Positions 1 to 64,000 of a DNA stretch of 64,000 nt are shown piece by piece (position 1 is the stretch's first letter; each line of letters opens with the position of its first letter). Source of the stretch: Armatimonadota bacterium. GTDB lineage: Bacteria; Armatimonadota; Fimbriimonadia; Fimbriimonadales; Fimbriimonadaceae. The position numbers and the translations under genes were made by a program. The notes under the pieces were generated by a model, which searched no databases, was not told the DNA's origin, and saw only the letters and a list, made by a program, of their open reading frames with translations. The DNA lies in contig WGMG01000002.1 of the NCBI GenBank assembly GCA_016125185.1, positions 186,001 to 250,000 of the forward strand. Reading direction: 5' to 3'.

Positions 1-2
1 CA

Positions 3-227
3 GAAGACCTGATCTACACGCTGCGCGGCGACCGAGCCCTGCTCGGAATTGGCAAGGAAGAACCCTATATGCCGCTGACGACCAATATCGAGGTTCTCTC
101 CAAGGCTTACCCCGAGAAGGTCTGGCCGGTCGAAACAAGTCGGAATCACCTCTCTTCGCCCGCGTTCACGGAGTATCGAGGCATTCCCACGACCGCGACA
201 GAACCCAATTCTGCTGTCGCAGTTTGA
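3..227 (+). CDS. C-terminal end of an unrecognised protein (5' end outside window)
   Basis: The frame is open from the window edge to a TGA at 225-227 and gives 74 residues ending in SAVAV. The visible part is hydrophilic, with no membrane segment and no motif I recognise. A strong intrinsic terminator follows 18 bases after the stop, which supports this being the real end of a transcribed gene. Its function cannot be judged from this fragment. Confidence 0.6.
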   Translation, partial: EDLIYTLRGDRALLGIGKEEPYMPLTTNIEVLSKAYPEKVWPVETSRNHLSSPAFTEYRGIPTTATEPNSAVAV

Positions 228-245
228 TCCTCGGGGGGTTAAATT

Positions 246-273
246 GGGTCCACGGCGCTGTGGACCCTTTTTT
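246..273 (+). terminator. Intrinsic terminator after the first gene
   Basis: Perfect 8-bp stem GGGTCCAC/GTGGACCC with a 6-base loop, followed directly by six T. It closes the transcript of the gene ending at 227. Confidence 0.9.
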
Positions 274-388
274 CATGTTTGGACCTCGAATCTTGAACTT
301 CGCTCGCCTCGTTGAACATGAATTTGAACCTAATTCGACTTTTTTCTGGCGAATTTGTGGGTAGGCGAACAGATTTGTTTTCCTTTCG

Positions 389-394
389 TATAAT
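389..394 (+). promoter_or_regulatory. TATAAT box six bases before a GTG start (leaderless)
   Basis: TATAAT lies exactly six bases before the GTG at 401, so transcription would begin at or next to the start codon. There is no -35 match at the usual distance and no Shine-Dalgarno sequence. Confidence 0.65.
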
Positions 395-400
395 GGGGTT

Positions 401-799
401 GTGATGCGCTTGGACGGAAACCGGCGATGGATAAGGCTCGCGATTTTGGTCGTGGTCGTCGCCATTTCGGGCTTCACCAGCATCCAAATTCGGATGGCAG
501 TGGCAGTTGGCGTTCTCGGCGGACTGTCCGTTTCTTGGCTGGATCGCGACCGTCCTTCGCTGAGCGATCTGCTCCAGGGCCGCGAGCTCTCGGACCGAGA
601 GCAATTGGCGTTGCGGCGAGTGATGACTTACCAGCGGATCGGTCTTCTGCTCGTCGGCGTCGTCTTTGCGACGTTGCTATGGTTGACGAAGGATTCGCCG
701 ATGTTCCCGATGTTCATCGGGATGGCCGCGTTCTCGATGTCCGAGGGTGCGGTTTCCGTAACCAGATCGGTTTTGGACAGCCACACCCACGCACACTAA
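401..799 (+). CDS. Small membrane protein of unknown function
   Basis: A 132-residue protein. Hydrophobic stretches at about residues 10-45 (possibly two passes), 75-95 and 100-115 suggest three or four membrane spans. The hydrophilic stretch between them (about 47-70) contains an acidic/basic run around DRDRPSLSDLLQGRELSDRE. The C-terminus ends in HTHAH, which might bind metal, but that is only a guess. The GTG at 401 is chosen because a TATAAT box sits six bases upstream; an ATG at 404 is the alternative. It stands alone between a terminator and a 270-base gap. I do not recognise the family. Confidence 0.7.
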   Translation: MMRLDGNRRWIRLAILVVVVAISGFTSIQIRMAVAVGVLGGLSVSWLDRDRPSLSDLLQGRELSDREQLALRRVMTYQRIGLLLVGVVFATLLWLTKDSPMFPMFIGMAAFSMSEGAVSVTRSVLDSHTHAH

Positions 800-1073
800 C
801 ATCATTCCTTTGAAATGATTCCTGCGGGGCGCGTCGGCTCGAACGGATCGAAAATTCAACCCTGGACCACCGACTCCTAATCCGGCGGGCCACCGACGTA
901 CGGGCATCCTGCCCCGCCCCTACGGTTCCGACGCCCATAGGCAAGTTGAGCTTCGCCAAAATTTCAACGCTTTTGTCGCGCTTGGTCATCATTGACACTT
1001 TTTTTGTTCAGGTTTAAGATGGACATGAACGGCCTATGGGGTTGGCTCCGTACTTATAGGCGGGGGTTGACAC
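800..1073. other. Gap with one inverted hairpin repeat, no gene
   Basis: No convincing gene. A GGGC-type hairpin at 901-920 (CGGGCATCCTGCCCC) matches, in reverse orientation, the hairpin repeats at 12076 and 15437. A short stretch around 870-882 resembles a tRNA anticodon loop but does not fold as a tRNA. Confidence 0.4.
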
Positions 1074-1343
1074 GTGCAAGTCATCGACAATTGGGCCATC
1101 GTGAGCGGAGAGGTGCGCGAAGTGCGCGCCGCGGCAGATCATACGACGTTAGTCGTCTACGTTTCGAGCGCAGAAGACTTCGAGGACTTCCCAAATCTGT
1201 TTAACTGGGCTAAAAACAACCTGCTGACCGTCGAGTTACCAGCGGACGCCCACGCGCCCAATATCGGTGCTCATATCTCTTGGCGATTGCGAATCGTGGA
1301 ACCCGGCAGTTCGGAACCCCATCCTTCGTCGCTGGCCGTCTAA
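1074..1343 (+). CDS. Small soluble protein of unknown function
   Basis: An 89-residue protein starting at GTG 1074. It has no signal peptide or membrane segment. The pattern of alternating hydrophobic residues (WAIVSGEVREV, TTLVVYVSS, HISWRLRIV) suggests a small beta barrel, possibly OB-like, but this is inference from sequence texture only. It lies 41 bases before the next gene on the same strand. Codon use matches its neighbours, which is why I regard it as a real gene. Confidence 0.55.
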   Translation: MQVIDNWAIVSGEVREVRAAADHTTLVVYVSSAEDFEDFPNLFNWAKNNLLTVELPADAHAPNIGAHISWRLRIVEPGSSEPHPSSLAV

Positions 1344-1372
1344 GAACCCGCCAATCCGGGCAAAAAAGCGGA

Positions 1373-1378
1373 TAACCT
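1373..1378 (+). promoter_or_regulatory. TAACCT box six bases before a GTG start (leaderless)
   Basis: TANNNT hexamer at exactly the six-base spacing from the GTG at 1385, as in several other genes here. No ribosome binding site is visible. Confidence 0.5.
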
Positions 1379-1384
1379 ATTAGG

Positions 1385-3352
1385 GTGTTCGCTTTCTTGT
1401 TCGCCGCCGCTCTTCAGAGCCCCGACCTGACCCTTTCCCGTGGAGCGGAACTGACGGGACCATTCGCAGGGGTTCAGCAGCGCTATTGGGATGTGTCAGA
1501 GGCCGAAATCGACGGCAGCGCGCCAGAAAGCTCGATTCCGAATCTATTCGCACTCACGGGAAGCGCCCAACGGAAGGTGCTGTTGCGTTTCGGAAGCCTC
1601 GACTTGGCGACGATTCGCAACAGCAAGATTGTGGATGGCACGCTGGTGCTTGGCATCGTCGACAAGGACCATGCACACCTGAAAGCCGTCAAAGTGGTGA
1701 AGCGGCCGTGGATGACCCCAGGAGTGAACGTGCTGGTCTCTCAGATTCGCCAGCCCGAACCGCAAAAGACGAAGGACGGCAAGATCATCACGCCGTTTGC
1801 ACCGGGCGTGAACTGGACCAAAGCTGGAGGCGACACGGCAAATTGGCAGTCTCCCGGAGCTTCGGCGACGAGCGATGCTGAGGCCGTCGACGCCAAGATC
1901 GATATCGTCGGCGACACGATTCGAGTCTCAAATCTTGGCCCAACGCTTCAATACTGGAAGACGCACGAGGGTGACAATTTCGGTTTCCTCTTGGAGTTTT
2001 CCGACGAGACCGGCCTTTACAGTTCGTTTGCCCCCGAAATGCGCCCCTCGCTTGAGATCAAGCTGGCAAGCGCCGAGGTGAAGGACCCGCATTTCTGGGT
2101 CTCACACGAGGGCAATTCGGTTTCTCTCCACTCCACCGAGCCGATCAACAGTTTGGAAGTCTATCGAGGAGTCGAGAAGGTGTCTTCCGACAAGGCGACG
2201 ACTGTCCAGATCGCCACGGACAACCCTTCGAAAGATCCTCGTGGACGCCTGACCAAGTTGGTTGCGTCGTTCGACGACCCGTCGATCCCGCAGGAAGTAG
2301 TGACCATCGACCCGACTGCGCCGTGGGTCAATCTGACGCCGCACAAGCAGCGAATCTGGAATCGATGGACCATCGATCAGAGCTATTACAGCTTCGCCCG
2401 GTACGGTGCACAGAAGTACGTAAACGGTCAAGGTGAGCAGGACGGTGCCTGGCCGCCGGTTCCGGGCGTCGAAGCCTTTGCCAACGACTCTCACCGCATG
2501 GACACAATGTTCCTACCTGGCCTGCCGATGCCTTTGCGGACGACCCGTAACCCGCTAAACCGTCAAATGGTGAATGTGGAGAGCGGTCCGCTTTCGATGG
2601 GGCAAGTCGATTTCTTGGTCAATGGGACTCCTCAGTATCCAAAAGTCATTCTCGCCAAGCTGACCAACTATGATGGTAGGCCGCTGGTCGATGCTAGCGT
2701 GAAGATGACGACATCGGGAAGCGAAACCACCGACTTGAAATCCGACAAGAATGGCACGATCCTCATCAGCAAGCTACCACTTGGTGCGGTCGGGGACATC
2801 AAATTCACTGTCACAACCAACGGTCGAACCTCTACACTCACAACTCCCGCCACGACCTTTTCGGACATCTTTGCACGGGGAACCAAATCGGCGGGAACGA
2901 TGGATATGCCGTTCAACCTCCCGCTGTGGCCGATCGCCGATGACACGAACCTGGTGGCGAGCAAACCTGTTTCGGACAGTGCAAACTCCTTCCCCGCTCA
3001 ATTGGTGGCGCTGGTCGATGACAACCCGGATACGACCTACACCCTTCCTGCAAATGGATGGGTGCAGGTAGACCTCGGGCGTGACCGAACGGTCGGCGAA
3101 ATCGTGTTTCAAGGTGAAGTGCCGAAGCAGTTTCGTGTCCTCGTCTTTGGGACGACGGACAAGCCGGACGACGCAGACTGGTGGATCGATGAAGTGAATT
3201 CAGAGCGGTTCCGAACCGAGTACGAAGTCGAGGGCGACCTAACTTATCGCCCATCACCAAACTCGGCACGCTATATCCGCATTCAGAATCTTACGGATAA
3301 GCCAGCGACGCTGAAAGGCATCAAGGTCTTCGCCGCAAAACGACCAGATTAA
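1385..3352 (+). CDS. Large secreted protein with C-terminal discoidin-like domain
   Basis: A 655-residue protein with a short hydrophobic N-terminus (FAFLFAAAL, probable signal peptide). The centre is beta-rich and not recognised. Residues about 430-490 resemble a carboxypeptidase-regulatory or Ig-like repeat (GRPLVDASVKMTT ... DLKSDKNGTI). The last ~125 residues look like an F5/8 type C (discoidin) domain: GWVQVDLGRDRTVGEIVFQG followed by ARYIRIQNLTDKPATLKGIKVF. Such domains usually bind carbohydrate or surfaces. The GTG start is supported by the TAACCT box. Its stop overlaps by four bases the stop of the convergent lipoprotein gene. The biological role is unknown. Confidence 0.75.
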   Translation: MFAFLFAAALQSPDLTLSRGAELTGPFAGVQQRYWDVSEAEIDGSAPESSIPNLFALTGSAQRKVLLRFGSLDLATIRNSKIVDGTLVLGIVDKDHAHLKAVKVVKRPWMTPGVNVLVSQIRQPEPQKTKDGKIITPFAPGVNWTKAGGDTANWQSPGASATSDAEAVDAKIDIVGDTIRVSNLGPTLQYWKTHEGDNFGFLLEFSDETGLYSSFAPEMRPSLEIKLASAEVKDPHFWVSHEGNSVSLHSTEPINSLEVYRGVEKVSSDKATTVQIATDNPSKDPRGRLTKLVASFDDPSIPQEVVTIDPTAPWVNLTPHKQRIWNRWTIDQSYYSFARYGAQKYVNGQGEQDGAWPPVPGVEAFANDSHRMDTMFLPGLPMPLRTTRNPLNRQMVNVESGPLSMGQVDFLVNGTPQYPKVILAKLTNYDGRPLVDASVKMTTSGSETTDLKSDKNGTILISKLPLGAVGDIKFTVTTNGRTSTLTTPATTFSDIFARGTKSAGTMDMPFNLPLWPIADDTNLVASKPVSDSANSFPAQLVALVDDNPDTTYTLPANGWVQVDLGRDRTVGEIVFQGEVPKQFRVLVFGTTDKPDDADWWIDEVNSERFRTEYEVEGDLTYRPSPNSARYIRIQNLTDKPATLKGIKVFAAKRPD

Positions 3353-4458
3353 CTTGAAGTCTTCGGTCCGAGGGTTGGAGGCATGTTCTTGTCCTTGCCT
3401 CCCTTCGATTCGGGAACCTGGATGCCCATCTTCTTGGCTTCGTCAGGGGTTAAGACATTGATCTTTGCGGTTGGCACCTTTGGATCGAGGTCGGCCTTCG
3501 TCAACGGTCGGTCACTCTTCAGGGTCGTAATCTGCAAGGAAACCTGGGTCTTCTTTTTGGGATCGTAAATGTCGGCATTGAACCCGGCGGGAAGCATCAT
3601 ATGAGGCTCGTAAATGACCTCATACCGACGCTTCGGCTCGTTTGGCGACTCCATCACAATCCGCTTAAACTTTCCTTGGTCGGATGCTCGATCTTCGACG
3701 TTAACCTTCCAATTGGCTTTGCTTGCGGCACTGATGAGGTCTGTGAAGGGTCGGTCTTTCGTACCAATTGCCATCGTGATGTACTGAATTGAGTCGGTTA
3801 CCCATCCCTTGAGGACATCGGGATTAGGCTGGGGCCGCCCCTCGACATACTTGTCCTTGATGAGGGTCCCGTACTTGCCGTCCTTCATCTTCGTGACGAT
3901 ATAAGTCTCGAAGTACCCTTGATTCTTGGGAAAATTGGCGTAGCGCACCAAATAGTTATTCTCGTCGGCCACGACCGTCGCCAACTTGTTGACAAAACCA
4001 GTACCCGACGGAAGCTTCGCGCCCAATTGAAACTCCATCTTGCTGTCTCGAAGAGACTTCATCGTGGAATCAAGCTGGGTCGCCACATTCATTGCGTCCA
4101 TCTTTCCGGCCGCACCCTGGTCGCCGCTCATCTTCTGAACATCGACCACCGGCTTCTCGGGCGGCTTATGGCTCTTAACGTCGGCCGTATGGGGGGGAGG
4201 TGCCGGCGTTTTCGTTCCATCCTTCTTGGTACCGCTTTCCGCTACCGCCGGACCGTTGTTGGAGGCTTCGTTCGAAGCTGGATTATTAGCGCTATTCCCC
4301 TCAGCCGTGTTGGTCGAGTTGGTGTCACTAGAGTTCGCCGTCGTGGATGACGAATTCGCGGCTGAGCTTCCTCCGCCATTACAACCAGAGATTCCAACGA
4401 TCGCGAGGGCGGCAACTAACCCTCCAAGCAAGCCAAACTTCAATCTCATTTTCTTCAT
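3349..4458 (-). CDS. Lipoprotein, LolA-like domain (tentative), coupled to GH57 gene
   Basis: A 369-residue protein starting MKKMRLKFGLLGG, with a lipobox ending ISGC at about residue 26. A long Ser/Asn/Thr-rich and then Pro/Lys-rich linker follows (to about residue 100). The globular part (about 115-340) has the alternating strands of LolA or DUF2092-like lipoprotein-carrier folds; this assignment is tentative. The ATG at 4458 overlaps the TGA of the upstream branching-enzyme gene (ATGA), so the two are translated together. The longer reading with 12 extra residues would lie inside the upstream gene and is rejected. The link between a cytoplasmic glucan enzyme and an exported lipoprotein is not explained. 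Confidence 0.7.
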   Translation of the reverse strand: MKKMRLKFGLLGGLVAALAIVGISGCNGGGSSAANSSSTTANSSDTNSTNTAEGNSANNPASNEASNNGPAVAESGTKKDGTKTPAPPPHTADVKSHKPPEKPVVDVQKMSGDQGAAGKMDAMNVATQLDSTMKSLRDSKMEFQLGAKLPSGTGFVNKLATVVADENNYLVRYANFPKNQGYFETYIVTKMKDGKYGTLIKDKYVEGRPQPNPDVLKGWVTDSIQYITMAIGTKDRPFTDLISAASKANWKVNVEDRASDQGKFKRIVMESPNEPKRRYEVIYEPHMMLPAGFNADIYDPKKKTQVSLQITTLKSDRPLTKADLDPKVPTAKINVLTPDEAKKMGIQVPESKGGKDKNMPPTLGPKTSS

Positions 4459-6158
4459 TGTATCGCAGAAGTTGCCTCCGGGTTGTTCGCCCACATGCTG
4501 AGATCGAGTTCAGCGAAGGGCGCATCCTTTTCTTGGCACTCTTTGAGGAACGCTTCTTCCTTGGTGGAAAGTTTCCCACCTCCGTTCACCTGTTGGGCCA
4601 TGCCGTACAGGGCCAAGAACCGATCGATGTGATCCGAGAAGCGAATTTCGGCGTAGTCCCGAGCGGCAAAAGTCGAAATCAGGAACTGCCAGTCGCTTGC
4701 TTCGGCGAGTAGCAACTCCCTAGCGGCTTGGGTGATGATCTCCTTTGCCGGGCCATCGGCCCAGTCGCGGCACATTTGACGAAGCTTCCTTTCGCAGTCA
4801 TAAAGCTTTGCCCAAGTCCAATGGTTATCCTCGTTCAGCCAAATGTAGTGGTAGCCGCCTTCACCCCAAGAGCCTTCGGGGAGGGTGATCAGGTGCTTGG
4901 CAGGCTCCTCGTCCAGCACGTCGCCGCCGCTGACCATTTCAACTTCGCCATCATGATGCAGAAGGCGGCCAAGTTCATAAAGGAACTCTGGACCTTCCCA
5001 CCACCAGTGGCCAAAGAGCTCGGTATCGTACATGGCGACTACCGTTCCGGTTCGGTCGGCGAGGCCTTTGTAATGAGCCAGCGTGCCCTTGAGCACGTTC
5101 ACCATGTCGGCGGCGTGGTCTTGAATCTTCTCGAAGGCACGGTAAGGATCGTAAGGCTGCTTTTGGCCAAGGTCGGACTTGTGTTCGCTGATGCGCCAGT
5201 ACTTGTGGCGACCGGGATAAAGCTGCTTGTGGAACTCTAAATAGCTGGGATCGCCGGGGTAACCGACGTCGCCGGACCAGACTTTGACGGTGGTTTCGGG
5301 ATCGCGGGCGAAGCAAACCACGCCGTTGGGGAGCATGTAGTGCTCGTACTCGCTTCGGTATTCGGCAGGTGGGGTGAAGTACTTGCTGCTCCGGGCAAAC
5401 ATCTCGGCGAGTTGGGGGAACTTCGCTCCGTACGTGCCGATGGGGTGACCACCGCGGATCATGTGCGAGTCGACAAAGAAGTATTCGATTCCCTCGTCCT
5501 TGAGAATCTCTTCGGTACCCATACGCTGCCACGGAATCTCTCCATCGCCGACCGGCGCTTTCCAATCGTAGCGGGGGCGGTAAGCGCACTCGGGGAGCCA
5601 GATTCCACGCGGTTGACGACCGAAATGCTTTTTGTAGGTTTCGACTCCCAGACGAACCTGGGCCTTACAGCTTTCGTCGGTCCCGAGAAGCGGTTGGTAG
5701 CCATGCGTGGCACCGCTGGTGATGACTTCGATGGAGCCTTCTTCCTGGAAATAGCGGAAGCCGCCGACGATTGATTTGTCCCAGCGATTGACGAATTGGT
5801 CGAGTTGCTTTTCGTACTGTCCGACCCAAAAATGGGCCAGACCCTCCATCCACATTGGGCCCTCGCGGCGAAAGTTCCGAGCGTCGAACTTGGCGGCGTC
5901 GACCTTCTCCTGCACGTATTCGACCAAGCCGGCCTTGAAAGACGGGTCCTCGAGCTGTTCGGCGAGGATGGGCGTGACATTGACCGTCCATCGCGGTCGG
6001 ATTCCTTCCTGCAGCAAGCGGTCAAGAGCGTGGAGTAGCGGCAGATAGCACTCGATCGCGCTTTCGTGAATCCAGTCTGTTCCGTGAGGGCTCTTTCCGT
6101 GACTCAACACGTAAGGCATGTGTGAGTGAAGACAGAGCAGGAACCGGCCAACGGGCAT
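4455..6158 (-). CDS. GH57 1,4-alpha-glucan branching enzyme
   Basis: A 567-residue protein of glycoside hydrolase family 57, most like the bacterial branching enzymes. It would transfer alpha-1,4 glucan segments to alpha-1,6 branches in glycogen synthesis in the cytoplasm. Visible motifs are the N-terminal HSHMPYV (substrate/His region), the nucleophile region GIWLPECAYRP with E190, and the acid/base region YDTELFGHWWWEG with D378. An EGSWGEGGYHYIWLNE segment lies in the C-terminal helical part. There is no signal peptide and the length is normal for the group. A TAATGT box lies six bases before the ATG. It is first in a two-gene operon with the lipoprotein. Confidence 0.9.
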   Translation of the reverse strand: MPVGRFLLCLHSHMPYVLSHGKSPHGTDWIHESAIECYLPLLHALDRLLQEGIRPRWTVNVTPILAEQLEDPSFKAGLVEYVQEKVDAAKFDARNFRREGPMWMEGLAHFWVGQYEKQLDQFVNRWDKSIVGGFRYFQEEGSIEVITSGATHGYQPLLGTDESCKAQVRLGVETYKKHFGRQPRGIWLPECAYRPRYDWKAPVGDGEIPWQRMGTEEILKDEGIEYFFVDSHMIRGGHPIGTYGAKFPQLAEMFARSSKYFTPPAEYRSEYEHYMLPNGVVCFARDPETTVKVWSGDVGYPGDPSYLEFHKQLYPGRHKYWRISEHKSDLGQKQPYDPYRAFEKIQDHAADMVNVLKGTLAHYKGLADRTGTVVAMYDTELFGHWWWEGPEFLYELGRLLHHDGEVEMVSGGDVLDEEPAKHLITLPEGSWGEGGYHYIWLNEDNHWTWAKLYDCERKLRQMCRDWADGPAKEIITQAARELLLAEASDWQFLISTFAARDYAEIRFSDHIDRFLALYGMAQQVNGGGKLSTKEEAFLKECQEKDAPFAELDLSMWANNPEATSAIQ

Positions 6159-6164
6159 ATGAGT

Positions 6165-6170
6165 ACATTA
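6165..6170 (-). promoter_or_regulatory. TAATGT box six bases before the GH57 start
   Basis: On the minus strand TAATGT, six bases (ACTCAT), then the ATG at 6158. No Shine-Dalgarno sequence is present, so the operon mRNA is probably leaderless. Confidence 0.5.
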
Positions 6171-6241
6171 TGCGCCTGGGAATTTGAGTGGGGCCTGCTT
6201 TACTAAAAATTTGCCAGGTTCGAAGAAATTTGTGATATCAA

Positions 6242-7216
6242 GTGACTACAGTCATGATCGTTTCAACCCTGTTGATGGCGGCGCACTTATTGTCTCGGCA
6301 AAGTGTCCTCAACCTACCGATCATCCGCTTTGCTGGATATGATGGCGAGGCTTATGAGTTCAAATTGCTACGGCAACAGGTCGAAAAAATCCAGGAGTGG
6401 GCCCCTGGCCAAGGGCAGGAGCTAAGCGGCCAATCGGTGGCGATGACCGACGGGGTCAACGCAACCGCCGTCTTTGATGTCACATACCGCCCAATTGCCA
6501 TCGTGATGGCTCGTCGGCAATTGGCCGAGCTTTTTATGCGGAATGGAGAACATCAGTACCATCTATACGAGCTTCCGCAACTTTTGCAAAATGAAATCCG
6601 GGATGGAATTATTGGTAAACACCCAAAGGCCCTAGTTCCCGATGGCCTGACCTTAAGCTTCATAATCAGATTTCAGACAAAGCTCCCGGAAGATACCGGT
6701 TCGACCATGAGGTTTTATGGCGAACCAGTGACAAAGTTCTCGACACCCAGCGACGAAAGTATTGCTCAGGCCATGGACAACATGGGAGGAAGGTTTAGCG
6801 GAGGCACCAGTGGCATCCGGCCCACCGTCAAAGTCTATGTCGAGCATCCCGAGGCCTATGCCCGACATGCGGCGCTCATTCCTAGTCTGCTCAAAATGGG
6901 GGATCAATGGGCCAAGAAAGAACTTAACGACTTGAACAACCGCCTGTTCCAGTATTTCGAAGCTCAACAGACAACGGGCGAATACGGCAAAATCTTTCAT
7001 AGTCGCGACGTTAACGAGCTATCCCGCGCGGATCCCAAGACCTTCGAAGAGCTCCTGCAAGGAATTCATGCTTCCAACTCCGACGATCCGCAGACCGCCG
7101 ACGACGTCCGACGTACCTTTCTCCATGTCCAACTTCAACACTCCTCGCAACTGACCATTAATTACTTGATCGATGGGGCTACCGACCAAATTGATCTCCC
7201 CGGGCTGAATGATTGA
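6242..7216 (+). CDS. Unknown secreted protein, first of a paralogous pair
   Basis: A 324-residue protein with an N-terminal hydrophobic segment (MIVSTLLMAAHLL), probably a signal peptide. I do not recognise the family. It is a distant paralogue of the next gene: both have a TYxPxAIxxA block followed about 30 residues later by a leucine-rich helix and a KxP...LSFxI strand, then a (K)V(Y/F)(V/I)E(H/G)P block before a long helix. The GTG at 6242 and the ATG at 6254 are both possible starts; neither has a ribosome site. It is 34 bases upstream of its paralogue, so the two form an operon. Confidence 0.65.
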   Translation: MTTVMIVSTLLMAAHLLSRQSVLNLPIIRFAGYDGEAYEFKLLRQQVEKIQEWAPGQGQELSGQSVAMTDGVNATAVFDVTYRPIAIVMARRQLAELFMRNGEHQYHLYELPQLLQNEIRDGIIGKHPKALVPDGLTLSFIIRFQTKLPEDTGSTMRFYGEPVTKFSTPSDESIAQAMDNMGGRFSGGTSGIRPTVKVYVEHPEAYARHAALIPSLLKMGDQWAKKELNDLNNRLFQYFEAQQTTGEYGKIFHSRDVNELSRADPKTFEELLQGIHASNSDDPQTADDVRRTFLHVQLQHSSQLTINYLIDGATDQIDLPGLND

Positions 7217-7250
7217 GGAACATGTCTTCGACCTCTGAAGTCGAGTGAAT

Positions 7251-8252
7251 ATGCCCTGGATGACGATTGTTTCACTCTATTTGCTACAGCCGTCGCAGAA
7301 TTCCCAGAGCGAAGATTTTTCCAAGCCAATTGCGGTGTTAGCTGGTCGCCCAATGGGCATTGCAAACTGGGACGTCTTTCGAAAAGGCCTGCTGTCCGAG
7401 ATGAATGCCGCCGGAGCCGACCGACATTCCAACCCGTATGTGAGCAGTGGAGGCGGTCTCTTCTTCATGAACCAGAGTGAAGTGAACCTCTACGTAGACC
7501 ACACCTACGTGCCACTCGCTATCCTCCGCGCCAAAGAGTCATTCCTTTCCCTTTTCGAGGGCGACGGCATCCGCGGGGTCCATGCTTTCTCCAAGTTTTC
7601 CACGCTGCTTTACGACGGCCTTCACGACGAGATCGTCCGCAAATATCCTTCCTACGGATTGCCTAAAGACTTTGTCGTTTCGTTCACCATCATTCCCCAG
7701 ATTGAAGCGATCTTTCGCGAGGGGGATGTGACGGTGGATTTGCTATCGACTGCTCCAGAGCCCCAAACTCGGGCGGCCCTGGCCGATTCGCCGTTGTACA
7801 AAGAGGGAACCGACCGGGCTATTTCCAATCGGCTTCGCGATCAGACTCTCCAATCGATTCCCGAGACAAAATTCTTCATTGAGGGGCCCCACCACGGAAG
7901 ACTCATTTCGAGTCTATTCATGGCATCCATGAAAAGATTCGATGAATGGCGGTTTGGACAGGCGGCCAAAGATGACGCTCGAATGTGGAATGCGGCCACC
8001 AAGATGAACGGCTTCTCCGACATTGTCAAGGTGTGTTCCTGTCAAACCTTTGCCCAGCTTCAGGCGGCCTCGCCGGAGGAGGCTAACCACCTCTACCAAA
8101 TCCTTCAGAAGGACTACCTGCTCTTGGGGCTTCATGCGCCAGACGAAGTGAACACCTATCTCCCTTCAGCGAGGCTGGAAGGAACCTTTAGGATCAAGGC
8201 TTTCTTTGCATTGCCCGATGGCACCATCGGCTCTGTCGATTATCCGACCTAA
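7251..8252 (+). CDS. Unknown secreted protein, second of a paralogous pair
   Basis: About 333 residues, starting at the ATG 7251 (a GTG at 7245 in the same frame is possible). A hydrophobic N-terminus (MTIVSLYLL) is followed by a Ser/Gln-rich stretch, suggesting export. It matches the upstream gene in TYVPLAILRAK, in the LPKDFVVSFTIIPQIE strand and in KFFIEGP before a long helix. It also has two cysteines (CSC around residue 262) that the paralogue lacks. No enzymatic motif is visible. Duplication and joint retention suggest a two-component complex, but this is inference. Confidence 0.65.
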   Translation: MPWMTIVSLYLLQPSQNSQSEDFSKPIAVLAGRPMGIANWDVFRKGLLSEMNAAGADRHSNPYVSSGGGLFFMNQSEVNLYVDHTYVPLAILRAKESFLSLFEGDGIRGVHAFSKFSTLLYDGLHDEIVRKYPSYGLPKDFVVSFTIIPQIEAIFREGDVTVDLLSTAPEPQTRAALADSPLYKEGTDRAISNRLRDQTLQSIPETKFFIEGPHHGRLISSLFMASMKRFDEWRFGQAAKDDARMWNAATKMNGFSDIVKVCSCQTFAQLQAASPEEANHLYQILQKDYLLLGLHAPDEVNTYLPSARLEGTFRIKAFFALPDGTIGSVDYPT

Positions 8253-8261
8253 GTGTTCGCG

Positions 8262-8267
8262 TAATAT
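8262..8267 (+). promoter_or_regulatory. TAATAT box six bases before the nitroreductase start
   Basis: TAATAT, then TGGGGC, then the ATG at 8274. It has the same geometry as the other leaderless candidates. Confidence 0.5.
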
Positions 8268-8273
8268 TGGGGC

Positions 8274-8924
8274 ATGATTCCCTATTCGCTTTCTCGGCGA
8301 AATGACGGCGACTTGATTTCTTCCCTGCGAGATGATCTAACCACCGCTCAAGCAAGGCGGACGGTTCGGATGTTTTCGTCCGAACCGGTGCCGCGTGAGG
8401 CGATTGAGCTTGCGATTTCGATTGCGGGCACGGCACCCAGTGGGGCTCATCGACAGCCATGGCACTTCGTCGCGATTTCGGACCCTGAATTGAAGGCGGC
8501 GATTCGAGAGAAGGTGGAAGAGGAGGAGCGGGATTTCTATGAGCGGCGCGCGCCCCAGGAGTGGTTAGATGCGCTTGCGCCGCTGGGAACAGACTTCGTG
8601 AAGACCCATATCACAGACGCGCCGTGGCTGATCGTGGTGTTTCGGCGTGACTACGATTTGCTCCCTGACGGGGGACGACTGAAGAACTACTACATGACTG
8701 AATCGGTCGGGATTGCGGTTGGCTTTCTTATTCAGGCTTTGCATCGAGCGGGATTGGCAACGCTCACTCACACGCCGGCGCCGATGACCTTTCTGCGGGA
8801 GATTTGCGGCCGGCCCATCAATGAGAAGCCATTTGTTCTGATGCCAGTCGGATACCCGGCCGAGGGTTGTGTGGTGCCCGATCTGCAGCGCAAGGGACTG
8901 GACGAAATCTCCGAATTCCGGTAG
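8274..8924 (+). CDS. FMN nitroreductase, iodotyrosine deiodinase type
   Basis: A 216-residue flavin enzyme of the nitroreductase fold. The sequence follows animal iodotyrosine deiodinase closely: RRTVRMFSSEPVP (phosphate/FMN site, R28-R32), AGTAPSGAHRQPWHF (about 51-65), VGYPAEG and VPDLQRKGLDEI at the C-terminus. The three side chains that grip the halotyrosine zwitterion in the human enzyme (Glu157, Tyr161, Lys182) have counterparts at E85, Y89 and K110 with the same spacing. Unlike the human protein it has no membrane anchor. The likely reaction is reductive dehalogenation of halotyrosines, using FMN; the natural substrate in bacteria is uncertain. It is a single gene with its own promoter-like box. 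Confidence 0.85.
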   Translation: MIPYSLSRRNDGDLISSLRDDLTTAQARRTVRMFSSEPVPREAIELAISIAGTAPSGAHRQPWHFVAISDPELKAAIREKVEEEERDFYERRAPQEWLDALAPLGTDFVKTHITDAPWLIVVFRRDYDLLPDGGRLKNYYMTESVGIAVGFLIQALHRAGLATLTHTPAPMTFLREICGRPINEKPFVLMPVGYPAEGCVVPDLQRKGLDEISEFR

Positions 8925-9227
8925 CAAAATGGCACGTTTTGGCACGAGGCAGGTCGACACCGCTGTTTCCGATCGTATCCACTTTCTCGTTACTTTATCA
9001 TTGAATGATTTATCAGATAGCGAAGAAGTGAGCGTTGGCTGTGGCGCAATAGCTGAGCACTAATAACATTGAATATTTCGGAATATTTGCCTAATATTCG
9101 TTCAAAATCGGCGGGACCTTGGTCCTAAACGGAACCTAGGATTTGGATCATCGTCTCTCTCACTAGCCATCATTCCTAATCGCATAGCATGATGATCTGT
9201 TGTTATTTTTCGGGCAAGGGTGGGGTT

Positions 9228-9256
9228 TTGACAGGATTGTTGCCTTTGCCTAATTT
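9228..9256 (+). promoter_or_regulatory. Near-consensus promoter for a candidate small RNA
   Basis: TTGACA at 9228-9233, exactly 17 bases, then TAATTT at 9251-9256. It is one of the best -35/-10 pairs in the window, yet no plausible protein gene follows. Confidence 0.6.
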
Positions 9257-9262
9257 TTCATT

Positions 9263-9430
9263 TTGATTGGCACTTCCTCTTTTACCTATAAGATTTTTCT
9301 TACACCGGGAACACCTTTTCGCAAGCGTCGTCAATGACTTTAGAATACGTCTAACAGTGCCCTGGGACGACGGTATTCACGACATAGCATTGGGGCGGCT
9401 CTCATCGAACTTCATGCCGCCTCTTTTTTT
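9263..9430 (+). ncRNA. Candidate small RNA of about 165 nt
   Basis: Transcription from the promoter at 9228-9256 would start near 9263 and end at the terminator hairpin at 9392-9430. The only ORF (TTG at 9267) runs through the terminator into the opposite-strand methyltransferase gene and has no ribosome site, so a protein is unlikely. The region is AT-richer than its surroundings. It does not show the hallmarks of RNase P RNA, SRP RNA, tmRNA or 6S RNA that I could look for by eye. Rated as a prediction only. Confidence 0.4.
9392..9430 (+). terminator. Intrinsic terminator of the candidate small RNA
   Basis: Eight-pair stem GGGGCGGC/GCCGCCTC (one G-T pair), 16-base loop, then seven T. The orientation fits plus-strand transcription. 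It ends where the convergent methyltransferase gene ends. Confidence 0.65.
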
Positions 9431-10118
9431 ACTTCTTGAACGCGATCCAGGCTCCCCAAAAGAGGCTTGAAAAGAATCGTTGAGGGCGTTCGAAGCCGGT
9501 TTGATCCAGGAGCTCTAAAATTTTGTTTTCCGACTTGGGAGGGTCGGCCCCTTCCAGTATTCGGCCCAGCTTGGCGTGAACTTCGGCCTCAGCGACGCCT
9601 TGGGACCTCCACCTCTCCGCCCAAGCGCCCAGAAAGAGAGGATGGTCGGCGTAGGCGAGACAGTTGCCCGCAAGCACGAACGGAGCTCCGGTTCGCAAAC
9701 GCTTCGCGATGGAAGCAAGAAGGTCGATTTTGGCCGACTCTCCAGGAAGATGGTGAAGCACGCCAATCAATGTCGCTCCGTCAAACATGTTGTTTTCTGG
9801 CAGGTCGTGAACATACCCCTCGCAAAATTCGACGCGATCGTTCATGTCGGCTTGTCTGATTCGCGATCGGGCGATTTCCATCATTGGAGAGGAAGGGTCA
9901 ACGGCGGTGAAAGTCCAACCGGCTTCTCGTTCTCCCAACAAAGTGATCTCTTTGGCCGGTCCACCCGCACCAGCGATGAGCAAGCGGCGCTGGGAACCCG
10001 CGCCGAGGGCGACTCGTAGTAGGCAAGCAGTAAGTTCGTGACACGCGTCATACCCAGCTAGGGCAATACGACTCTGTTCCTCATACTCTGCTGCCCGCGA
10101 CGAATCGAATTTCTGCAC
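9429..10118 (-). CDS. SAM-dependent methyltransferase, class I
   Basis: About 229 residues from the GTG at 10118. Motif I is LLIAGAGGPAKE, motif II is FTAVDPSSPMM, post-motif II is DRVEFCEGYVHDLP, and motif IV is FDGATLIGVLHHLP, as in small-molecule methyltransferases. The acceptor is unknown. An upstream in-frame ATG at 10166 would make the gene overlap the divergent ABC transporter start, and the extra residues are poor in family character, so the GTG is preferred. Confidence 0.75.
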   Translation of the reverse strand: MQKFDSSRAAEYEEQSRIALAGYDACHELTACLLRVALGAGSQRRLLIAGAGGPAKEITLLGEREAGWTFTAVDPSSPMMEIARSRIRQADMNDRVEFCEGYVHDLPENNMFDGATLIGVLHHLPGESAKIDLLASIAKRLRTGAPFVLAGNCLAYADHPLFLGAWAERWRSQGVAEAEVHAKLGRILEGADPPKSENKILELLDQTGFERPQRFFSSLFWGAWIAFKK

Positions 10119-10156
10119 CCTACCATGCTGACGCAAACCCGACCCTTTATGCCACG

Positions 10157-11950
10157 ATGAAACCAATGCCCGACGAAACTCCTGGACTGAAGCGCCTGTG
10201 GCAATATGCCCGCCCGCACCGAAGCCGCGTGGTCGCGGCGACGATCTACACGACTTTAGGCAAGGTGATGGATGTCGTGCCGGAGATTCTTATCGGCGCA
10301 GTGATCGACGTGATCGTTCGGGGTCAAAACTCGTTCTTCGCTGTCGAATTTGGCATCACCGACCGGTGGAAACAGCTTATTCTTCTGACGATCGCGAACG
10401 GCTTGTGCTGGGTGTTCGAGTCGCTCTTTGGCTACCTCAGCGCGTTGAACTGGCGAAATCTCTCTCAGAGTATCGAGCACGACATTCGGACCGAGTTGTA
10501 TTCGCACGTGCAGAAGCTGGAGGTTGCCTGGTTTGAAGACACGACGAGCGGCGGCTTGCTCAGCGTTTTGAACGACGACATCAACCAGTTGGAGCGATTT
10601 TTGGACGGCGGCGCGGCGTCGATCATCACGGTGTTTTGGAACGTGATTTTGGTGGGCGCGGTGTTCTACGCCAGTTCCCCACTCTTGACGCTTCTGGCGT
10701 TCCTGCCGATTCCGATCATTGTTTTGGGTTCGATCAAGTATCAGAAGAGCCTGAAGCCGCGGTATGCGAAGGTGCGCGAGGCGGTGGCAGAACTCAGTTC
10801 GACCATCAATACCAATTTGGGCGGAATTACGACGATCAAGGCGTTTACGGCCGAGGATCGGGAGGCGAAGCGGATCGCGAAGGTTTCGGACGACTATCGT
10901 CTGGCGAACGAAGAAGCGATCAAGTATTCGGCGGCGTTTGTGCCGCTGATTCGGATGGTGATTCTGGCGGGCTTTACGTGCACGCTCGTTTTCGGAGGAT
11001 GGCTGGTGCTGAACGGCAAGATGCAGGTCGGCATTTATTCGGTGCTGGTGTTCATGACGCAGCGCCTACTGTGGCCGATGACGAGCCTGGGCGATACGTT
11101 GGATCTGTATCAGAGGGCGATGGCGTCGGTTAAGCGCATCTTCGATCTGCTGGGAGTCGAGCCGAAGATGCCGGAAGGGGTCCAAGCGCTTGAGGCTCCC
11201 GTGCGAGGCGAGATTCGGTTTGAGGGCGTTCGATTCGGTTACGAAGAAGGCACAGATATTCTGAAAGGGATCGACCTGCATGTGCCGAGTGGCGAGACTC
11301 ACGCGATCGTTGGGGCGACTGGCGCGGGCAAGTCGACGGTTATTCGGTTGTTGCTCCGGTTCCACGACCCGGTTGCGGGTCGGGTTTTGATCGACGGGCA
11401 GGACCTGAAGACGCTTTCGTATACCAGCTTGCGAAGCGCCTCGGGGTACGTCAGTCAGGACGTCTTTTTGTTTCACGGCACCGTGCGAGATAACATCGCG
11501 TACGGCCGCCAAGATGCCTCGGACGAGGAGATCGAGAATGCGGCGAAGTTGGCGGAGGCGCACGAGTTTATTCTTGCTTTGCCGAACGGGTACGCAACAG
11601 TGGTTGGTGAGCGCGGACAAAAGCTCTCGGGCGGCCAGCGGCAGCGGCTTTCGCTTGCGAGGGCGATCCTGCGCGATCCGGCGATTCTGATTTTGGATGA
11701 GGCGACCTCGGCGGTGGACAACGAAACCGAAGCGGCGATTCAGCGGTCGCTCGCGCATGTGACGAAAGGTCGGACTTCGGTCGTGATCGCGCACCGGTTG
11801 TCGACGGTACGCGATGCGGATCGGATTTGGGTATTGGAAGCGGGTCAGGTTACGGAGTCGGGGACACACGACGAGCTGATCCGGAACAATGGCTTGTATG
11901 CGGCGCTGTGGCGGGTTCAGACGGGTGAGCTTGTGGCGGCGGGGGTTTAG
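10157..11950 (+). CDS. ABC exporter, fused membrane and ATPase domains
   Basis: A 597-residue half-transporter of the MsbA/multidrug type. Six transmembrane helices occupy about residues 20-310. The ATPase domain follows with Walker A GATGAGKST (about 389-397), Q-loop VSQDVFLF, signature LSGGQRQR, Walker B ILILDEATS and switch IAHRLST. It is expected to work as a homodimer exporting lipid, drug or peptide; the substrate cannot be read from sequence. The ATG at 10157 is used; a second ATG at 10166 is equally possible. It is divergent from the methyltransferase gene. No terminator is seen; a repeat-rich gap follows. Confidence 0.9.
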   Translation: MKPMPDETPGLKRLWQYARPHRSRVVAATIYTTLGKVMDVVPEILIGAVIDVIVRGQNSFFAVEFGITDRWKQLILLTIANGLCWVFESLFGYLSALNWRNLSQSIEHDIRTELYSHVQKLEVAWFEDTTSGGLLSVLNDDINQLERFLDGGAASIITVFWNVILVGAVFYASSPLLTLLAFLPIPIIVLGSIKYQKSLKPRYAKVREAVAELSSTINTNLGGITTIKAFTAEDREAKRIAKVSDDYRLANEEAIKYSAAFVPLIRMVILAGFTCTLVFGGWLVLNGKMQVGIYSVLVFMTQRLLWPMTSLGDTLDLYQRAMASVKRIFDLLGVEPKMPEGVQALEAPVRGEIRFEGVRFGYEEGTDILKGIDLHVPSGETHAIVGATGAGKSTVIRLLLRFHDPVAGRVLIDGQDLKTLSYTSLRSASGYVSQDVFLFHGTVRDNIAYGRQDASDEEIENAAKLAEAHEFILALPNGYATVVGERGQKLSGGQRQRLSLARAILRDPAILILDEATSAVDNETEAAIQRSLAHVTKGRTSVVIAHRLSTVRDADRIWVLEAGQVTESGTHDELIRNNGLYAALWRVQTGELVAAGV

Positions 11951-12075
11951 TTTATCTGCGGCCCAGCAAAGCTTTCAGCCCCCCTCCGGTTCACTTCGTT
12001 CACCGACTCGGCAGGGCTGCGACGTGTTGGTAATTCATATGGCGGGCGAGACGCCCACCCTCCGACGTCTTCATG

Positions 12076-12099
12076 GTGGGCAGGATGCCCACCCTCCCA
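12076..12099 (+). repeat. GGGC-hairpin/ACCCTCCCA repeat, copy 1
   Basis: Stem GTGGGC-AGGAT-GCCCAC followed by CCTCCCA. 23 of 24 bases match the copy at 15437-15460. Confidence 0.8.
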
Positions 12100-12574
12100 A
12101 TGGCTTCGCAATGCGATATTGGTGGGCAGTTCCGACTTTCTAGCGAGGGCAAGATGCCTCCGCCCCCAAACACAAGTCCGTAAAGAGTTCACGAATGGTT
12201 GACCAATTTGGTCTCCCCTCCGTCTTCCGCTTTCAGCGGAATCCACCTCCCCGCTGGGGCGGAGCGTGGTGTATCGACTTGGCTGGAGAGTTTTCGTGGA
12301 TGAACAAAGATCACCCACCCTTCTTCTGGAAGGGGAATTTGGTTTGGCCGTCGCTTTTCGAAGCGCTGGTCAAGAGGTCTCGTCTTTTGGCGACTTTGAA
12401 CCTCAGAACCTCGGCTTGGAGATTCAAGAGTCGTCGAAAGCCTCGGCACTGAGGAAGCGCTTACCGGGCCTTTCCGCAACGCCCTGCCGGATGACCACTA
12501 CTCGCCGAAGGTTGGACTCCCAGTTTCATGCGAAGCCACATTATTGGCAGGCGAGACGTCCACCCTGCTGGTTT

Positions 12575-12624
12575 AGCGAAGCAGGCTTCGCTGATTGAAA
12601 GCTCAAGCAGGCTCGAGCACTCCA
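12575..12624 (+). repeat. Double CAGG-loop hairpin element, copy 1
   Basis: Hairpin AGCGAAG-CAGG-CTTCGCT (12575-12592), a short spacer, then GCTCAAG-CAGG-CTCGAGC (12601-12618) followed by ACTCCA. The same layout with a different second stem occurs at 51652-51699. Confidence 0.75.
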
Positions 12625-12687
12625 TATGGGCTGACCTACTTCGTCGATCTTCCGCAGGCGAGGCCGCCCGCCCCCCCCCCTCCCATT

Positions 12688-13668
12688 CTAGGCGGGTTCG
12701 GGGGCGACTTTGGCGGGGCGGGACATGCGGTAGCGGTCCAGGGCGACGGCGACAACGATGATGGTTCCGGTGATGATTTCCTGAATCCAGTTGTCGATGC
12801 CGAGCTGAGAACAACCCATATTGATCGTCGTCATGATCAGGGTTCCAATCGCGGCGCCGAGCATGTTTCCTTCGCCACCCAGAAGGCTTCCGCCACCGAT
12901 GACAACGGCGGCGATCATCTTGAGTTCTTCACCCACGGCGATGGTGGGGTCACCGATGCCGACACGGGAAACCTGCATGAGGCCAGCGATGCCAGCAAAG
13001 AGGCCGCCGATGGTGTAGACACCAATCTTGACGCGGGAAATATTGATGCCGCAGAGGCGCGCGGTCTTTTCGTTTGAACCCACCGCAACGACGTTTCGGC
13101 CGAAGACAGTGCGGTGCAGGACCCACGTCATGACGATGAGCAGAGCAATCCAAACCCAACCACCCTTGGGGATGACCTGCCACTTCTCGGTCTTGCCGAG
13201 GGCGGCAGTGAACATGTGAATCCAGGTGTCGGGGACGCTACTGACGGTTTGCTCGTGGGAGAAGCCTTTGGCAACGCCGCGGAAAATGAGCATGGTGGCA
13301 AGCGTGACGATGAAGGGTCCGACCTTGAGTTTGGCGACCAAAAGTCCGTTGATGAATCCCGCGATGAGGCCGCATAGGATACTGACTCCAATACCGATGA
13401 ACGGGTTATTCGTCGCTTTGAGAGCGATGGCCACGACGACGGTCGTGAGCGCGATGGTGGAGCCGGGGCTGAGGTCGATGCCGCCAGTCATGATGACGTA
13501 GGCCATGCCGATGGCACCGAGACCGACGATGACGGCCTGGCGCATCATGAGTTCGAAATTGCCTGGCGTCAGGAACGAATGATCGCTGTAGACGTGGAGC
13601 AGGACCCCGAAGATAATGCAGATGACCACCCAGGCCAAGAACACGCCAAGCACACCTTTGGCTTTCAT
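12688..13668 (-). CDS. Sugar ABC transporter permease, ribose (RbsC) type
   Basis: A 326-residue inner-membrane protein with about ten hydrophobic segments and the family motifs VIMTGGIDLSPGS near residue 70 and GGSLLGGEGNMLGAAIG near residue 270. It forms the channel of a high-affinity importer for a simple sugar. The ATG at 13668 overlaps the TGA of the ATPase gene, which fixes the start; the longer open frame upstream lies inside the ATPase gene. No binding protein gene is adjacent; the best partner in the window is at 29551. Which sugar is carried is not evident. Confidence 0.9.
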   Translation of the reverse strand: MKAKGVLGVFLAWVVICIIFGVLLHVYSDHSFLTPGNFELMMRQAVIVGLGAIGMAYVIMTGGIDLSPGSTIALTTVVVAIALKATNNPFIGIGVSILCGLIAGFINGLLVAKLKVGPFIVTLATMLIFRGVAKGFSHEQTVSSVPDTWIHMFTAALGKTEKWQVIPKGGWVWIALLIVMTWVLHRTVFGRNVVAVGSNEKTARLCGINISRVKIGVYTIGGLFAGIAGLMQVSRVGIGDPTIAVGEELKMIAAVVIGGGSLLGGEGNMLGAAIGTLIMTTINMGCSQLGIDNWIQEIITGTIIVVAVALDRYRMSRPAKVAPEPA

Positions 13669-15119
13669 GAAACTACGCACAACTCCATCAGCTTTTCTTG
13701 ATTGGTCTCGCTCACCGGCACGAAGTCGGAGAGGCGACCACGGCTCATCACCGCGACCCGGTCGCAAATTCCCAATAGTTCCGGCAGGTATGAGCTTACG
13801 ATCAGCACCGCTTTGCCCTCCTTCGCCAGTCCGTCGATTAGTTCGTAGATTTCGGCTTTACTGCCGATGTCGATGCCGCGGGTGGGTTCATCGAGGATGA
13901 GCACGTCGCAACCTGAGTGAAGCAGACGGGCGATGGCGACCTTCTGCTGGTTTCCGCCGGAGAGCTCGCCGATGTTTTGGGTCACCGTTCGCGTTTTGAC
14001 CCGCAGCTTTTTGGCAAATTCATCGGCGACCTTGTCATTTTCTTTGGCAGAGAACGTCCAGCCCTTGCGGCCCGGAAAGGTCAGGTTTTCGGCGATCGAC
14101 ATGGTGAGAGCCAGCCCTTCTTCCTTTCGGTCCTCGCTGAGGAAGCCGGCCCCGGCAAGCCACGACGACTGGATCGACTTGGGGTGGTTTGAGCCGATGG
14201 TGATTTGACCGACCTTGACGGAGTCGAGGTGGAAGATGGCGCGAAGGAGTTCGGTTCGCCCAGCACCGTTTAGTCCGGCGATGCCGCAGACCTCGCCGCG
14301 ATGGAGGGTGAAGCTTGCGTCGTTTGGTTTTTGGCCCGCGCCGGTGAGGTTTTCGACGGTGAGAAGCGGTTCGCCAGGGACACGTGTGGATCGGGGGAAC
14401 AGTTCATTCATCTCGCGGCCAACCATGTGGCGGATGATTTCCGGCTCGGTGATGTCCTTCATGTGCGAACCGTAGACCATCGAGCCATCGCGGAGGATGG
14501 CGATGCGGTCGGCGATTTCGCGGAGTTCATCCAGGAAGTGGGAAATGTACACGATGCCCTTGCCTTGATCCTTCAGCCTCAGGACGAGGTCGAACAGCTT
14601 ATGGATGTCGGCTTTGGTAAGGCTGCTGGTGGGCTCGTCGAGGAGGACGTATTCGGCGTTGATGGCCTGGGTGCGAGCGATCTCGACGACCTGCTGGAGC
14701 GAAATCGAGAGGCTTCGAATTTCGGTGCGGGGGTCGAGGTTGGGGTAGCCCAACATCTCGAGGATAGGTTTGGCTTTGGCTTCGGCGTCTTTGGGCGAAA
14801 AACCGCCGAGGCCCATTTGACCGAGGAAGATGTTCTCGGCGACGGTCATATGGGGGCAGAGCGCGAGTTCCTGGTGGACGAGCGAGACTCCGTGGGCAAG
14901 GGCATCTTGGGGGCTTCGCGGGACGTACGGCTTTTCGCTGAGCGTAAGTTCACCGGTATCTGGCCGTTCCTCGCCGGAGATGATGCGCATCATCGTGCTT
15001 TTGCCGCTTCCGTTTTCGCCAGCGAGGGCGAGCACTTCGCCGGGACGCACCTGGAGGGAAACGTTGATGAGCGCCCGGGTCTGGCCATAGCTCTTATGAA
15101 TTCCTTTGGCTTCCAGCAT
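13665..15119 (-). CDS. Sugar ABC transporter ATPase, ribose (RbsA) type, two ATPase domains
   Basis: A 484-residue protein with tandem nucleotide-binding domains. The first has Walker A GENGSGKST (about 35-43), Walker B YVLLDEPTS and switch-like VYISHFLDE. The second has the degenerate Walker A GLNGAGRTE, signature LSGGNQQK and LILDEPTRGID. This is the normal layout for the ribose/xylose/galactose group. It energises the permease encoded immediately downstream, with which it shares an ATGA overlap. A TATAGC box lies 13 bases before the ATG, with no Shine-Dalgarno sequence. Confidence 0.92.
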   Translation of the reverse strand: MLEAKGIHKSYGQTRALINVSLQVRPGEVLALAGENGSGKSTMMRIISGEERPDTGELTLSEKPYVPRSPQDALAHGVSLVHQELALCPHMTVAENIFLGQMGLGGFSPKDAEAKAKPILEMLGYPNLDPRTEIRSLSISLQQVVEIARTQAINAEYVLLDEPTSSLTKADIHKLFDLVLRLKDQGKGIVYISHFLDELREIADRIAILRDGSMVYGSHMKDITEPEIIRHMVGREMNELFPRSTRVPGEPLLTVENLTGAGQKPNDASFTLHRGEVCGIAGLNGAGRTELLRAIFHLDSVKVGQITIGSNHPKSIQSSWLAGAGFLSEDRKEEGLALTMSIAENLTFPGRKGWTFSAKENDKVADEFAKKLRVKTRTVTQNIGELSGGNQQKVAIARLLHSGCDVLILDEPTRGIDIGSKAEIYELIDGLAKEGKAVLIVSSYLPELLGICDRVAVMSRGRLSDFVPVSETNQEKLMELCVVS

Positions 15120-15587
15120 CGCAAACGTTTCCGGCTATATGTTGTACCTGTTTGAGGCGCGGCTGAATGTGCCGTGAATACTTGATTCACGGTTGGCGAT
15201 AAGGATAGTTAGGGAGGGGTGTCAGGCTCTCTGGTCTTGAGTCTTGGTCAATATGTGGAGTGGCAGTCCCGATTCGATTCGCTCATTCACCTCGTGAGGC
15301 TCGGCGGGAACCTCGTGATGCCCACCTTCCCGGTCGATCTCCATGTTCTGGCAAGGAAGAATCGGATTTCTACTCCGAGACTCTGCGGCTTACCACAGGA
15401 CGGGCGTCTTTGCCCCCAAGGGGCAATTCACTTTTGGTGGGCAAGATGCCCACCCTCCCAGTAGCATCGCTGTTCCCTTTCAAATTGTGGCGGTCGAAAT
15501 ATAGAGTTAATGTGCGCGCAGTTTTGGCTCTCTTGAACCCTCAGAACCTCCGCATTCAAGTTCAAAAAGTGAGACTCCGACCTCGTT
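15120..15587. other. Gap with dispersed repeats, no gene
   Basis: 468 bases without a convincing ORF. It holds the hairpin repeat at 15437-15460 and, at about 15534-15563, a block (GAACCCTCAGAACCTC) shared with about 12398. No terminator with a T-run was found. Confidence 0.5.
15437..15460 (+). repeat. GGGC-hairpin/ACCCTCCCA repeat, copy 2
   Basis: Stem GTGGGC-AAGAT-GCCCAC followed by CCTCCCA, one base different from the copy at 12076. Confidence 0.8.
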
Positions 15588-16802
15588 CTAAGGAACGAGG
15601 CGGACAAGGGTGCCGTTGTTGAGGTTCACGACCATGATTTCGCCGTTACGATCGGGGTTGAAAGAGACTGGGCCGGAAATATCCGTTCCGTTGAGGGATG
15701 AATTGATGTCGCTGGTGTGATCCATGGATGCCCCGAGCGAAGTCGAGACGGCTTCACCACCAGAACGAGCGAACGGGATCGAGACGATCTTCGAGGTGAT
15801 GTAGTCACCGAAGAAGTACCGACCTTGAAGGCTGGCATCGAGGGCGGTGCCATGGTAAACGAATCCGCCGATGATCGATTCACCGAAGCCATGGCCGTAC
15901 TCGAAGAACGGGTCGCTAAACGGAGTTGAGAACGCAGGGCCAGGGTTTCCGGTGCCGTGGAGACCTTCGCGGAGGCTCCAACCAAAGTTGCGTCCTCCAC
16001 CCGAGATTGGCACATAATCGACCTCTTCGTAAGCGTCCTGACCGACATCGGCGATGAGGAATCCGTTGGAAGTGGAATCGAAAGTCCATCGGAACGGATT
16101 TCGGAGCCCGAACGCCCAGATTTCGGGGTTGACACCGGCCGTATTGAACCAAGGATTGTCGGTCGGGACGTGGTAGTTCTGTTCGGGGTCGCCAGCAAAA
16201 TCGTCGGACGTTACGTCGATGCGGAGGATTTTGCCTAGGAAGGATGTGGGAGTTTGGGCGTAATTGTTGGGGTCGTTGCCACTGCCACCGTCGCCAGTCA
16301 TTAGATAGAGCATTCCGTCGGAGCCGAAGTTGATGGAGCCGCCTTTGTGGTTGGCGGTGACCGGTTGCTGGAAGGAGAAGATCGGGAAGGGATTGCTCAT
16401 GGTGAGCCCATCGCCGCTCATGGTGTAGCGGACGATCCGGGTTTCAATAGGCGAACCGGCATTGTAGTGCAGATAGACGTAGTGGTTTGAGGAGAAATTG
16501 GGGTCGAAGGCCATGCCGAGAAGACCACATTCGCCGTCGGTAACGACGGTCCCGCTGATATCGAGGACATCGGCGGATTGAAGGACGTCGTTGGTGAGGA
16601 GGCGTACGTGGCCAGGGCGCTCGATAACGTAGGCGAGAGTGGGGCTAGCGGGGTTGACCAGGTACAGCATCGGCTGGTTGAAGCCAGAGGCGACGAGTTG
16701 ACCGTGGATGGCGGGGACGGGGGCGCTGGTGGACGATCCTCCGCAGGCGAGAAGCACGGCGAAAAAGAGAGCGGCGAATACCCAACGAACCCTTGCGAGC
16801 AT
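15588..16802 (-). CDS. PQQ-dependent glucose/sorbosone dehydrogenase-like lipoprotein
   Basis: A 404-residue lipoprotein (lipobox LLAC at about 17-20, then GGSS). The rest is a six-bladed beta-propeller of the soluble glucose dehydrogenase/Hhip group. Signature blocks are ECGLLGMAFDPNF with HYVYLHY, NHKGGSINFGSDGMLYLMTGDGG, LGKILRIDV, IWAFGLRNPFRWTFD, DVGQDAYEEVDYVP and IGGFVYHG. Members oxidise sugars with PQQ and Ca2+, though many environmental homologues are untested. It is a paralogue of the gene at 19140-20384; the two flank the kelch gene. A TATAAT box lies six bases before the ATG. Confidence 0.85.
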   Translation of the reverse strand: MLARVRWVFAALFFAVLLACGGSSTSAPVPAIHGQLVASGFNQPMLYLVNPASPTLAYVIERPGHVRLLTNDVLQSADVLDISGTVVTDGECGLLGMAFDPNFSSNHYVYLHYNAGSPIETRIVRYTMSGDGLTMSNPFPIFSFQQPVTANHKGGSINFGSDGMLYLMTGDGGSGNDPNNYAQTPTSFLGKILRIDVTSDDFAGDPEQNYHVPTDNPWFNTAGVNPEIWAFGLRNPFRWTFDSTSNGFLIADVGQDAYEEVDYVPISGGGRNFGWSLREGLHGTGNPGPAFSTPFSDPFFEYGHGFGESIIGGFVYHGTALDASLQGRYFFGDYITSKIVSIPFARSGGEAVSTSLGASMDHTSDINSSLNGTDISGPVSFNPDRNGEIMVVNLNNGTLVRLVP

Positions 16803-16808
16803 TCGGCA

Positions 16809-16814
16809 ATTATA
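16809..16814 (-). promoter_or_regulatory. TATAAT box six bases before the dehydrogenase start
   Basis: On the minus strand TATAAT, then TGCCGA, then the ATG at 16802. A perfect -10 box with no room for a leader. Confidence 0.65.
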
Positions 16815-17181
16815 CTGGGGGACCTCGGTATTCCTTGCGATTTGCGCCTGATTCGTGAGCGGGACGCTCGCGGTCTCCTAGTCTTTGCGATGGCTAGAAG
16901 CCTCTGCCCGAAACATGCTCCGACTCGTAACCTCGGCCGAGCCTGCCACGGCTGGTTCTGTTGGCCCCGGTAGCAATACTGATGACTAATGTATACAATT
17001 AGGTCAAGATTCTAATCTTTAATATCGACTAAAAAGTCAAGATAACTCTTATAAAATCACTGCTTGCATGTATTGCTGTGCTTTGATACCATTAGGTATG
17101 GTGGGTTTGCCATCGAGTATAGGGTTGGGGTAATCGCGCGTGGCCCAAGTCATGGCAAAGTACTGATAAGGCAGATATCGA
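16815..17181. promoter_or_regulatory. Gap upstream of the kelch gene, possible promoter near 17064
   Basis: About 370 bases, AT-rich towards its right half. TTGCAT at 17064-17069 and TACCAT at 17087-17092 are 17 bases apart and could be the kelch promoter, leaving a leader of roughly 80 bases. A small hairpin ATACC-ATTA-GGTAT spans 17086-17099. No riboswitch class was recognised. Confidence 0.35.
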
Positions 17182-19083
17182 ATGAGAAAAAGACTTTTTG
17201 GCTTTGCGCTTGCAACCATGCTTGGCGTTGGGCTGTCGGCTATGGCGTCCGCCCAGAGTTGGACGCGAGTAGGATCGAACGGCCCCCCTAACGCCGGTTG
17301 TCCGCTCCTCCTGACCGACGGACGCGTCATGGTCCACAGCATTAGCTCCAACCAATGGTGGACCCTGACTCCGGACAGCACCGGCAGCTATATCAATGGC
17401 ACCTGGAAGCAAATCGCCAGCATGCCGTCGAACTACGCTCCGCTCTACTTCGCGTCGGCAGTTCTGAAGGACGGCCGGGTGGTGGTTATCGGTGGCGAAT
17501 ACAACTTTGGCGCCAGCGCCTGGACGAACTTAGGCGCTTGGTACGACCCGGCTAAAGACAAGTGGACGGCGCTTTCGGCTCCGTCGGGCTGGAACAACAT
17601 CGGCGACGTGCAATGCGCGGTCATGCCGGACGGCCGATTCTTCTTGGCTTCGCTCGACACCCGAATGGCTTCGCTGGATCCCTCGACTATGTCTTGGACA
17701 ACTCTTCCGACGACCGGCAAACTGGGCGTTTTCAATGAAGAGGGATGGACGCTGATGCCCAATGGCACGCTTCTGTCGGTCGACTGTGTGGCCGCACCAG
17801 AAACGCAACAATACATTCCGAGCCAAGGCAAGTGGGTCAGCGCGGGTCAGACCCCGCAGACTTTGGTGGACGCTGGTTCCGAAGAAATGGGTCCGCAGAT
17901 CCTGATGCCGAACGGCAAAGTCATCGCCCTCGGTGCAACCGGACACAACGCGGTTTACACTCCAGGAACGAACATTGGCGACCTCGGTACGTGGACTTCC
18001 GCTCCTGACCTTCCGGTTCTGGGTGGCGGTCAGCTCGGCCTCGCCGACGCTCCGGCCTGTTTGCTCCCGAACGGTCACGTGATCTTTGGTGCCAGCCCGG
18101 GCGTTTTCGCCAGCAGCACCTTCTTCTTCGACTACGACGGAACGAGCTTTACGCAGATTGCGGCGACGCCGAATTCGCAGTTCAACTCCTGCTACCAGGG
18201 CAACATGTTGATGCTGCCGAGCGGCCAGGTGATGTACACGGACTTCAGTTCGGATGTGGAAATCTTCACGCCGACGGGCACGGCCCAAACGGCTTGGAAG
18301 CCGGTCATCACGTCTTACCCGACCGTTTTGACGATCGGCAAAACGCTGACCCTGAAAGGCAAACAGCTTAACGGCCTCAGCCAGTGCAGCAACTACGGCG
18401 ACGACAGCTCGAACGCTACCAACTATCCGCTTGTGCGATTGACGTACAAGAGCAACGGAAAGGTGGTGTACCTGAAGACGCACGACCACAGCACGATGGC
18501 GGTCGCCACGGGCAGCACGGTCGTTTCGACTCAGTTCGACGTGCCGCTTACGGCGACGTTGGGTAACGCGACGCTTGAGGTCGTGACGAACGGTATCGCT
18601 TCGGACAAGGTCGATATCACGGTTTCGAAGGATGCGATTAAGCCGGAAGCCGTCGGTATGTACGAAGGCGCGGCCAGCTCCGGTACGGTCACCAGCGTCA
18701 TCAACTCGGATGACTCGTACTTTGTGGTGGCTTCGACATCTCTGCGAGGTCTTGGTCAGGTCGCTTCGGCTTGGTCTCAGTTCCCGGTCACAGGCACACC
18801 GTCCGCGTTGACGTTCGACTTCGAGACGAGCGTAACGACCCCGGTACAGCTCATCTACTTCGTGTACAACTGGAGCACCGGTACTTATGATTCGTTCGGT
18901 AATGCGCCGCAGACCGCGACGGATTCGACGACCGAGTTCACGATCCAGAACACGAACGGGAACTACGTGAGCAGCCAAGGCAAGGTGAAGATCCTGCTTC
19001 GTGCGATCAGCCCAACTCGATCGAACCGTATCGCTCCCGTCATCAAGCTGCGAGTCGACAAGGTTTCGCTGGTTTCCAGCTAG
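17182..19083 (+). CDS. Secreted kelch/galactose-oxidase-like beta-propeller protein
   Basis: A 633-residue protein with a clear signal peptide (KRLFGFALATMLGVGLSAMASAQS, cleavage after SAQ). Kelch-type blades fill about residues 25-385; repeated elements include LLTDGRVMVHS, VLKDGRVVVIGGEY and LMPNGKVIALGATG. They are followed by a domain containing QCSNYGDDSSNATNYPLVRL and THDHSTMAVATGS, which resembles the domain after the propeller in galactose oxidase-like proteins. The last ~130 residues are another beta domain. I did not find the full set of copper ligands needed to call it an oxidase. It sits between two convergent or divergent sugar-dehydrogenase-like genes. Confidence 0.75.
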   Translation: MRKRLFGFALATMLGVGLSAMASAQSWTRVGSNGPPNAGCPLLLTDGRVMVHSISSNQWWTLTPDSTGSYINGTWKQIASMPSNYAPLYFASAVLKDGRVVVIGGEYNFGASAWTNLGAWYDPAKDKWTALSAPSGWNNIGDVQCAVMPDGRFFLASLDTRMASLDPSTMSWTTLPTTGKLGVFNEEGWTLMPNGTLLSVDCVAAPETQQYIPSQGKWVSAGQTPQTLVDAGSEEMGPQILMPNGKVIALGATGHNAVYTPGTNIGDLGTWTSAPDLPVLGGGQLGLADAPACLLPNGHVIFGASPGVFASSTFFFDYDGTSFTQIAATPNSQFNSCYQGNMLMLPSGQVMYTDFSSDVEIFTPTGTAQTAWKPVITSYPTVLTIGKTLTLKGKQLNGLSQCSNYGDDSSNATNYPLVRLTYKSNGKVVYLKTHDHSTMAVATGSTVVSTQFDVPLTATLGNATLEVVTNGIASDKVDITVSKDAIKPEAVGMYEGAASSGTVTSVINSDDSYFVVASTSLRGLGQVASAWSQFPVTGTPSALTFDFETSVTTPVQLIYFVYNWSTGTYDSFGNAPQTATDSTTEFTIQNTNGNYVSSQGKVKILLRAISPTRSNRIAPVIKLRVDKVSLVSS

Positions 19084-19094
19084 ACCTCATCCAT

Positions 19095-19130
19095 AAAAAA
19101 GCCCCGGAGAATTTCTCCGGGGCTTTTTTT
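19095..19130. terminator. Bidirectional terminator between convergent genes
   Basis: Stem GCCCCGGAGA with its complement, flanked by A6 on one side and T7 on the other. It can end both the kelch gene (plus) and the dehydrogenase-like gene (minus). Confidence 0.95.
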
Positions 19131-19139
19131 GTTCGGCGA

Positions 19140-20384
19140 CTAGGATTGGGGATTCTGAACGATGCGGAGAATTTCGCCTCGATAGAGTTGGACGAGAATA
19201 GGTTCGCCGTTTGCATCGGGCGCTACACAGACCGGGGCGTTGATGACGCTTCCCTGCCCAGACAGGCTCGCATTGATCGTGGATGTGTGGTTGTAGACAT
19301 CGCTTTCCAGCATCGCGGGCGGCTGGTCGCCGGAGACATTGAATGCGATTGAGTCGATGGTCGGAGCGAAGGCGTCGGCGAAGATGTATCGGCCTCGGAA
19401 TTGCGGGTCGAGCCCCTTGCCTCGATAAATGAAGCCTCCTACGGTTGCGCGATAAGACGGGTGCGAAAGGGCGACCACGGGAGGCGTGAAGTCCTGCGAG
19501 AACGCTGGCTGGTCCTGGAAGAAACTCTCATTACCTTCCATCCAGCGCCATCCGAAGTTCAGACCACCTTTGCCAGCCGGAATATAGTCAATCTCTTCCC
19601 ACTTGTCTTGCCCAACATCGACGAGGAGCAATGCTCCAGAGTTTGGGTCCACCGACCAACGGTAGGGATTGCGGAAGCCAACGGCCCAGATTTCGGGGAG
19701 GATGGTGCTGGAGTTGGCGAATGGATTGTCGGAAGGGATCGCGTAGTTCTTTTCCGGGTCCGAGGGGAAGCCGTCGTGAGCGACGTCGATCCGAAGGACT
19801 TTTCCGAGGAGGCTCGTACCACTCTGGCCATTATTGGCGTCATCCTCGGGGGTAGAGCCATCGCCGAGAGCCATGTAGAGCATGCCGTCTTTGCCGAAGT
19901 TGATTGAGCCGCCTTTGTGGCTGGCGGTCGGCTGGTCGATGCCGATGATCTCGTAGGGATCGGTGAGGACCGTGCCGTCGGCGCTCATTGTGTAGCGGTA
20001 GACCCGGGTTTGCTCGGGCGTCGTATTGACGTCGTAGTGTAGGTAAACGTAGTTGTTCGACGAGAAATTGGGGTCAAAGGCCATGCCAAGCAGTCCGCTT
20101 TCGTTTGCGGTGATGATGTCGGCGGATACGTCCAGAACGGGACTTGACTGAAGGACATCATTCACCAAAAGCTTTACCTTTCCGCCTTTTTCGAGTACAT
20201 AGGCGCGAGACGGATGGACCGGATCGGCAATATAGTACAGAGGCTGGGTTAGCCCAGTGGCAATCACCTTGGCTTCGAGGTTTGCTTTCGCCGGATCAAA
20301 TTCGGCAGTCGTCGAGGAGCCGCCACATGCCAAGCAAACGCCGATAAGTGCGGCCAAAGCTAGGTTTCTTGTAAGGGTAGACAC
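19140..20384 (-). CDS. PQQ-dependent glucose dehydrogenase-like lipoprotein, second copy
   Basis: A 414-residue lipoprotein (lipobox VCLAC at about 20). It has the same propeller blocks as the copy at 15588: ESGLLGMAFDPNF with NYVYLHY, SHKGGSINFGKDGMLYMALGDG, LGKVLRIDV, WAVGFRNPYRWSVD, DVGQDKWEEIDYIP and VGGFIYRG. Its propeller differs enough to suggest a different substrate. The start is GTG 20384, chosen because TACAAT stands six bases upstream and a CTGACA lies 17 bases before that. It is convergent with the kelch gene across a shared terminator. Confidence 0.85.
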   Translation of the reverse strand: MSTLTRNLALAALIGVCLACGGSSTTAEFDPAKANLEAKVIATGLTQPLYYIADPVHPSRAYVLEKGGKVKLLVNDVLQSSPVLDVSADIITANESGLLGMAFDPNFSSNNYVYLHYDVNTTPEQTRVYRYTMSADGTVLTDPYEIIGIDQPTASHKGGSINFGKDGMLYMALGDGSTPEDDANNGQSGTSLLGKVLRIDVAHDGFPSDPEKNYAIPSDNPFANSSTILPEIWAVGFRNPYRWSVDPNSGALLLVDVGQDKWEEIDYIPAGKGGLNFGWRWMEGNESFFQDQPAFSQDFTPPVVALSHPSYRATVGGFIYRGKGLDPQFRGRYIFADAFAPTIDSIAFNVSGDQPPAMLESDVYNHTSTINASLSGQGSVINAPVCVAPDANGEPILVQLYRGEILRIVQNPQS

Positions 20385-20390
20385 CCGGAT

Positions 20391-20396
20391 ATTGTA
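20391..20396 (-). promoter_or_regulatory. TACAAT box six bases before a GTG start
   Basis: Minus strand: CTGACA, 17 bases, TACAAT, six bases (ATCCGG), GTG. This is the only one of the leaderless candidates with a recognisable -35. Confidence 0.65.
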
Positions 20397-20420
20397 CTAG
20401 GGTCGGCTTTCCCTGTCAGC

Positions 20421-21305
20421 CTAATCGCCGCCCTTTCGTTTTCGGCTGCGGTTTTCCCAAGAGTAGGTGCCCGATATCTTGGCATCGACACCGCTCTCAA
20501 GCCAATGGTAGAGGTAGCGAGCCGGGTTTTTGTGGCTCAGAGGAATGCGAACGCAGCCGTGCGAGGCAGGATAAGGAGGTACCGACGAGTAGCCGTGGAA
20601 GAAGACGTCGCCGTTGACCTGAATGGCGTAGGGCATGGGGGCGTTTTCGTACTTGTGCGAGTAGTGCATCCGCTCTTTGGGTCCGGTCACGAATTCGCCG
20701 TTCGGCGTATGATGCCCCGGACGGCCGGTGCTGACGTTGGTGCGGATGACGACAATATCGCCTTGATAGCCAACCAACTCCTGCTCGCCTTGGTCGACTT
20801 CGACGCGCTTTTTGCCGACCACCACTTTGAATTCGGATTCGTCGGTCACGACGGTGAGTTCATGGGTTTCAGGGTTGGGGTAGAGGGTTCCGCCGAGTTT
20901 GGCGAGGTCGCGGACGGCGAGCAGAGTTTGACCGTTGTAGGTGCGGCGAAACTGGGTGAGCAATTGATCGCCGATGGTCAGCGTTTTGCCATCATCCGAG
21001 ACGGCGATGTTGAGTCCGAGGTAGTCGGCAGCCTTGCGGGCTATTACGTATGTCGTGCCGGATTCATCGGCAAAGGTGATCGCCGTGAGAGGGTCGAGCA
21101 ACTTTCGAGTTGGAGCGGGCGGTGTGGCAGGGACAGTAGTGGCGGGAATGCCTTGTTGGGCAGGGGCGCCGGATTGGAATTTGATATCGCCACCCGCGTA
21201 GGCGAGGGTAAAAGCGCCGGTACCAACGAACATGGTGAACCCGACGCACCACGGAATGCTCCGACACCAAGCGGAGTTCGAACTCGATAGAGCTACATCA
21301 CCCAT
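20421..21305 (-). CDS. L,D-transpeptidase (YkuD) with N-terminal stalk domain
   Basis: About 294 residues. One hydrophobic segment (VGFTMFVGTGAFTLAYA, about 20-37) anchors or exports it. The middle resembles the copper-amine-oxidase N-terminal-like repeat often found next to cell wall domains (TAITFADESGTTYVIARKAADYLG ... TLTIGDQLL). The C-terminal YkuD domain has FFHGYSS and the catalytic SHGCVRIP. The enzyme forms 3-3 cross-links or attaches proteins to peptidoglycan. The start is placed at ATG 21305 because a TTGACT-17-TAAATT promoter at 21349-21377 would start the mRNA just after the upstream ATG at 21347. Confidence 0.85.
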   Translation of the reverse strand: MGDVALSSSNSAWCRSIPWCVGFTMFVGTGAFTLAYAGGDIKFQSGAPAQQGIPATTVPATPPAPTRKLLDPLTAITFADESGTTYVIARKAADYLGLNIAVSDDGKTLTIGDQLLTQFRRTYNGQTLLAVRDLAKLGGTLYPNPETHELTVVTDESEFKVVVGKKRVEVDQGEQELVGYQGDIVVIRTNVSTGRPGHHTPNGEFVTGPKERMHYSHKYENAPMPYAIQVNGDVFFHGYSSVPPYPASHGCVRIPLSHKNPARYLYHWLESGVDAKISGTYSWENRSRKRKGGD

Positions 21306-21348
21306 AAACCCATCCGAACGGAGCAGAAATCTCCAACGGGAAAGCATG

Positions 21349-21377
21349 AATTTATCGCATCTGAGAAGCGAAGTCAA
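21349..21377 (-). promoter_or_regulatory. Promoter of the L,D-transpeptidase gene
   Basis: Minus strand TTGACT (21377-21372), 17 bases, TAAATT (21354-21349). The predicted RNA start is near 21342, which excludes the start codons at 21392 and 21347. Confidence 0.5.
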
Positions 21378-21429
21378 GCACCAATGTCCCAATTTGAATT
21401 GAGAAAGTTACAAATTGTGGTCAGTAAAT

Positions 21430-21462
21430 CCGACGCCCTCCACTCTCTGCGGAGGGCGTCGG
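21430..21462 (-). terminator. Hairpin at the end of the chemoreceptor gene
   Basis: Perfect 12-bp stem CCGACGCCCTCC/GGAGGGCGTCGG with a 9-base loop, 11 bases beyond the stop. The T-run is weak (ATTTACT), so it is a terminator by position more than by textbook form. Confidence 0.65.
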
Positions 21463-21473
21463 TTGGTTTGCGG

Positions 21474-23822
21474 TTAGGCGACCTTATCGATGGAGATATT
21501 GAGCGAGCCCAAGAACTTGCTCGTAATTTGCTCCAAGTTCTTTGCGGACTGGTTCAGCAACTTGACGACGAGGTCCATTTCTCTCAGGCTTTCGTTCTGC
21601 GATTTGAGCGCGCTCGAAATTTGGTCGACGTGGCTCGCGACCTCCTGGGAGGTGGCGGTCAGTTCTTCGGCAGCGGAAGCAGACTCTTCGCTACTGGATT
21701 CGACGGTTGAAACGCTTTCCGACAGTGTGCCGGTCACTTCGACGAGTCGGCTGACTGCGGCATCGTTTGCCTTGGCCGTATCGCCAACAATTTTGAACGA
21801 CTCGAGAATCTTGCTGAGAGACCCTTCGGCACCTTCGCCAGCGGACGTGGCAACGGCGACCTCTTCTTTGCTGCGGTGCATTGCGGCCATGATTTCGGCG
21901 ACGTCGGTTTGGATGAGAGTGATCAAATCCGAAATGCTCTGCGTGGAGCCCGCGGCTTTTTCGGCGAGGTTACGAACCTCGCTGGCGACGACGGCAAATC
22001 CGGCACCGTGCTCACCGGCTCGGGCGACCTCGATGGCCGCGTTGAGGGCGAGAAGGTTAGTTTGGGCGGCAATGTCGGTGATGGCCGACACAATGCTGCC
22101 AATTTCGTCGCTTCGGACGCCAAGGTCTTCGACCTTTTGGCTCGAATCTTCGACTTGGTCTCGGACCCGCTTCATGCTCGAGATGGCACGAAGGACGGAC
22201 TCTTTGCCCTCGCTTACAACACCTACAGCCTGCCCAACGGCGGTTGACTGTTGGCCGGCGCTGTCTTGGACGACTTCGATCGCTCCGGAGAACTGAACCA
22301 TTGAGCCCGACGCTTCCGTTGCGGCTTTGGCGAGCCTTTGGCTGCCTTCGGCCACGCAGGTTGAGGCGTTCGACGACTGTTTGGCGGCTTCGGCGACCAT
22401 CGAACTCGTATCACTAATGTCTTGAATCGATTCGACGGAAGCTTGGATAGCGGCCACGAGGGCATTGGTACTTTTGTGGACCGATTCGGCTTCGGTGATC
22501 ATCGATGCAATGATCGACTTGAGGTTCTCGGCCATGTCGTTGAAGGCGTGGCCAAGCTTGTCCTCGCCGCAGCGGACGATAAATCGGGCACCGAGATCAC
22601 CACCGGAAAGTCGCTCAGCAGCCTGAGCAAGTTCGCGCTGGTAGTCGACGATCTCTTGGATGGCGGCGGCGACTTCACACTCGTTCGGGTCTCCGGCATG
22701 GAGCGAAGCGGCCTCAATGTCTCCCTTGGCGAAGGCGGGAACGGCATCCCAAAGCTTCTTGATTGATTTCGCGTGCTTTTCGGCTGAGCGTCGGACATAG
22801 AAAAGGAACGCAATAACCATCGCCGAGATGATCATGCCAAAGATGAAGAGTTGGCGAGCCGCACGGACTGCATGCCCCGACCAGAATGCGCTGTTCGACT
22901 TTCCGGCCCAAAGGAGCCACTTGCCGTTTACATCCTTCATGTCGAAGTCGATGGTTTGGCTGAAGAGGAGCTTCGAGTCGGCGCGTCCTGCTTTTGCGCT
23001 AGCGTTGTCGGTCGCGATCCCCTTGCCGTTTCCAGCCGTGTAATAGTTTTCGGCGGTGTTGACAATGCCATAGTCACCTGAACCGAGAGAGTCCTCGATC
23101 GCGTGAGTGAGCATGACTCCGCTGATACACCCCTTAAGCTTGCCGTCCGGTCCGAAAAACGGAACGGAGTAAACGATGCCCGAGCGATCCTTATCGTTTG
23201 GATGTTTGACGTCATATCGCGAGTTGTCGCACGTGATGACTTCGGGGCCACAGATGGCGGGAAAGTTCAGGTCCTTGATGTACGTCTGGTTAGGATAATG
23301 CTGTTTGAGGTACGCCAACTGCTTCTTCATCAGTCGGTACTCGTAGATTTCGATCTCCTCTACCTTCTCGCCTTCGGGTACGGCTTCTCCCTCTTCCGTA
23401 TTCTTGGTTTGACCAAGGATCAGTTCGTCAAATGTCGTGATCGGAATCTGCCCCTGCTTGGTTACGGGGTCGATCTTGTCGGGGTCGAGATCGAGGGGAA
23501 CGATATAGACTTCAGAGAGAGCGACGTTGCTGGCAAGGTTGTTGTAGATTTCCTGGACCGCGCCCTTTGCGTCCGTGTTGAAATTCTTGGCGTAGCGGTC
23601 GATGTCGCGAACCCCGGGAAGGCGGGCGATAGTTCGTAGACCCTGATAGAACTGGGCGAAATCGCCTTCGAGTTTGTCGGCCTTGACGCGGGCCGCGTGC
23701 GCTTGGTCGTCCACATACTCGCGTTTAGCGATCTCGATGTCGTCGTTGTACTTGGCTAGCAGTCCGAAAAAGACAAGTGGAACGGCGGCGATTAATGCGA
23801 TCAGAGTGAGCTTTGATCTCAT
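21474..23822 (-). CDS. Methyl-accepting chemotaxis protein with extracellular sensor domain
   Basis: About 782 residues. TM1 is at about 5-22 ([17 protein letters not shown]), followed by a ~300-residue extracytoplasmic region probably of Cache type ([14 protein letters not shown] is typical). TM2 is at about 322-340 ([18 protein letters not shown]). HAMP-like sequence and a long signalling coiled coil follow. The hairpin tip contains [33 protein letters not shown], given here only as the family's highly conserved tip. It passes a ligand signal to CheA/CheW; no che genes are in the window. ATG 23822 is preferred over the GTG four codons earlier. Confidence 0.9.
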
Positions 23823-23984
23823 AAAACACCCCACAAAAGTACGAGGTTCATTACTAAAACTATTGGAGAATCGTTGCGTGATCCTTACCGGAGGCCCTGA
23901 TAAATCGCCAAACTTTCGCGTTCAATAGCTCCCAAACAGAATCCAAACAACTCTTCCCTAGACTTAGCCGAAAGTGAGGATGGG

Positions 23985-24587
23985 ATGAAGAAATCACACG
24001 CAACACTCGCCATTTCGTCGTTAGCCGCCATCGCCGCGTTTGCCGTGGCCGGACAGGTACGCGGATCGCAGGAAAGCGCCCACGGCGCATCGCCCGACTG
24101 GACGATTTCGATCAGCGGTGGACACGAAACCGAAGGGGTCGATCGAGGGCGACCAGTGAATTTGGTGGCCGGTGGTCTGGGCGTCAAGCCAGAGGTGTTT
24201 CGGGAAGCATTCAGCCATGTTCGCCCAGCCCCGGCGGGGCAGCGCCCCGACGAGCAGCGCGTCCACATGAACAAGCAGGCCTTGCTCTCTGCGCTACAGC
24301 CGTACGGCATCACGAACGAGCAGTTGGATACGGTTTCCAATTACTACCGTTACCGCCGTGAGCAAGGCGAAATGTGGCCGACGGCAGAAGCTACCGCCGT
24401 GGCCATCCTGCAGAAAGGGGCTTTGACGTCGATCAAGATCGACAAAGGCGGGTCCGGCTACAATTCGGTTCCGACGGTGACCATTGCTGGCCATCCGGAG
24501 ATCAAATTGAAAGCGGTCCTTTCGTACGGAAAGGACCTAAAGAATAACGGTTCCATCTCGGAAATTCAGATCGTCAAGAACCTCTGA
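23985..24587 (+). CDS. Secreted protein of unknown function
   Basis: A 200-residue protein with a signal peptide (MKKSHATLAISSLAAIAAFAVAGQ). The middle is hydrophilic, with a Pro/Arg-rich stretch (VRPAPAGQRPDEQ) and a helical block (NKQALLSALQPYGITNEQLDTV). The last ~55 residues contain SIKIDKGGSGYNSVPTVTI, a 'GxGY' beta motif seen in secreted and structural proteins. A GAGG ribosome site lies before the ATG. It is a single gene ending in a clear terminator. Function unknown. Confidence 0.7.
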   Translation: MKKSHATLAISSLAAIAAFAVAGQVRGSQESAHGASPDWTISISGGHETEGVDRGRPVNLVAGGLGVKPEVFREAFSHVRPAPAGQRPDEQRVHMNKQALLSALQPYGITNEQLDTVSNYYRYRREQGEMWPTAEATAVAILQKGALTSIKIDKGGSGYNSVPTVTIAGHPEIKLKAVLSYGKDLKNNGSISEIQIVKNL

Positions 24588-24595
24588 TTTCGCCT

Positions 24596-24636
24596 CCCCA
24601 CTTTCCGGTTTGCGTCGGAAAGTGGGGTTTTGTTTT
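24596..24636 (+). terminator. Intrinsic terminator
   Basis: Perfect 12-bp stem CCCCACTTTCCG/CGGAAAGTGGGG with an 8-base loop, followed by TTTTGTTTT. Confidence 0.95.
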
Positions 24637-24714
24637 ATGTTCTTGAACATATTTCGCAGACAATCAAATGCAATCACTAGCGAAGTCGGCACTCATGCAC
24701 TATGCTAAGAGGAC

Positions 24715-26034
24715 GTGTCGCCGAAGACCATCGCCGGACTCACCTTAACCTTCGCTGCAATGGCGGGGGCCTTGTACATTGGCGAAACGTCGGTTTCGCG
24801 CAGTGCCCGGCAGGACCGTGTCACGGTTGTGTACTGGGAGAAGTGGACCGGCGCAGAGGGCGAAGAGATGCGCAAGGTGGTCGATGCCTTTAACCGGTCG
24901 CAGGATCGCATCTTTGTGCAGTACCTCAGCATTTCGGGTGTGGACCAGAAGACGATGCTGGCTACCGCCGGTGGCAACCCTCCAGACGTGGCGGGTATTT
25001 GGCTCGACCAGATTTATCAATTTTCGGACGCCGGAGCCTTGACCGACTTGACCCAAATGGCGAAAGAAAGCGGTTTGGGACCGGACTACTACATCAAGGG
25101 CTATTGGGACCCACTCAATTATCGCGGCGGGCTTTGGGCGTTGCCAAGCACTCCCGCGTCGATCGCTCTGCACGTACGCACCGACCTAGTGCCAGCGAAG
25201 TATGCCTCGCCTGAGACTTTTCCCAAGACCATCGAGGGATTGGACGAAATGAACAAGGAGGTCTCGAAAATCAGTAAGGACGGCACAATCGAATTGGCGG
25301 GCTTTCTACCGAGCAATCCCGGCTGGTGGAACTGGGCCTGGGGACCATATTTCGGCGGACAGTTGATCGATGGCGATAAGATTACGGTGAACTCGCCGGA
25401 GAATATTCGAGCGTTTGAATGGGTGGCGAAGTACGCAAAAATGTTTGGCCCGAAAGAGATGCAGAGCTTCCAGAGCGGTTTTGGAAACTTCTCGTCACCG
25501 CAGGACCCCTTTATGTCGGGCAAAGTTGCAACCGAGTTGAATGGCGTTTGGAAGGGTGGTTACATCAATGTGTACAAGCCGGACACAAAGTGGTTTGCGG
25601 TTCCCTTTCCGTATCCATCGGATCGGCCCGATTTAGCGGGCCACTCCAACCTCTCGCAGGACGTGCTGACAATTCCGCGCGGGGCGAAGCACCCCAAGGA
25701 AGCATTCGAGTTTATGCGGTTCGTGCAGCGGCAGGACATCATGGAGGGGCTGTGCAACGGCCACGGCAAGAACTCGCCGCTGGCGCAGGTGAGCGAGCAC
25801 TTTTTCCAAAACCACAAGAACAAATACATTCGACTTTTCGACGCGCTCGCTCGCTCGCCGAAGTCGTTTAGCCCACCGAAGATCGGCATCAACCAGCAGA
25901 TTTCCAACGAAATGACAGTGGCATTCCAGGAAGTCAATAACGGCGATAAGACACCAAAGCAGGCTCTGGATGATGCGGAGACGCGTTTGAATGCGCTTTG
26001 GAAGACCTACCAAGAGCAGGTGCTGAACAAATGA
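24715..26034 (+). CDS. Sugar ABC transporter substrate-binding protein (family 1)
   Basis: A 439-residue extracytoplasmic binding protein of the maltose/glycerol-3-phosphate group. The N-terminus is hydrophobic (TIAGLTLTFAAMAGALYIG) but has no cysteine at the usual lipobox place, so it is a membrane-anchored or cleaved protein. Family blocks are VTVVYWEKWTGAEGEEM, GNPPDVAGIWLDQIYQFSDAGAL, WALPSTPASIALHVRTDL and AFEFMRFVQ. The start is GTG 24715, with a TATGCT box and an AGAGGA stretch just upstream. It is first in a three-gene operon with two permeases. Specificity is unknown. Confidence 0.88.
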   Translation: MSPKTIAGLTLTFAAMAGALYIGETSVSRSARQDRVTVVYWEKWTGAEGEEMRKVVDAFNRSQDRIFVQYLSISGVDQKTMLATAGGNPPDVAGIWLDQIYQFSDAGALTDLTQMAKESGLGPDYYIKGYWDPLNYRGGLWALPSTPASIALHVRTDLVPAKYASPETFPKTIEGLDEMNKEVSKISKDGTIELAGFLPSNPGWWNWAWGPYFGGQLIDGDKITVNSPENIRAFEWVAKYAKMFGPKEMQSFQSGFGNFSSPQDPFMSGKVATELNGVWKGGYINVYKPDTKWFAVPFPYPSDRPDLAGHSNLSQDVLTIPRGAKHPKEAFEFMRFVQRQDIMEGLCNGHGKNSPLAQVSEHFFQNHKNKYIRLFDALARSPKSFSPPKIGINQQISNEMTVAFQEVNNGDKTPKQALDDAETRLNALWKTYQEQVLNK

Positions 26035-26909
26035 ACCGTCGGCGCGAGGCGCGGGTCGGCATCCTCTTCGCCCTACCGTGGATCCTCGGGTTTGGGATCT
26101 TCCTGCTCTATCCGATTCTGGCTTCGCTGTACTACTCGTTCACCAACTACTCGATTTTGCGGGCTCCGAAATGGATTGGTGTCTCGAATTATCAGGAGTT
26201 AGTCGGGGACAAGGTCTTCATTCAAAGCATGGGGAACACGCTGTACTACCTAATCGGGGCGGTGCCGCTGGGCTCGGTAGGGGCGATTGGCCTCGCCATG
26301 CTTTTGAACACGAAGGTAAAGGGCATCGCTTTCTACCGCACACTGTTCTATTTGCCTTCGCTGGTGCCGATGGTGGCGCTCGGGACGCTGTTCATGTGGG
26401 TGTTCAACGGCGACTACGGTTTGCTGAACAGCGTTTTGCGCGAGATGCACATCAGTCCGCCGAACTGGATGGGCGATCCTTCGTGGGCGAAGTGGACGCT
26501 GATCATGATTTCGACCTGGGGGTGCGGTCAGGCAATGGTGATTTACCTAGCGGCGCTTCAGGACGTGCCGGTTTCATTGTATGAAGCCGCGGAATTGGAC
26601 GGCGCGCGGCTTTGGCAAAAGACGCGGAACGTGACTCTGCCGATGATTTCGCCGGTCATTTTGTTCAATGTTCTGATGGGAATGATTGGGGCTTTGCAGG
26701 TTTTTGCGGTGCCGTACGTGATGTTCCCCGGCGGAGCTCCGGCGCGCTCGACCTACTTCTTCACCAGCTATCTTTACGACAACGCCTTTCAGTATCAGCG
26801 TATGGGCTACGCCAGCGCCATCGGCTGGGTGATGTTCGTCATTACCTTGACTTTGACCCTGATCTCGCTGAAGGTTTCCGACCGCCACGTGCATTATGAG
26901 AGGAGCTAA
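26031..26909 (+). CDS. Sugar ABC transporter permease, MalF/UgpA type
   Basis: A 292-residue membrane protein with six predicted spans and the ATPase-contacting EAA loop EAAELDGARLWQKTRNVTLPMISP at about 195-218 (shown here by its key residues EAA...DG...LP). Its ATG overlaps the stop of the binding-protein gene (ATGA), fixing the start. It forms half of the membrane channel with the next gene. Confidence 0.9.
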   Translation: MNRRREARVGILFALPWILGFGIFLLYPILASLYYSFTNYSILRAPKWIGVSNYQELVGDKVFIQSMGNTLYYLIGAVPLGSVGAIGLAMLLNTKVKGIAFYRTLFYLPSLVPMVALGTLFMWVFNGDYGLLNSVLREMHISPPNWMGDPSWAKWTLIMISTWGCGQAMVIYLAALQDVPVSLYEAAELDGARLWQKTRNVTLPMISPVILFNVLMGMIGALQVFAVPYVMFPGGAPARSTYFFTSYLYDNAFQYQRMGYASAIGWVMFVITLTLTLISLKVSDRHVHYERS

Positions 26910-26912
26910 CCG

Positions 26913-27770
26913 ATGACGAATACGCAACGCCGCACCTTGCAGACGATCCTAACGCACTTCGTTTTGATCGTGTTGGGGCTGATCTTCGCCGCGCCGTTCC
27001 TGTGGGTGATCTCGACGGCGGTCAAGCCGATCGGGGAGACAATGACGAGCCCGCCGAAGTGGATTCCGTCGGAGATCAAGCTGTCGAACTTTCCGGATGC
27101 GATCACTTACAACAGCAAGGAGCTGGGCTATATTCCGCTTTTGGTGTATGCACGAAATACAATCGTGGTCACGATTCTGTGCGTGTGCGGGGCGGTGGCA
27201 TCGAACGCGATCGTGGCGTACTCGTTTGCGCGGCTGAAGTGGCGAGGGCGGGACACGTTCTTTGCGATCACGCTGGCGACGATGATGATTCCTTTTCCGG
27301 TTTTGATGGTGCCGACGTTTTCGCTCTTCAAGGCCTTGGGCTGGGTAGGAACCTTCCGCCCGTTGTGGGTTCCGGCGTTCTTCGGAGGGGCTTTCAACAT
27401 TTTCCTATTGCGGCAATTCTTTAAGACGATTCCGTCGGAGTTGAGCGAGGCAGCGAAGATCGACGGGGCGAGCGAAATACGGACGTTTACGAGCGTGGTC
27501 GTGCCTTTGGCGCGGCCCGCCCTGACGGTCGTGGCGATCTTCACGTTCATGGGGACATGGAACGATTTTCTTGGTCCGCTTATCTATCTGGTGGACCAGA
27601 AGACGTTTACGCTGTCGCTTGGTTTGCAGGCGTATCAGACTCAGCACGGCGGGACGCCGTGGAACCTGCTGATGGCGGCGACGTTGTTGGTGATTCTGCC
27701 GTTGGTGATCGTGTTCTTCTTTGCGCAGAAAGTGTTTATTCAGGGGATTGCGACGAGCGGGATTAAGTAG
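26913..27770 (+). CDS. Sugar ABC transporter permease, MalG/UgpE type
   Basis: A 285-residue membrane protein with six spans. The EAA loop is SEAAKIDGASEIRTF...VPLARP. It starts three bases after the previous stop. No ATPase gene follows; the cell must supply a shared MsmK-like ATPase from elsewhere, as is known for many importers of this group. A repeat-rich gap follows, with no terminator recognised. Confidence 0.9.
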   Translation: MTNTQRRTLQTILTHFVLIVLGLIFAAPFLWVISTAVKPIGETMTSPPKWIPSEIKLSNFPDAITYNSKELGYIPLLVYARNTIVVTILCVCGAVASNAIVAYSFARLKWRGRDTFFAITLATMMIPFPVLMVPTFSLFKALGWVGTFRPLWVPAFFGGAFNIFLLRQFFKTIPSELSEAAKIDGASEIRTFTSVVVPLARPALTVVAIFTFMGTWNDFLGPLIYLVDQKTFTLSLGLQAYQTQHGGTPWNLLMAATLLVILPLVIVFFFAQKVFIQGIATSGIK

Positions 27771-28119
27771 GGGGAGCCGCTTTTCTGTTCCCCACTCCGG
27801 TTCGCTTTGCTCACCGTCCCCCTCATTGGAGGTAGCGTGGCTAATAGGCTCTTTCGCTAGTCTTGCGGAACGCGAATCAGCCTCGCCGGTTGCAGAGAGC
27901 AAGTCGGAATCACCCGCTTTGGCACAGCCGAGGGGTCCCGCATTCTGCGGGATTCAGTTTGCACATCTTCGACAGTCATTTTGGGGTCGCTTCGCTCCTC
28001 GGATTTTTATTGATTGACAAGCTTTCCAGGGTCTTCGCTTCGCTTCGACACCCTGGCTACCAGCTTCGACCCTCACGGGTCGTGTGTTCGCACGGAGAAT
28101 ATCCAGGGCTCAGTTTTGG
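27771..28119. repeat. Gap with a two-hairpin dispersed repeat, no gene
   Basis: About 350 bases. The segment at 28024-28083 is nearly identical to 55966-56025: an outer hairpin CCAGGGTC...GACACCCTGG and then CGACCC-TCAC-GGGTCG. A preceding block GGGGTCGCTTCGCTCC (27983) is also shared (55927). A CTCCGGTTC..CTT.G.TCACCG block near 27796 recurs near 11985. Translations of the two copies look alike only because the DNA is alike. Confidence 0.6.
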
Positions 28120-28884
28120 CTACATCAGTTGGATGGAGCCGGATTCGCTTTGGGTTGCGCAGAGGTCGGGGAGGGTGTGCCACGAGTGGCGGATGTTGCG
28201 CATGAGGAGGGCACAATCGAGTTCGATGGAGCCAGGGGGAAACCGGACCGGGTCGTCGAAGTAGGTCGAATGTGCGTGTTCGATGCGAAGCGGCTCGACC
28301 ACCCATTCGTGAGATTCGAGTTCGATGCCCTGGAAGCGTTGGTCGTCATTAGTGGCCGAGTAGCCAACCGCCCCCTGAAGGAAGAATTCTGACGCCGACT
28401 GGAGGTCGGGAAAGACGCTGGTCGAGCAAAAGTCAGTGTCGTAAGCAACAGTGAGGTCGATTTCGTGTTCGTCGTCTTGGCTTTCCACTTGGATGCGAAT
28501 TGCGGTGTCGGATTCTTCGACATCGAAGCGACTTCGGTGGAAGAGGCCGGGAAAAACACGCCCACCAAGGGCTCGGTTCAGGGCCGAGTTGCTTTCGCGG
28601 CGAGGGATGTAGACGCCGGTCTTTGGCTCGCCGTCATGCTCCCATTCGACCGCGTACCGGAAGGCGGCGTTCTCGGATGTCGCGCCCAGCCAAAACGGCA
28701 AGAAGTTTGGTCTGAGCCCCTCGAAACGGATGAGGCAGACACCTCCGATGGCGTACCGGTGATAGAGGAGGGGGCGAAATCCTTTGGGCAATATCTCCTG
28801 GGCCACGATCGGATCGATCCTGTAATTGAGCAGGATTCTCCGCGCGATGGTTCCGGTTATTGTGTCCAGCAGGGCCATTCTCAT
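28120..28884 (-). CDS. DUF2071 (YqjF-like) family protein
   Basis: A 254-residue soluble protein. The pattern LLNYRIDPIVAQEILPKGFRPL, IGGVCLIRFEGLRPNFLP, VEWEHDGEPKTGVYIPRRESNS and RVFPGLFHRSRFDVEE is that of the DUF2071/YqjF group, whose role is unknown and whose fold is related to acetoacetate decarboxylase. A TACCGT box lies eight bases before the ATG. It is a single gene. Confidence 0.7.
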   Translation of the reverse strand: MRMALLDTITGTIARRILLNYRIDPIVAQEILPKGFRPLLYHRYAIGGVCLIRFEGLRPNFLPFWLGATSENAAFRYAVEWEHDGEPKTGVYIPRRESNSALNRALGGRVFPGLFHRSRFDVEESDTAIRIQVESQDDEHEIDLTVAYDTDFCSTSVFPDLQSASEFFLQGAVGYSATNDDQRFQGIELESHEWVVEPLRIEHAHSTYFDDPVRFPPGSIELDCALLMRNIRHSWHTLPDLCATQSESGSIQLM

Positions 28885-28969
28885 CTATAGCTACGGTATT
28901 CCGGGCTGCCAAGTCGCGCGGAGTTGGCAAGTGTACGGGGATTGGGTTAGCTAACAGCCGCAAGCCACC

Positions 28970-29004
28970 AGCTTCTAGCTTCTAGCTTCTAGCTTCTAGC
29001 TTCT
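28970..29004. repeat. Five perfect copies of a 7-base tandem repeat
   Basis: AGCTTCT repeated five times without error, in a non-coding stretch between two minus-strand genes. Perfect short arrays like this often vary in copy number between strains. Confidence 0.95.
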
Positions 29005-29026
29005 AAAGGATGCTTGTTAGCTGGGT

Positions 29027-29431
29027 TCAGTGCTTGCGGGAACCGAGGAGCATAATGATTCCGGCTATCATCGTTCCCACGCCAAAGTAGAGCGAGCCGG
29101 TCCCGCCGGAATTACGGGTTAGCGCGAGGACGATACCCTCAAAAATGAACGCAACGGCCATGAAGCGTGCGCTGGCGCGCCAGTCCCAATCCGAGTGGGA
29201 AAGGAAGGTCCAGGAGAGGAAGAAGAGGCTGACGACGGCCACCGCCATCGCGCCGAAGAGCGGCGTCTGGCCGGGGCCGAGATGGAGTCCGAGTGCGATC
29301 AGGAGGTAGGCCACGAACCCAACGATAGGCGTGGAAAGGAGAATCCAGACCGCGAAGACCTCTCTTCTTAACATTCGCTTTCTTTTGACTCGCTCCCTTT
29401 CGGATGGTTCCGTATGGATGGGGGAATTCAT
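29027..29431 (-). CDS. Small membrane protein of unknown function
   Basis: A 134-residue protein. The N-terminus is basic (ERERVKRKRMLRRE), followed by four hydrophobic segments at about 27-47, 57-74, 87-102 and 111-128. The basic N-terminus predicts an inside start. It is not a recognised family. The ATG at 29431 has no strong ribosome site. Its promoter region is shared with the divergent sugar-binding protein gene. Confidence 0.6.
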   Translation of the reverse strand: MNSPIHTEPSERERVKRKRMLRREVFAVWILLSTPIVGFVAYLLIALGLHLGPGQTPLFGAMAVAVVSLFFLSWTFLSHSDWDWRASARFMAVAFIFEGIVLALTRNSGGTGSLYFGVGTMIAGIIMLLGSRKH

Positions 29432-29550
29432 TCGGGCACCGACAATCTCCTACCTTCCATTGACGGCGATTCTGGTTCGATCTTTACGGCTAGGTCCAAT
29501 TTCGTGGACTAAAGTATCCCGCTTTCGGCTCAGAGTGGTAAAACCAGAGA

Positions 29551-30570
29551 GTGCAACGTAGCTTACTTCTTATAGCGGTCCTCGCACTGTCGCTCATCGG
29601 CTGTAACAACGGCGGGTCGACGGACTCGACTTCGTCATCTTCGACAGCGACTTCTTCCAACGGTTCGACCGACTCCGGCAAGAAGTACAAGATCGCGTTT
29701 ATTCCCAAGGGATCGACCCACGAGTTCTGGAAGACGATGCAGGCGGGCGCCGAAGAAGCGGCCGCGGCTAACAACGTCGAACTGCTGTGGAAGGCTCCTC
29801 TGAAGGAAGACGATAAGGCCGAGCAGGTGAAAGTCGTCGAGAACTTCACGGCGGAAAAGGTGGACGGAATGATCCTCGCACCACTGGACGACGAGGCGCT
29901 TCGAAGTCCGACGCAGGACGCGATCGACGCGGGCATCCCAGTCATCATCGTGGATAGCGGCCTGAAGGACGTGAAGACGGAGAGCTTCATCGCCACCGAC
30001 AACGAGAAGGCTGGCTACATGGGCGGCCAACAGCTCGCCAAGGAACTGGGCGGTAAGGGCGACGTCATTATGCTTCGTTACGCGGTTGGCTCGGCCAGCA
30101 CGATGGCCCGCGAAAAGGGCTTTTTGGACGCGGCGAAAGCTGGCGGTCTGAACGTCGTCAGCGAGAACCAGTACGGCGGCGCGACGCGAGAGTCGGCGCA
30201 GTCGGCTAGCGAGAACCTGCTTGCTCAGTTTAAGAAGGGCGACGGCCTGAATATTCAAGGCATCTTCTGCCCGAACGAATCGACCACCTTTGGCATGCTC
30301 CGCGCGCTTCAGAACGCCAAGCTTGCCGGTAAGGTGAAGTTCGTCGGCTTCGACTCGTCGAAGGAACTGCTGGACGCGATTCGGGTCGGACAGCTCGACG
30401 GTTTGGTTCTGCAGAACCCGGCGCTGATGGGCAAGTTGGCCATCGAGAACATGGTTAAGAAGCTCAAGGGTGGAACCCCTGAAGCTCGCATCGACACGGG
30501 CGCAACGATGGTCGACAAGACGAACATCGACAGCGACGACGTCAAAAAGATTCTGCCGAAGAGCCAGTAG
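29551..30570 (+). CDS. Ribose-type sugar-binding lipoprotein (RbsB-like)
   Basis: A 339-residue lipoprotein: GTG start, LALSLIGC lipobox (Cys18), Ser/Thr-rich linker to about residue 42, then a periplasmic binding protein type 1 domain. Blocks are KIAFIPKGSTHEFWKTMQAGA, VDGMILAPLDDEAL, GIPVIIVDSGL, FIATDNEKAGYMGGQQLA and FVGFDSSKELLDAI. It is the natural partner for RbsA/RbsC-like proteins such as those at 12688-15119, but it is 14 kb away. It is transcribed alone, ending in a good terminator. Confidence 0.88.
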   Translation: MQRSLLLIAVLALSLIGCNNGGSTDSTSSSSTATSSNGSTDSGKKYKIAFIPKGSTHEFWKTMQAGAEEAAAANNVELLWKAPLKEDDKAEQVKVVENFTAEKVDGMILAPLDDEALRSPTQDAIDAGIPVIIVDSGLKDVKTESFIATDNEKAGYMGGQQLAKELGGKGDVIMLRYAVGSASTMAREKGFLDAAKAGGLNVVSENQYGGATRESAQSASENLLAQFKKGDGLNIQGIFCPNESTTFGMLRALQNAKLAGKVKFVGFDSSKELLDAIRVGQLDGLVLQNPALMGKLAIENMVKKLKGGTPEARIDTGATMVDKTNIDSDDVKKILPKSQ

Positions 30571-30588
30571 ACTGCGCTTTTTCTTTCT

Positions 30589-30619
30589 GCCCTCCAGCTT
30601 ATTTGCTGGGGGGCTTTTT
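30589..30619 (+). terminator. Intrinsic terminator of the sugar-binding protein gene
   Basis: Ten-pair stem GCCCTCCAGC/GCTGGGGGGC (one T-G pair), 6-base loop, then TTTTT. Confidence 0.9.
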
Positions 30620-30631
30620 GTTTTGCTGTGT

Positions 30632-30637
30632 TACAAT
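30632..30637 (+). promoter_or_regulatory. TACAAT box upstream of the IPP isomerase gene
   Basis: TACAAT 18 bases before the GTG, followed by a purine-rich AGGAAGGGA ribosome site. It is a contrast to the leaderless genes: here there is a short leader. Confidence 0.5.
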
Positions 30638-30654
30638 CGGCAGGAAGGGAGCCG

Positions 30655-31197
30655 GTGGAAAGTCTACAAGTCGTTAACGAAGCAGGTCAGACGGTCGGAA
30701 CGATCGGCAAAACTGCTGCCCACCAATCCGGCGGAATCCTTCATCGTGCGGTGTCGGTTTTCGTGTTTGACGAGGCGGACAAGTTACTCCTGCAACGCCG
30801 AGCGGCCACCAAATACCACTTCGCCGAAATGTGGGCTAATAGTTGCTGTTCCCACCCGCTCGTCAACGAAACCCCGATGGCGGCGGCCAGGCGGGCGACC
30901 CGAAACGAGCTACGGATCGAACCATCGCTATCGGAAATCGGGACTGTGATCTATTCTGCTCACGACCCGATGTCTGACCTAACGGAGCAAGAGTACGACC
31001 ATATCTTCGCCGGACAATGGAGCGGGCGGGTTAAGCCGAATCCATTGGAGGTCAATGGGATTCGCTGGGTCACAGCGAGCGACCTACGGGACGATTTGGA
31101 AAAGCATCCGGGACGGTTTGCTCCGTGGCTGTCCATCATTCTGCACGACGTGCTGGTCAAGGGCGGTGACAACCCTTTAGTCCGCTTTTGGGCTTAG
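30655..31197 (+). CDS. idi: Isopentenyl-diphosphate delta-isomerase, type I
   Basis: A 180-residue Nudix-fold enzyme that interconverts IPP and DMAPP in isoprenoid synthesis. The metal/catalytic region is WANSCCSHP with the catalytic Cys at about C65; the second catalytic acid is in EYDHIF (about E113). The Nudix-like helix is AAARRATRNELRI. GTG 30655 is preferred to the frame's earlier start because AGGAAGGGA precedes it and the earlier codons lie in the promoter. Its stop overlaps the convergent lipoprotein gene by four bases. Confidence 0.9.
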   Translation: MESLQVVNEAGQTVGTIGKTAAHQSGGILHRAVSVFVFDEADKLLLQRRAATKYHFAEMWANSCCSHPLVNETPMAAARRATRNELRIEPSLSEIGTVIYSAHDPMSDLTEQEYDHIFAGQWSGRVKPNPLEVNGIRWVTASDLRDDLEKHPGRFAPWLSIILHDVLVKGGDNPLVRFWA

Positions 31198-31631
31198 GGA
31201 TGGAAGTCTGGCTTGATCGGCGACGAGGCGTTGGCGTGGATGTTGTAGCCGCTCTCCTCGGCGTCGGTTAGCAGAAGCTGTCCGGCCTTGTCGGCGTCCT
31301 TTTGGTCAACAATGATGTCAACGTAGGAGCCTTCCTTCTTGGTCGTGGCTTTGATGCCTCGGGTTTCCAGGTAGTGGAGGGCCTTATCGAGGTCCTTTTC
31401 CTCCAAGGTCGCGATGACCTCGGTTTCGCCTCGGGGCTGCACCTTGGTCTCCAGCTTGCCCGCCTTCATCAGACCGGGCAGACTCTTGGCGGCTTCGGCC
31501 GTTTTCGAAGGAGGCAAGGGTTTGGTTGATTCGGGCACTCGAGTATCGCCGACCTTCGGCTCGGGCGGGGTGGGTTTTCCGCAACCGACGAGGAGGCTTG
31601 TGAGGAGAGCGATGGTTAGGAGGGGGCGCAT
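31194..31631 (-). CDS. Small lipoprotein of unknown function
   Basis: A 145-residue lipoprotein (LLVGC lipobox, Cys17) with a Pro/Lys linker and a compact alpha/beta domain of about 75 residues: ETEVIATLEEKDLDKALHYLE then SYVDIIVDQKDADKAGQLLL. This strand-helix-strand-helix pattern is like the small domain of YscJ/FliF-type ring proteins and of some DUF2007-like proteins; the likeness is weak. TAAAAT lies four bases before the ATG. Confidence 0.6.
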   Translation of the reverse strand: MRPLLTIALLTSLLVGCGKPTPPEPKVGDTRVPESTKPLPPSKTAEAAKSLPGLMKAGKLETKVQPRGETEVIATLEEKDLDKALHYLETRGIKATTKKEGSYVDIIVDQKDADKAGQLLLTDAEESGYNIHANASSPIKPDFHP

Positions 31632-31911
31632 GGGGATTTTAGGCTTCAGGATTTAGGGTTCAGGTGGGTTGGGTCGTCAATCCCTCGGTTCGTTCGTACC
31701 TAGCTCGGCGGAGACTTGTGGTTTGAGGAATTCTATTTGAGTCTTGGCTTCTATCCGCCTATTCATTCGTGCCTCTCTCACTCTCCACAACATTTCTGCC
31801 TTTGTAGCAGAAATGTTGTGGACCCTCCTTCGCCAAGGGATAGCTTGATTAGGCTTGAGGCTTCGGCAAGTCGGCTTCCCTTCGTATTAAAGGGAAGCCG
31901 ATTGGTTGATC
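31632..31911. repeat. Gap with two long perfect inverted repeats
   Basis: 280 bases, no gene. One inverted repeat has 15-base arms (31785-31799 and 31807-31821, CCACAACATTTCTGC and complement). Another has 12-base arms (31871-31882 and 31890-31901, TCGGCTTCCCTT and complement), loops 7 bases each. Between them AAGGGATAGCTTGATTAGG (31835-31853) recurs as AAGGGGTAGCTTGATCTGG at 38677-38695. Neither hairpin is followed by a T-run. Confidence 0.75.
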
Positions 31912-32796
31912 CTACTCGTTCTTTGCGCCGGCGTTGATCCACGCGGCGATGGTGGCGAGTTGGTCCTTGGTCAGCGGGTCGCCGCCTCGGGGCATCTTGG
32001 GTCGGGCACCCGAGACCGAGCGGTAGAGCGAGCTTCCCTCGGCGTTGCCAGGGGTGACCTTCTTCATGATGCTGTCGTACGACTCGACCGAAAGACCGGC
32101 CTTTGCACCCCGGTCGCTGTGGCAAGAAACGCAGGCATCGACAAGAATTTTCTTAACGTCGGCGAAGCTGGCGCTACCGGCGGCAGGAGCCGCTTCTTTC
32201 TTTGCACCCTCGGGTGCGGTGAAGGCGAAGTCCTTCGTATCGGCGGCGTCCTTGCTCGACGTGACCGTCGGTGCGAGGATCAGGTACTCGTCGTTCACGT
32301 ATCCGCGCGGCAGGTTGGTCTTGGTGTCGAGGTAAATCGTGGCCTGTTTGTCGTTTTCGAGAGTCAGTTGGAATTCGTGAACGCTGACGCCGCGAATGGT
32401 TTTCACACTCTTGTCGACGTAACCTTTCACGCCCTTCAGGGCTTCGGCATTGAAGAAGGACGCGTAGGCCCATACGTCGACGTTCTTAGTTCGATCGAGG
32501 TTGGCCGGTCCTTCGGTGTAGGTGTTCTTGGCTTTGTCGAGAACCCAAACGGTTTTGCCATCGGAGACGGCGAGGGAAGACGGTGTTTCGATCTTGAACA
32601 TGCCGTCCTTGCCATACTCCAGAGTCTCCTTTTCGACACTGCCACCGGCAATTTTTCGGACGGTGAGTTCGGCCTTGAGGGTCTTTGCATCGTGGAGAGT
32701 GGCGACGCTATCTTTCACTGCAGAAGGAGCGTCGGCCTGCGGTACAAGCGCAACCCCCAGCAATGCGGCAAGGGAAGTAAGAAGAATGGATTTCAT
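31912..32796 (-). CDS. LolA-like domain fused to planctomycete-type cytochrome c domain
   Basis: A 294-residue secreted protein (signal peptide about 1-22, no lipobox Cys). Residues 30-200 follow the LolA/DUF2092 pattern: successive strands such as KAELTVRKIAGG, KETLEYGKDGMFKIE, GKTVWVLDKAKNTY and KQATIYLDTKTNLPRGY. After an Ala/Pro linker, residues 215-294 form a small cytochrome c with heme site CVSCH (222-226) and probable Met ligand in PKMPRGGDPLT (M268), ending AAWINAGA as in planctomycete-type domains. A redox lipoprotein-carrier-like fusion is unusual. Role unknown; periplasmic. Confidence 0.8.
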   Translation of the reverse strand: MKSILLTSLAALLGVALVPQADAPSAVKDSVATLHDAKTLKAELTVRKIAGGSVEKETLEYGKDGMFKIETPSSLAVSDGKTVWVLDKAKNTYTEGPANLDRTKNVDVWAYASFFNAEALKGVKGYVDKSVKTIRGVSVHEFQLTLENDKQATIYLDTKTNLPRGYVNDEYLILAPTVTSSKDAADTKDFAFTAPEGAKKEAAPAAGSASFADVKKILVDACVSCHSDRGAKAGLSVESYDSIMKKVTPGNAEGSSLYRSVSGARPKMPRGGDPLTKDQLATIAAWINAGAKNE

Positions 32797-32905
32797 GTCG
32801 GTTCAACCTTGAGTTTCTGACGTGTGTGATCCCCATATGTTTACAGGGTCCCACCAGTTTACAGATGAATGAGTACGGAAGTCCATATGCTACGATAAAC
32901 CGTCC

Positions 32906-34147
32906 ATGCAGACGAAGTTGACTTTCGTTCTTCTCGGCGCCGGAGCCAGAGGAACCATGTTCGCCGAAATCCTTGCCAACGACTACGCCCCAGGGACCTT
33001 GGTGGCCGTGGCTGAACCCAATCCCGAGCGACGGGCCAAGATCGCCGAGATGCACGGCATTCCTGCCGAGCGGCAATACGAGACGTGGGAAGCGCTTTTG
33101 GCGGAGCCAAAACTGGCGGATGTGGCGATCAATACGACCATGGACCGACACCACGTCGAGTCTTCCCTGCTTGCGCTGGGGCTCGGCTACCACATGCTTT
33201 TGGAGAAGCCGATGGCGAGCACGCTCGCTGACTGCGTAGCGATCGCCGACGCGGCGCGAAAGTCGGGGCGGATCGTGAGTATCTGCCACAGCCTGCGCTA
33301 CAACGATGTGTATTCGGCGGTGCGGGACATTCTTGCCAGCGGACGGATCGGCGATATTGTGTCGGTGGACCAGTTGGAGGCGGTCGAGCATATCCACCAG
33401 TCGCATTCGTTTGTGCGAGGGAATTGGGGCAACGAGTCGCGCAGTGCGTTCATGTTGTTGGCCAAGAGTTGCCACGACATCGACATCCTTTTCGACCTGG
33501 TTCACGACGACTGCGTGAGGGTGGGATCGTTCGGGTCGCTGAAGTTCTTCACCAAGGCGTATGCACCCGAGGGGGCTCCTCTCCGGTGTTTGGACGGCTG
33601 TCCGGCCGAGGACGAGTGTCCATACCATGCGATGAAGGTCTATGGGGCCGAGAAGGGCTGGGGTCGATACATCGGTCTGCCGCGCGAGCCCGAGCTTTTG
33701 CGGCCAATTCTGATGGAAGGGCCGTACGGTAAGTGCGTGTTCCAGACGGATAACGACGTGGTGGACCACCAGGTGGTGACGATGGAGTTTGCCAAGGGCC
33801 AGACGGTGACCTTCACGATGACAGCGTTTACGCACTTTGGCGGGCGTCGATTGCGCATCCACGGCACCAAGGGGTACCTGGAGGCAGCAACGGAAACGCG
33901 GAAGATTTCCGTTCAGGAATTTTGGGGCGAGAAGGTGAGCGAGGAGATCGAGATTCCGGTTCGGGAAGGCGGCCACGGTGGGGCCGACCCGTTGGTGATC
34001 GGCACGCTGATTCGGGCCATCGAGAGCGGTGATCCTTCGTTGGTGACGACGAATACGGAGAACTCGCTTAAGAGCCATAAGATCGTGTTTGCGGCCGAGC
34101 GTGCGCGGCGCGAAGGGCGCGTGGTTAACCTCAGCGAACTGGATTAG
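32906..34147 (+). CDS. Gfo/Idh/MocA-family dehydrogenase
   Basis: A 413-residue NAD(P)-dependent oxidoreductase. The Rossmann start is FVLLGAGARGTMFAEI; the nucleotide-contacting loop is NTTMDRHHVESSLLALGLGYHMLLEKPMAS, cited here for its EKP motif; the C-terminal alpha/beta domain has SCHDIDIL. A cysteine-rich insert (CLDGCPAEDECPYH, about 230-243) is not typical and could bind a metal. It starts a plus-strand run that continues with a sugar importer, suggesting it oxidises an imported sugar or inositol-like compound; substrate unknown. TACGAT lies nine bases before the ATG. Confidence 0.85.
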   Translation: MQTKLTFVLLGAGARGTMFAEILANDYAPGTLVAVAEPNPERRAKIAEMHGIPAERQYETWEALLAEPKLADVAINTTMDRHHVESSLLALGLGYHMLLEKPMASTLADCVAIADAARKSGRIVSICHSLRYNDVYSAVRDILASGRIGDIVSVDQLEAVEHIHQSHSFVRGNWGNESRSAFMLLAKSCHDIDILFDLVHDDCVRVGSFGSLKFFTKAYAPEGAPLRCLDGCPAEDECPYHAMKVYGAEKGWGRYIGLPREPELLRPILMEGPYGKCVFQTDNDVVDHQVVTMEFAKGQTVTFTMTAFTHFGGRRLRIHGTKGYLEAATETRKISVQEFWGEKVSEEIEIPVREGGHGGADPLVIGTLIRAIESGDPSLVTTNTENSLKSHKIVFAAERARREGRVVNLSELD

Positions 34148-34197
34148 CTTGCCCGGTCGGCGGAAGTCGGCTAGAATGCTATCGGCGGAAGCAACCC

Positions 34198-35490
34198 ATG
34201 ACGCGACTTACCTCTCTGCTCCTTCCCTTCGTCGCCGCCCTTCCCCTCCTCAGTTGCGGGCCGGACCCGTACGCGGGCAAGATCAAAATTCGGTACATGG
34301 CTTGGGGTAACCCCGAGCAGTTGGCTCTGGAGCAGAAGCTCTGCGATAAGTTCAACGAGGAAAACCCGGACGTCCACGTCGACTTTCTAAAAGTGCCAGG
34401 ATCGGCATACGGGAACAAGTCGGTGGTGATGCTGGCCAGCGACACCGCGCCGGACGTGCTTCGGGTCGATCATTACAACTTTGCGAACCTGCAGAATAAG
34501 CGATTTTTTCTCGACCTGACGCCGTTTGCCGACAAGGACCCAACCTTCAACCGAAAGGACTTCTTTCCGCAGACTATCGACGAATGCACGGTCAACGGGC
34601 GACTGTATGGCCTGAATGTGCTCTTCGGCGGGAATGTCGTTTACTACAACAAGACGCTGATGCGCGAGGCGGGTTTGGAGGACCCGTACAAGCTGTGGCA
34701 GGAGCACCGGTGGACGTATGACGCCTTTGTACAGTACGCCCAGGCACTGACCAAAAAGGACGCGAGCGGACGATACGTGCAGTTTGGGACGACGATGCCG
34801 CCGTTCCCGCAATGGGTGCCGATGGTGTGGGGCTTCGGAGGTCGGATGATCGACGATGCACACAAGCATAGCTTGCTCGATCAACCGGAGGCGGAGGCGG
34901 GACTGCAGTTCGTGGCCGACCTGCGATACAAGTACATGTGCGCCCCAACCCCGGCGCAAGCGGCCAACTCGGCATTTTCTTTCGAGAGCGGCAAGATGGG
35001 CATGTACTTCGACTGGATGGGCATGACGCCCCGATTTCGAAACGTGGTGAAATCGTTTGAATGGGACGTGGTTCCGATTCCCTCCGGGCCGAAGTCGCAC
35101 CAGACCACGGTGAAGGGCAACCAGATCGTGGTTCCTGCCAACTGCGCCCACCCCGAGATTGCCTGGCGGTTCATGCGTTTTTTGACTGGTCCTGAGGTCG
35201 AGAATCTGCTGTATGTGAAGAATCGCCGGTGCTTCCCGACTCGCAAGGCGGTGGCCTATAGCAAAGAGTTTTCGGACGGATCGTTGCCGCCGAGCCAAAT
35301 TCACATCTTCATCGACGCGGTGGAAGATGGCCGACAACTGCCGATCGATGACCGGTGGGCCGAGTGGACACAGGCAATGAACGATCAGTTAGATCGTCTG
35401 TGGAACGGTACCGAGCGCGACGCCAAGGTTGCAGGCAAGCGGGCGGCGGATGCAGTGAACAAGGTGCTTTCGGAGGAGCCGGGTTGGTGA
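34198..35490 (+). CDS. Sugar ABC transporter substrate-binding lipoprotein (family 1)
   Basis: A 430-residue lipoprotein (LPLLSC lipobox, Cys20). Family blocks are IRYMAWGNPEQLALEQKLCDKFN, ASDTAPDVLRVDHYNFANLQ, LYGLNVLFGGNVVYYNKTLM and IAWRFMRFLTG. It captures an oligosaccharide or sugar derivative and passes it to the two permeases encoded next. It lies 50 bases after the Gfo/Idh/MocA gene. TAGAAT about 26 bases upstream is a possible own promoter. Confidence 0.88.
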   Translation: MTRLTSLLLPFVAALPLLSCGPDPYAGKIKIRYMAWGNPEQLALEQKLCDKFNEENPDVHVDFLKVPGSAYGNKSVVMLASDTAPDVLRVDHYNFANLQNKRFFLDLTPFADKDPTFNRKDFFPQTIDECTVNGRLYGLNVLFGGNVVYYNKTLMREAGLEDPYKLWQEHRWTYDAFVQYAQALTKKDASGRYVQFGTTMPPFPQWVPMVWGFGGRMIDDAHKHSLLDQPEAEAGLQFVADLRYKYMCAPTPAQAANSAFSFESGKMGMYFDWMGMTPRFRNVVKSFEWDVVPIPSGPKSHQTTVKGNQIVVPANCAHPEIAWRFMRFLTGPEVENLLYVKNRRCFPTRKAVAYSKEFSDGSLPPSQIHIFIDAVEDGRQLPIDDRWAEWTQAMNDQLDRLWNGTERDAKVAGKRAADAVNKVLSEEPGW

Positions 35491-36389
35491 AACGACCCAA
35501 GAAGCGGTTGGTGGACCGCCAGGAGTTTTGGGGGTTCCTGTTCATTTCGCCGTGGCTGATCGGTTTTTTGATCTTCACGGCCGGGCCGATGCTGTCGTCG
35601 CTCGCGCTATCGCTGTACAAGTACGATTTGGCCGATGCGAAGTATGTTGGGTTTGAGAATTATCGGCGGCTGTTTGTGCAAGATCCGCTGTTTTGGAAGG
35701 CGCTGAAGAACACGTTCCTGTACACGTTCTTCACGGTTCCGCTCGGGGTATTGGGGTCGCTATTGATCGCCCTGCTGTTGAACCAGCAGGTGAAGGGGCT
35801 ACGGATTTTTCGGACCCTTTTTTACCTGCCGTCGATGGTTCCGGCGGTGGCATCGGCGTTGCTATGGCAGTGGGTGTTTAACGCCGACAATGGGATTTTG
35901 AACCAGGTTTTGGGTTGGTTCGGACTGCCGAACATCGAGTGGCTCCAGAACGAAAAGTTCACGCTGTGGGCGTTCGTGCTGATGTCGCTGTGGGGCATCG
36001 GCGGGCAACGCATGATCATCTTTTTGGCGGGTTTGCAGGGCATCCCGGAGAGCTATTACGAGGCGGCGAAGCTCGACGGGGCGGGGACGTTCAAGCAGTT
36101 TCGGCACATCACCCTGCCGTCGCTTTCGCCGGTGATGTTCTTCAACCTGGTCTTAGGCTTGGTGGGAGCGTTTCAGGTCTTTACGAGTGCGTACATCATG
36201 ACAAGCGGCGGGCCAAATAACGCGTCGCTGTTCTATTCGCTATACATCTTTCGCAACGCGTTTGAGTACTTCAAGATGGGCAAGGCGAGCGCGATGGCGT
36301 GGGTGCTATTCGTGATCCTGCTGACCTTTACGTTGATTCAGATGGCGCTATCGAAACGGTGGGTCCACTACGAAGGAGAACAGCGATGA
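35487..36389 (+). CDS. Sugar ABC transporter permease, MalF/UgpA type
   Basis: A 300-residue protein with six membrane spans. The EAA loop is YEAAKLDGAGTFKQF...LPSLSP. The start is GTG 35487, which overlaps the stop of the binding protein as GTGA; the longer open frame would lie inside the upstream gene. It forms a heterodimer with the next permease. Confidence 0.9.
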   Translation: MKRPKKRLVDRQEFWGFLFISPWLIGFLIFTAGPMLSSLALSLYKYDLADAKYVGFENYRRLFVQDPLFWKALKNTFLYTFFTVPLGVLGSLLIALLLNQQVKGLRIFRTLFYLPSMVPAVASALLWQWVFNADNGILNQVLGWFGLPNIEWLQNEKFTLWAFVLMSLWGIGGQRMIIFLAGLQGIPESYYEAAKLDGAGTFKQFRHITLPSLSPVMFFNLVLGLVGAFQVFTSAYIMTSGGPNNASLFYSLYIFRNAFEYFKMGKASAMAWVLFVILLTFTLIQMALSKRWVHYEGEQR

Positions 36390-37219
36390 TCCAGCTTTAC
36401 GGCAAGCGCTTCTTCGTCTATTTCATGCTCATCACGGGGGCGTCGATCTTCTCGATTCCTTTCCTGTGGACGATTTCGACGGCGCTGAAGTCGAGCGAGG
36501 AGTACGCCAAGGACCCGGCGCGGTTCATTCCCGCCCATCCCGACTTTTCGAACTTTGCCAAGGCGTGGACGGCGCTTCCCTTTCCGACCTTTGTGTGGAA
36601 CACAATCCTGATCACTGTCATCTGTACCGTCGCGCAAGTTTTGACCGGGTCGCTGGTGGCCTACGGCTTTTCCCGGTTCAAGTTTCCGCTTCGCAACTTC
36701 CTCTTTCTCACCATGCTCGCGACGATGATGTTGCCGGGTCAGGTGACGCAGATTCCGGTGTTCCTGGTGTGGCGAAAGCTTCACGCTATCGACACGTTTT
36801 GGCCGCTGATCGTACCCGCGTTCTTTGGTGGCGGCGCGTTCAACATCTTCCTTTTGCGGCAGTTCTTTTTGACCGTGCCGAGGGAACTTGATGAGGCGGC
36901 GATGATCGACGGCGCGGGGTTCGTTCGCATCTGGTGGAGGATTCTGCTCCCGCTGTCAGGTCCGGCCATCGCGTCGGTGGCGCTGTTCTCGTTCCTCGGT
37001 CAATGGGACTCGTTCGAGAGTCCGCTGATCTATCTGAACTCGCCGGAGAAGTACACCGTGAGTATCGGATTACGCATGTTTCAGGACACGTTCGGAACGA
37101 ATTTTGAGCAGGTCATGGCCGCCTCGCTGGTGCATATTTTGCCCACTATTCTGCTCTTCTTCCTTTGTCAGCGATACTTCTTGAAGGGCATTACGCTCAG
37201 CGGTATGGGAGGAAAGTAG
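36386..37219 (+). CDS. Sugar ABC transporter permease, MalG/UgpE type
   Basis: A 277-residue protein with six spans. The EAA loop is DEAAMIDGAGFVRIW...LPLSGP. The ATG at 36386 overlaps the previous stop (ATGA). As in the 24.7-kb operon, no ATPase gene is present. The next gene begins one base after its stop. Confidence 0.9.
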   Translation: MIQLYGKRFFVYFMLITGASIFSIPFLWTISTALKSSEEYAKDPARFIPAHPDFSNFAKAWTALPFPTFVWNTILITVICTVAQVLTGSLVAYGFSRFKFPLRNFLFLTMLATMMLPGQVTQIPVFLVWRKLHAIDTFWPLIVPAFFGGGAFNIFLLRQFFLTVPRELDEAAMIDGAGFVRIWWRILLPLSGPAIASVALFSFLGQWDSFESPLIYLNSPEKYTVSIGLRMFQDTFGTNFEQVMAASLVHILPTILLFFLCQRYFLKGITLSGMGGK

Positions 37220-37220
37220 C

Positions 37221-38588
37221 TTGGGTCACGTCATCGTATGCGGTCTTGGGCAGGTCGGATACCGAGTGACAACGCTCCTGCTTCGGATGGGCAAACCGGT
37301 GACGGTGGTCGCGCTGGCGGCGCGGTCCGAATTTGAGCGCGAGGTGGCCGAGCTTGGGGCTCGCGTGGTGGTGGGCGATGCTCGCGACCGCGTGGTGTTG
37401 GAGGAGTGCGACATCGGGTCCGCAGAGTCGCTGATTGCCTGTACGGACTCGGACTTGACAAATATCGAGATTTCGCTCGACGCTCAGGGTTCGAATCCTA
37501 ACCTACGCGTCATCGCCCGGCTCTTCGACCAAACATTGGCGCGGAGGCTGGAGGAATCGGTGGGTATCCACCGAGCGCTAGCCATGTCGGTGCTGGCCGC
37601 GCCGAGCTTTGCGGCGACAGGCATCGGGTCGGACGTGATTGGAGCGTTCGACCATGGTGGCCGAACCTATTCCGTGCATTTGAGCGATGACGGGAAGGTC
37701 GACGTTCGACCGTCGCTCGACGTTCGGGTTCGGCAAAGCACCAAACCCCGTAAGCGATTTCGTATGCGTTCGCTTGTGCAGAACATCCCACCTCTGCTAA
37801 CGCGCTTGCTGTTGGCGATCTTCGTCCTAATCGTGATCAGCACGACGGTTTTCGCGGCGGCGATGCACCTTTCAGTGATCGATGCGCTGTACTTTGTGAT
37901 CACGACGTTGACCACGACCGGGTACGGCGACATCTCGGTGAAGGACCACGCGGTTTGGCTGAAGTTATATGCCTGCGCGATGATGTTGTTGGGCTCGGCA
38001 GCAGTGGCCACGCTTTATTCGATCATCACCGACTACCTGGTGTCGGCACGGTTCGATGAGATTTTCGGCCGCCAGCAGGTCTCGGAAAGCGAGCACATCA
38101 TCGTCGTCGGGCTTGGCAACGTCGGCTTTCGCATTGCGGAAGCGCTGGACAAGATGGGCTATTCGGTGGTGGCGATCGATAACAATGCCAATGCGAAGTA
38201 TCGGACTTTGCTTCCTCCCAGCATCGTGTTTGTAGCGGGCGACGGGCGCGACGACGAGACGCTTCGACGGGCGGGAATCGAGACGGCCACGTCGGTGATC
38301 TCGGCGACGCACGACGATGCCATCAACCTTTCGACATGCCTGATGGCAAAGGGCCTGAATCCATCGACGAAGGTCGTGGTGCGGCTGTTCGACGGCGGAT
38401 TTGCCCGGAAAGTTGAGCGGGCGCTGGACGTGGACATGGCGCTAAGCGCCTCGCGCATCTCGGCTCCGGGCTTTGTCGGAGCGGCGATCGTGCCGGATTC
38501 CGTCTTCAGCTTTGTGACGCAGGACGAGTTTGTGTCGATCCTGCCGAAGGGCGATGGGTTTGAATTTGTCCATCGGAGATTGGTCTGA
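37221..38588 (+). CDS. Potassium channel with RCK (TrkA-N) domains at both ends
   Basis: A 455-residue protein in three parts. Residues 1-140 are a Rossmann RCK domain with GLGQVG (8-13). Residues 193-275 form a two-helix pore: TM1 LLLAIFVLIVISTTVFA, selectivity filter TTTGYGD (231-237), and TM2 around LYACAMMLLGSAAVATLYSII. Residues 290-455 are a second RCK domain with GLGNVG (297-302). It should pass K+ and be gated by nucleotide or ions. The start is TTG 37221 with GGAGGA upstream; it is the last gene of the importer run, one base after its stop, though its function is unrelated. Confidence 0.85.
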   Translation: MGHVIVCGLGQVGYRVTTLLLRMGKPVTVVALAARSEFEREVAELGARVVVGDARDRVVLEECDIGSAESLIACTDSDLTNIEISLDAQGSNPNLRVIARLFDQTLARRLEESVGIHRALAMSVLAAPSFAATGIGSDVIGAFDHGGRTYSVHLSDDGKVDVRPSLDVRVRQSTKPRKRFRMRSLVQNIPPLLTRLLLAIFVLIVISTTVFAAAMHLSVIDALYFVITTLTTTGYGDISVKDHAVWLKLYACAMMLLGSAAVATLYSIITDYLVSARFDEIFGRQQVSESEHIIVVGLGNVGFRIAEALDKMGYSVVAIDNNANAKYRTLLPPSIVFVAGDGRDDETLRRAGIETATSVISATHDDAINLSTCLMAKGLNPSTKVVVRLFDGGFARKVERALDVDMALSASRISAPGFVGAAIVPDSVFSFVTQDEFVSILPKGDGFEFVHRRLV

Positions 38589-38595
38589 GCCACAA

Positions 38596-38788
38596 GAAGA
38601 GTTCGCTAGACCTGTTTGTTGCCGGTCAGGAGTTCCCATGTTCGGTCTTTCGACCGCACCACCCCCTCTGAAATCAAAGGGGTAGCTTGATCTGGTCGGT
38701 TAGCAAAGGGTTAAGGTGTAACGGATTCGATGGATAACACAGGGCACAATCGAATGGATCGTGTGACTCGTGTTCTCCATTCCTGTTC
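38596..38788. other. Short gap with a hairpin shared with 31.8 kb
   Basis: No gene. CCCCT-10 bases-AGGGG followed by TAGCTTGATCTGG (38662-38695) parallels 31829-31853. A word ATCGAATGGA-like is repeated near 38728 and 38751. Confidence 0.4.
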
Positions 38789-38795
38789 TCAGGCG

Positions 38796-39971
38796 TCAGC
38801 CTTTCGGGAAGTCGCGGGGCGGCTTGGTTCGCGAGGGTTTGCGGGTGAATAGGTCGCCGAACTTGACGCCATTTGAAACCGCGCCACCATTGCTGAGGAA
38901 CCAGTGGTCGCCCACGGCTCCCGAAGCGTAGTCGAATCGGTCATTTTTGCCAGTGCCGTCGCAAGAGAACTGAGCCTGAAGCTGTTCATGCCATTTCTTG
39001 TCGGGTCCGGCGAGGAAGACCGGGCCGAACTCGGCTTTGCGTTGGAGGTTTCCATTGGAACCACCGAAGTTCTCGTTGAACGAGTAAAGGCCGTGCATGT
39101 AGGAGCCGTCTTTCGGGGCGCGGAACTTGGCGATGAGGCCCCACTTCTTTTTGTCGTTGAAGTAGTAATAACCGGTGTAGATAGTGGCGTCGCCCTGGGG
39201 TTCGGCGTGGACGAGGAAGCGGTGGACCTCGTTGGTCTTCCAGTTGTAGACGAGGTGGCTGTGCCCGCCCGTGCCTTCGTTGCCAAAGTCGCCGGCCACG
39301 ACGCCGTCACCCTTGGCGAGGAGTCGGACGCGGTCATCGGAGCCGACCTTGTTGCGATCGACGGCTTCATTACCCGAGTCCCAAACCGAGAAGATGATAC
39401 GGCGTTCGGTCGGAGAGTTGACCTGCATGCCGAAGTAGCCGCGGTGCCAGCCGCAGGCCTCGTAATAGGTGTATTTCGGGTCGGTCTTGGGTCGAACCTC
39501 ATTGTAGAACCACTCCACCGGCTGGTCTTTCTCGGTGGGATATTTGAGGTGGACGCTGGCGCAGTTTCGGCGCTCCTTAAGGTTGAATCGCGCGCCCTCG
39601 GTGGCGGTTCCGGTGAGAGTGAGACCGGTGATGGTGCCGTAGTCCTCCGTGCCAAGGGCGAGCGCAGGCTTGAGCGTGATGGTACGATAACCAGCGTCCT
39701 TGATTTGGAACGTTGCGTGGCGATCGAGATTGATGGGTTTGGTGACGCCGTCGATTTGCAGAACGAACTGGGCATCGACGGAGTTGCCATCGATCTTGAT
39801 ATCGAGCGTGCCTGGTTTGAGGTCGCCGATCCAAACGAGGCTTTGCTTGGAATCCTTCCAGGGCCCGGCGCCGTTTTGGCTGATCGGAATGCCTTCGTCG
39901 TTGGGAGAGGAATATGCGGTGTAAGCGGGTACGACGAGCGGGGCAGCCAAAGCCAACGCAAATAAGACCAT
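38796..39971 (-). CDS. DUF3472 family secreted protein
   Basis: A 391-residue protein with a signal peptide (MVLFALALAAPLVVPAYTA). Residues ~20-130 resemble the DUF5077 beta domain. From ~150 the DUF3472 hallmarks follow: WFYNEVRPKTDPKYTYYEACGWHRGYFGMQVNSPTERRIIFSVWDSG (key words YNEV, GYFGMQVNSPTERR, FSVWDSG), GNEGTGGHSH, YNWKTNEVHRFLV and IAKFRAP. The family is extracellular and often carbohydrate-linked, but no reaction is known. TAAACT stands six bases before the ATG. Confidence 0.85.
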   Translation of the reverse strand: MVLFALALAAPLVVPAYTAYSSPNDEGIPISQNGAGPWKDSKQSLVWIGDLKPGTLDIKIDGNSVDAQFVLQIDGVTKPINLDRHATFQIKDAGYRTITLKPALALGTEDYGTITGLTLTGTATEGARFNLKERRNCASVHLKYPTEKDQPVEWFYNEVRPKTDPKYTYYEACGWHRGYFGMQVNSPTERRIIFSVWDSGNEAVDRNKVGSDDRVRLLAKGDGVVAGDFGNEGTGGHSHLVYNWKTNEVHRFLVHAEPQGDATIYTGYYYFNDKKKWGLIAKFRAPKDGSYMHGLYSFNENFGGSNGNLQRKAEFGPVFLAGPDKKWHEQLQAQFSCDGTGKNDRFDYASGAVGDHWFLSNGGAVSNGVKFGDLFTRKPSRTKPPRDFPKG

Positions 39972-39977
39972 GACTTA

Positions 39978-39983
39978 AGTTTA
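39978..39983 (-). promoter_or_regulatory. TAAACT box six bases before the DUF3472 start
   Basis: Minus strand TAAACT, then TAAGTC, then ATG at 39971. No ribosome site. Confidence 0.5.
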
Positions 39984-40060
39984 CTTTGACTCCTTCGATA
40001 ATTTTGCTAGTTCGGATTCGCTGTGACCGAGTCATCTCTTGGTCGGAAACCCTTAGGCGC

Positions 40061-40086
40061 GGTCCTGGGCCACGTGACCCAGGACC
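40061..40086 (+). promoter_or_regulatory. Hairpin in the leader of the basic-protein gene
   Basis: Perfect 9-bp stem GGTCCTGGG/CCCAGGACC with an 8-base loop, 50 bases before the start codon. There is no T-run, so it is more likely a leader structure or operator than a terminator. Confidence 0.5.
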
Positions 40087-40136
40087 GAATGGTCGTCGCT
40101 TGTGCAGGCGTCTCCCAGGTTTGTAAGGAGTTTCAG

Positions 40137-40646
40137 ATGCCCGAAAAAAAGACCATCAAGAAAGCCCGTCAACTCAAACGGGAAGGTAAATCGCCATCCA
40201 CTCAAGCCAGCGAATTTGTGAAAGAAGAGATCGAAAGGATTCGAAACGGCAAGCATGGTACGCGATCGGCCAAGCAAGCAATCGCGATCGGCCTGTCGAG
40301 AGCTCGACGCGCGGGAGTTGAGCTACCGGCACCCAAGAAAGGCAAGTATTCGGAAGATGTCCGCGAAAAAGCCCAAAGAGATCTTGCTAAAGGCAAGAAA
40401 GATCCAGACGCGAAACCATCTTCGACCCGCAGTCGCGCTGTCACGGAAGCTCTGAAAAATGAGGGACAGCAGTCCGTCTCACATCGCGCGCTCTCTCGCC
40501 ACGCAAAGTCAGTAGCAAAGAAACGCACAGCTAAGGAACGGTCCGAGATCGCCAAGCGAGCTGCAGCCAGCCGCACGCCTGAAGAACGGTCGGAATCGGC
40601 GAGGAAAGCGGCCAGGACACGCAAACGAATTCAGGCTCGAAGATAG
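40137..40646 (+). CDS. Very basic, histone-H1-like protein (DUF6496-like)
   Basis: 169 residues, extremely rich in Lys, Arg and Ala. The N-terminal third contains KHGTRSAKQAIAIGLSRARRAG, of which the SxKQAIAIxLSxARxAG core is typical of the DUF6496-like group. The C-terminal part has Lys/Arg-Ala repeats (ERSEIAKRAAASRTPEERSESARKAARTRKR) reminiscent of plasmid-encoded KGG/stress proteins and histone H1 tails. DNA binding is likely but not shown. The start is fixed by AAGGAG seven bases before the ATG at 40137; an upstream in-frame start would run through the leader hairpin. Confidence 0.75.
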   Translation: MPEKKTIKKARQLKREGKSPSTQASEFVKEEIERIRNGKHGTRSAKQAIAIGLSRARRAGVELPAPKKGKYSEDVREKAQRDLAKGKKDPDAKPSSTRSRAVTEALKNEGQQSVSHRALSRHAKSVAKKRTAKERSEIAKRAAASRTPEERSESARKAARTRKRIQARR

Positions 40647-40651
40647 CCTAG

Positions 40652-40684
40652 CTTGGACTCCGAGGCTGCTACTCGGAGTCCAAG
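40652..40684. terminator. Perfect inverted repeat between convergent genes
   Basis: 13-base arms CTTGGACTCCGAG and complement, 7-base loop. It lies between two stop codons; lacks T-runs on either side, so it is a likely but atypical bidirectional terminator. Confidence 0.6.
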
Positions 40685-40692
40685 TCTTGAGC

Positions 40693-43356
40693 TTATGGCG
40701 TGACGATTTCCGGTTCGGGAAAGCCCAAACCTTCGATCTGCTTAAGAATTTCTGCTTTGTCTCCTACCAAGACAATCATCGCCTTCGAGCGTTGAATGTA
40801 CTTGCGCGCAATTTCATTCAAGCGGCTGTCGGACAGGTTCGAAAGCTTGGCGATCTTTCCGTCGATATCCTGAAGCGTGATTCCGGTGCTGAGGCCCGAC
40901 GTTCCCACACCCGTGATGCTTCCAAGGGTCGAGAAGTCGGTGATGACATCGGTGCGCATGATCTCGCCCGCTTTTTTGGCTTCGACGGCGTCGATGTCGC
41001 CCTTCTCCAACCGGCCGATTTCCTTCAGAAATTCCTTGAGCGACGCGCCGGTGACATCGGCACGAACCGAAGACACCATCGTGAACCAACTGAGGTACGG
41101 ATCGACGCCGAGGCGGGAGCCTGCGCCGTACGTATAGCCCTTATCCTCGCGCAGATTCTGGTTCAGGCGGCTGGTGAAGCTTCCGCCGCTGACCACGCGG
41201 ACGGCATCGAGATCGAGGAAGTCCGGGTCCTTGTCGGTGACGGCTGGGAATAGGAAGTTGATGACGGTCTGAACGGCGTTGGGGCGGTCAACGATGATCA
41301 GGCGGCTCTTTTGGGTCGGGATTGGCGGGATGGTGAAGGAGGTTTCACCGGTCGATGTTCCCAGCTTCAATTGACCGAGCGGCGCTAGAGCCGAGACGGC
41401 GGCTTGGTCGTCCCAGCCAGCAGCGGCGAAGAGAGTTGGCTTGATTCCTTCCACCTTTTTCGCCATGGCAAGGACGTCTTCGTACGTAATCGACTTGACG
41501 CTTTCAAGGGTGCCATCGATCGGCTTCGCGTAGGGGTGGTCCTTGCCGAGGAATTCCCGGCGGCCAACCTTGTCCATGACGACGCGGGGATTATCGTTTT
41601 CCTGCTCCAGTTGGGCAGTCAGTTCGTCCTTGTATTGCTCGAAGTCGTCCTTGGAGATGGTCGGAGCGGTGAGCACGCCGCCGAACAATTCGAGGGCCTT
41701 GCCCGCATTGGATGTCGGCGATTGGAGGCTGAAGGTGGTGTCTCGGTAACCAGTGCTGGCGTTGATCGATGCTCCGAGGAGGTCGAGTTGGGCCGCGAAA
41801 GCCGCGCTCTGCATCTTCATCGCGCCGCGACTCATCAGTTCGGTCGTCATTGCGATCAGGCCGAGCTTGGGTTCGCCGATCGTTCCGAGATCGTAGTGAG
41901 CGCGAACCGAGAACATCGGTACACCTGGGCGGCTCCAATAAGCCACGGCCTGCGAGCCAATCTTGAGGTTGTGCGGCTTCGGCGTAGAGAAGGCTTCGGG
42001 GGCGTCGATAGTCGGTCGCTCATCTCGAGGGTTCTTTGCCTGCTCGGCCGTTTCGGGCACGACGCGAAGGGTAAGGCGGTTGGCCTTCAGGTATTTCTGA
42101 ACGGCGGCTTTCACTGAGGCGGGCGTTGCGGCGCGGAAGGCGTCGATCTCGCGCTGGAAGGAGTCCGGGTCGCCATAGTAGAACTCGTACTCGTTCATCT
42201 TGTCCGCCTTTTGGTCGATGCTTTGGAGCGTGTTGGCGACGGACGACTCCTCTTTGGCCACGATTCGCTTCAGTTCATTGGCGGTTGGTCCAGTTTTGGC
42301 CAGGTCGTCGATAACCTTTTCGATGGCTTTTTCCAGGTCGTCCTGGCTCTTGCCGTTGGCGAGGGTGGCGTCGATGTAGAAGAGCGAGCCGAGGTACCGG
42401 TCCTCGACAAAGGCCGAGACGTCGCTGGCGAGGCCGAGCTTGTTCACAAGCTCATCCTGAAGGCGGCTGGCGAGGCCATCGCCGAGCACACTGGCGGCGA
42501 TATTCATTTCCACGTCACCCGGTTTGGTCTCGGGAGGAGTGTGCCACACGAGGATCGACTTCGCAGCGGAAACCTGGTCGACCATCGTCAGCTTTTCGCT
42601 GGGGAAGGTGAACGGCTGGACCAACTTGCGGGGGACGTCGTTGGCGCGAGGGAGGGTGCCGAAAAGCTGATTGATGAGCGGCTTGATCTTCGCGGGATCG
42701 AAGTCACCAGCTACCACCAGCGAGGCATTGTTGGGTACGTAGAAGGTGGAGAAGAAGTTCTGGACATCCTGCACCGACGCGGCAGACAGGTCCTCGTGGG
42801 AGCCGATGACTGACGTCGAATACGGATGGCCTTTGGGGAACATGAGGCCATTGATGGCCTCGTACGCCTTGCCGTACGGCGTGTTTTCGGTGTTTTGGCG
42901 GCGCTCATTCTTGACGACATCGCGCTGGAGGTCGAGCTTCTTTTGGGTCATCGCCTTACCGAGGTCCTCTAGACGGTCGGCGTCGAGCCAGATGAGGGTG
43001 GGAAGAAGGTTCGACGGGCCGAACGAATAGTAGTTGGTGCGATCCTCGGCGGTGGAGGCGTTGTTCTGTCCTCCCGCCTGCTCCATGATTTGGTCGAATT
43101 GGCCGGTGGGAACCCGGTTCGTGCCCATGAACATCAGGTGCTCGAACAGGTGGGCGAAGCCGCTTCGGCGATCTGGCTCGTCCTTCGATCCGACATAAAA
43201 CCAGGTGTTGATCGTCGCGACCGGGAGAGTCTTGTCGACGGTGAGGATGACCTTCATGCCGTTGGGAAGGACGTACTTTTCGTACGGGACTTTGATGGCC
43301 GTATCCCCTCCGGTGGCGAGGATCGAATACAAGGCGGCAGTGGCCAGTAAGGACAT
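40693..43356 (-). CDS. M16 family zinc metallopeptidase, full-length two-half form
   Basis: An 887-residue protein. The zinc site is the inverted HLFEH (H69, E72, H73), with the third ligand in the ENTPYGKAYEAINGL region. It consists of two M16 units: an active N-terminal half and a C-terminal half starting near residue 460 that lacks the zinc site. A weak signal sequence (LLATAALYSILATGG) suggests a periplasmic location, as for bacterial pitrilysin-like enzymes that degrade small peptides. TAAACT plus AGGAG lie directly before the ATG. It is monocistronic or paired with the J-domain gene upstream. Confidence 0.9.
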   Translation of the reverse strand: MSLLATAALYSILATGGDTAIKVPYEKYVLPNGMKVILTVDKTLPVATINTWFYVGSKDEPDRRSGFAHLFEHLMFMGTNRVPTGQFDQIMEQAGGQNNASTAEDRTNYYSFGPSNLLPTLIWLDADRLEDLGKAMTQKKLDLQRDVVKNERRQNTENTPYGKAYEAINGLMFPKGHPYSTSVIGSHEDLSAASVQDVQNFFSTFYVPNNASLVVAGDFDPAKIKPLINQLFGTLPRANDVPRKLVQPFTFPSEKLTMVDQVSAAKSILVWHTPPETKPGDVEMNIAASVLGDGLASRLQDELVNKLGLASDVSAFVEDRYLGSLFYIDATLANGKSQDDLEKAIEKVIDDLAKTGPTANELKRIVAKEESSVANTLQSIDQKADKMNEYEFYYGDPDSFQREIDAFRAATPASVKAAVQKYLKANRLTLRVVPETAEQAKNPRDERPTIDAPEAFSTPKPHNLKIGSQAVAYWSRPGVPMFSVRAHYDLGTIGEPKLGLIAMTTELMSRGAMKMQSAAFAAQLDLLGASINASTGYRDTTFSLQSPTSNAGKALELFGGVLTAPTISKDDFEQYKDELTAQLEQENDNPRVVMDKVGRREFLGKDHPYAKPIDGTLESVKSITYEDVLAMAKKVEGIKPTLFAAAGWDDQAAVSALAPLGQLKLGTSTGETSFTIPPIPTQKSRLIIVDRPNAVQTVINFLFPAVTDKDPDFLDLDAVRVVSGGSFTSRLNQNLREDKGYTYGAGSRLGVDPYLSWFTMVSSVRADVTGASLKEFLKEIGRLEKGDIDAVEAKKAGEIMRTDVITDFSTLGSITGVGTSGLSTGITLQDIDGKIAKLSNLSDSRLNEIARKYIQRSKAMIVLVGDKAEILKQIEGLGFPEPEIVTP

Positions 43357-43447
43357 ATCTCCTAGTTTACGGAATTTGGTACTTGGGGAGTTTCGTGAAC
43401 CGGTAACAGTGAACCGAGAACCGCAAGCCGTTTACAGCGCTACTTCC

Positions 43448-44605
43448 CTAACTAGCTTTGGCGGTGACTTCGAAAAGGCGGACGATGCGATCTTGGCCGC
43501 TGACCGCGAGCTTCGTTCCATCGGCGCTGAACGCGACGCAACTAATCGGTCGGCTGGACACTTCCAATCGGACGTTTCCGATACCTTTCGCCGCATTCCA
43601 CAGACCAATGGTGCCGTCGCGGGAGGCGGAAGCGAAAAGCCAGCCATTGGGGTGGAAGGCGATGGATTCGATGGGGCGGCCGTGGCCATATAGCATCTTG
43701 ACCAATTCGCCAGTGTCAAGGTTGAACACGCGGATGCTGAGGTCGACACCGGCAACCGCGAGGTATCGATTGTCGGTGCTGAAGGCGATAGCGGTGACCA
43801 CCGAGCGAATCTTATCGATGCTTCTAAGCCACTTGCCGCTACGGGCTTCGCGGATGGCGACTTTGGCGTTGGCGGTGCCGGAAGCGAGAAATCGGCCATC
43901 GGGGCTGAAGGCAACCGCAGTCACGCTGGCGTCCTCGGTGCGGAGCGAGAATCGCGCGGAGCCAGTGGTGGAATCGCACACGCGAAGATGGTGGTGAATG
44001 GAGCCAGAAGCGACGGCGTTCCCGTCGCCAGAGATGGCCAGACAGCTCACCCACTCCTCGTGGACGCCTTTCCAAGTCGTTACTTGATCGTTTTCGAGGC
44101 ACCAAACGTTGACCTGACTGTCGCTGCTTCCGGCAGCGACCACGCGGTCTTCGGCGAAGGCTTTGAGGGTGGAAATGTTGCCCGATTCGAGCTTGGTCTG
44201 GCGGGATCGCTGGCCGCCGTCGTTCCACCAAATGACCTCGTTATCGAAACCAACCGAGATGAGTGCGCCGGAGTCCGGCGCGAAGGATACGGCGTAGACC
44301 GGCGTCTTGTGGCCATACAGGCGGCGCATCAGTTTGATGCGAACCGGATTCTTTGGCGAGTGCTTTTGGACGGTTTCGCGGACCGCGCCGGCGAGGATGG
44401 CGTCGTACTCTTCCCTCCGAGCTTGGTCGATGAGGGTTTCGAACGCCTCATTGATGCGCGCCATGTCTTCATGAGCGTCGGGGGAATCGCTCACATCGGG
44501 GTGGTGCTTTTGGGCAAGCCGACGATAGGCCTTGCGAATCGTTTCCGAATCGGCAGAGGACCCAACACCTAGAACTTCGTAATGGGTTGGCGCACTGGTG
44601 GTCAA
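43448..44605 (-). CDS. J-domain fused to a WD40 propeller
   Basis: A 385-residue soluble protein. Residues 6-70 are a DnaJ J-domain with the HPD motif at 35-37 (QKHHPDVSD), which should stimulate an Hsp70 ATPase. Residues 90-385 contain about seven WD40-like repeats, for example LYGHKTPVYAVSFAPDSG, VTAVAFSPDGRFLASGTANAKV, IESIAFHPNGWLFASASRDGTIGLW and ISCVAFSADGTKLAVSGQDR. There is no Gly/Phe or zinc-finger region. It would be a specialised co-chaperone whose propeller picks clients. The start is TTG 44605; an in-frame stop lies six codons upstream, so the end is well defined. Confidence 0.85.
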   Translation of the reverse strand: MTTSAPTHYEVLGVGSSADSETIRKAYRRLAQKHHPDVSDSPDAHEDMARINEAFETLIDQARREEYDAILAGAVRETVQKHSPKNPVRIKLMRRLYGHKTPVYAVSFAPDSGALISVGFDNEVIWWNDGGQRSRQTKLESGNISTLKAFAEDRVVAAGSSDSQVNVWCLENDQVTTWKGVHEEWVSCLAISGDGNAVASGSIHHHLRVCDSTTGSARFSLRTEDASVTAVAFSPDGRFLASGTANAKVAIREARSGKWLRSIDKIRSVVTAIAFSTDNRYLAVAGVDLSIRVFNLDTGELVKMLYGHGRPIESIAFHPNGWLFASASRDGTIGLWNAAKGIGNVRLEVSSRPISCVAFSADGTKLAVSGQDRIVRLFEVTAKAS

Positions 44606-44654
44606 AGTAAACCGATCAATTCAGATCTAAGGCTCGATTATGGCAAAAATTGAG

Positions 44655-44688
44655 TCCAAAAAGAAAGCCCGGGCCTATGGCCCGGGCT
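44655..44688 (-). terminator. Terminator of the first PEP-CTERM gene
   Basis: Minus strand stem AGCCCGGGCC/GGCCCGGGCT with a 3-base loop, followed by TTCTTTTT. Confidence 0.9.
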
Positions 44689-44715
44689 CTGCACTTGGGT
44701 CGAAATCCAGTACTT

Positions 44716-45459
44716 TTACTTGCTGGATCGGCGGCGTCGGAGCATTCCGAGCGCGCCAAGTCCGAGGACGGCGAGCGATGCCGGTTCCGGAACCGGAGCC
44801 GAGACGTCGTTGCCGTTGAAGCGGATGACCATGTTGTCGGATGGGTTACTCGAGCTGAAGAACCGAGCGTCAGTCGAATCGATGATGCCGTTGTCGTCGT
44901 TGTCGCGGTAGAAGCCAGCCGGGCTCGTACCGACCGTCGGCAGAACCGTGGTCGTGAAGGCAGCGCGGACAGTGCTGATGCGAGCGCCGGTGAAGCCATC
45001 GTAGAAGCCCATCGTCCAGCCCATCGTGGATGCGCCAGCCGGAAGTGCGATCGGTGTGCCCAGAGCGCCACCGGTGATCGCATAGGCCGCATTACCGGTG
45101 GTGGTGATGGCACCAAACGCGTAAAAAGCCGTGCCAGCCAGCGTACCATTGACACTGGTCGGAGCGACTGCGCTCGGATTGTAGCTCGAAAAGACGTCGA
45201 TCTTGGCGACCAGTTGGCCGCTGGCGAACGACTGAGCGCCGAGGACAAACAGGCCGAAGTCGATGCTCGTGATTTCGAAGTGATCGGTGGGGTTTGCCGT
45301 TGGAGCGATGGCGGTAGCGCCATCACCCATCAGATACCCGGGGTTAGAAGTGCTCGTTGTGTAGCTTGCGACTCCCGACATACAGTCATAGATGACCGTC
45401 GCGTTCGCAAATGCCGCAGTGACCGCCAACGCAGTCAGCGAAATAATCAGTTTTTTCAA
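44716..45459 (-). CDS. PEP-CTERM sorted extracellular protein
   Basis: A 247-residue protein with a signal peptide (KKLIISLTALAVTAAFA) and a C-terminal sorting tag: PVPEPASLAVLGLGALGML followed by RRRRSSK. The tag is recognised by exosortase, which cleaves and attaches the protein to the surface. The body is a beta-rich, Ser/Thr/Gly-rich domain of unknown role with a DNDDNGIIDSTDARFF stretch that might bind Ca2+. The start is TTG 45459 with GGAGGG eight bases upstream. It ends in its own terminator. Confidence 0.85.
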   Translation of the reverse strand: MKKLIISLTALAVTAAFANATVIYDCMSGVASYTTSTSNPGYLMGDGATAIAPTANPTDHFEITSIDFGLFVLGAQSFASGQLVAKIDVFSSYNPSAVAPTSVNGTLAGTAFYAFGAITTTGNAAYAITGGALGTPIALPAGASTMGWTMGFYDGFTGARISTVRAAFTTTVLPTVGTSPAGFYRDNDDNGIIDSTDARFFSSSNPSDNMVIRFNGNDVSAPVPEPASLAVLGLGALGMLRRRRSSK

Positions 45460-45616
45460 TTGTTTAGCCCTCCAATTAGCTTTAGGGGATAGCCCATGAA
45501 CCCCCAGACTAAAAAGACAATGGTAAGTATAACAAACTTCTTTAAGTTTGCTTATTTGAATGTTGTTTCTAGCAATTTTGCTTGCCGTATTTCCACTACA
45601 TTAGGGGACAACCTAA

Positions 45617-45650
45617 CGCAAAAATGGGTAACCGACCGGTTACCCATTTT
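45617..45650 (-). terminator. Terminator of the second PEP-CTERM gene
   Basis: Perfect 13-bp stem AAAATGGGTAACC/GGTTACCCATTTT, 4-base loop, with five T on the minus strand side. Confidence 0.9.
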
Positions 45651-45669
45651 CATCGTCTTTGCGAGCGGA

Positions 45670-46482
45670 CTAAGCCTTACGTCGCTTTCGAGCCGCGAGG
45701 CCCGCGAGGCCAAGGCCGATCACGGCCAACGAAGCGGGTTCCGGAACCGGATCAGCGGTTCGCAGTTCGTCGCCAAAGTTGGCAATCGGGGTGCCATTGA
45801 AGTTGTAGTCTGTCGCGCCGGCAGGATTGTCGACCAAGTTGCTTCCAAAGTTATCGGAGCTGAAGAAGCTGTCTGGGCTGGAGCCGACCGTAGGAGGGTC
45901 AAAAAGGCCTTGACCAAGATTGCCGAGATCAGCCGTACTGATACCAGTAGCGGCAACATCGGAAAAGTCGTCCCAACTCACGCCCATGTACACTTTGCCA
46001 GAGGTAGGAATTGTGAACAGCGGCGTGGCACTGTCGTAGCTCCACAGATTTACAAACCCTGCACTCAGTGTCAGTGGTACAAAACGAACGGCGCCAAGAA
46101 GAGTACCGGGTGCGCCAGAGCTACCATCCCAGAATGCGACCGTCGGCGACGCCGTTGAATCCGTCGAATTGAAGTTCACCGAACTGAACGTGAAGCCCAT
46201 GACATCTCGTCCGGCTTCGGAGCCGAGAACCGTAAGATCGTCTGCATCCATCCATGTGGAGGGAATACCGGCCGTTCCAATGTCAGCGGCGCCCCAAGCG
46301 AGACCGTATCCCGTGAAGTTAGTGACGTTCGAGTAGGCCGTAACCGACTCGGTGGGGTTGGAGTTGGGGACGGTTGCCTTTTGCCCAACCTGACCCGCCC
46401 AGATGCTGGTGGCAGTGCCGAACTGCGCGAACGCCCCTGCCGATGCGGCGCTAAGCGCCAATAATGCAAGTGTTTTCTTCAT
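45670..46482 (-). CDS. PEP-CTERM sorted extracellular protein
   Basis: A 270-residue protein with a signal peptide (KKTLALLALSAASAGAFAQ) and a C-terminal tag PVPEPASLAVIGLGLAGLA then ARKRRKA. The body is beta-rich with aromatic and Gly residues and no enzyme motif. It shares the sorting system with its neighbour, but the two mature domains are not obviously similar. No exosortase gene is in the window. ATG 46482 is preceded by AAGGGC. Confidence 0.85.
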   Translation of the reverse strand: MKKTLALLALSAASAGAFAQFGTATSIWAGQVGQKATVPNSNPTESVTAYSNVTNFTGYGLAWGAADIGTAGIPSTWMDADDLTVLGSEAGRDVMGFTFSSVNFNSTDSTASPTVAFWDGSSGAPGTLLGAVRFVPLTLSAGFVNLWSYDSATPLFTIPTSGKVYMGVSWDDFSDVAATGISTADLGNLGQGLFDPPTVGSSPDSFFSSDNFGSNLVDNPAGATDYNFNGTPIANFGDELRTADPVPEPASLAVIGLGLAGLAARKRRKA

Positions 46483-46648
46483 TTTGAATTGCCCTTCAAA
46501 CAGAAATCCAACGGCCCTAGGTGAGCCGAAGATAGAGGTACTGTACGATGTTTCTTAACACCTTAATATTAAAATATTATAAGAAACTGATCTTCAGGCA
46601 ATTTTACTGGGTTACTTTTCGATATATTTCGCCTTCCAAAACCGTTAC

Positions 46649-47995
46649 TTAGCCGCGAATAATGGCCAACAACTCGGCAGTTTTTGCCTTCATGAGGGCT
46701 TCGTCGCCACGGGTTTCTACATTGAGCCGGATCACTGGTTCGGTATTCGAGCCGCGCAGATTGAAGCGCCATTCGGGATAGGAAATCGACAGGCCGTCGA
46801 TGCGGTCGATCTCTCCGCCCTCGGCGTAAAGTTCCTCGACCTTCTTGAGAACTGCGGGTACGTCAGCGACCTTGGAGTTCACTTCGCCGGAGCAAGGATA
46901 GTTACGAACCATCTCGCCCACAAGGTCACCCAGCGAGCGTCCGGTTTCGGACACGAGCTTGGCGATGTGCAAGAACGGGATCATGCCGCTGTCGCAGTAC
47001 CAGTGCTGCTTGAAATAGTGGTGGGCGCTCATCTCACCGCCGTAAGTGGCGTCCTCGGCACGCATCTTCTCTTTAATGAAGGCGTGACCGCTCTTGCAGA
47101 TGACGGCGCGGCCACCCAGCTTTTCGACGATGTCGAGCGTGTTCCACATGAGGCGCGGATCGTACACGATCGTGTGGTTGGGGTCGCTCTGTAGGATCGA
47201 CTGGGCAAGGAGGCCAACGATGTAGTAACCCTCGATGAAATTGCCCTTCTCATCGAAGAAGAAGCACCGGTCGTAGTCACCATCCCAGGCAACGCCGAAA
47301 TCGAATCCGCCCTTCTTCAGCTCTTTCTCGGTATCGGCGCGAGACTCTTCGAGGATCGGGTTCGGAACGCCGTTCGGGAAGTTGCCATCAGGCTCGAACA
47401 GCCGCCGCGTGACGTCGAGGGGAAGGTGGGGCAATAGCTTTTCGAGGGCGACGCCAGCGGCGCCGTTGCCCACGTCGCACAGAACCTTCAACGGCTTCAG
47501 CGCGGAGCCCGGGACGATGTTCAGCAAGTGCTGGACGAAGTCATCGTAAACGTCCTTGTCCTCCCGCGTGCCGGTGCCGGTGCGCTCCCATTTTTCTTCG
47601 TGGGCGCGGCGCTCGATGTCGTTCAGACCCGTGTCGGAGGAGACCGGTCGGCTCTCCTGCCGCACCATCTTGAGGCCGTTGTACTCGGGCGGATTGTGGC
47701 TGGCAGTGATCATACATCCGCCATCGTAGCCATAGAACGCGGTTGCAAAGTAGACCATTTCGGTTCCGACCATACCAAGGTGGACGACGTCCACACCGGC
47801 ATCGTTGAGGCCACGAGCGAAGGCGTCGTAAAGGTCAGGGCCAGAAAGCCGAATATCGTATCCGATGCAGACTTTTTTGGAGTCAAGCTCATCCGCATAG
47901 GCTCGGCCGACTTTGTAGGCCAAATCCGGGTTTAACTCGGAGGGGACGATGCCTCGAACATCGTACGCCTTGAATGCGGGAAAATACTTGCCCAT
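46649..47995 (-). CDS. Phosphomannomutase/phosphoglucomutase
   Basis: A 448-residue alpha-D-phosphohexomutase. Motifs in order: FKAYDVRG (8-15), the phosphoserine loop TASHNPPEYNG with S99, metal loop DGDYDRCF (about 245-252), sugar loop GGEMSAHHYF and phosphate loop RGSNTEPVIRL. It interconverts mannose-6-P and mannose-1-P, or the glucose forms, feeding GDP-mannose, glycan and glycogen pathways. The GEMSAHH version is typical of the ManB/AlgC dual-specificity group. It is divergent from endonuclease IV, with only 76 bases between. Confidence 0.92.
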   Translation of the reverse strand: MGKYFPAFKAYDVRGIVPSELNPDLAYKVGRAYADELDSKKVCIGYDIRLSGPDLYDAFARGLNDAGVDVVHLGMVGTEMVYFATAFYGYDGGCMITASHNPPEYNGLKMVRQESRPVSSDTGLNDIERRAHEEKWERTGTGTREDKDVYDDFVQHLLNIVPGSALKPLKVLCDVGNGAAGVALEKLLPHLPLDVTRRLFEPDGNFPNGVPNPILEESRADTEKELKKGGFDFGVAWDGDYDRCFFFDEKGNFIEGYYIVGLLAQSILQSDPNHTIVYDPRLMWNTLDIVEKLGGRAVICKSGHAFIKEKMRAEDATYGGEMSAHHYFKQHWYCDSGMIPFLHIAKLVSETGRSLGDLVGEMVRNYPCSGEVNSKVADVPAVLKKVEELYAEGGEIDRIDGLSISYPEWRFNLRGSNTEPVIRLNVETRGDEALMKAKTAELLAIIRG

Positions 47996-48059
47996 AATTG
48001 CCTAACGTTTTACCGCATCGCCGGGGCCGGATTCCCTCGGAATGGGTCTGCCGAACCTT

Positions 48060-48065
48060 CATAAT
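48060..48065 (+). promoter_or_regulatory. CATAAT box six bases before the endonuclease IV start
   Basis: CATAAT, GGGGGA, ATG 48072. It differs from TANNNT only in the first base and has the same spacing as the other cases. It argues against an upstream in-frame start at 48042. Confidence 0.5.
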
Positions 48066-48071
48066 GGGGGA

Positions 48072-48911
48072 ATGATCGCAAAACTCGTCGGCGCGCACAT
48101 GCCAATCAAGAAAGGCCTCGGGAACGCTGTTCGCGAAGGCAAGGCTATCGGCTGTACAGCCATCCAGGTTTTCACGAAGAGCCCTCAGCTTTGGAAGGCG
48201 AAGCCGATCGAGGACGACATGGTGGCCGATTACCGAGCTGCGTGCGAGGAAACGGGAATTAACGAGGTGGTGTGCCACGATTCGTACCTGATCAACATGG
48301 CGGCGGCGGGCGAGGAACTGCGGGCGAAGTCGGTGCAGGGGCTGACGGACGAGATGAACCGGTGCGCGCAGTACGGGATTCGCTATTTGAATTCGCACAT
48401 GGGCGCGCACGTGGGGCAGGGCGTGGAGGAAGGGATTCGGCTGTTGATCGAGGGGGCCAAGCAGGCTTTGGCCGACTCGGATCCGTCGGTGATGCTCCTC
48501 ATGGAGACGACAGCGGCAACTGGCTCGTCGCTCGGTGCGACATTCGAGCAGTTGCGTGCGGTACTGGACGGACTGCATGGCGACAAGAGAGTAGCGGTCT
48601 GCGTCGATACGTGCCACATCTTTGCCGCGGGTTACGACATTCGCACGCGAGAGACGTTCGAGGCGACGTTCGCCAAGTTTGAGGATGTCGTCGGGTTCGA
48701 CCGACTGAAGGCGGTGCACTGCAATGATTCGGTCGGCGCGCTAGGGAGCAAGAAGGACCGCCATGCTCACATCGGCGAGGGGGAGATTGGCGAGGAAGGG
48801 TTCCGGCTGTTGGTCAACGATCCGCGGTTCGAGAATATTCCGATCCTGCTGGAGACACCAATCGAGGATCATGGGCACGAGCGGGATTTGGCGAAACTGA
48901 AGAGTTTTTAG
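48072..48911 (+). CDS. nfo: Endonuclease IV (AP endonuclease)
   Basis: A 279-residue TIM-barrel, three-zinc enzyme that cuts DNA at abasic sites in base excision repair. Conserved blocks are LVGAHMPIKKGLGNAV (start, His ligand), QVFTKSPQLWKAKPI, CHDSYLINMA, YLNSHMGAH, LMETTAATGSSLG, VCVDTCHIFAAGYDI, VHCNDSVGALGSKKDRHAHIGEGEIG and LLETPIEDHGHERDL. The length is normal. ATG 48072 is set by the CATAAT box and the family N-terminus. Confidence 0.93.
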   Translation: MIAKLVGAHMPIKKGLGNAVREGKAIGCTAIQVFTKSPQLWKAKPIEDDMVADYRAACEETGINEVVCHDSYLINMAAAGEELRAKSVQGLTDEMNRCAQYGIRYLNSHMGAHVGQGVEEGIRLLIEGAKQALADSDPSVMLLMETTAATGSSLGATFEQLRAVLDGLHGDKRVAVCVDTCHIFAAGYDIRTRETFEATFAKFEDVVGFDRLKAVHCNDSVGALGSKKDRHAHIGEGEIGEEGFRLLVNDPRFENIPILLETPIEDHGHERDLAKLKSF

Positions 48912-48949
48912 TCGGCTGCCAGGTGTCGCCATTTCCCTTCCGAGGCTGG

Positions 48950-48955
48950 TAGGGT
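48950..48955 (+). promoter_or_regulatory. TAGGGT box six bases before the next start
   Basis: TAGGGT, TAAGGC, ATG 48962. Same leaderless geometry, although the gene follows nfo by only 50 bases. Confidence 0.45.
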
Positions 48956-48961
48956 TAAGGC

Positions 48962-49807
48962 ATGGGATTCTTGCAAAAGCTGCTCGGCGAAAAGGCCCCT
49001 GATTGGGCTCAGCCGATCAGTATGGCCCTCTACCAGGAGTTCCAGGGCCAAGTTCACGAGTACTTTGCGGCGCACAGAATTCGCGTTCGCTTCGAGTGGG
49101 ATCAGGGAGGGGCGACAGACCCGGCCACCGGCTATCAGTACGGTTTCCATAATCTCATCCGCTTCTGGCGAGAGGCTCCGCCGAAGGATCGGAAGGCGGT
49201 TTTGCAAGGCTTTCTCGGCAATATCTTTAAGCAGCTTCAGGACCTCAGCAAGCCCATCGACGAGCAACTAGACCAACTGATGCTTCGCCTTTACGATCGA
49301 GAGGCCATGCCAAATGTCGGCGGCATGCAGTGCATTTCCGTCGGACAGAACCTCGTCGCCGCCCTCGTCATCAATAGCGACCAGTCTCTGAAGTCGGTAT
49401 CAAAATCCCTTTTGGAGAAGGCTTCGCGGCCCGCCCAAGACTACTTTGACATCGCGAAGGAAAATCTGTGGAAGCAAACGAGCCCGATGATCGAACGGCA
49501 GAATTCGCCGCTCGGACCATCGACTCTCATCCTGGCTCAGTTCTTTGGAGCCGCGCAGATCGTCTTACTGGATCGCTACACCGAAGCAGGCGAAACATAT
49601 TGGGTGGCTGCACCCAATCGCGACTCGCTTCTGCTGTTAAAGCCAACCAACCCTAGTCGCGAGAGTCTTTTGAGCCTCTTGCGGATGGTAACCAAGATGA
49701 GCCAGGATTCGCCGGGAATCTACATCTTGCCTTATGTTCTGGAGTACAAAGACGGCGTGTTTCGAGATTTGTGTAGGAAGGTCCGCGATTCGATCGAGAT
49801 TGCATAG
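48962..49807 (+). CDS. Unknown cytoplasmic protein, weakly DUF1444-like
   Basis: A 281-residue protein without signal peptide or membrane span. The order of elements (an N-terminal helical domain, then LVAALVINSDQSLKSVSKSLLE, TLILAQFFGAAQIVLLDRYTEAGETYWVAAPNRDSLLLL) recalls the DUF1444/YtpQ group, but the match is loose. It has its own leaderless-type box 50 bases after nfo. Function unknown. Confidence 0.6.
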   Translation: MGFLQKLLGEKAPDWAQPISMALYQEFQGQVHEYFAAHRIRVRFEWDQGGATDPATGYQYGFHNLIRFWREAPPKDRKAVLQGFLGNIFKQLQDLSKPIDEQLDQLMLRLYDREAMPNVGGMQCISVGQNLVAALVINSDQSLKSVSKSLLEKASRPAQDYFDIAKENLWKQTSPMIERQNSPLGPSTLILAQFFGAAQIVLLDRYTEAGETYWVAAPNRDSLLLLKPTNPSRESLLSLLRMVTKMSQDSPGIYILPYVLEYKDGVFRDLCRKVRDSIEIA

Positions 49808-49816
49808 ACCTATGGC

Positions 49817-50059
49817 TCATGCTCTTTCGACGCCAACCGAATTAAGATTTATGAAGGTCGGGGGTCGACCAGATGTTTGAGATGTGGTCCGGTCGGCTAC
49901 GATGAGAACCAGGGAGCTGAGGAACATCACGCAGAGAATGGTCAAGCTTTTCGTAGTCCGCTTGTTCGGGTGCGTCAGTAGCTCGGCACCCATCGCAAGG
50001 CAAGCGACAATTCCTATCGCGCCAAGAATTATGCCCGGACTCACGCCCACCACGTGCAT
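49817..50059 (-). CDS. Small two-span membrane protein
   Basis: 80 residues, with two hydrophobic segments (SPGIILGAIGIVACLAMGAELL and LTILCVMFLSSLVLIVA) joined by the basic loop THPNKRTTKS. TATGAT lies eight bases before the ATG. It is convergent with the preceding gene with nine bases between. Family not known. Confidence 0.5.
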   Translation of the reverse strand: MHVVGVSPGIILGAIGIVACLAMGAELLTHPNKRTTKSLTILCVMFLSSLVLIVADRTTSQTSGRPPTFINLNSVGVERA

Positions 50060-50151
50060 CTTTTCCCATCATACATCGCCGAGATTGAGAGCGCGGCAAG
50101 TGAATTCTGGTTGGATCACCACTTCCAGTCGTACAACCAGATGTTTCCGAT

Positions 50152-51345
50152 TTAGCCCGCTTTTCGCTGAGCTTGTGGGATGATCCGCTCCGCTATCTCC
50201 ACAATCTTGTTGGCCAGCGCGACGCTATCCGGCTCGACGCCGATCGAGAATCGGACGAAGCCGGTGCTGAGGCCCATACGGTCGCGCTCCTCTTCGGGTA
50301 TTTCTGAGGAAGTGCTACAAGCGGGCATCGAGAAGAGCGTTTGAACGAAGCCGAGCGACACGGCGAGATGGCCGATGTCCTGCCGCTTCATCTCCTGCAT
50401 GAACCGGTCGGCGGCTTCACGCGAGCCGCAATCGAGGGTGAATACACCCCCGAATCCGTATTTGCTTTCGGCCATCGAGGCAAAGCGTCGATGGTCGGGA
50501 TGGGATTCCAGACCGGGATAGACGGCTGCGTAGCCTCGATCCTGCAGAGCCGTTGTGACGGCCAGCGCGTTGGCCGAGTGCTGAATCATCCGGATCGGCA
50601 AGGTCTGCATATTCTTGCGAATCGACGCCGATACTTGGGCATCCATCGTCGGTCCCAGAAGCATCGAGGTTCCGTTATTGACATCGAGCATCCCGGCGAT
50701 GATCTCATTCGAAGCGCAGACCGCTCCACCCAGGTGGTCCCCCATACCATTCACATATTTCGTGAGACTATGAACCACCACATGCGCCCCCAGGGCGCCG
50801 GGACGGACGATCATCGGGGCAAACGTATTGTCCACGATGAGCGTGATACCGTGTAGGTTGGCGATCTTGGCCAGCCCGCGAATATCGGGAGCTGCCAGCA
50901 AGGGATTGCTGAGCGTCTCGCAATACAAAACCTTGGTGGCGGCCGATACCGTTCGCGCCACTTCGTTCAGGTCGTTCATGTTGACGAAATGGGTTTTGAC
51001 TCCGAACTTGGGCAGAAGATTGCCCATCAGGGCATAGGTTCCACCGTAAACGGTTCGACTGGCGACGACCTCGTCGCCCGCTTCGCAAAGGTGCATGAGG
51101 ATGCAAGCAATGGCGCTCATGCCGGTGGCAGTGACGCAGGCAGCTTCGGTGCCCTCCATTTCGGCGAGGGCCTCGGCGAGAAGTTGGTTTGATGGGCTGA
51201 GATGGCGGCCGTAAAGGAACCGTCCGGGAATGCCGGTTTCGAACATTTCCGTCATCTCGGCACCGGTCTCAAACTCGTACATGGCCGAATCTGAGATCGG
51301 GGGGTTGACGTGGCCCAGTCCGAAATCTTGAAAGTTACGATTCAT
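50152..51345 (-). CDS. Cys/Met metabolism PLP enzyme (methionine gamma-lyase or cystathionine gamma-synthase type)
   Basis: A 397-residue fold-type I PLP enzyme. It has SGMSAI-like AACVTATGMSAIACIL, YGGTYALMGNLLPKFGV, the PLP-contacting Asp in VDNTFAPM (D172), the Schiff-base lysine in HSLTKYVNGMGDHLGG (K196) and the C-terminal GFVRFSIGVEP. It works in sulfur amino acid metabolism, either breaking down methionine/homocysteine or making cystathionine; the sequence alone does not decide. A GGAGAGACT ribosome site and a GATAAT box precede the ATG. It is monocistronic. Confidence 0.88.
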   Translation of the reverse strand: MNRNFQDFGLGHVNPPISDSAMYEFETGAEMTEMFETGIPGRFLYGRHLSPSNQLLAEALAEMEGTEAACVTATGMSAIACILMHLCEAGDEVVASRTVYGGTYALMGNLLPKFGVKTHFVNMNDLNEVARTVSAATKVLYCETLSNPLLAAPDIRGLAKIANLHGITLIVDNTFAPMIVRPGALGAHVVVHSLTKYVNGMGDHLGGAVCASNEIIAGMLDVNNGTSMLLGPTMDAQVSASIRKNMQTLPIRMIQHSANALAVTTALQDRGYAAVYPGLESHPDHRRFASMAESKYGFGGVFTLDCGSREAADRFMQEMKRQDIGHLAVSLGFVQTLFSMPACSTSSEIPEEERDRMGLSTGFVRFSIGVEPDSVALANKIVEIAERIIPQAQRKAG

Positions 51346-51756
51346 AGTCTCTCCGACGATTTATTATCGCAGTTATTAGTCATTCTTCCAATTCTTTGAA
51401 ATTTCAGGAATGCAGAATTGCTGTATTGACTAATTTTCTTAGTTAATGGCCGATGAATATTTGCCAGTCCGCTTCTTTCCTACGTTTGAGCGGGTTTGGA
51501 GCGTTCAATTGGTTCAACACGGGTAACTCCCAGCTACTCAGACGTCGTTACCCGTGCCACCCTAACTTCAGTTGTGAGCGATTCCTATTCGCGTCGCTCA
51601 TTTCTCATTGGCGGAATCTTCGTAACGCCACCTTCCTAGTCAGTAAGTTCAGCGAAGCAGGCTTCGCAGGATAAAGCGAAAACAGGTTTTCGCACTCCAC
51701 ACCGCACCATGTCCCTTGCTCGCGGCTAGGGGCTTGTGGCTTTAGGCTCATAAGGG
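51346..51756. repeat. Gap with structured repeats, no gene
   Basis: 411 bases. An inverted repeat with 10-base arms CACGGGTAAC/GTTACCCGTG lies at 51518-51527 and 51547-51556. The double CAGG-loop element copy 2 spans 51652-51699, preceded by a GGCG...CGCCACCTTCC hairpin like the GGGC/ACCCTCC family. Confidence 0.6.
51652..51699 (+). repeat. Double CAGG-loop hairpin element, copy 2
   Basis: GCGAAG-CAGG-CTTCGC (51652-51667), then GCGAAAA-CAGG-TTTTCGC (51676-51693) and ACTCCA. The second stem differs from copy 1 at 12575 in both arms, so pairing is kept. Confidence 0.75.
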
Positions 51757-52422
51757 CTAATTCGGCGTTACCCAGTCGCGCAGGTCCTGCGAGGTGAGCT
51801 TCTTCATCGGCTTGTCGATACTCGCAACCAATTCCCGTAGCACTTCGATGAGCGATTCCAGGCGGATCGAGGTCTCGACCAACTCCAGCAGATACTGTTT
51901 CCGCAGAGGCGGGAAGTCGAGCATGTTAGCCAGCGCGAACGATAGTTGCACCGGTTCCTCGGGGAAGAGCACCCGGATGGCGAACTCACGATTGTCGATA
52001 TGCTCCTTCACCAACGTTTCGCCGAGTGAGCGGGCCTCCTCGCAAAGTTGACCAAGGTAGCCCTCGTCGATTTCGGCGAGTTCATCAAGCGGCTCGATGT
52101 GGCCGCGAAGGTATGGCTCCTGCAAATCGAGGTCACGGATTCGGAACCGTTCGACGCCTTCGACGGTCAGGTCGTAGCGTCCATCTTCGTAATGGAACGT
52201 GTCGAGAATGCGCACTTTGGTGCCGATCAGGTACGGCTCGGCGGTGTCCCCGACCTCCTCGCCCGCCCGGATGAGTACCACGCCAAACGGGATGCTGTGG
52301 GCGAGGCAATGGGCGATCATTTGGCGGTATCGTTGCTCGAATACGTGCAACTGCATGCGCGAAAAGGGGAACAGAACACTGTTCAGCGGGAATAACGGTA
52401 AAAGTTCGCGTCCAGTCGTCAT
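51757..52422 (-). CDS. LON substrate-binding (N-terminal) domain protein
   Basis: A 221-residue protein made only of the N-terminal domain of Lon protease: LLPLFPLNSVLFPFSRMQLHVFEQRYRQMI (recognised by the FPL...P...L.LhiFE.RY pattern), GVVLIRAGEEVG, GTKVRILDTFHYEDGRYDLTVEGVERFRI, and a helical C-terminus. There is no ATPase or protease part. Stand-alone LON-domain proteins are common and are thought to bind substrates; role unknown. It is divergent from the histidine kinase gene. Confidence 0.85.
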   Translation of the reverse strand: MTTGRELLPLFPLNSVLFPFSRMQLHVFEQRYRQMIAHCLAHSIPFGVVLIRAGEEVGDTAEPYLIGTKVRILDTFHYEDGRYDLTVEGVERFRIRDLDLQEPYLRGHIEPLDELAEIDEGYLGQLCEEARSLGETLVKEHIDNREFAIRVLFPEEPVQLSFALANMLDFPPLRKQYLLELVETSIRLESLIEVLRELVASIDKPMKKLTSQDLRDWVTPN

Positions 52423-52516
52423 TGCGGGTCACGCATTTCAGCGCAAGAAAAGGTCATACTTATAGGGTTATTCATTGAACCACGTTCATTGATCTGTGTT
52501 TAGAGGAAAAGTCGAA

Positions 52517-54214
52517 ATGTCGGAAGATTTTCAACGAGACAACAAAGAACTCCTGGAAGAGGTCGAGCGGCTCAAATCCAGGATCCGCGAACTCGAAACG
52601 GACAAGAACCTTCCATCAGCGGCAAAGATCGAACAACCAGTAGAAATTACGCCAATCGACCAAGCGGACGTTACCCTCCGACGGCTCGTTCAGCGAATTG
52701 CTATGATTCTTCAGGCCGAAAAGATCGTGATTATGTTCCACGATCGAGAAATGGGCGACCTGAAGGGTATCCCACCCGCCTTTGGCGTCGACGAAGCACA
52801 TCTCAACTCCTTTAAGGTTCGCGCCACCCACGGCATTTCCGGCAAAGTCTTCCGAGACGGCGACGCGATGATTTACGACGACATCGAGACGGTTGTGGAA
52901 GCTCGCGAAGAACCGTTCGGCCTCATGCACGTCACCAACGGCGTTTGCGTTCCGCTCGTTATCGAGAAGCGCGACGATGAAAACCGCGTGGTGGAGAAGA
53001 ACACCATCGGCGTTCTGCATGCCTTCAACAAGAAGCACGGCGAGACGTTCAACGAAGAAGACGTCCGACTTCTGGAGCGAATGGCCCGCAACGTCGGCTC
53101 CATCATCGCCAACCTCCAGATGTACCGCGAGATCGTCGAAGAGAAGGAAGAACTCGCTCAGACCTTCGAATCCTTGACCGCTGGTCTCATGCTGGTCTCT
53201 ACCGACCGACGACTGCTCCAAATCAACGCCACGGCTCGCGCCATCTTCCAGGCGCCGCAGGACAGCCTCGGCAAAGCTATCGACGAGATCGTCCACGACG
53301 CCGCGTTTGTAGCCGCCATCGACAAGGCTATCGGCGGAGCGGAAGCCGGCAAGGTTGAAACGCACATTACGATCGGTGGTACCGAGCGAATCTACGAATC
53401 ACAATTTGCTTCGGTTCTTGGTCAAGACGGCAAGGGCATCGGCGTGGTTGCAATCCTCGCCGACGTGACCGAAATTCGAAACATCGACCGCATGAAGTCG
53501 AGCTTTGTCGCGATGGCTTCACACGAGCTTCGAACCCCGCTGACGGCGATCAAGGGCTTCTCCAGCACCCTGCTTGAGGGCTTGGACGACGAGCTTTACG
53601 GCAAGGAAGACCAGCGAGAATTCCTCGGCATCGTGGTTGGCGAATGCGACCGACTGCGCCGTCTGATCGATGACCTGCTCAACACCAGCCGAATCGAGGC
53701 CGGCGAATCGCTGAAGCCGAACTACACGCACGTCGATATCAAAACCCTGCTCGACAAGGTGCAGAAGGTTCAGCAGCAAGCGACAACCAAGCACGCGATC
53801 AAGCTCGATATCCAGACTCCGTTGCCCGACCTCATCGTCGGCGACGAGGACAAGCTGGACCAGATTCTGACCAACCTTCTGAATAACGCGATCAAGTACG
53901 CGCCGAACGGCGGCGATGTCACGATCCATGCCAAGGCTGACGGCGACACGCTGGAGATTGGCGTCAAGGACCAGGGTCTTGGAATTCCGAAGGATCACCT
54001 GACGAAGGTCTTCGAGCGGTTCCACCGCGTTAACAACGAAGACAACCGAAAGATTTACGGTACGGGTCTCGGCCTCTTCTTGGTCAAGCACCTCGTGGAT
54101 CAGGTTCACTTCGGCAAGATTTGGGTCGAATCTGAACTCGGTAAGGGATCGGACTTCATTTTCCGAATTCCGACGAACATCAACATCGAAGAAGCGAAGA
54201 AGGCGAACGACTAA
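52517..54214 (+). CDS. Soluble GAF-PAS sensor histidine kinase
   Basis: 565 residues from ATG 52517, which has AGAGGA upstream; an upstream in-frame GTG would read through that site. The order is a coiled coil (about 5-35), GAF (about 50-205), a linker helix (MYREIVEEKEELAQTF), PAS (about 215-320), HisKA with SHELRTPL (phospho-acceptor H336), then HATPase with N box LNNAIKYAPNGGD, G1 DQGLGIP, F box HRV and G2 GTGLGLFL. There are no membrane spans, so the signal is cytoplasmic. No response regulator is adjacent; the two small membrane proteins downstream may be in the same transcript. Confidence 0.92.
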   Translation: MSEDFQRDNKELLEEVERLKSRIRELETDKNLPSAAKIEQPVEITPIDQADVTLRRLVQRIAMILQAEKIVIMFHDREMGDLKGIPPAFGVDEAHLNSFKVRATHGISGKVFRDGDAMIYDDIETVVEAREEPFGLMHVTNGVCVPLVIEKRDDENRVVEKNTIGVLHAFNKKHGETFNEEDVRLLERMARNVGSIIANLQMYREIVEEKEELAQTFESLTAGLMLVSTDRRLLQINATARAIFQAPQDSLGKAIDEIVHDAAFVAAIDKAIGGAEAGKVETHITIGGTERIYESQFASVLGQDGKGIGVVAILADVTEIRNIDRMKSSFVAMASHELRTPLTAIKGFSSTLLEGLDDELYGKEDQREFLGIVVGECDRLRRLIDDLLNTSRIEAGESLKPNYTHVDIKTLLDKVQKVQQQATTKHAIKLDIQTPLPDLIVGDEDKLDQILTNLLNNAIKYAPNGGDVTIHAKADGDTLEIGVKDQGLGIPKDHLTKVFERFHRVNNEDNRKIYGTGLGLFLVKHLVDQVHFGKIWVESELGKGSDFIFRIPTNINIEEAKKAND

Positions 54215-54236
54215 TTTGTCGTAAACTGGACTGCGA

Positions 54237-54752
54237 ATGAACAAGAAAACCGGCGTTGTCCTTGCCATCGTGGCGGGAATCCTCATCCTTTGTTGTGCCG
54301 GTGGCGCGTTCATGATCCGGTCGATGTTCAACCAGATCCAAGAGACGGTGAAGACGGACAAGGAGTTCGTGAAGACGGCCTTGACCGCCACTGCCAAGAA
54401 CTGGGACGAAAAGGACTTTGCCCTGTACGCGGACGACTCGTTCAATAAGCCGGAGAACAAAGAGAAGACCCAGAAGCTGTTCACCGAGCTCAAGGACAAG
54501 CTGGGTTCGATCAAGACCTTAGGCGACATCACTGTGCTTAGGCGTGGCGGCTTCCGCACCAACGACTCGGGCACCGACCGAGGTTTCTACATCACGTTCC
54601 GCGCTTCGGCGACGTTCGAAAAACGAGATGGTGTATTCGACGTGACCGTGAAGAACAACAAGGACAAGCACGTGATCTATTCGATCGCGCTAAATCCCGA
54701 TGCGGCGACGGCAGACTCAATCGAAGCTGGCAACAACGTGCCCGCCCAGTAA
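54237..54752 (+). CDS. Membrane-anchored protein, first of a small paralogous pair
   Basis: A 171-residue protein with one N-terminal span (VVLAIVAGILILCCAGGAFMI), then an outside domain of about 140 residues with two helices (FVKTALTATAKNWD, KTQKLFTELKDKLGSI) and a beta sheet (RGFYITFRASATFEKRDGVFDVTVKNN). This helix-then-sheet order is NTF2-like or DUF4864-like. It resembles the next gene in the (S/P)A.FEK.......V(K)NN block. TAAACT lies nine bases before the ATG. It lies 22 bases after the kinase gene. Confidence 0.65.
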   Translation: MNKKTGVVLAIVAGILILCCAGGAFMIRSMFNQIQETVKTDKEFVKTALTATAKNWDEKDFALYADDSFNKPENKEKTQKLFTELKDKLGSIKTLGDITVLRRGGFRTNDSGTDRGFYITFRASATFEKRDGVFDVTVKNNKDKHVIYSIALNPDAATADSIEAGNNVPAQ

Positions 54753-54792
54753 TTGGAACCAATTTTCCTGCCGGGTATGTTGTACTAGGCGC

Positions 54793-55272
54793 GTGAAGTC
54801 TCGAAAAAGAAAACACATTCTGCTTTGGATTCTGGGCATCTTTCTGTTCCTGTCGATCCCACTCGCCTTTGTTGGCAAGGGTGCCGTGAACGACATGCGG
54901 GCCCGGGTAGGGCGTAACAAGACCCTGATCGACAACATGGTGGCAGACAATTATGCCCATAAGTCGATCGACGATCAGATTCTCGATAACTCGCGGAACC
55001 AGGTCCACAACGTTTTTTCCGAGGTGGAGAAGAAGATGGGCAAGTTCGTATCCGTCGGCACACCGGACACGATTCCGAGTTTTGCCGACCTATTCAGCAA
55101 CGGAGCCGAGTTGAGCTACAACCTACCTGCCCAGTTCGAGAAGGGTTATGTAACGTTCATTTTCAGAGTGAAGAACGACGACCTCAACCAGCAGGTGATC
55201 TGGCTGGAATCCGCGGACGGGGTTCTTCCCCACGATGACTTTAAGAGGCGCCTGCGGTCGCACTTGCCTTAG
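54793..55272 (+). CDS. Membrane-anchored protein, second of a small paralogous pair
   Basis: A 159-residue protein starting at GTG 54793: basic KSRKRKH, one membrane span (ILLWILGIFLFLSIPLAFVG), then helices containing VFSEVEKKMGKFVSVGTPD and a sheet with YNLPAQFEKGYVTFIFRVKNDD. It aligns with the neighbour over the FEK-to-VKN stretch. Its 3' end overlaps the convergent amidotransferase gene by 32 bases. Function unknown. Confidence 0.65.
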   Translation: MKSRKRKHILLWILGIFLFLSIPLAFVGKGAVNDMRARVGRNKTLIDNMVADNYAHKSIDDQILDNSRNQVHNVFSEVEKKMGKFVSVGTPDTIPSFADLFSNGAELSYNLPAQFEKGYVTFIFRVKNDDLNQQVIWLESADGVLPHDDFKRRLRSHLP

Positions 55273-55852
55273 TCATCTTGTAAAAATTCTCGACGATGGT
55301 GAAGCCCTGTTCGGTAAGGACCGACTCGGGGTGGAACTGGACTCCCTCGATGGGCAAAGTCTCGTGTCGGACGCCCATGATCTCGTCGTCATCGAGCGAC
55401 CGTGCGGTGACGATAAAGCCTGCCGGTGGTTGCTTCTTTGCGATGACCAGGGAGTGGTAGCGGATGGCGCTGAAAGGGTTTGGCATGTTCGCGAAGACAC
55501 CTTTGCCGTCGTGCTCGACCAACGACGCCTTGCCGTGCATGATCTTGTTGGCGACCACGACCTGGGAGCCGGTGACCTCACCGATGGCCTGGTGGCCAAG
55601 GCAGACTCCGAAAAGCGGAACATCGAACCCGGGACGCTGGGCGAGGGCGGCGCTGAGAATCGTGAGGCAGACGCCGGATTCTTTCGGCGTGCAGGGCCCC
55701 GGCGAGAGCATGATGCCGTCGGGCCTTAGGGCGGCGATGCCGTCCAGATCGATCTCGTCGTTTCGCTTGACCACGACCTCGGCCCCACACTGGCCGAGGT
55801 ACTGAACCAGGTTATAGGTGAACGAGTCGTAGTTGTCGATGACGAGAATCAC
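55241..55852 (-). CDS. Anthranilate/aminodeoxychorismate synthase glutamine amidotransferase
   Basis: A 203-residue class I glutamine amidotransferase (TrpG/PabA). It has MILVIDNYDSFTYNLVQYL at the start, the nucleophile in FGVCLGHQAI (C84) and the His/Glu pair in VQFHPESVLT (H174, E176). It supplies ammonia to the chorismate-using partner for tryptophan or folate synthesis. The partner gene is not in the window, so trpG versus pabA cannot be decided. The start is GTG 55852. Confidence 0.9.
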   Translation of the reverse strand: MILVIDNYDSFTYNLVQYLGQCGAEVVVKRNDEIDLDGIAALRPDGIMLSPGPCTPKESGVCLTILSAALAQRPGFDVPLFGVCLGHQAIGEVTGSQVVVANKIMHGKASLVEHDGKGVFANMPNPFSAIRYHSLVIAKKQPPAGFIVTARSLDDDEIMGVRHETLPIEGVQFHPESVLTEQGFTIVENFYKMTKASATAGAS

Positions 55853-56052
55853 TGTATTAGTGTGACTGATTTTTGCAATCCGAGAAGGACTGCGGCAAGA
55901 AAGCTGGTCTGACTAACTGCAAGTCTGGGGTCGCTTCGCTCCGTGGCAAGTGCAGGCGACCGTGCTTCCAGGGGTCTTCGCTGCGCTTCGACACCCTGGC
56001 TACCATCTTCGACCCTGCCGGGTCGCCACTCTGGGTTCTCGGATCACGGATC
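55853..56052. repeat. Gap with second copy of the two-hairpin repeat
   Basis: 55966-56025 matches 28024-28083 closely (CCAGGGGTC...GACACCCTGG, then CGACCC-TGCC-GGGTCG). The GGGGTCGCTTCGCTCC block is also present at 55927. No gene in this gap. Confidence 0.7.
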
Positions 56053-57849
56053 CTATTCGGCGACCTTGAGCACGCTGAGGAAGGCTTCTTGCGGCAGTTC
56101 GACCGAGCCGATCTGCTTCATGCGCTTCTTACCTTCTTTCTGCTTTTCGAGCAGTTTGCGTTTTCGCGTGATGTCACCACCGTAGCACTTGGCGATGACA
56201 TTCTTACGGAACGGCTTGATGGTATCCGCCGCGATGACTTTCGCGCCGATGGCCGCCTGAACGCGGACCTCGTATTGCTGACGAGGGACGACTTTTCGAA
56301 GCTGTTCGACGACCGCGCGGCCCCGATTGTACGAGAACGAGCGGTGGACGATGAAGCTAAGAGCGTCGACGATGTCGCCATTAAGGAGGATGTCGAGCTT
56401 GACAAGGTCGGATGGTTGGTACTCGTCGAGGTCGTAGTCGAACGACGCGTAGCCACGCGTGCCGGATTTCAGTTTGTCGAAGAAGTCCATCAGGATTTCG
56501 CCGAGCGGAAGCTGGTAATACAGAATCACGCGTTGCTGGGTCGGGTACTCGGTCTTGAGGTACAAGCCGCGTCGCTCCTGGCAAAGCGTCATCACGGCGC
56601 CGACATATTCGACCGGCACCATGATCGTCGCCTTCACCGTCGGCTCATCCACCCGAAGAATGTCGTTGGCGTCGGGAAACTCGCTCGGGTTGGAGATGTG
56701 CATGGCGTCGCCGTTCTTCTTATGGACGATGTAGTCCACGCTCGGGGCGGTGAGGATGAGGTCGAGATTGAACTCGCGCTCCAACCGCTCGCGGGCGATC
56801 TCCATGTGCAAAAGGCCAAGGAAGCCGCACCGAAACCCAAAGCCGAGCGCGGCGGATGTCTCCGGCTCGAACTGGAGCGAAGCGTCGTTCAGCTTCAACT
56901 TTTCGATGGCGTCGCGAAGGTCTTCATACTGGTCGCCATCGGTCGGGTACAGGCCGCAGAACACCATGCTGAGGGCCTTTCGGTAGCCGGGCAGGGCGGC
57001 GGTGGCGGGGTTCGCCTTGGTGGTGACGGTATCGCCGACTTGCGCGTCGCCGATAGACTTCATGGCGGCGGCGATGAAGCCGACTTCGCCGCATTCGAGT
57101 CCATTGTTGACGGTCAGGCCCGGGCCAAAGTGACCAGTCGCGTCGATGACGTAGTCGCGACCAGAGGCCATCATCATGATCCGGTCGTCCTTCTTGACCG
57201 AGCCATCCATGACGCGAATATACGCCACCGCGCCCTGATAGGCATCGAAGTGGCTGTCGTAGATGAGGGCTCGGAGCGGCTTGCTGGGGTCTCCGTTGGG
57301 AGGGGGAATCCGTTGGACGATCGCTTCGAGGATTTCGTCGATACCGATGCCGGCCTTGGCCGAGGCAGGGATCGCATCGCTGGCGTCGATGGCGACCGCG
57401 TTCTCAATCTCTTGCTTGGCGTGCTCAATGTCGGCGTGCGGCAAGTCGATCTTGTTGATGACGGGAACGATTTCGAGGTTCTGGTTCATCGCCATGCTGG
57501 CGTTGGCGATGGTTTGCGCCTCGACGCCCTGGCTGGCATCGACGACGAGCAAGGCGCCCTCGCAGGCAGCCAGAGCACGCGAAACTTCGTAGGTGAAATC
57601 GACGTGGCCGGGCGTGTCGATCAAGTTCAGTTCGTATTCGATTCCGTCTTTGGCTTTGTATTGAAGTCGGACCGCGGCCATCTTGATGGTGATGCCGCGC
57701 TCACGCTCGATGTCCATCGAGTCGAGCATCTGCTCCTGGGCGGTGCCGCGAATGGCTCCGCACCGCTCGATGAGGCGGTCGGCGAGCGTGCTTTTGCCGT
57801 GGTCGATATGCGCGATGATGCAGAAGTTGCGAATGCGCGACTGATCCAT
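56053..57849 (-). CDS. lepA: Elongation factor 4 (LepA) GTPase
   Basis: 598 residues from ATG 57849; the earlier in-frame ATG adds 38 residues unlike the family. G1 is HIDHGKST (14-21), the switch region has [10 protein letters not shown]3 is DTPGHVDF, G4 is NKIDLPHAD and the G5 region follows. The LepA-specific C-terminal domain ends SVLKVAE after FLSVL. It is the ribosome-bound GTPase that acts on elongation or initiation under stress. TACAAT lies 12 bases before the ATG. Confidence 0.95.
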
Positions 57850-57964
57850 TGAGAACGCTCTATTGTACCGTTTGGAGGGGGGTGGCCCGATACGGCGAAA
57901 TGGCCGGTTTAGAGTCAAATTGTTCCCTTCGTCCTCGTATTGAGAGGGGAGACATTTCGCCATC

Positions 57965-57993
57965 AGAAGTCAGGCTCATTTCGAGCCTGACTT
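57965..57993 (-). terminator. Inverted repeat over the AAA gene stop codon
   Basis: 12-base arms GAAGTCAGGCTC/GAGCCTGACTTC with a 5-base loop that includes part of the stop codon. No strong T-run; likely a transcription or mRNA-end hairpin. Confidence 0.5.
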
Positions 57994-59178
57994 CTTCTTT
58001 TTCTTTTTGGGTTTCTTCGCTTTGGGGCGGCCCATCGCCGTCAGAGTTTCCTCGAGCGCTCGCCCGAGGTCGAATACGCGAAGGTGCTTCGCCGTGGTCG
58101 CTCGCACGAACTCTTGCAGTCCCGCGAACGACATTCCGTCGGTCCGTCGCACGACGTCGGTTGCCAGCTCGGACGACAGCTTTGTGAGGCAAAGCGGCTC
58201 GCCCAAGTACGCGGCCCGCATCTCAGCGTCCGGGTTCGGAAACTCAATTTTGAGGTCGAACCGGCTCGGCCGTTCCTTCAAAGCGATGTCCAGCTTGTCC
58301 AAGTGGTTCGTGGTCGCGATGGTCATGACGCCATCGAGGCTCCGAACCCCGTCGAGCTCGTTGAGGAAGTACGAACGCGAATTCTCGCGAACGAGCGTGT
58401 CGATATCTTCCAACACGACGATGCACGGCGCGGTCTCGCGGGCTCGCTGGTAGATGCGCTTGATGGCGCCCTCCGGCGGCAGGCGATAGCCCCACAGCGA
58501 CCGAACGTAGATGCACGACGCCCGAGCCTGACTCACGATCGCACGGATCGTCTGCGTCTTTCCGTTGCCGGGCGGACCGTAGAAGATCACTCCGCGCTTC
58601 CAAGAAAGGCCGCTCGATGCGTACATTTCCCGCTGGTCGAAGAACGCTAAGACATCCTCCTTCAACGCACGCCGAATGTCAGGCTCCAGAGCAAGGTCGG
58701 AGAGCGAGCTCTGCCGAATCTCCTCGAGAAGCTCCTCATCGCGCTCGAAATAGCCTTCGTCGAACACGGTGATCGCCGCGTCGCCGCAGGTGTTCCACCG
58801 ACAGACGGCGGCAAAGAACTTTTCGCAGTCGACGATGCGAGGACCGACGATGATCCAGTTCCGACCGCATTCCTGGTTCTGAGCCACGATCAGCGTCAAG
58901 CGCCGACCCTGCCAAAGGACGTCGAAGACCGCGTTCCGTGGGCTGGTCTCTATTTGATTATCGGTCCATTCGGCCTTCCAGTGACCGTACGCCTCGTCGC
59001 GAACGACGAGTTCACAGCCTCCAGCATCGGCAAAGCCGATGGGATCGAATGAATAGTCCTCAGTCTCGAGGACAGCCTGGTCGGGCGCCGCCGCGCGAAT
59101 CTCCTTCGAAAGCTCGAAGGCCATCGCGTTGTCCGGCAGGCACAATGACGCCGAAAAAAGGGTTGAAGGGATCTTCAT
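57976..59178 (-). CDS. AAA-family ATPase with unknown N-terminal domain
   Basis: About 400 residues (a start at ATG 59124, giving 382, is equally possible). The first ~180 residues are a domain I do not recognise. Then comes one AAA module: Walker A GPPGNGKTQ, Walker B CIVVLEDIDTLV, sensor-1 MTIATTNHLDKLD and an arginine-finger region RPSRFDLKIEFPNP. The C-terminus is a Lys-rich tail (KAKKPKKKKKKSGSK). The layout resembles CDC48/BCS1-like single-ring ATPases that remodel proteins. It is transcribed toward lepA. Confidence 0.8.
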   Translation of the reverse strand: MKIPSTLFSASLCLPDNAMAFELSKEIRAAAPDQAVLETEDYSFDPIGFADAGGCELVVRDEAYGHWKAEWTDNQIETSPRNAVFDVLWQGRRLTLIVAQNQECGRNWIIVGPRIVDCEKFFAAVCRWNTCGDAAITVFDEGYFERDEELLEEIRQSSLSDLALEPDIRRALKEDVLAFFDQREMYASSGLSWKRGVIFYGPPGNGKTQTIRAIVSQARASCIYVRSLWGYRLPPEGAIKRIYQRARETAPCIVVLEDIDTLVRENSRSYFLNELDGVRSLDGVMTIATTNHLDKLDIALKERPSRFDLKIEFPNPDAEMRAAYLGEPLCLTKLSSELATDVVRRTDGMSFAGLQEFVRATTAKHLRVFDLGRALEETLTAMGRPKAKKPKKKKKKSGSK

Positions 59179-59317
59179 AAATCTGCTTGTTTTGAAATGG
59201 GTTGCTACGACGAATCCGAGGCGCTCAGGGAGGCCTTACGAATGGGATTGTCGACGCAGCAGTACAAGCATTGCGAGAAAGAGTATGGCACAAAGAATTC
59301 GCCGAAAACTACGGCGG

Positions 59318-59354
59318 GCAAAAACAAGAAGGGCGGCAGGTTTCCCTACCGCCC
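59318..59354 (-). terminator. Terminator of the rsmI/wza operon
   Basis: Minus strand stem GGGCGGTAGG-GAAA-CCTGCCGCCC (GAAA tetraloop), followed by TTCTTGTTTTT. Confidence 0.9.
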
Positions 59355-59375
59355 CTTCATCCCATCCCAACAGGC

Positions 59376-60353
59376 TTACTTGAAGAGTTTGATTCCGAAG
59401 AACGAACCGAAGGTATTGATGACGAACGCCGAGTTGACGATCGACTGGAGCTGGTTCGCATCCGGGGTATTGGTTTCGGGGATATAGATCATATCTCCCG
59501 GCATGAGCTTCACGTTCTGTGAGTACTGGCCGCCCTTCACGTACTTGACGAAGTCGGCGTTGATGCGCATGTATTCGCCCGGTCGGCCCGGCAGTTCGCG
59601 AAGAATGAACGTCTTGGAGAATCGCGACAGGTAGCGGATTTCGCCACCGGCGATACCGATCGCATCCTGCAGTCGCATGGATTCGCGGTACGGATACAGA
59701 CCCGGGTTGCGGATCGCGCCGAGAACCAGGATTCGGTTCTTCTGTTCACGAGGAATATCGAGGATGTCGCCGTCTTCCAGTTCGAAGTTTTGCGAGTTGT
59801 CGCCAAGGACGGTCATCGCATAAAGATCGATCGGAATCAGTTCCTTCGAACCTTGTCGGCGCAGGGTCGCCTTCCGAAGGTCGGACTGATCGACGACTTC
59901 ACCGCCGCTGGCGCTGTAAAGCGTCATGATGGTGTCGCCCGGTCGGAAATAAAATTCGGTGGAGCGCTGAACCGAACCGGTCACGTTCGCTTTCAGCTTT
60001 CGGTAGGAAATGATCGAAACGGAAACAATCGGATCGCGGAGCTTGAGCTTGGAAACATAAAGCTTGTACAGCTCGGCTTCCACCTCGGAAACGGTCTTTC
60101 CTTCGACCTTGATGTTGCCAACAAAAGGCGCACCTACGTAACCATCGATACCAACGGGAATGTCGGCGCCGATCTGCTGCTGATTGAAGACTTGAATGCG
60201 GATGACGTCTTCCGGCTTCAGCTTGTAGGCTTTCTCATCAAAGGCGCTCTGAGCCTGAATCGAACACACCAGTGCGCTCAGTATCGCTATCCCTGAAAAG
60301 AGCTTTCCAAATCCTTGAATACTCACTTTGCCCCTGAAGTTAGATTTTAACAT
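59376..60353 (-). CDS. Polysaccharide export protein, Wza/SLBB type
   Basis: 325 residues from ATG 60353. A signal peptide lies around GKLFSGIAILSALVCSIQAQ; there is no lipobox at the standard place. The poly-export block is YKLKPEDVIRIQVFNQQQIG...IGIDGYVGAPFVGNIKVEGKT (cited by its key D-V-I-R and G-x-I/V-x-x-P-x-x-G parts). One or two SLBB domains follow (VTGSVQRSTEFYFRPGDTIM, VLGAIRNPGLYPYRESM). It forms the outer-membrane or periplasmic channel for capsule or exopolysaccharide. The start overlaps the end of rsmI by 14 bases. No polymerase or kinase gene is nearby. Confidence 0.88.
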   Translation of the reverse strand: MLKSNFRGKVSIQGFGKLFSGIAILSALVCSIQAQSAFDEKAYKLKPEDVIRIQVFNQQQIGADIPVGIDGYVGAPFVGNIKVEGKTVSEVEAELYKLYVSKLKLRDPIVSVSIISYRKLKANVTGSVQRSTEFYFRPGDTIMTLYSASGGEVVDQSDLRKATLRRQGSKELIPIDLYAMTVLGDNSQNFELEDGDILDIPREQKNRILVLGAIRNPGLYPYRESMRLQDAIGIAGGEIRYLSRFSKTFILRELPGRPGEYMRINADFVKYVKGGQYSQNVKLMPGDMIYIPETNTPDANQLQSIVNSAFVINTFGSFFGIKLFK

Positions 60354-61044
60354 ATTTCTGCTTACCAAGTGTTTTCCTTCGACCTTCGATAACAATCGTA
60401 AACTCGCCTTTGGCAGGAACTTGTCCCTCATTAGGGATTGTCGGTAAGTTTTCCCGGAAAACTTGCTGGTTTCTTTTCGTGACCTCGCGGCAAATAGCGT
60501 AGCGTCGGTCCCCCAACACCTCAGCCGCAACTTCGAGGAGTTTACGGAACCGATGCGGCGACTCGAATAACACTAATGTATAAGGAGATTCCGTAAACGG
60601 CATCAATTCCTTGCGAATATCGCCCGGCGTCCTTCCTAAGAACCCGAGGAAGGCAAACCGCTGGGCAAAGAAGCCGGAGAGCATGAGGGCATCGATCACC
60701 GCGCTGGGGCCCGGAATGGCGTCGACTTCGATGCCGCGGTCGTGGGCTAAATCAACCAGCCGGGCGCCGGGATCGCTGATGCCGGGTGCGCCCCCATCGG
60801 TGAGTACAACGGCCCGTTTACCGGCTTCGACTTCGTCCAGCAGGCGGTCTAGTTGGGCATCCTGCGAGTGGTCGTGGGCGACCTTCATCGGCTTTTTCAC
60901 GCCAAGGTGAAAGGCGAGCTTGGCGCTGATGCGCGTGTCTTCGACGATCCAGAAATCAGCTTCCGAAAGCGCCTCGGAGCATCTCGGGGAGATGTCCCCG
61001 AGATTTCCGATGGGCGTGGCGACAAGGGTCAGCCGTGGCGTCAG
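60340..61044 (-). CDS. rsmI: 16S rRNA (cytidine-1402-2'-O)-methyltransferase, probable CTG start
   Basis: 234 residues. TLVATPIGNLGDISPR, IVEDTRISAKL, DGGAPGISDPGARLVDLA, IPGPSAVIDALMLSGF and LVLFESPHRFRKLL identify RsmI, which methylates the 2'-O of C1402 in 16S rRNA with SAM. Family similarity begins at TLVATPIGNLG, only six residues after a CTG that overlaps the upstream TGA (CTGA). No ATG, GTG or TTG exists at that place; an ATG 50 codons upstream lies in the Lys-rich tail of the previous gene and is out of family. A non-standard CTG start is therefore the best choice. Confidence 0.85.
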   Translation of the reverse strand: MTPRLTLVATPIGNLGDISPRCSEALSEADFWIVEDTRISAKLAFHLGVKKPMKVAHDHSQDAQLDRLLDEVEAGKRAVVLTDGGAPGISDPGARLVDLAHDRGIEVDAIPGPSAVIDALMLSGFFAQRFAFLGFLGRTPGDIRKELMPFTESPYTLVLFESPHRFRKLLEVAAEVLGDRRYAICREVTKRNQQVFRENLPTIPNEGQVPAKGEFTIVIEGRRKTLGKQKYVKI

Positions 61045-62780
61045 GGCTTCGGAGCTAGCGAGCTCTTCGAGTCGTCCTTCTTGCTGGTGGAGCCTTCCTT
61101 CTTCTTGGCTGCGTCCTCCGCCTTTTTGGCTGCCTCTTCCTGCTTTTTCTGCTCGGCCATGTCGTCGTCGAACTTCTTCTTTTCGTCCTTCCATTGCTTC
61201 TGCTTGGATTCAAATTCCGATTCTTGATCGGGGGTGAGGAGCTTGGCAGCTTTCAACACGAGATATTCAGCGGAGCAATCCGAGAAGGTTCGCTGTCCGG
61301 TTTCGTCGTACTTGGTATTGCGGTCCATCGCCGTCGTCAGTTGATCGAAAGCCTTAGCGCCGTTCTTGTTGTCCTTGTAGTATTCAATGACGTCCTTGCG
61401 GTAGGCCCAGTTGTCGTAGAAGCCCAGATAGCGCTCATAGGATTGAATGCGCTCGTCCTTCATCTTGGTTTTGTCCGTGGACGGCAAGTCGTAGAGGTGC
61501 TGAACGACCGCCACTTCGACGAGAGCGCCAATATCGGCCTTCGGATCGGACTGGCCGATCTGCTTGGCGAGGTCGTAAATATCGCGGAATTCCTTCTCTT
61601 GGTCTGGCCCCGACGGCGAGCCCATAGCCTTCGAATAGCGATAGGCCGCTTCGTAGGCTTTGATCTCAAACTTCGGCTTCAGCTCTTTCTGAATCGCGTC
61701 CAGCTTTTCCTTGTACATCTTCTGGACCTGCGCGGCGATGTACTGCTGCTTGATTTCGTCTTTCTTCTTGTCGAAGTCGGCCGGGAGCGCAATCTTCTTA
61801 TCGATCAGCTTGAAGATGGCGTATCCGCCCACAACCTTCGTCGGCTCCGTATAGGTGCCGGTCGTGAGGGTGGGGATGACTTTGTAGTCGGGCATGCTAT
61901 CGATGTCGGTTTGCTTGAGTTGAAGAAGGTTCTCGCTCTTCTTCTTCTTGCCCGGGTCCGGCGTGGCCTCCGAATACGTTTCCATCACGTCTTCGAAGCT
62001 CTTACCCGCCTTTAGGTCGGCGTACGCTTTGTCGATCTTTTCCTTCGCCTGAGCGTCGGTTACCTTGGCGTCCATGCGAACCAGGACTTCCTTCACGTAG
62101 GAGGTCTCGAAGGTCGACTTAATCTGGTCGTCGGTGGGGTTGATGCTCGCCTTCCATTTATCCTGAAGGTATGCGCCCGAAGCCTGCAGCGCCAAGAGAA
62201 TTTTCTTTTGGCCGTCCTTCAGCAACTTGTCGATCTGATCGGTTTGATCCTTGTAGAAGCTGGAGATGCTCTTTCCTGGAGCCTGTTTGGCGATGAGGTC
62301 GTCAAGGTCCTTGTCGGTGGAATCCGGCTTTAGCTGTCCGGCCTCTCTCAGCGATTTGGTGACGTAGTCCCGGAAGGCCTTTTCGCTTTCGATATGGAGC
62401 GCCTTCTTGATCGTCTGTTCGTCGCCGCTGTAGCCTTCTCGCTGGGCGATCATGTAAAGATCGGCCGAGGATATTGCCTGAGTAATGGCTCCGGCCACGA
62501 TTTGGAGCCGGTAGTCCGGCATTGCATCGAGGATTCCCGGCGGCAGCTTCGATAGTTGATCGTCAACTGCCTTGTCGACCATATCGTTCGGAAGGTAGAC
62601 ATCGCCAACCTGGGCAAAATTTGCCACCTCGTTGCCTTGGAGGTCATGCGCTTTCAGCGACTGCGCGCGACCGCAGTTCGAAAACACCATACCGAAAACT
62701 AGAACTGCACCAAATACGAGCACCAAAGCTTGGCCACAGCCGCCCTTGATGAACTTTTCTTGAAATTTGTTAATCGACAA
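61041..62780 (-). CDS. SurA/PpiD-like periplasmic chaperone with parvulin domain
   Basis: A 579-residue protein starting at TTG 62780. A signal anchor (ALVLVFGAVLVFGMVFSNCG) carries a Cys that might be lipidated. Residues ~55-210 are SurA_N-like helices. A parvulin-like PPIase core is at about 220-320 (AKEKIDKAYADLKAGKSFEDVMETYSEAT...VVGGYAIFKLIDKK), with several consensus residues missing, so catalysis is doubtful. A helical region and a long Lys/Glu tail follow. It probably chaperones envelope proteins. It is first in an operon with rsmI (CTGA overlap) and wza. Confidence 0.8.
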   Translation of the reverse strand: MSINKFQEKFIKGGCGQALVLVFGAVLVFGMVFSNCGRAQSLKAHDLQGNEVANFAQVGDVYLPNDMVDKAVDDQLSKLPPGILDAMPDYRLQIVAGAITQAISSADLYMIAQREGYSGDEQTIKKALHIESEKAFRDYVTKSLREAGQLKPDSTDKDLDDLIAKQAPGKSISSFYKDQTDQIDKLLKDGQKKILLALQASGAYLQDKWKASINPTDDQIKSTFETSYVKEVLVRMDAKVTDAQAKEKIDKAYADLKAGKSFEDVMETYSEATPDPGKKKKSENLLQLKQTDIDSMPDYKVIPTLTTGTYTEPTKVVGGYAIFKLIDKKIALPADFDKKKDEIKQQYIAAQVQKMYKEKLDAIQKELKPKFEIKAYEAAYRYSKAMGSPSGPDQEKEFRDIYDLAKQIGQSDPKADIGALVEVAVVQHLYDLPSTDKTKMKDERIQSYERYLGFYDNWAYRKDVIEYYKDNKNGAKAFDQLTTAMDRNTKYDETGQRTFSDCSAEYLVLKAAKLLTPDQESEFESKQKQWKDEKKKFDDDMAEQKKQEEAAKKAEDAAKKKEGSTSKKDDSKSSLAPKP

Positions 62781-62840
62781 CCAAAATCACCTACGTTGTT
62801 TCTGCTCCGTGTATTATGACGGATTTTTTTCCAGGCACTC

Positions 62841-62869
62841 TTGACAGGTAGACAAAAGAAGCGTATAAT
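62841..62869 (+). promoter_or_regulatory. Consensus promoter of lexA
   Basis: TTGACA at 62841-62846, 17 bases, TATAAT at 62864-62869: both hexamers and the spacing are perfect. A GGTAGAC half-site directly follows the -35. Confidence 0.95.
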
Positions 62870-62870
62870 G

Positions 62871-62892
62871 CGTCTACCGTTACAGGTAGACG
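62871..62892 (+). promoter_or_regulatory. Probable LexA operator
   Basis: Perfect palindrome with arms CGTCTACC (62871-62878) and GGTAGACG (62885-62892), 6-base spacer. It covers the transcription start and leader, right before the lexA ATG. A further half-site GGTAGAC is at 62847-62853, which could bind a second dimer with CGTCTACC as an 18-base-spaced pair. The motif is unlike the LexA boxes of E. coli or Bacillus. Confidence 0.8.
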
Positions 62893-62898
62893 TGCAAA

Positions 62899-63531
62899 AT
62901 GGCGAAAGGACTCACAAAGCGACAAGAGGAAATTCTGGATTTCATCCTACAGTACGTTGAATCGGAGGGATATCCTCCCTCGATTCGAGAAATCGGTCAG
63001 AAATTTGAGATCGGCTCCCTGCGAGGGGTGACCGTTCACCTCGACGCCTTGGAGCGGAAAAGCTACATTTCCCGGTCCAACACGCCGCGTTCGATTAAGC
63101 TAACGCACCCCAAATTCACCCCCGGCAATTCCCGTGTGACGATGCTTCCGCTCGTCGGTACGATTGCCGCCGGCACCCCAGTTCTCGCTCAAGAAGAAAT
63201 CGAAGGAATGATTCCGGTTCCTTCGGAAATGGTCCGCAACGTCGATGGCGCGTTCCTGCTCCGCGTCAAAGGCGATTCGATGATTGGCGACGGCATCATG
63301 CCACGCGACCTCGTCGTGATCCGCCCGCAGAAGACCTTCCACGGAAATGACGTGATGGCCGTTCGCGTTGGCGAAGAGGCGACCGTCAAACGTATCCATA
63401 AGACGCCGAAGGGCGTCCAGTTGCTGTCTAGCAATCCCGATTATGCGCCGATCGAGGTTGATCCGACCGAAACGGAAGTAATCGGCAAGGTCGTGGGCCT
63501 GTTCCGCGACTACGAAGGCATGAGCTTCTAG
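62899..63531 (+). CDS. lexA: LexA repressor
   Basis: A 210-residue protein. The N-terminal winged helix (1-70) has GLTKRQEEILDFI, YPPSIREIGQKFEIGSLRGVTVHLDALERKSYI (recognition-helix region 37-50). The cleavage site is A91-G92 in TIAAGTPVLA. The Ser-Lys dyad is S127 in KGDSMIGDGI and K164 in ATVKRI. It represses SOS genes and self-cleaves when RecA is activated. ATG 62899 follows its own operator by six bases, so it should be self-regulated. No SOS gene is adjacent on this strand. Confidence 0.95.
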   Translation: MAKGLTKRQEEILDFILQYVESEGYPPSIREIGQKFEIGSLRGVTVHLDALERKSYISRSNTPRSIKLTHPKFTPGNSRVTMLPLVGTIAAGTPVLAQEEIEGMIPVPSEMVRNVDGAFLLRVKGDSMIGDGIMPRDLVVIRPQKTFHGNDVMAVRVGEEATVKRIHKTPKGVQLLSSNPDYAPIEVDPTETEVIGKVVGLFRDYEGMSF

Positions 63532-63543
63532 CTCAGCTTTGAA

Positions 63544-63574
63544 GGGATGGCCTTTGGGGGCCATCCCTTTTTTT
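63544..63574 (+). terminator. Terminator after lexA
   Basis: Perfect 9-bp stem GGGATGGCC/GGCCATCCC, 6-base loop, then TTTTTTT. It also touches the end of the convergent thioredoxin-like gene. Confidence 0.95.
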
Positions 63575-64000
63575 ATTTGAGCTTACGGTTTGCCTGGATG
63601 ATTTGGCTGAGTTTTTCGGTCGTAAGCGGGTCTTCCGGTTGCGAAGGGAAACCCTGATAGCGGACAATTCCGTCCTTGGAGATAACGAGGACGTGTGGAA
63701 TGCCCTTCACTCCAACCCTCTTGGACATGGTCTTGTCGGGGTCGATGGTGACGTTATATTCCATTGGCGTACTCTCCATAAATTCCTTCACGGTGCCAGT
63801 CGTTTCGTCGCTCACGCCGACCACTACCAAATCCTTCGCGAATTTCTTCTTCCACTCGTTCAGTTCGGGGATGACCGCACGGCATGGGCCGCACCAAGTC
63901 GCCCAAAAGTCGATCAACAGGACCTTACCCTTGAGGTCTGCTGCAGTCGGAACCTTGCCGTGGACCGCCTTGCCAAACACCAGATTCTTGAAAACCTTGC
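63573..64000 (-). CDS. Thioredoxin-like TlpA/ResA protein, 5' end outside window
   Basis: The frame is open to the window edge, so the start is not visible; a GTG at 63980 is in frame but the upstream residues (KVFKNL) continue without a stop. About 142 residues are seen. The redox site is WATWCGPCRAVIPEL, with cis-Pro region VKGIPHVLVI and EFMESTPMEYNVTIDPD as in TlpA/ResA, which reduce disulfides in the periplasm, often for cytochrome c maturation. Whether a signal peptide precedes it cannot be seen. Confidence 0.85.
   Translation of the reverse strand, partial: KVFKNLVFGKAVHGKVPTAADLKGKVLLIDFWATWCGPCRAVIPELNEWKKKFAKDLVVVGVSDETTGTVKEFMESTPMEYNVTIDPDKTMSKRVGVKGIPHVLVISKDGIVRYQGFPSQPEDPLTTEKLSQIIQANRKLK

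Follow-up and report, generated by a model that had tools for sequence, protein, structure and literature searches.

A predicted GTAGAC-N4-GTCTAC LexA motif in Armatimonadota and a putative split operator at lexA

The lexA gene and its promoter

The window, that is, the whole stretch of 64,000 nucleotides analysed here (G000:C2:186001-250000), belongs to an Armatimonadota genome of 4.52 Mb. It carries lexA on the plus strand (62899..63531, ATG at 62899), encoding a protein of 210 amino acids with a LexA DNA-binding domain and an S24 peptidase. The product matched the whole-protein profile TIGR00498 with 191.3 bits (cut-off 110.95), and a domain search found both PF01726 and PF00717. When the translation was read against solved LexA chains, the cleavage site fell at Ala91-Gly92 and the catalytic pair at Ser127/Lys164. 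Together, these features bear out the assignment of the gene as lexA, which an earlier note on this DNA had made. A genome-wide profile search returned the window's lexA as the only LexA-model match in its own genome, and no second S24 protein emerged from the same search. The nearest named relatives of the protein were Fimbriimonas and Armatimonadetes records, with a top identity of 93%. A PPIC-type (parvulin-like) gene lies divergently on the minus strand (61041-62780) and shares an intergenic region of 118 bp with lexA.

As the earlier note had claimed, lexA is preceded by a TTGACA-17-TATAAT promoter, which we read from the sequence with the -35 hexamer at 62841..62846 and, after a 17-bp spacer, the -10 hexamer at 62864..62869, both on the plus strand. 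TTGACA is invariant in seven close relatives, and the genus conserves TATA(A/C)T together with an invariant G in front of it. Three putative operator half-sites are written on the same strand. Half-site A, GTAGAC (62848..62853; GGTAGAC at 62847-62853), was present directly after the -35 as described before and is followed in the spacer by a conserved AAA. Half-site B, GTCTAC (62872..62877), begins two bases past the -10 and is the inward-facing partner of A at a spacing of 18 bp. The third half-site is again GTAGAC (62886..62891; GGTAGAC at 62885-62891). Half-site B and the third half-site are contained in the left and right arms, respectively, of the palindrome CGTCTACC-N6-GGTAGACG (62871..62892), likewise found where it had been noted. 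Its arms (62871-62878 and 62885-62892) match perfectly over 8+8 letters, enclose the spacer GTTACA and end 6 bp before the lexA ATG. Judging by the position of the -10, transcription would start under the palindrome. GGTAGAC occurs 7 times in the window (3.3 expected), with three of the copies inside 45 bp at the lexA promoter, and exact GTCTACC-N6-GGTAGAC occurs a single time. We also considered GTATAAT as an extra half-site and dropped it. The same G stands before the -10 in Y-polymerase promoters that have their LexA box elsewhere and was therefore taken as promoter sequence; a count on other promoters covered few cases.

GTAGAC half-sites in front of repair genes

The earlier note had proposed that the palindrome is the LexA box of this lineage and would recur in front of DNA-repair genes, its absence there counting against the idea. 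A scan of the genome found no second promoter copy: the lexA copy of GTCTACC-N6-GGTAGAC was the only one with fewer than two mismatches, and three further copies with two mismatches were all located inside genes. As a control in the same genome, the pattern read backwards gave 28 matches, compared with 4 for the real one. What did recur before repair genes was the half-site, in an inward-facing arrangement with 4 bp in between (N4). The proposal thus held for the half-site and failed for the outward N6 geometry.

In the window's own genome, the recA box is CTAGACACGCGTCTAT, with TAGAC-ACGC-GTCTA sitting past the likely promoter of recA. A search for GTAGAC and GTCTAC separated by 4-22 bp found, apart from the lexA pair, GTAGAC-ACTA-GTCTAC before an AlkB-like dioxygenase gene and, in the promoter of a glyoxalase-family gene, GTAGAC-ATAA-GTCTGT. 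An imuB-like (second Y-family) gene close to a DnaE-type polymerase gene has GTAGAC-TTAT-ATATAC upstream. With at most one mismatch, TAGAC-N4-GTCTA matched 41 sites, 20 of them outside genes as called by a simple codon-based method. Ten of these intergenic sites precede recA, the alkB-like gene, a Y-polymerase gene, ruvB, uvrB, rmuC, tag and three DinB-superfamily genes. The same search at the control spacing N5 gave 29 sites, 9 of which were outside genes and none before a repair gene. The DinB-superfamily genes (PF05163/PF12867) with LexA-like boxes upstream are located at G000:C5:11099, C6:1701862 and C6:1439854. At a glyoxalase/bleomycin-resistance-family gene (L147, G000:C6:1921382-1921410), a near-N4 box is accompanied by a third half-site past the -10; no other promoter in the genome comes as close to the arrangement at lexA.

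Among relatives, a shared box before recA and the error-prone polymerase genes, as looked for in an SOS regulon, was found. Inward N4 dyads with at least 10 of 12 matching letters were present upstream of recA in 20 of 26 cases and upstream of Y-polymerase genes in 16 of 23. Any other spacing from 0 to 24 reached at most 3 at recA, and other spacings up to 14 reached at most 2 at the polymerase genes. Permuted half-sites at N4 gave means of 0.13 and 0.32 for the two sets of upstream regions, with a maximum of 2. At uvrB the box was detected in only 4 of 28 upstream regions, those of the own genome and a few others, and most relatives had no box there. A direct repeat with ACAGGTAGAC as its unit was rejected, as it occurred at recA in at most 6 of 26 cases at any spacing (inward N4, 20). 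The view that the boxes at lexA and in the regulon differ from CTGT-N8-ACAG, GAAC-N4-GTTC and GTTC-N7-GTTC was upheld, since their half-site letters are other than CTGT/ACAG and GAAC/GTTC and a direct repeat was unsupported.

Exact copies were counted by hand. In 41 genomes, GTAGAC-N(0-12)-GTCTAC occurred 12 times at N4, and each of the remaining spacings not divisible by three gave 0-2 copies. Spacings that are multiples of three were probably raised by coding sequence, because many of these matches sit inside genes. Across 113 genomes, exact N4 palindromes showed no clear excess (about 21 against 18 in the backward-read control), and several of them precede genes without a known repair role. 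The case therefore rests on the position of the boxes in front of repair genes. The LexA recognition helix, SLRGVTVHLDAL, was nearly invariant where GTAGAC was present. Since this half-site recurs ahead of recA and further repair genes, both in the own genome and in relatives, it is very probable that LexA of Fimbriimonas-type Armatimonadota recognises GTAGAC (often GGTAGAC) as its half-site. As separate observations, one exact N4 box (G038:C45:3392-3407, L220) lies about 250 bp upstream of a gene for an XRE/S24 LexA-like repressor, and a lexA upstream region labelled Omnitrophota (L112) contains GTAGAC-TTCT-GTCTAG, so that the motif may reach beyond Armatimonadota.

Conservation of the putative lexA operator

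The complete box shared by the regulon genes was not found at lexA, where half-sites only were present. Scored with a matrix derived from 31 sites other than those at lexA, a training set that includes the regulon sites and excludes the lexA promoter, the best N4 match in the window's lexA promoter reached 1.2 bits, compared with 15-23 bits for regulon sites of the own genome. The half-sites themselves are well conserved. The columns of the lexA promoter that are invariant across seven close species comprise TTGACA, GTAGACAAA, CGTATA-T, and CGTCTAC with most of AGGTAGA, and given these columns the pattern exceeds chance. In all 20 genus genomes, lexA has the pair GTAGAC-N18/19-GTCTAC, spaced by 18 bp and, in four promoters, by 19 bp. 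Both half-sites of the pair are exact, with GTAGACAAA following the -35 and GTCTAC beginning two bases past the -10; these 20 promoters of the N18 class had been selected on TAGAC...GTCTA, and the invariance of half-site A was counted among them. The split pair with the -10 in its middle hardly occurs anywhere but at lexA.

The right arm of the palindrome behaves differently from this pair. Only the seven closest species retain the third half-site, which reads GGTATAA in one of them and GGTAGAC or GGTAGAA in the others; it is absent from most of the 20 N18-class lexA promoters of the wider genus. The palindrome spacer measures 6 bp in four of the seven, the window included, and 5 bp in the other three. 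In three lexA promoters from more distant Armatimonadota (L084, L085 and L087), an N4 box lies between the -35 and the -10, where Fimbriimonas has half-site A; the box is complete in L084, and its second half is weaker in L085 and L087. Because of these boxes, the split operator at lexA looks like a derived state. Chthonomonas-type lexA promoters (L063-L082) keep one GTAGAC half-site, which takes one of two positions, past the -35 or over the -10/start, and is followed in several of them by N4-GT. Taken together, the comparison makes us fairly confident in predicting that GTAGAC-N4-GTCTAC is a new LexA motif of Armatimonadota and that the operator at lexA is a split, derived form.

Modes of binding and relation to known LexA systems

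According to the model we favour, LexA would sit on two facing GTAGAC half-sites 4 bp apart at the promoters of recA, the translesion polymerase and other repair genes, and RecA-stimulated self-cleavage, the general SOS mechanism expected from family membership, would free these promoters. At lexA, LexA would meet half-site A between the -35 and the -10 and half-site B directly past the -10, 18-19 bp apart, with the third half-site before the start codon in the clade of the window. It may bind such lone half-sites weakly, probably through two dimers that flank the -10 and contact one specific half-site each. LexA would block RNA polymerase in this way, its affinity being lower than at recA. 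Autorepression through the split operator is probably weaker as a result, so that repression of lexA would be looser than that of recA and the supply of LexA could be kept up during recovery. One point against this scheme is that a dimer suited to N4 is not expected to treat half-sites separated by 18 bp as a single unit, so that the mechanism at the split operator is hypothetical. We suggest tentatively, as one possibility, that LexA of this lineage uses two operator geometries, a compact N4 dyad in the regulon and a split operator at its own gene with half-sites about 24 bp apart around the -10. To our knowledge, such a binding mode at its own gene has not been described for LexA.

Other readings of the promoter differ in what occupies the half-sites. 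The protein might bind across GTAGAC-N18-GTCTAC as one unit, looped or extended and bracketing the -10, as a variant confined to lexA that leaves N4 binding in the regulon unaffected. The constancy of the pair, exact and 18-19 bp apart throughout the genus, would fit this idea. We nevertheless regard it as unlikely, as the other regulon genes use N4 and the 24 bp between the half-site centres make no whole number of helical turns. Binding of a single dimer to the outward-facing palindrome over the transcription start seems very improbable, despite the perfect 8+8 dyad and the 6-bp spacing that four of the seven closest species share. Besides lacking a second promoter copy in the genome, this spacing was not enriched upstream of recA or Y-polymerase genes, and both the 5-bp spacers and the loss of the right arm in most of the genus speak against it.

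It is still harder to credit that a repressor other than LexA, for instance an XRE/S24 protein, reads GTAGAC. Some relatives do have extra S24 proteins, one of them with an N4 box upstream, but the profile search of the own genome yielded one LexA-model match and no second S24 protein, and the half-site accompanies the LexA recognition helix at lexA promoters phylum-wide. The palindrome arms could also act as an RNA hairpin that controls translation before the lexA start codon, and as RNA the strand does fold into a 9-bp stem. We give this almost no weight: with the -10 at 62864-62869, the transcript would start within the left arm and lack much of the stem, the fold z-score is only -1.5, the genus keeps the left arm without the right one, and the half-site is also found in promoters of other genes. 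The reading we retain is the one with N4 dyads in the regulon and separate half-sites at lexA.

LexA binding motifs differ between phyla, and lexA is normally a core LexA target with a full box. For the latter reason, a lexA gene with single half-sites and no full box in 20 of 20 genus genomes is unusual, and with the split operator one could test directly how a repressor adjusts its own amount in relation to the genes that it controls. The motif would likewise make the SOS regulon of the phylum predictable. By 2021, 17 LexA motifs had been reported (PMC8565304). We found no paper on LexA in Armatimonadetes or Armatimonadota, although a related motif in Verrucomicrobia or Patescibacteria is conceivable, and GTAGAC-N4-GTCTAC appears so far unreported as a LexA switch sequence.

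The Balneolaeota motif is similar in being a phylum-specific LexA motif derived from comparative genomics; it differs in being a direct repeat, which gel shifts have confirmed (PMC7739468), whereas the repeat described here is inverted and predicted from sequence. The closest parallel in geometry is the box of Gram-positive LexA (DinR), GAAC-N4-GTTC, also an inward dyad with an identical inner AC-N4-GT and an overlapping core regulon (recA, Y-polymerases, uvr). Its half-site is (C)GAAC instead of (G)TAGAC, and the lexA promoter differs here in having no complete box. Read as GGTA-N10-TACC, the Armatimonadota box also shares its outer spacing with the Geobacter motif GGTT-N10-AACC (cited in PMC8565304), from which it differs by its half-sites GGTAGAC/GTCTACC. 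Outside Armatimonadota, many of the best-matching LexA proteins were Geobacter-type records. Their lexA promoters (L090, L093-L097, L104, L109, L111 and L113) have GTAGTC-N4-GACTAC with small variations, and the recognition helix is GTLPVMKHLDAL; the N4 geometry is thus alike, and the letters and the helix are unlike those of Armatimonadota. The predicted Armatimonadota box would extend the series of N4/N10 dyads between the Gram-positive and the Geobacter types.
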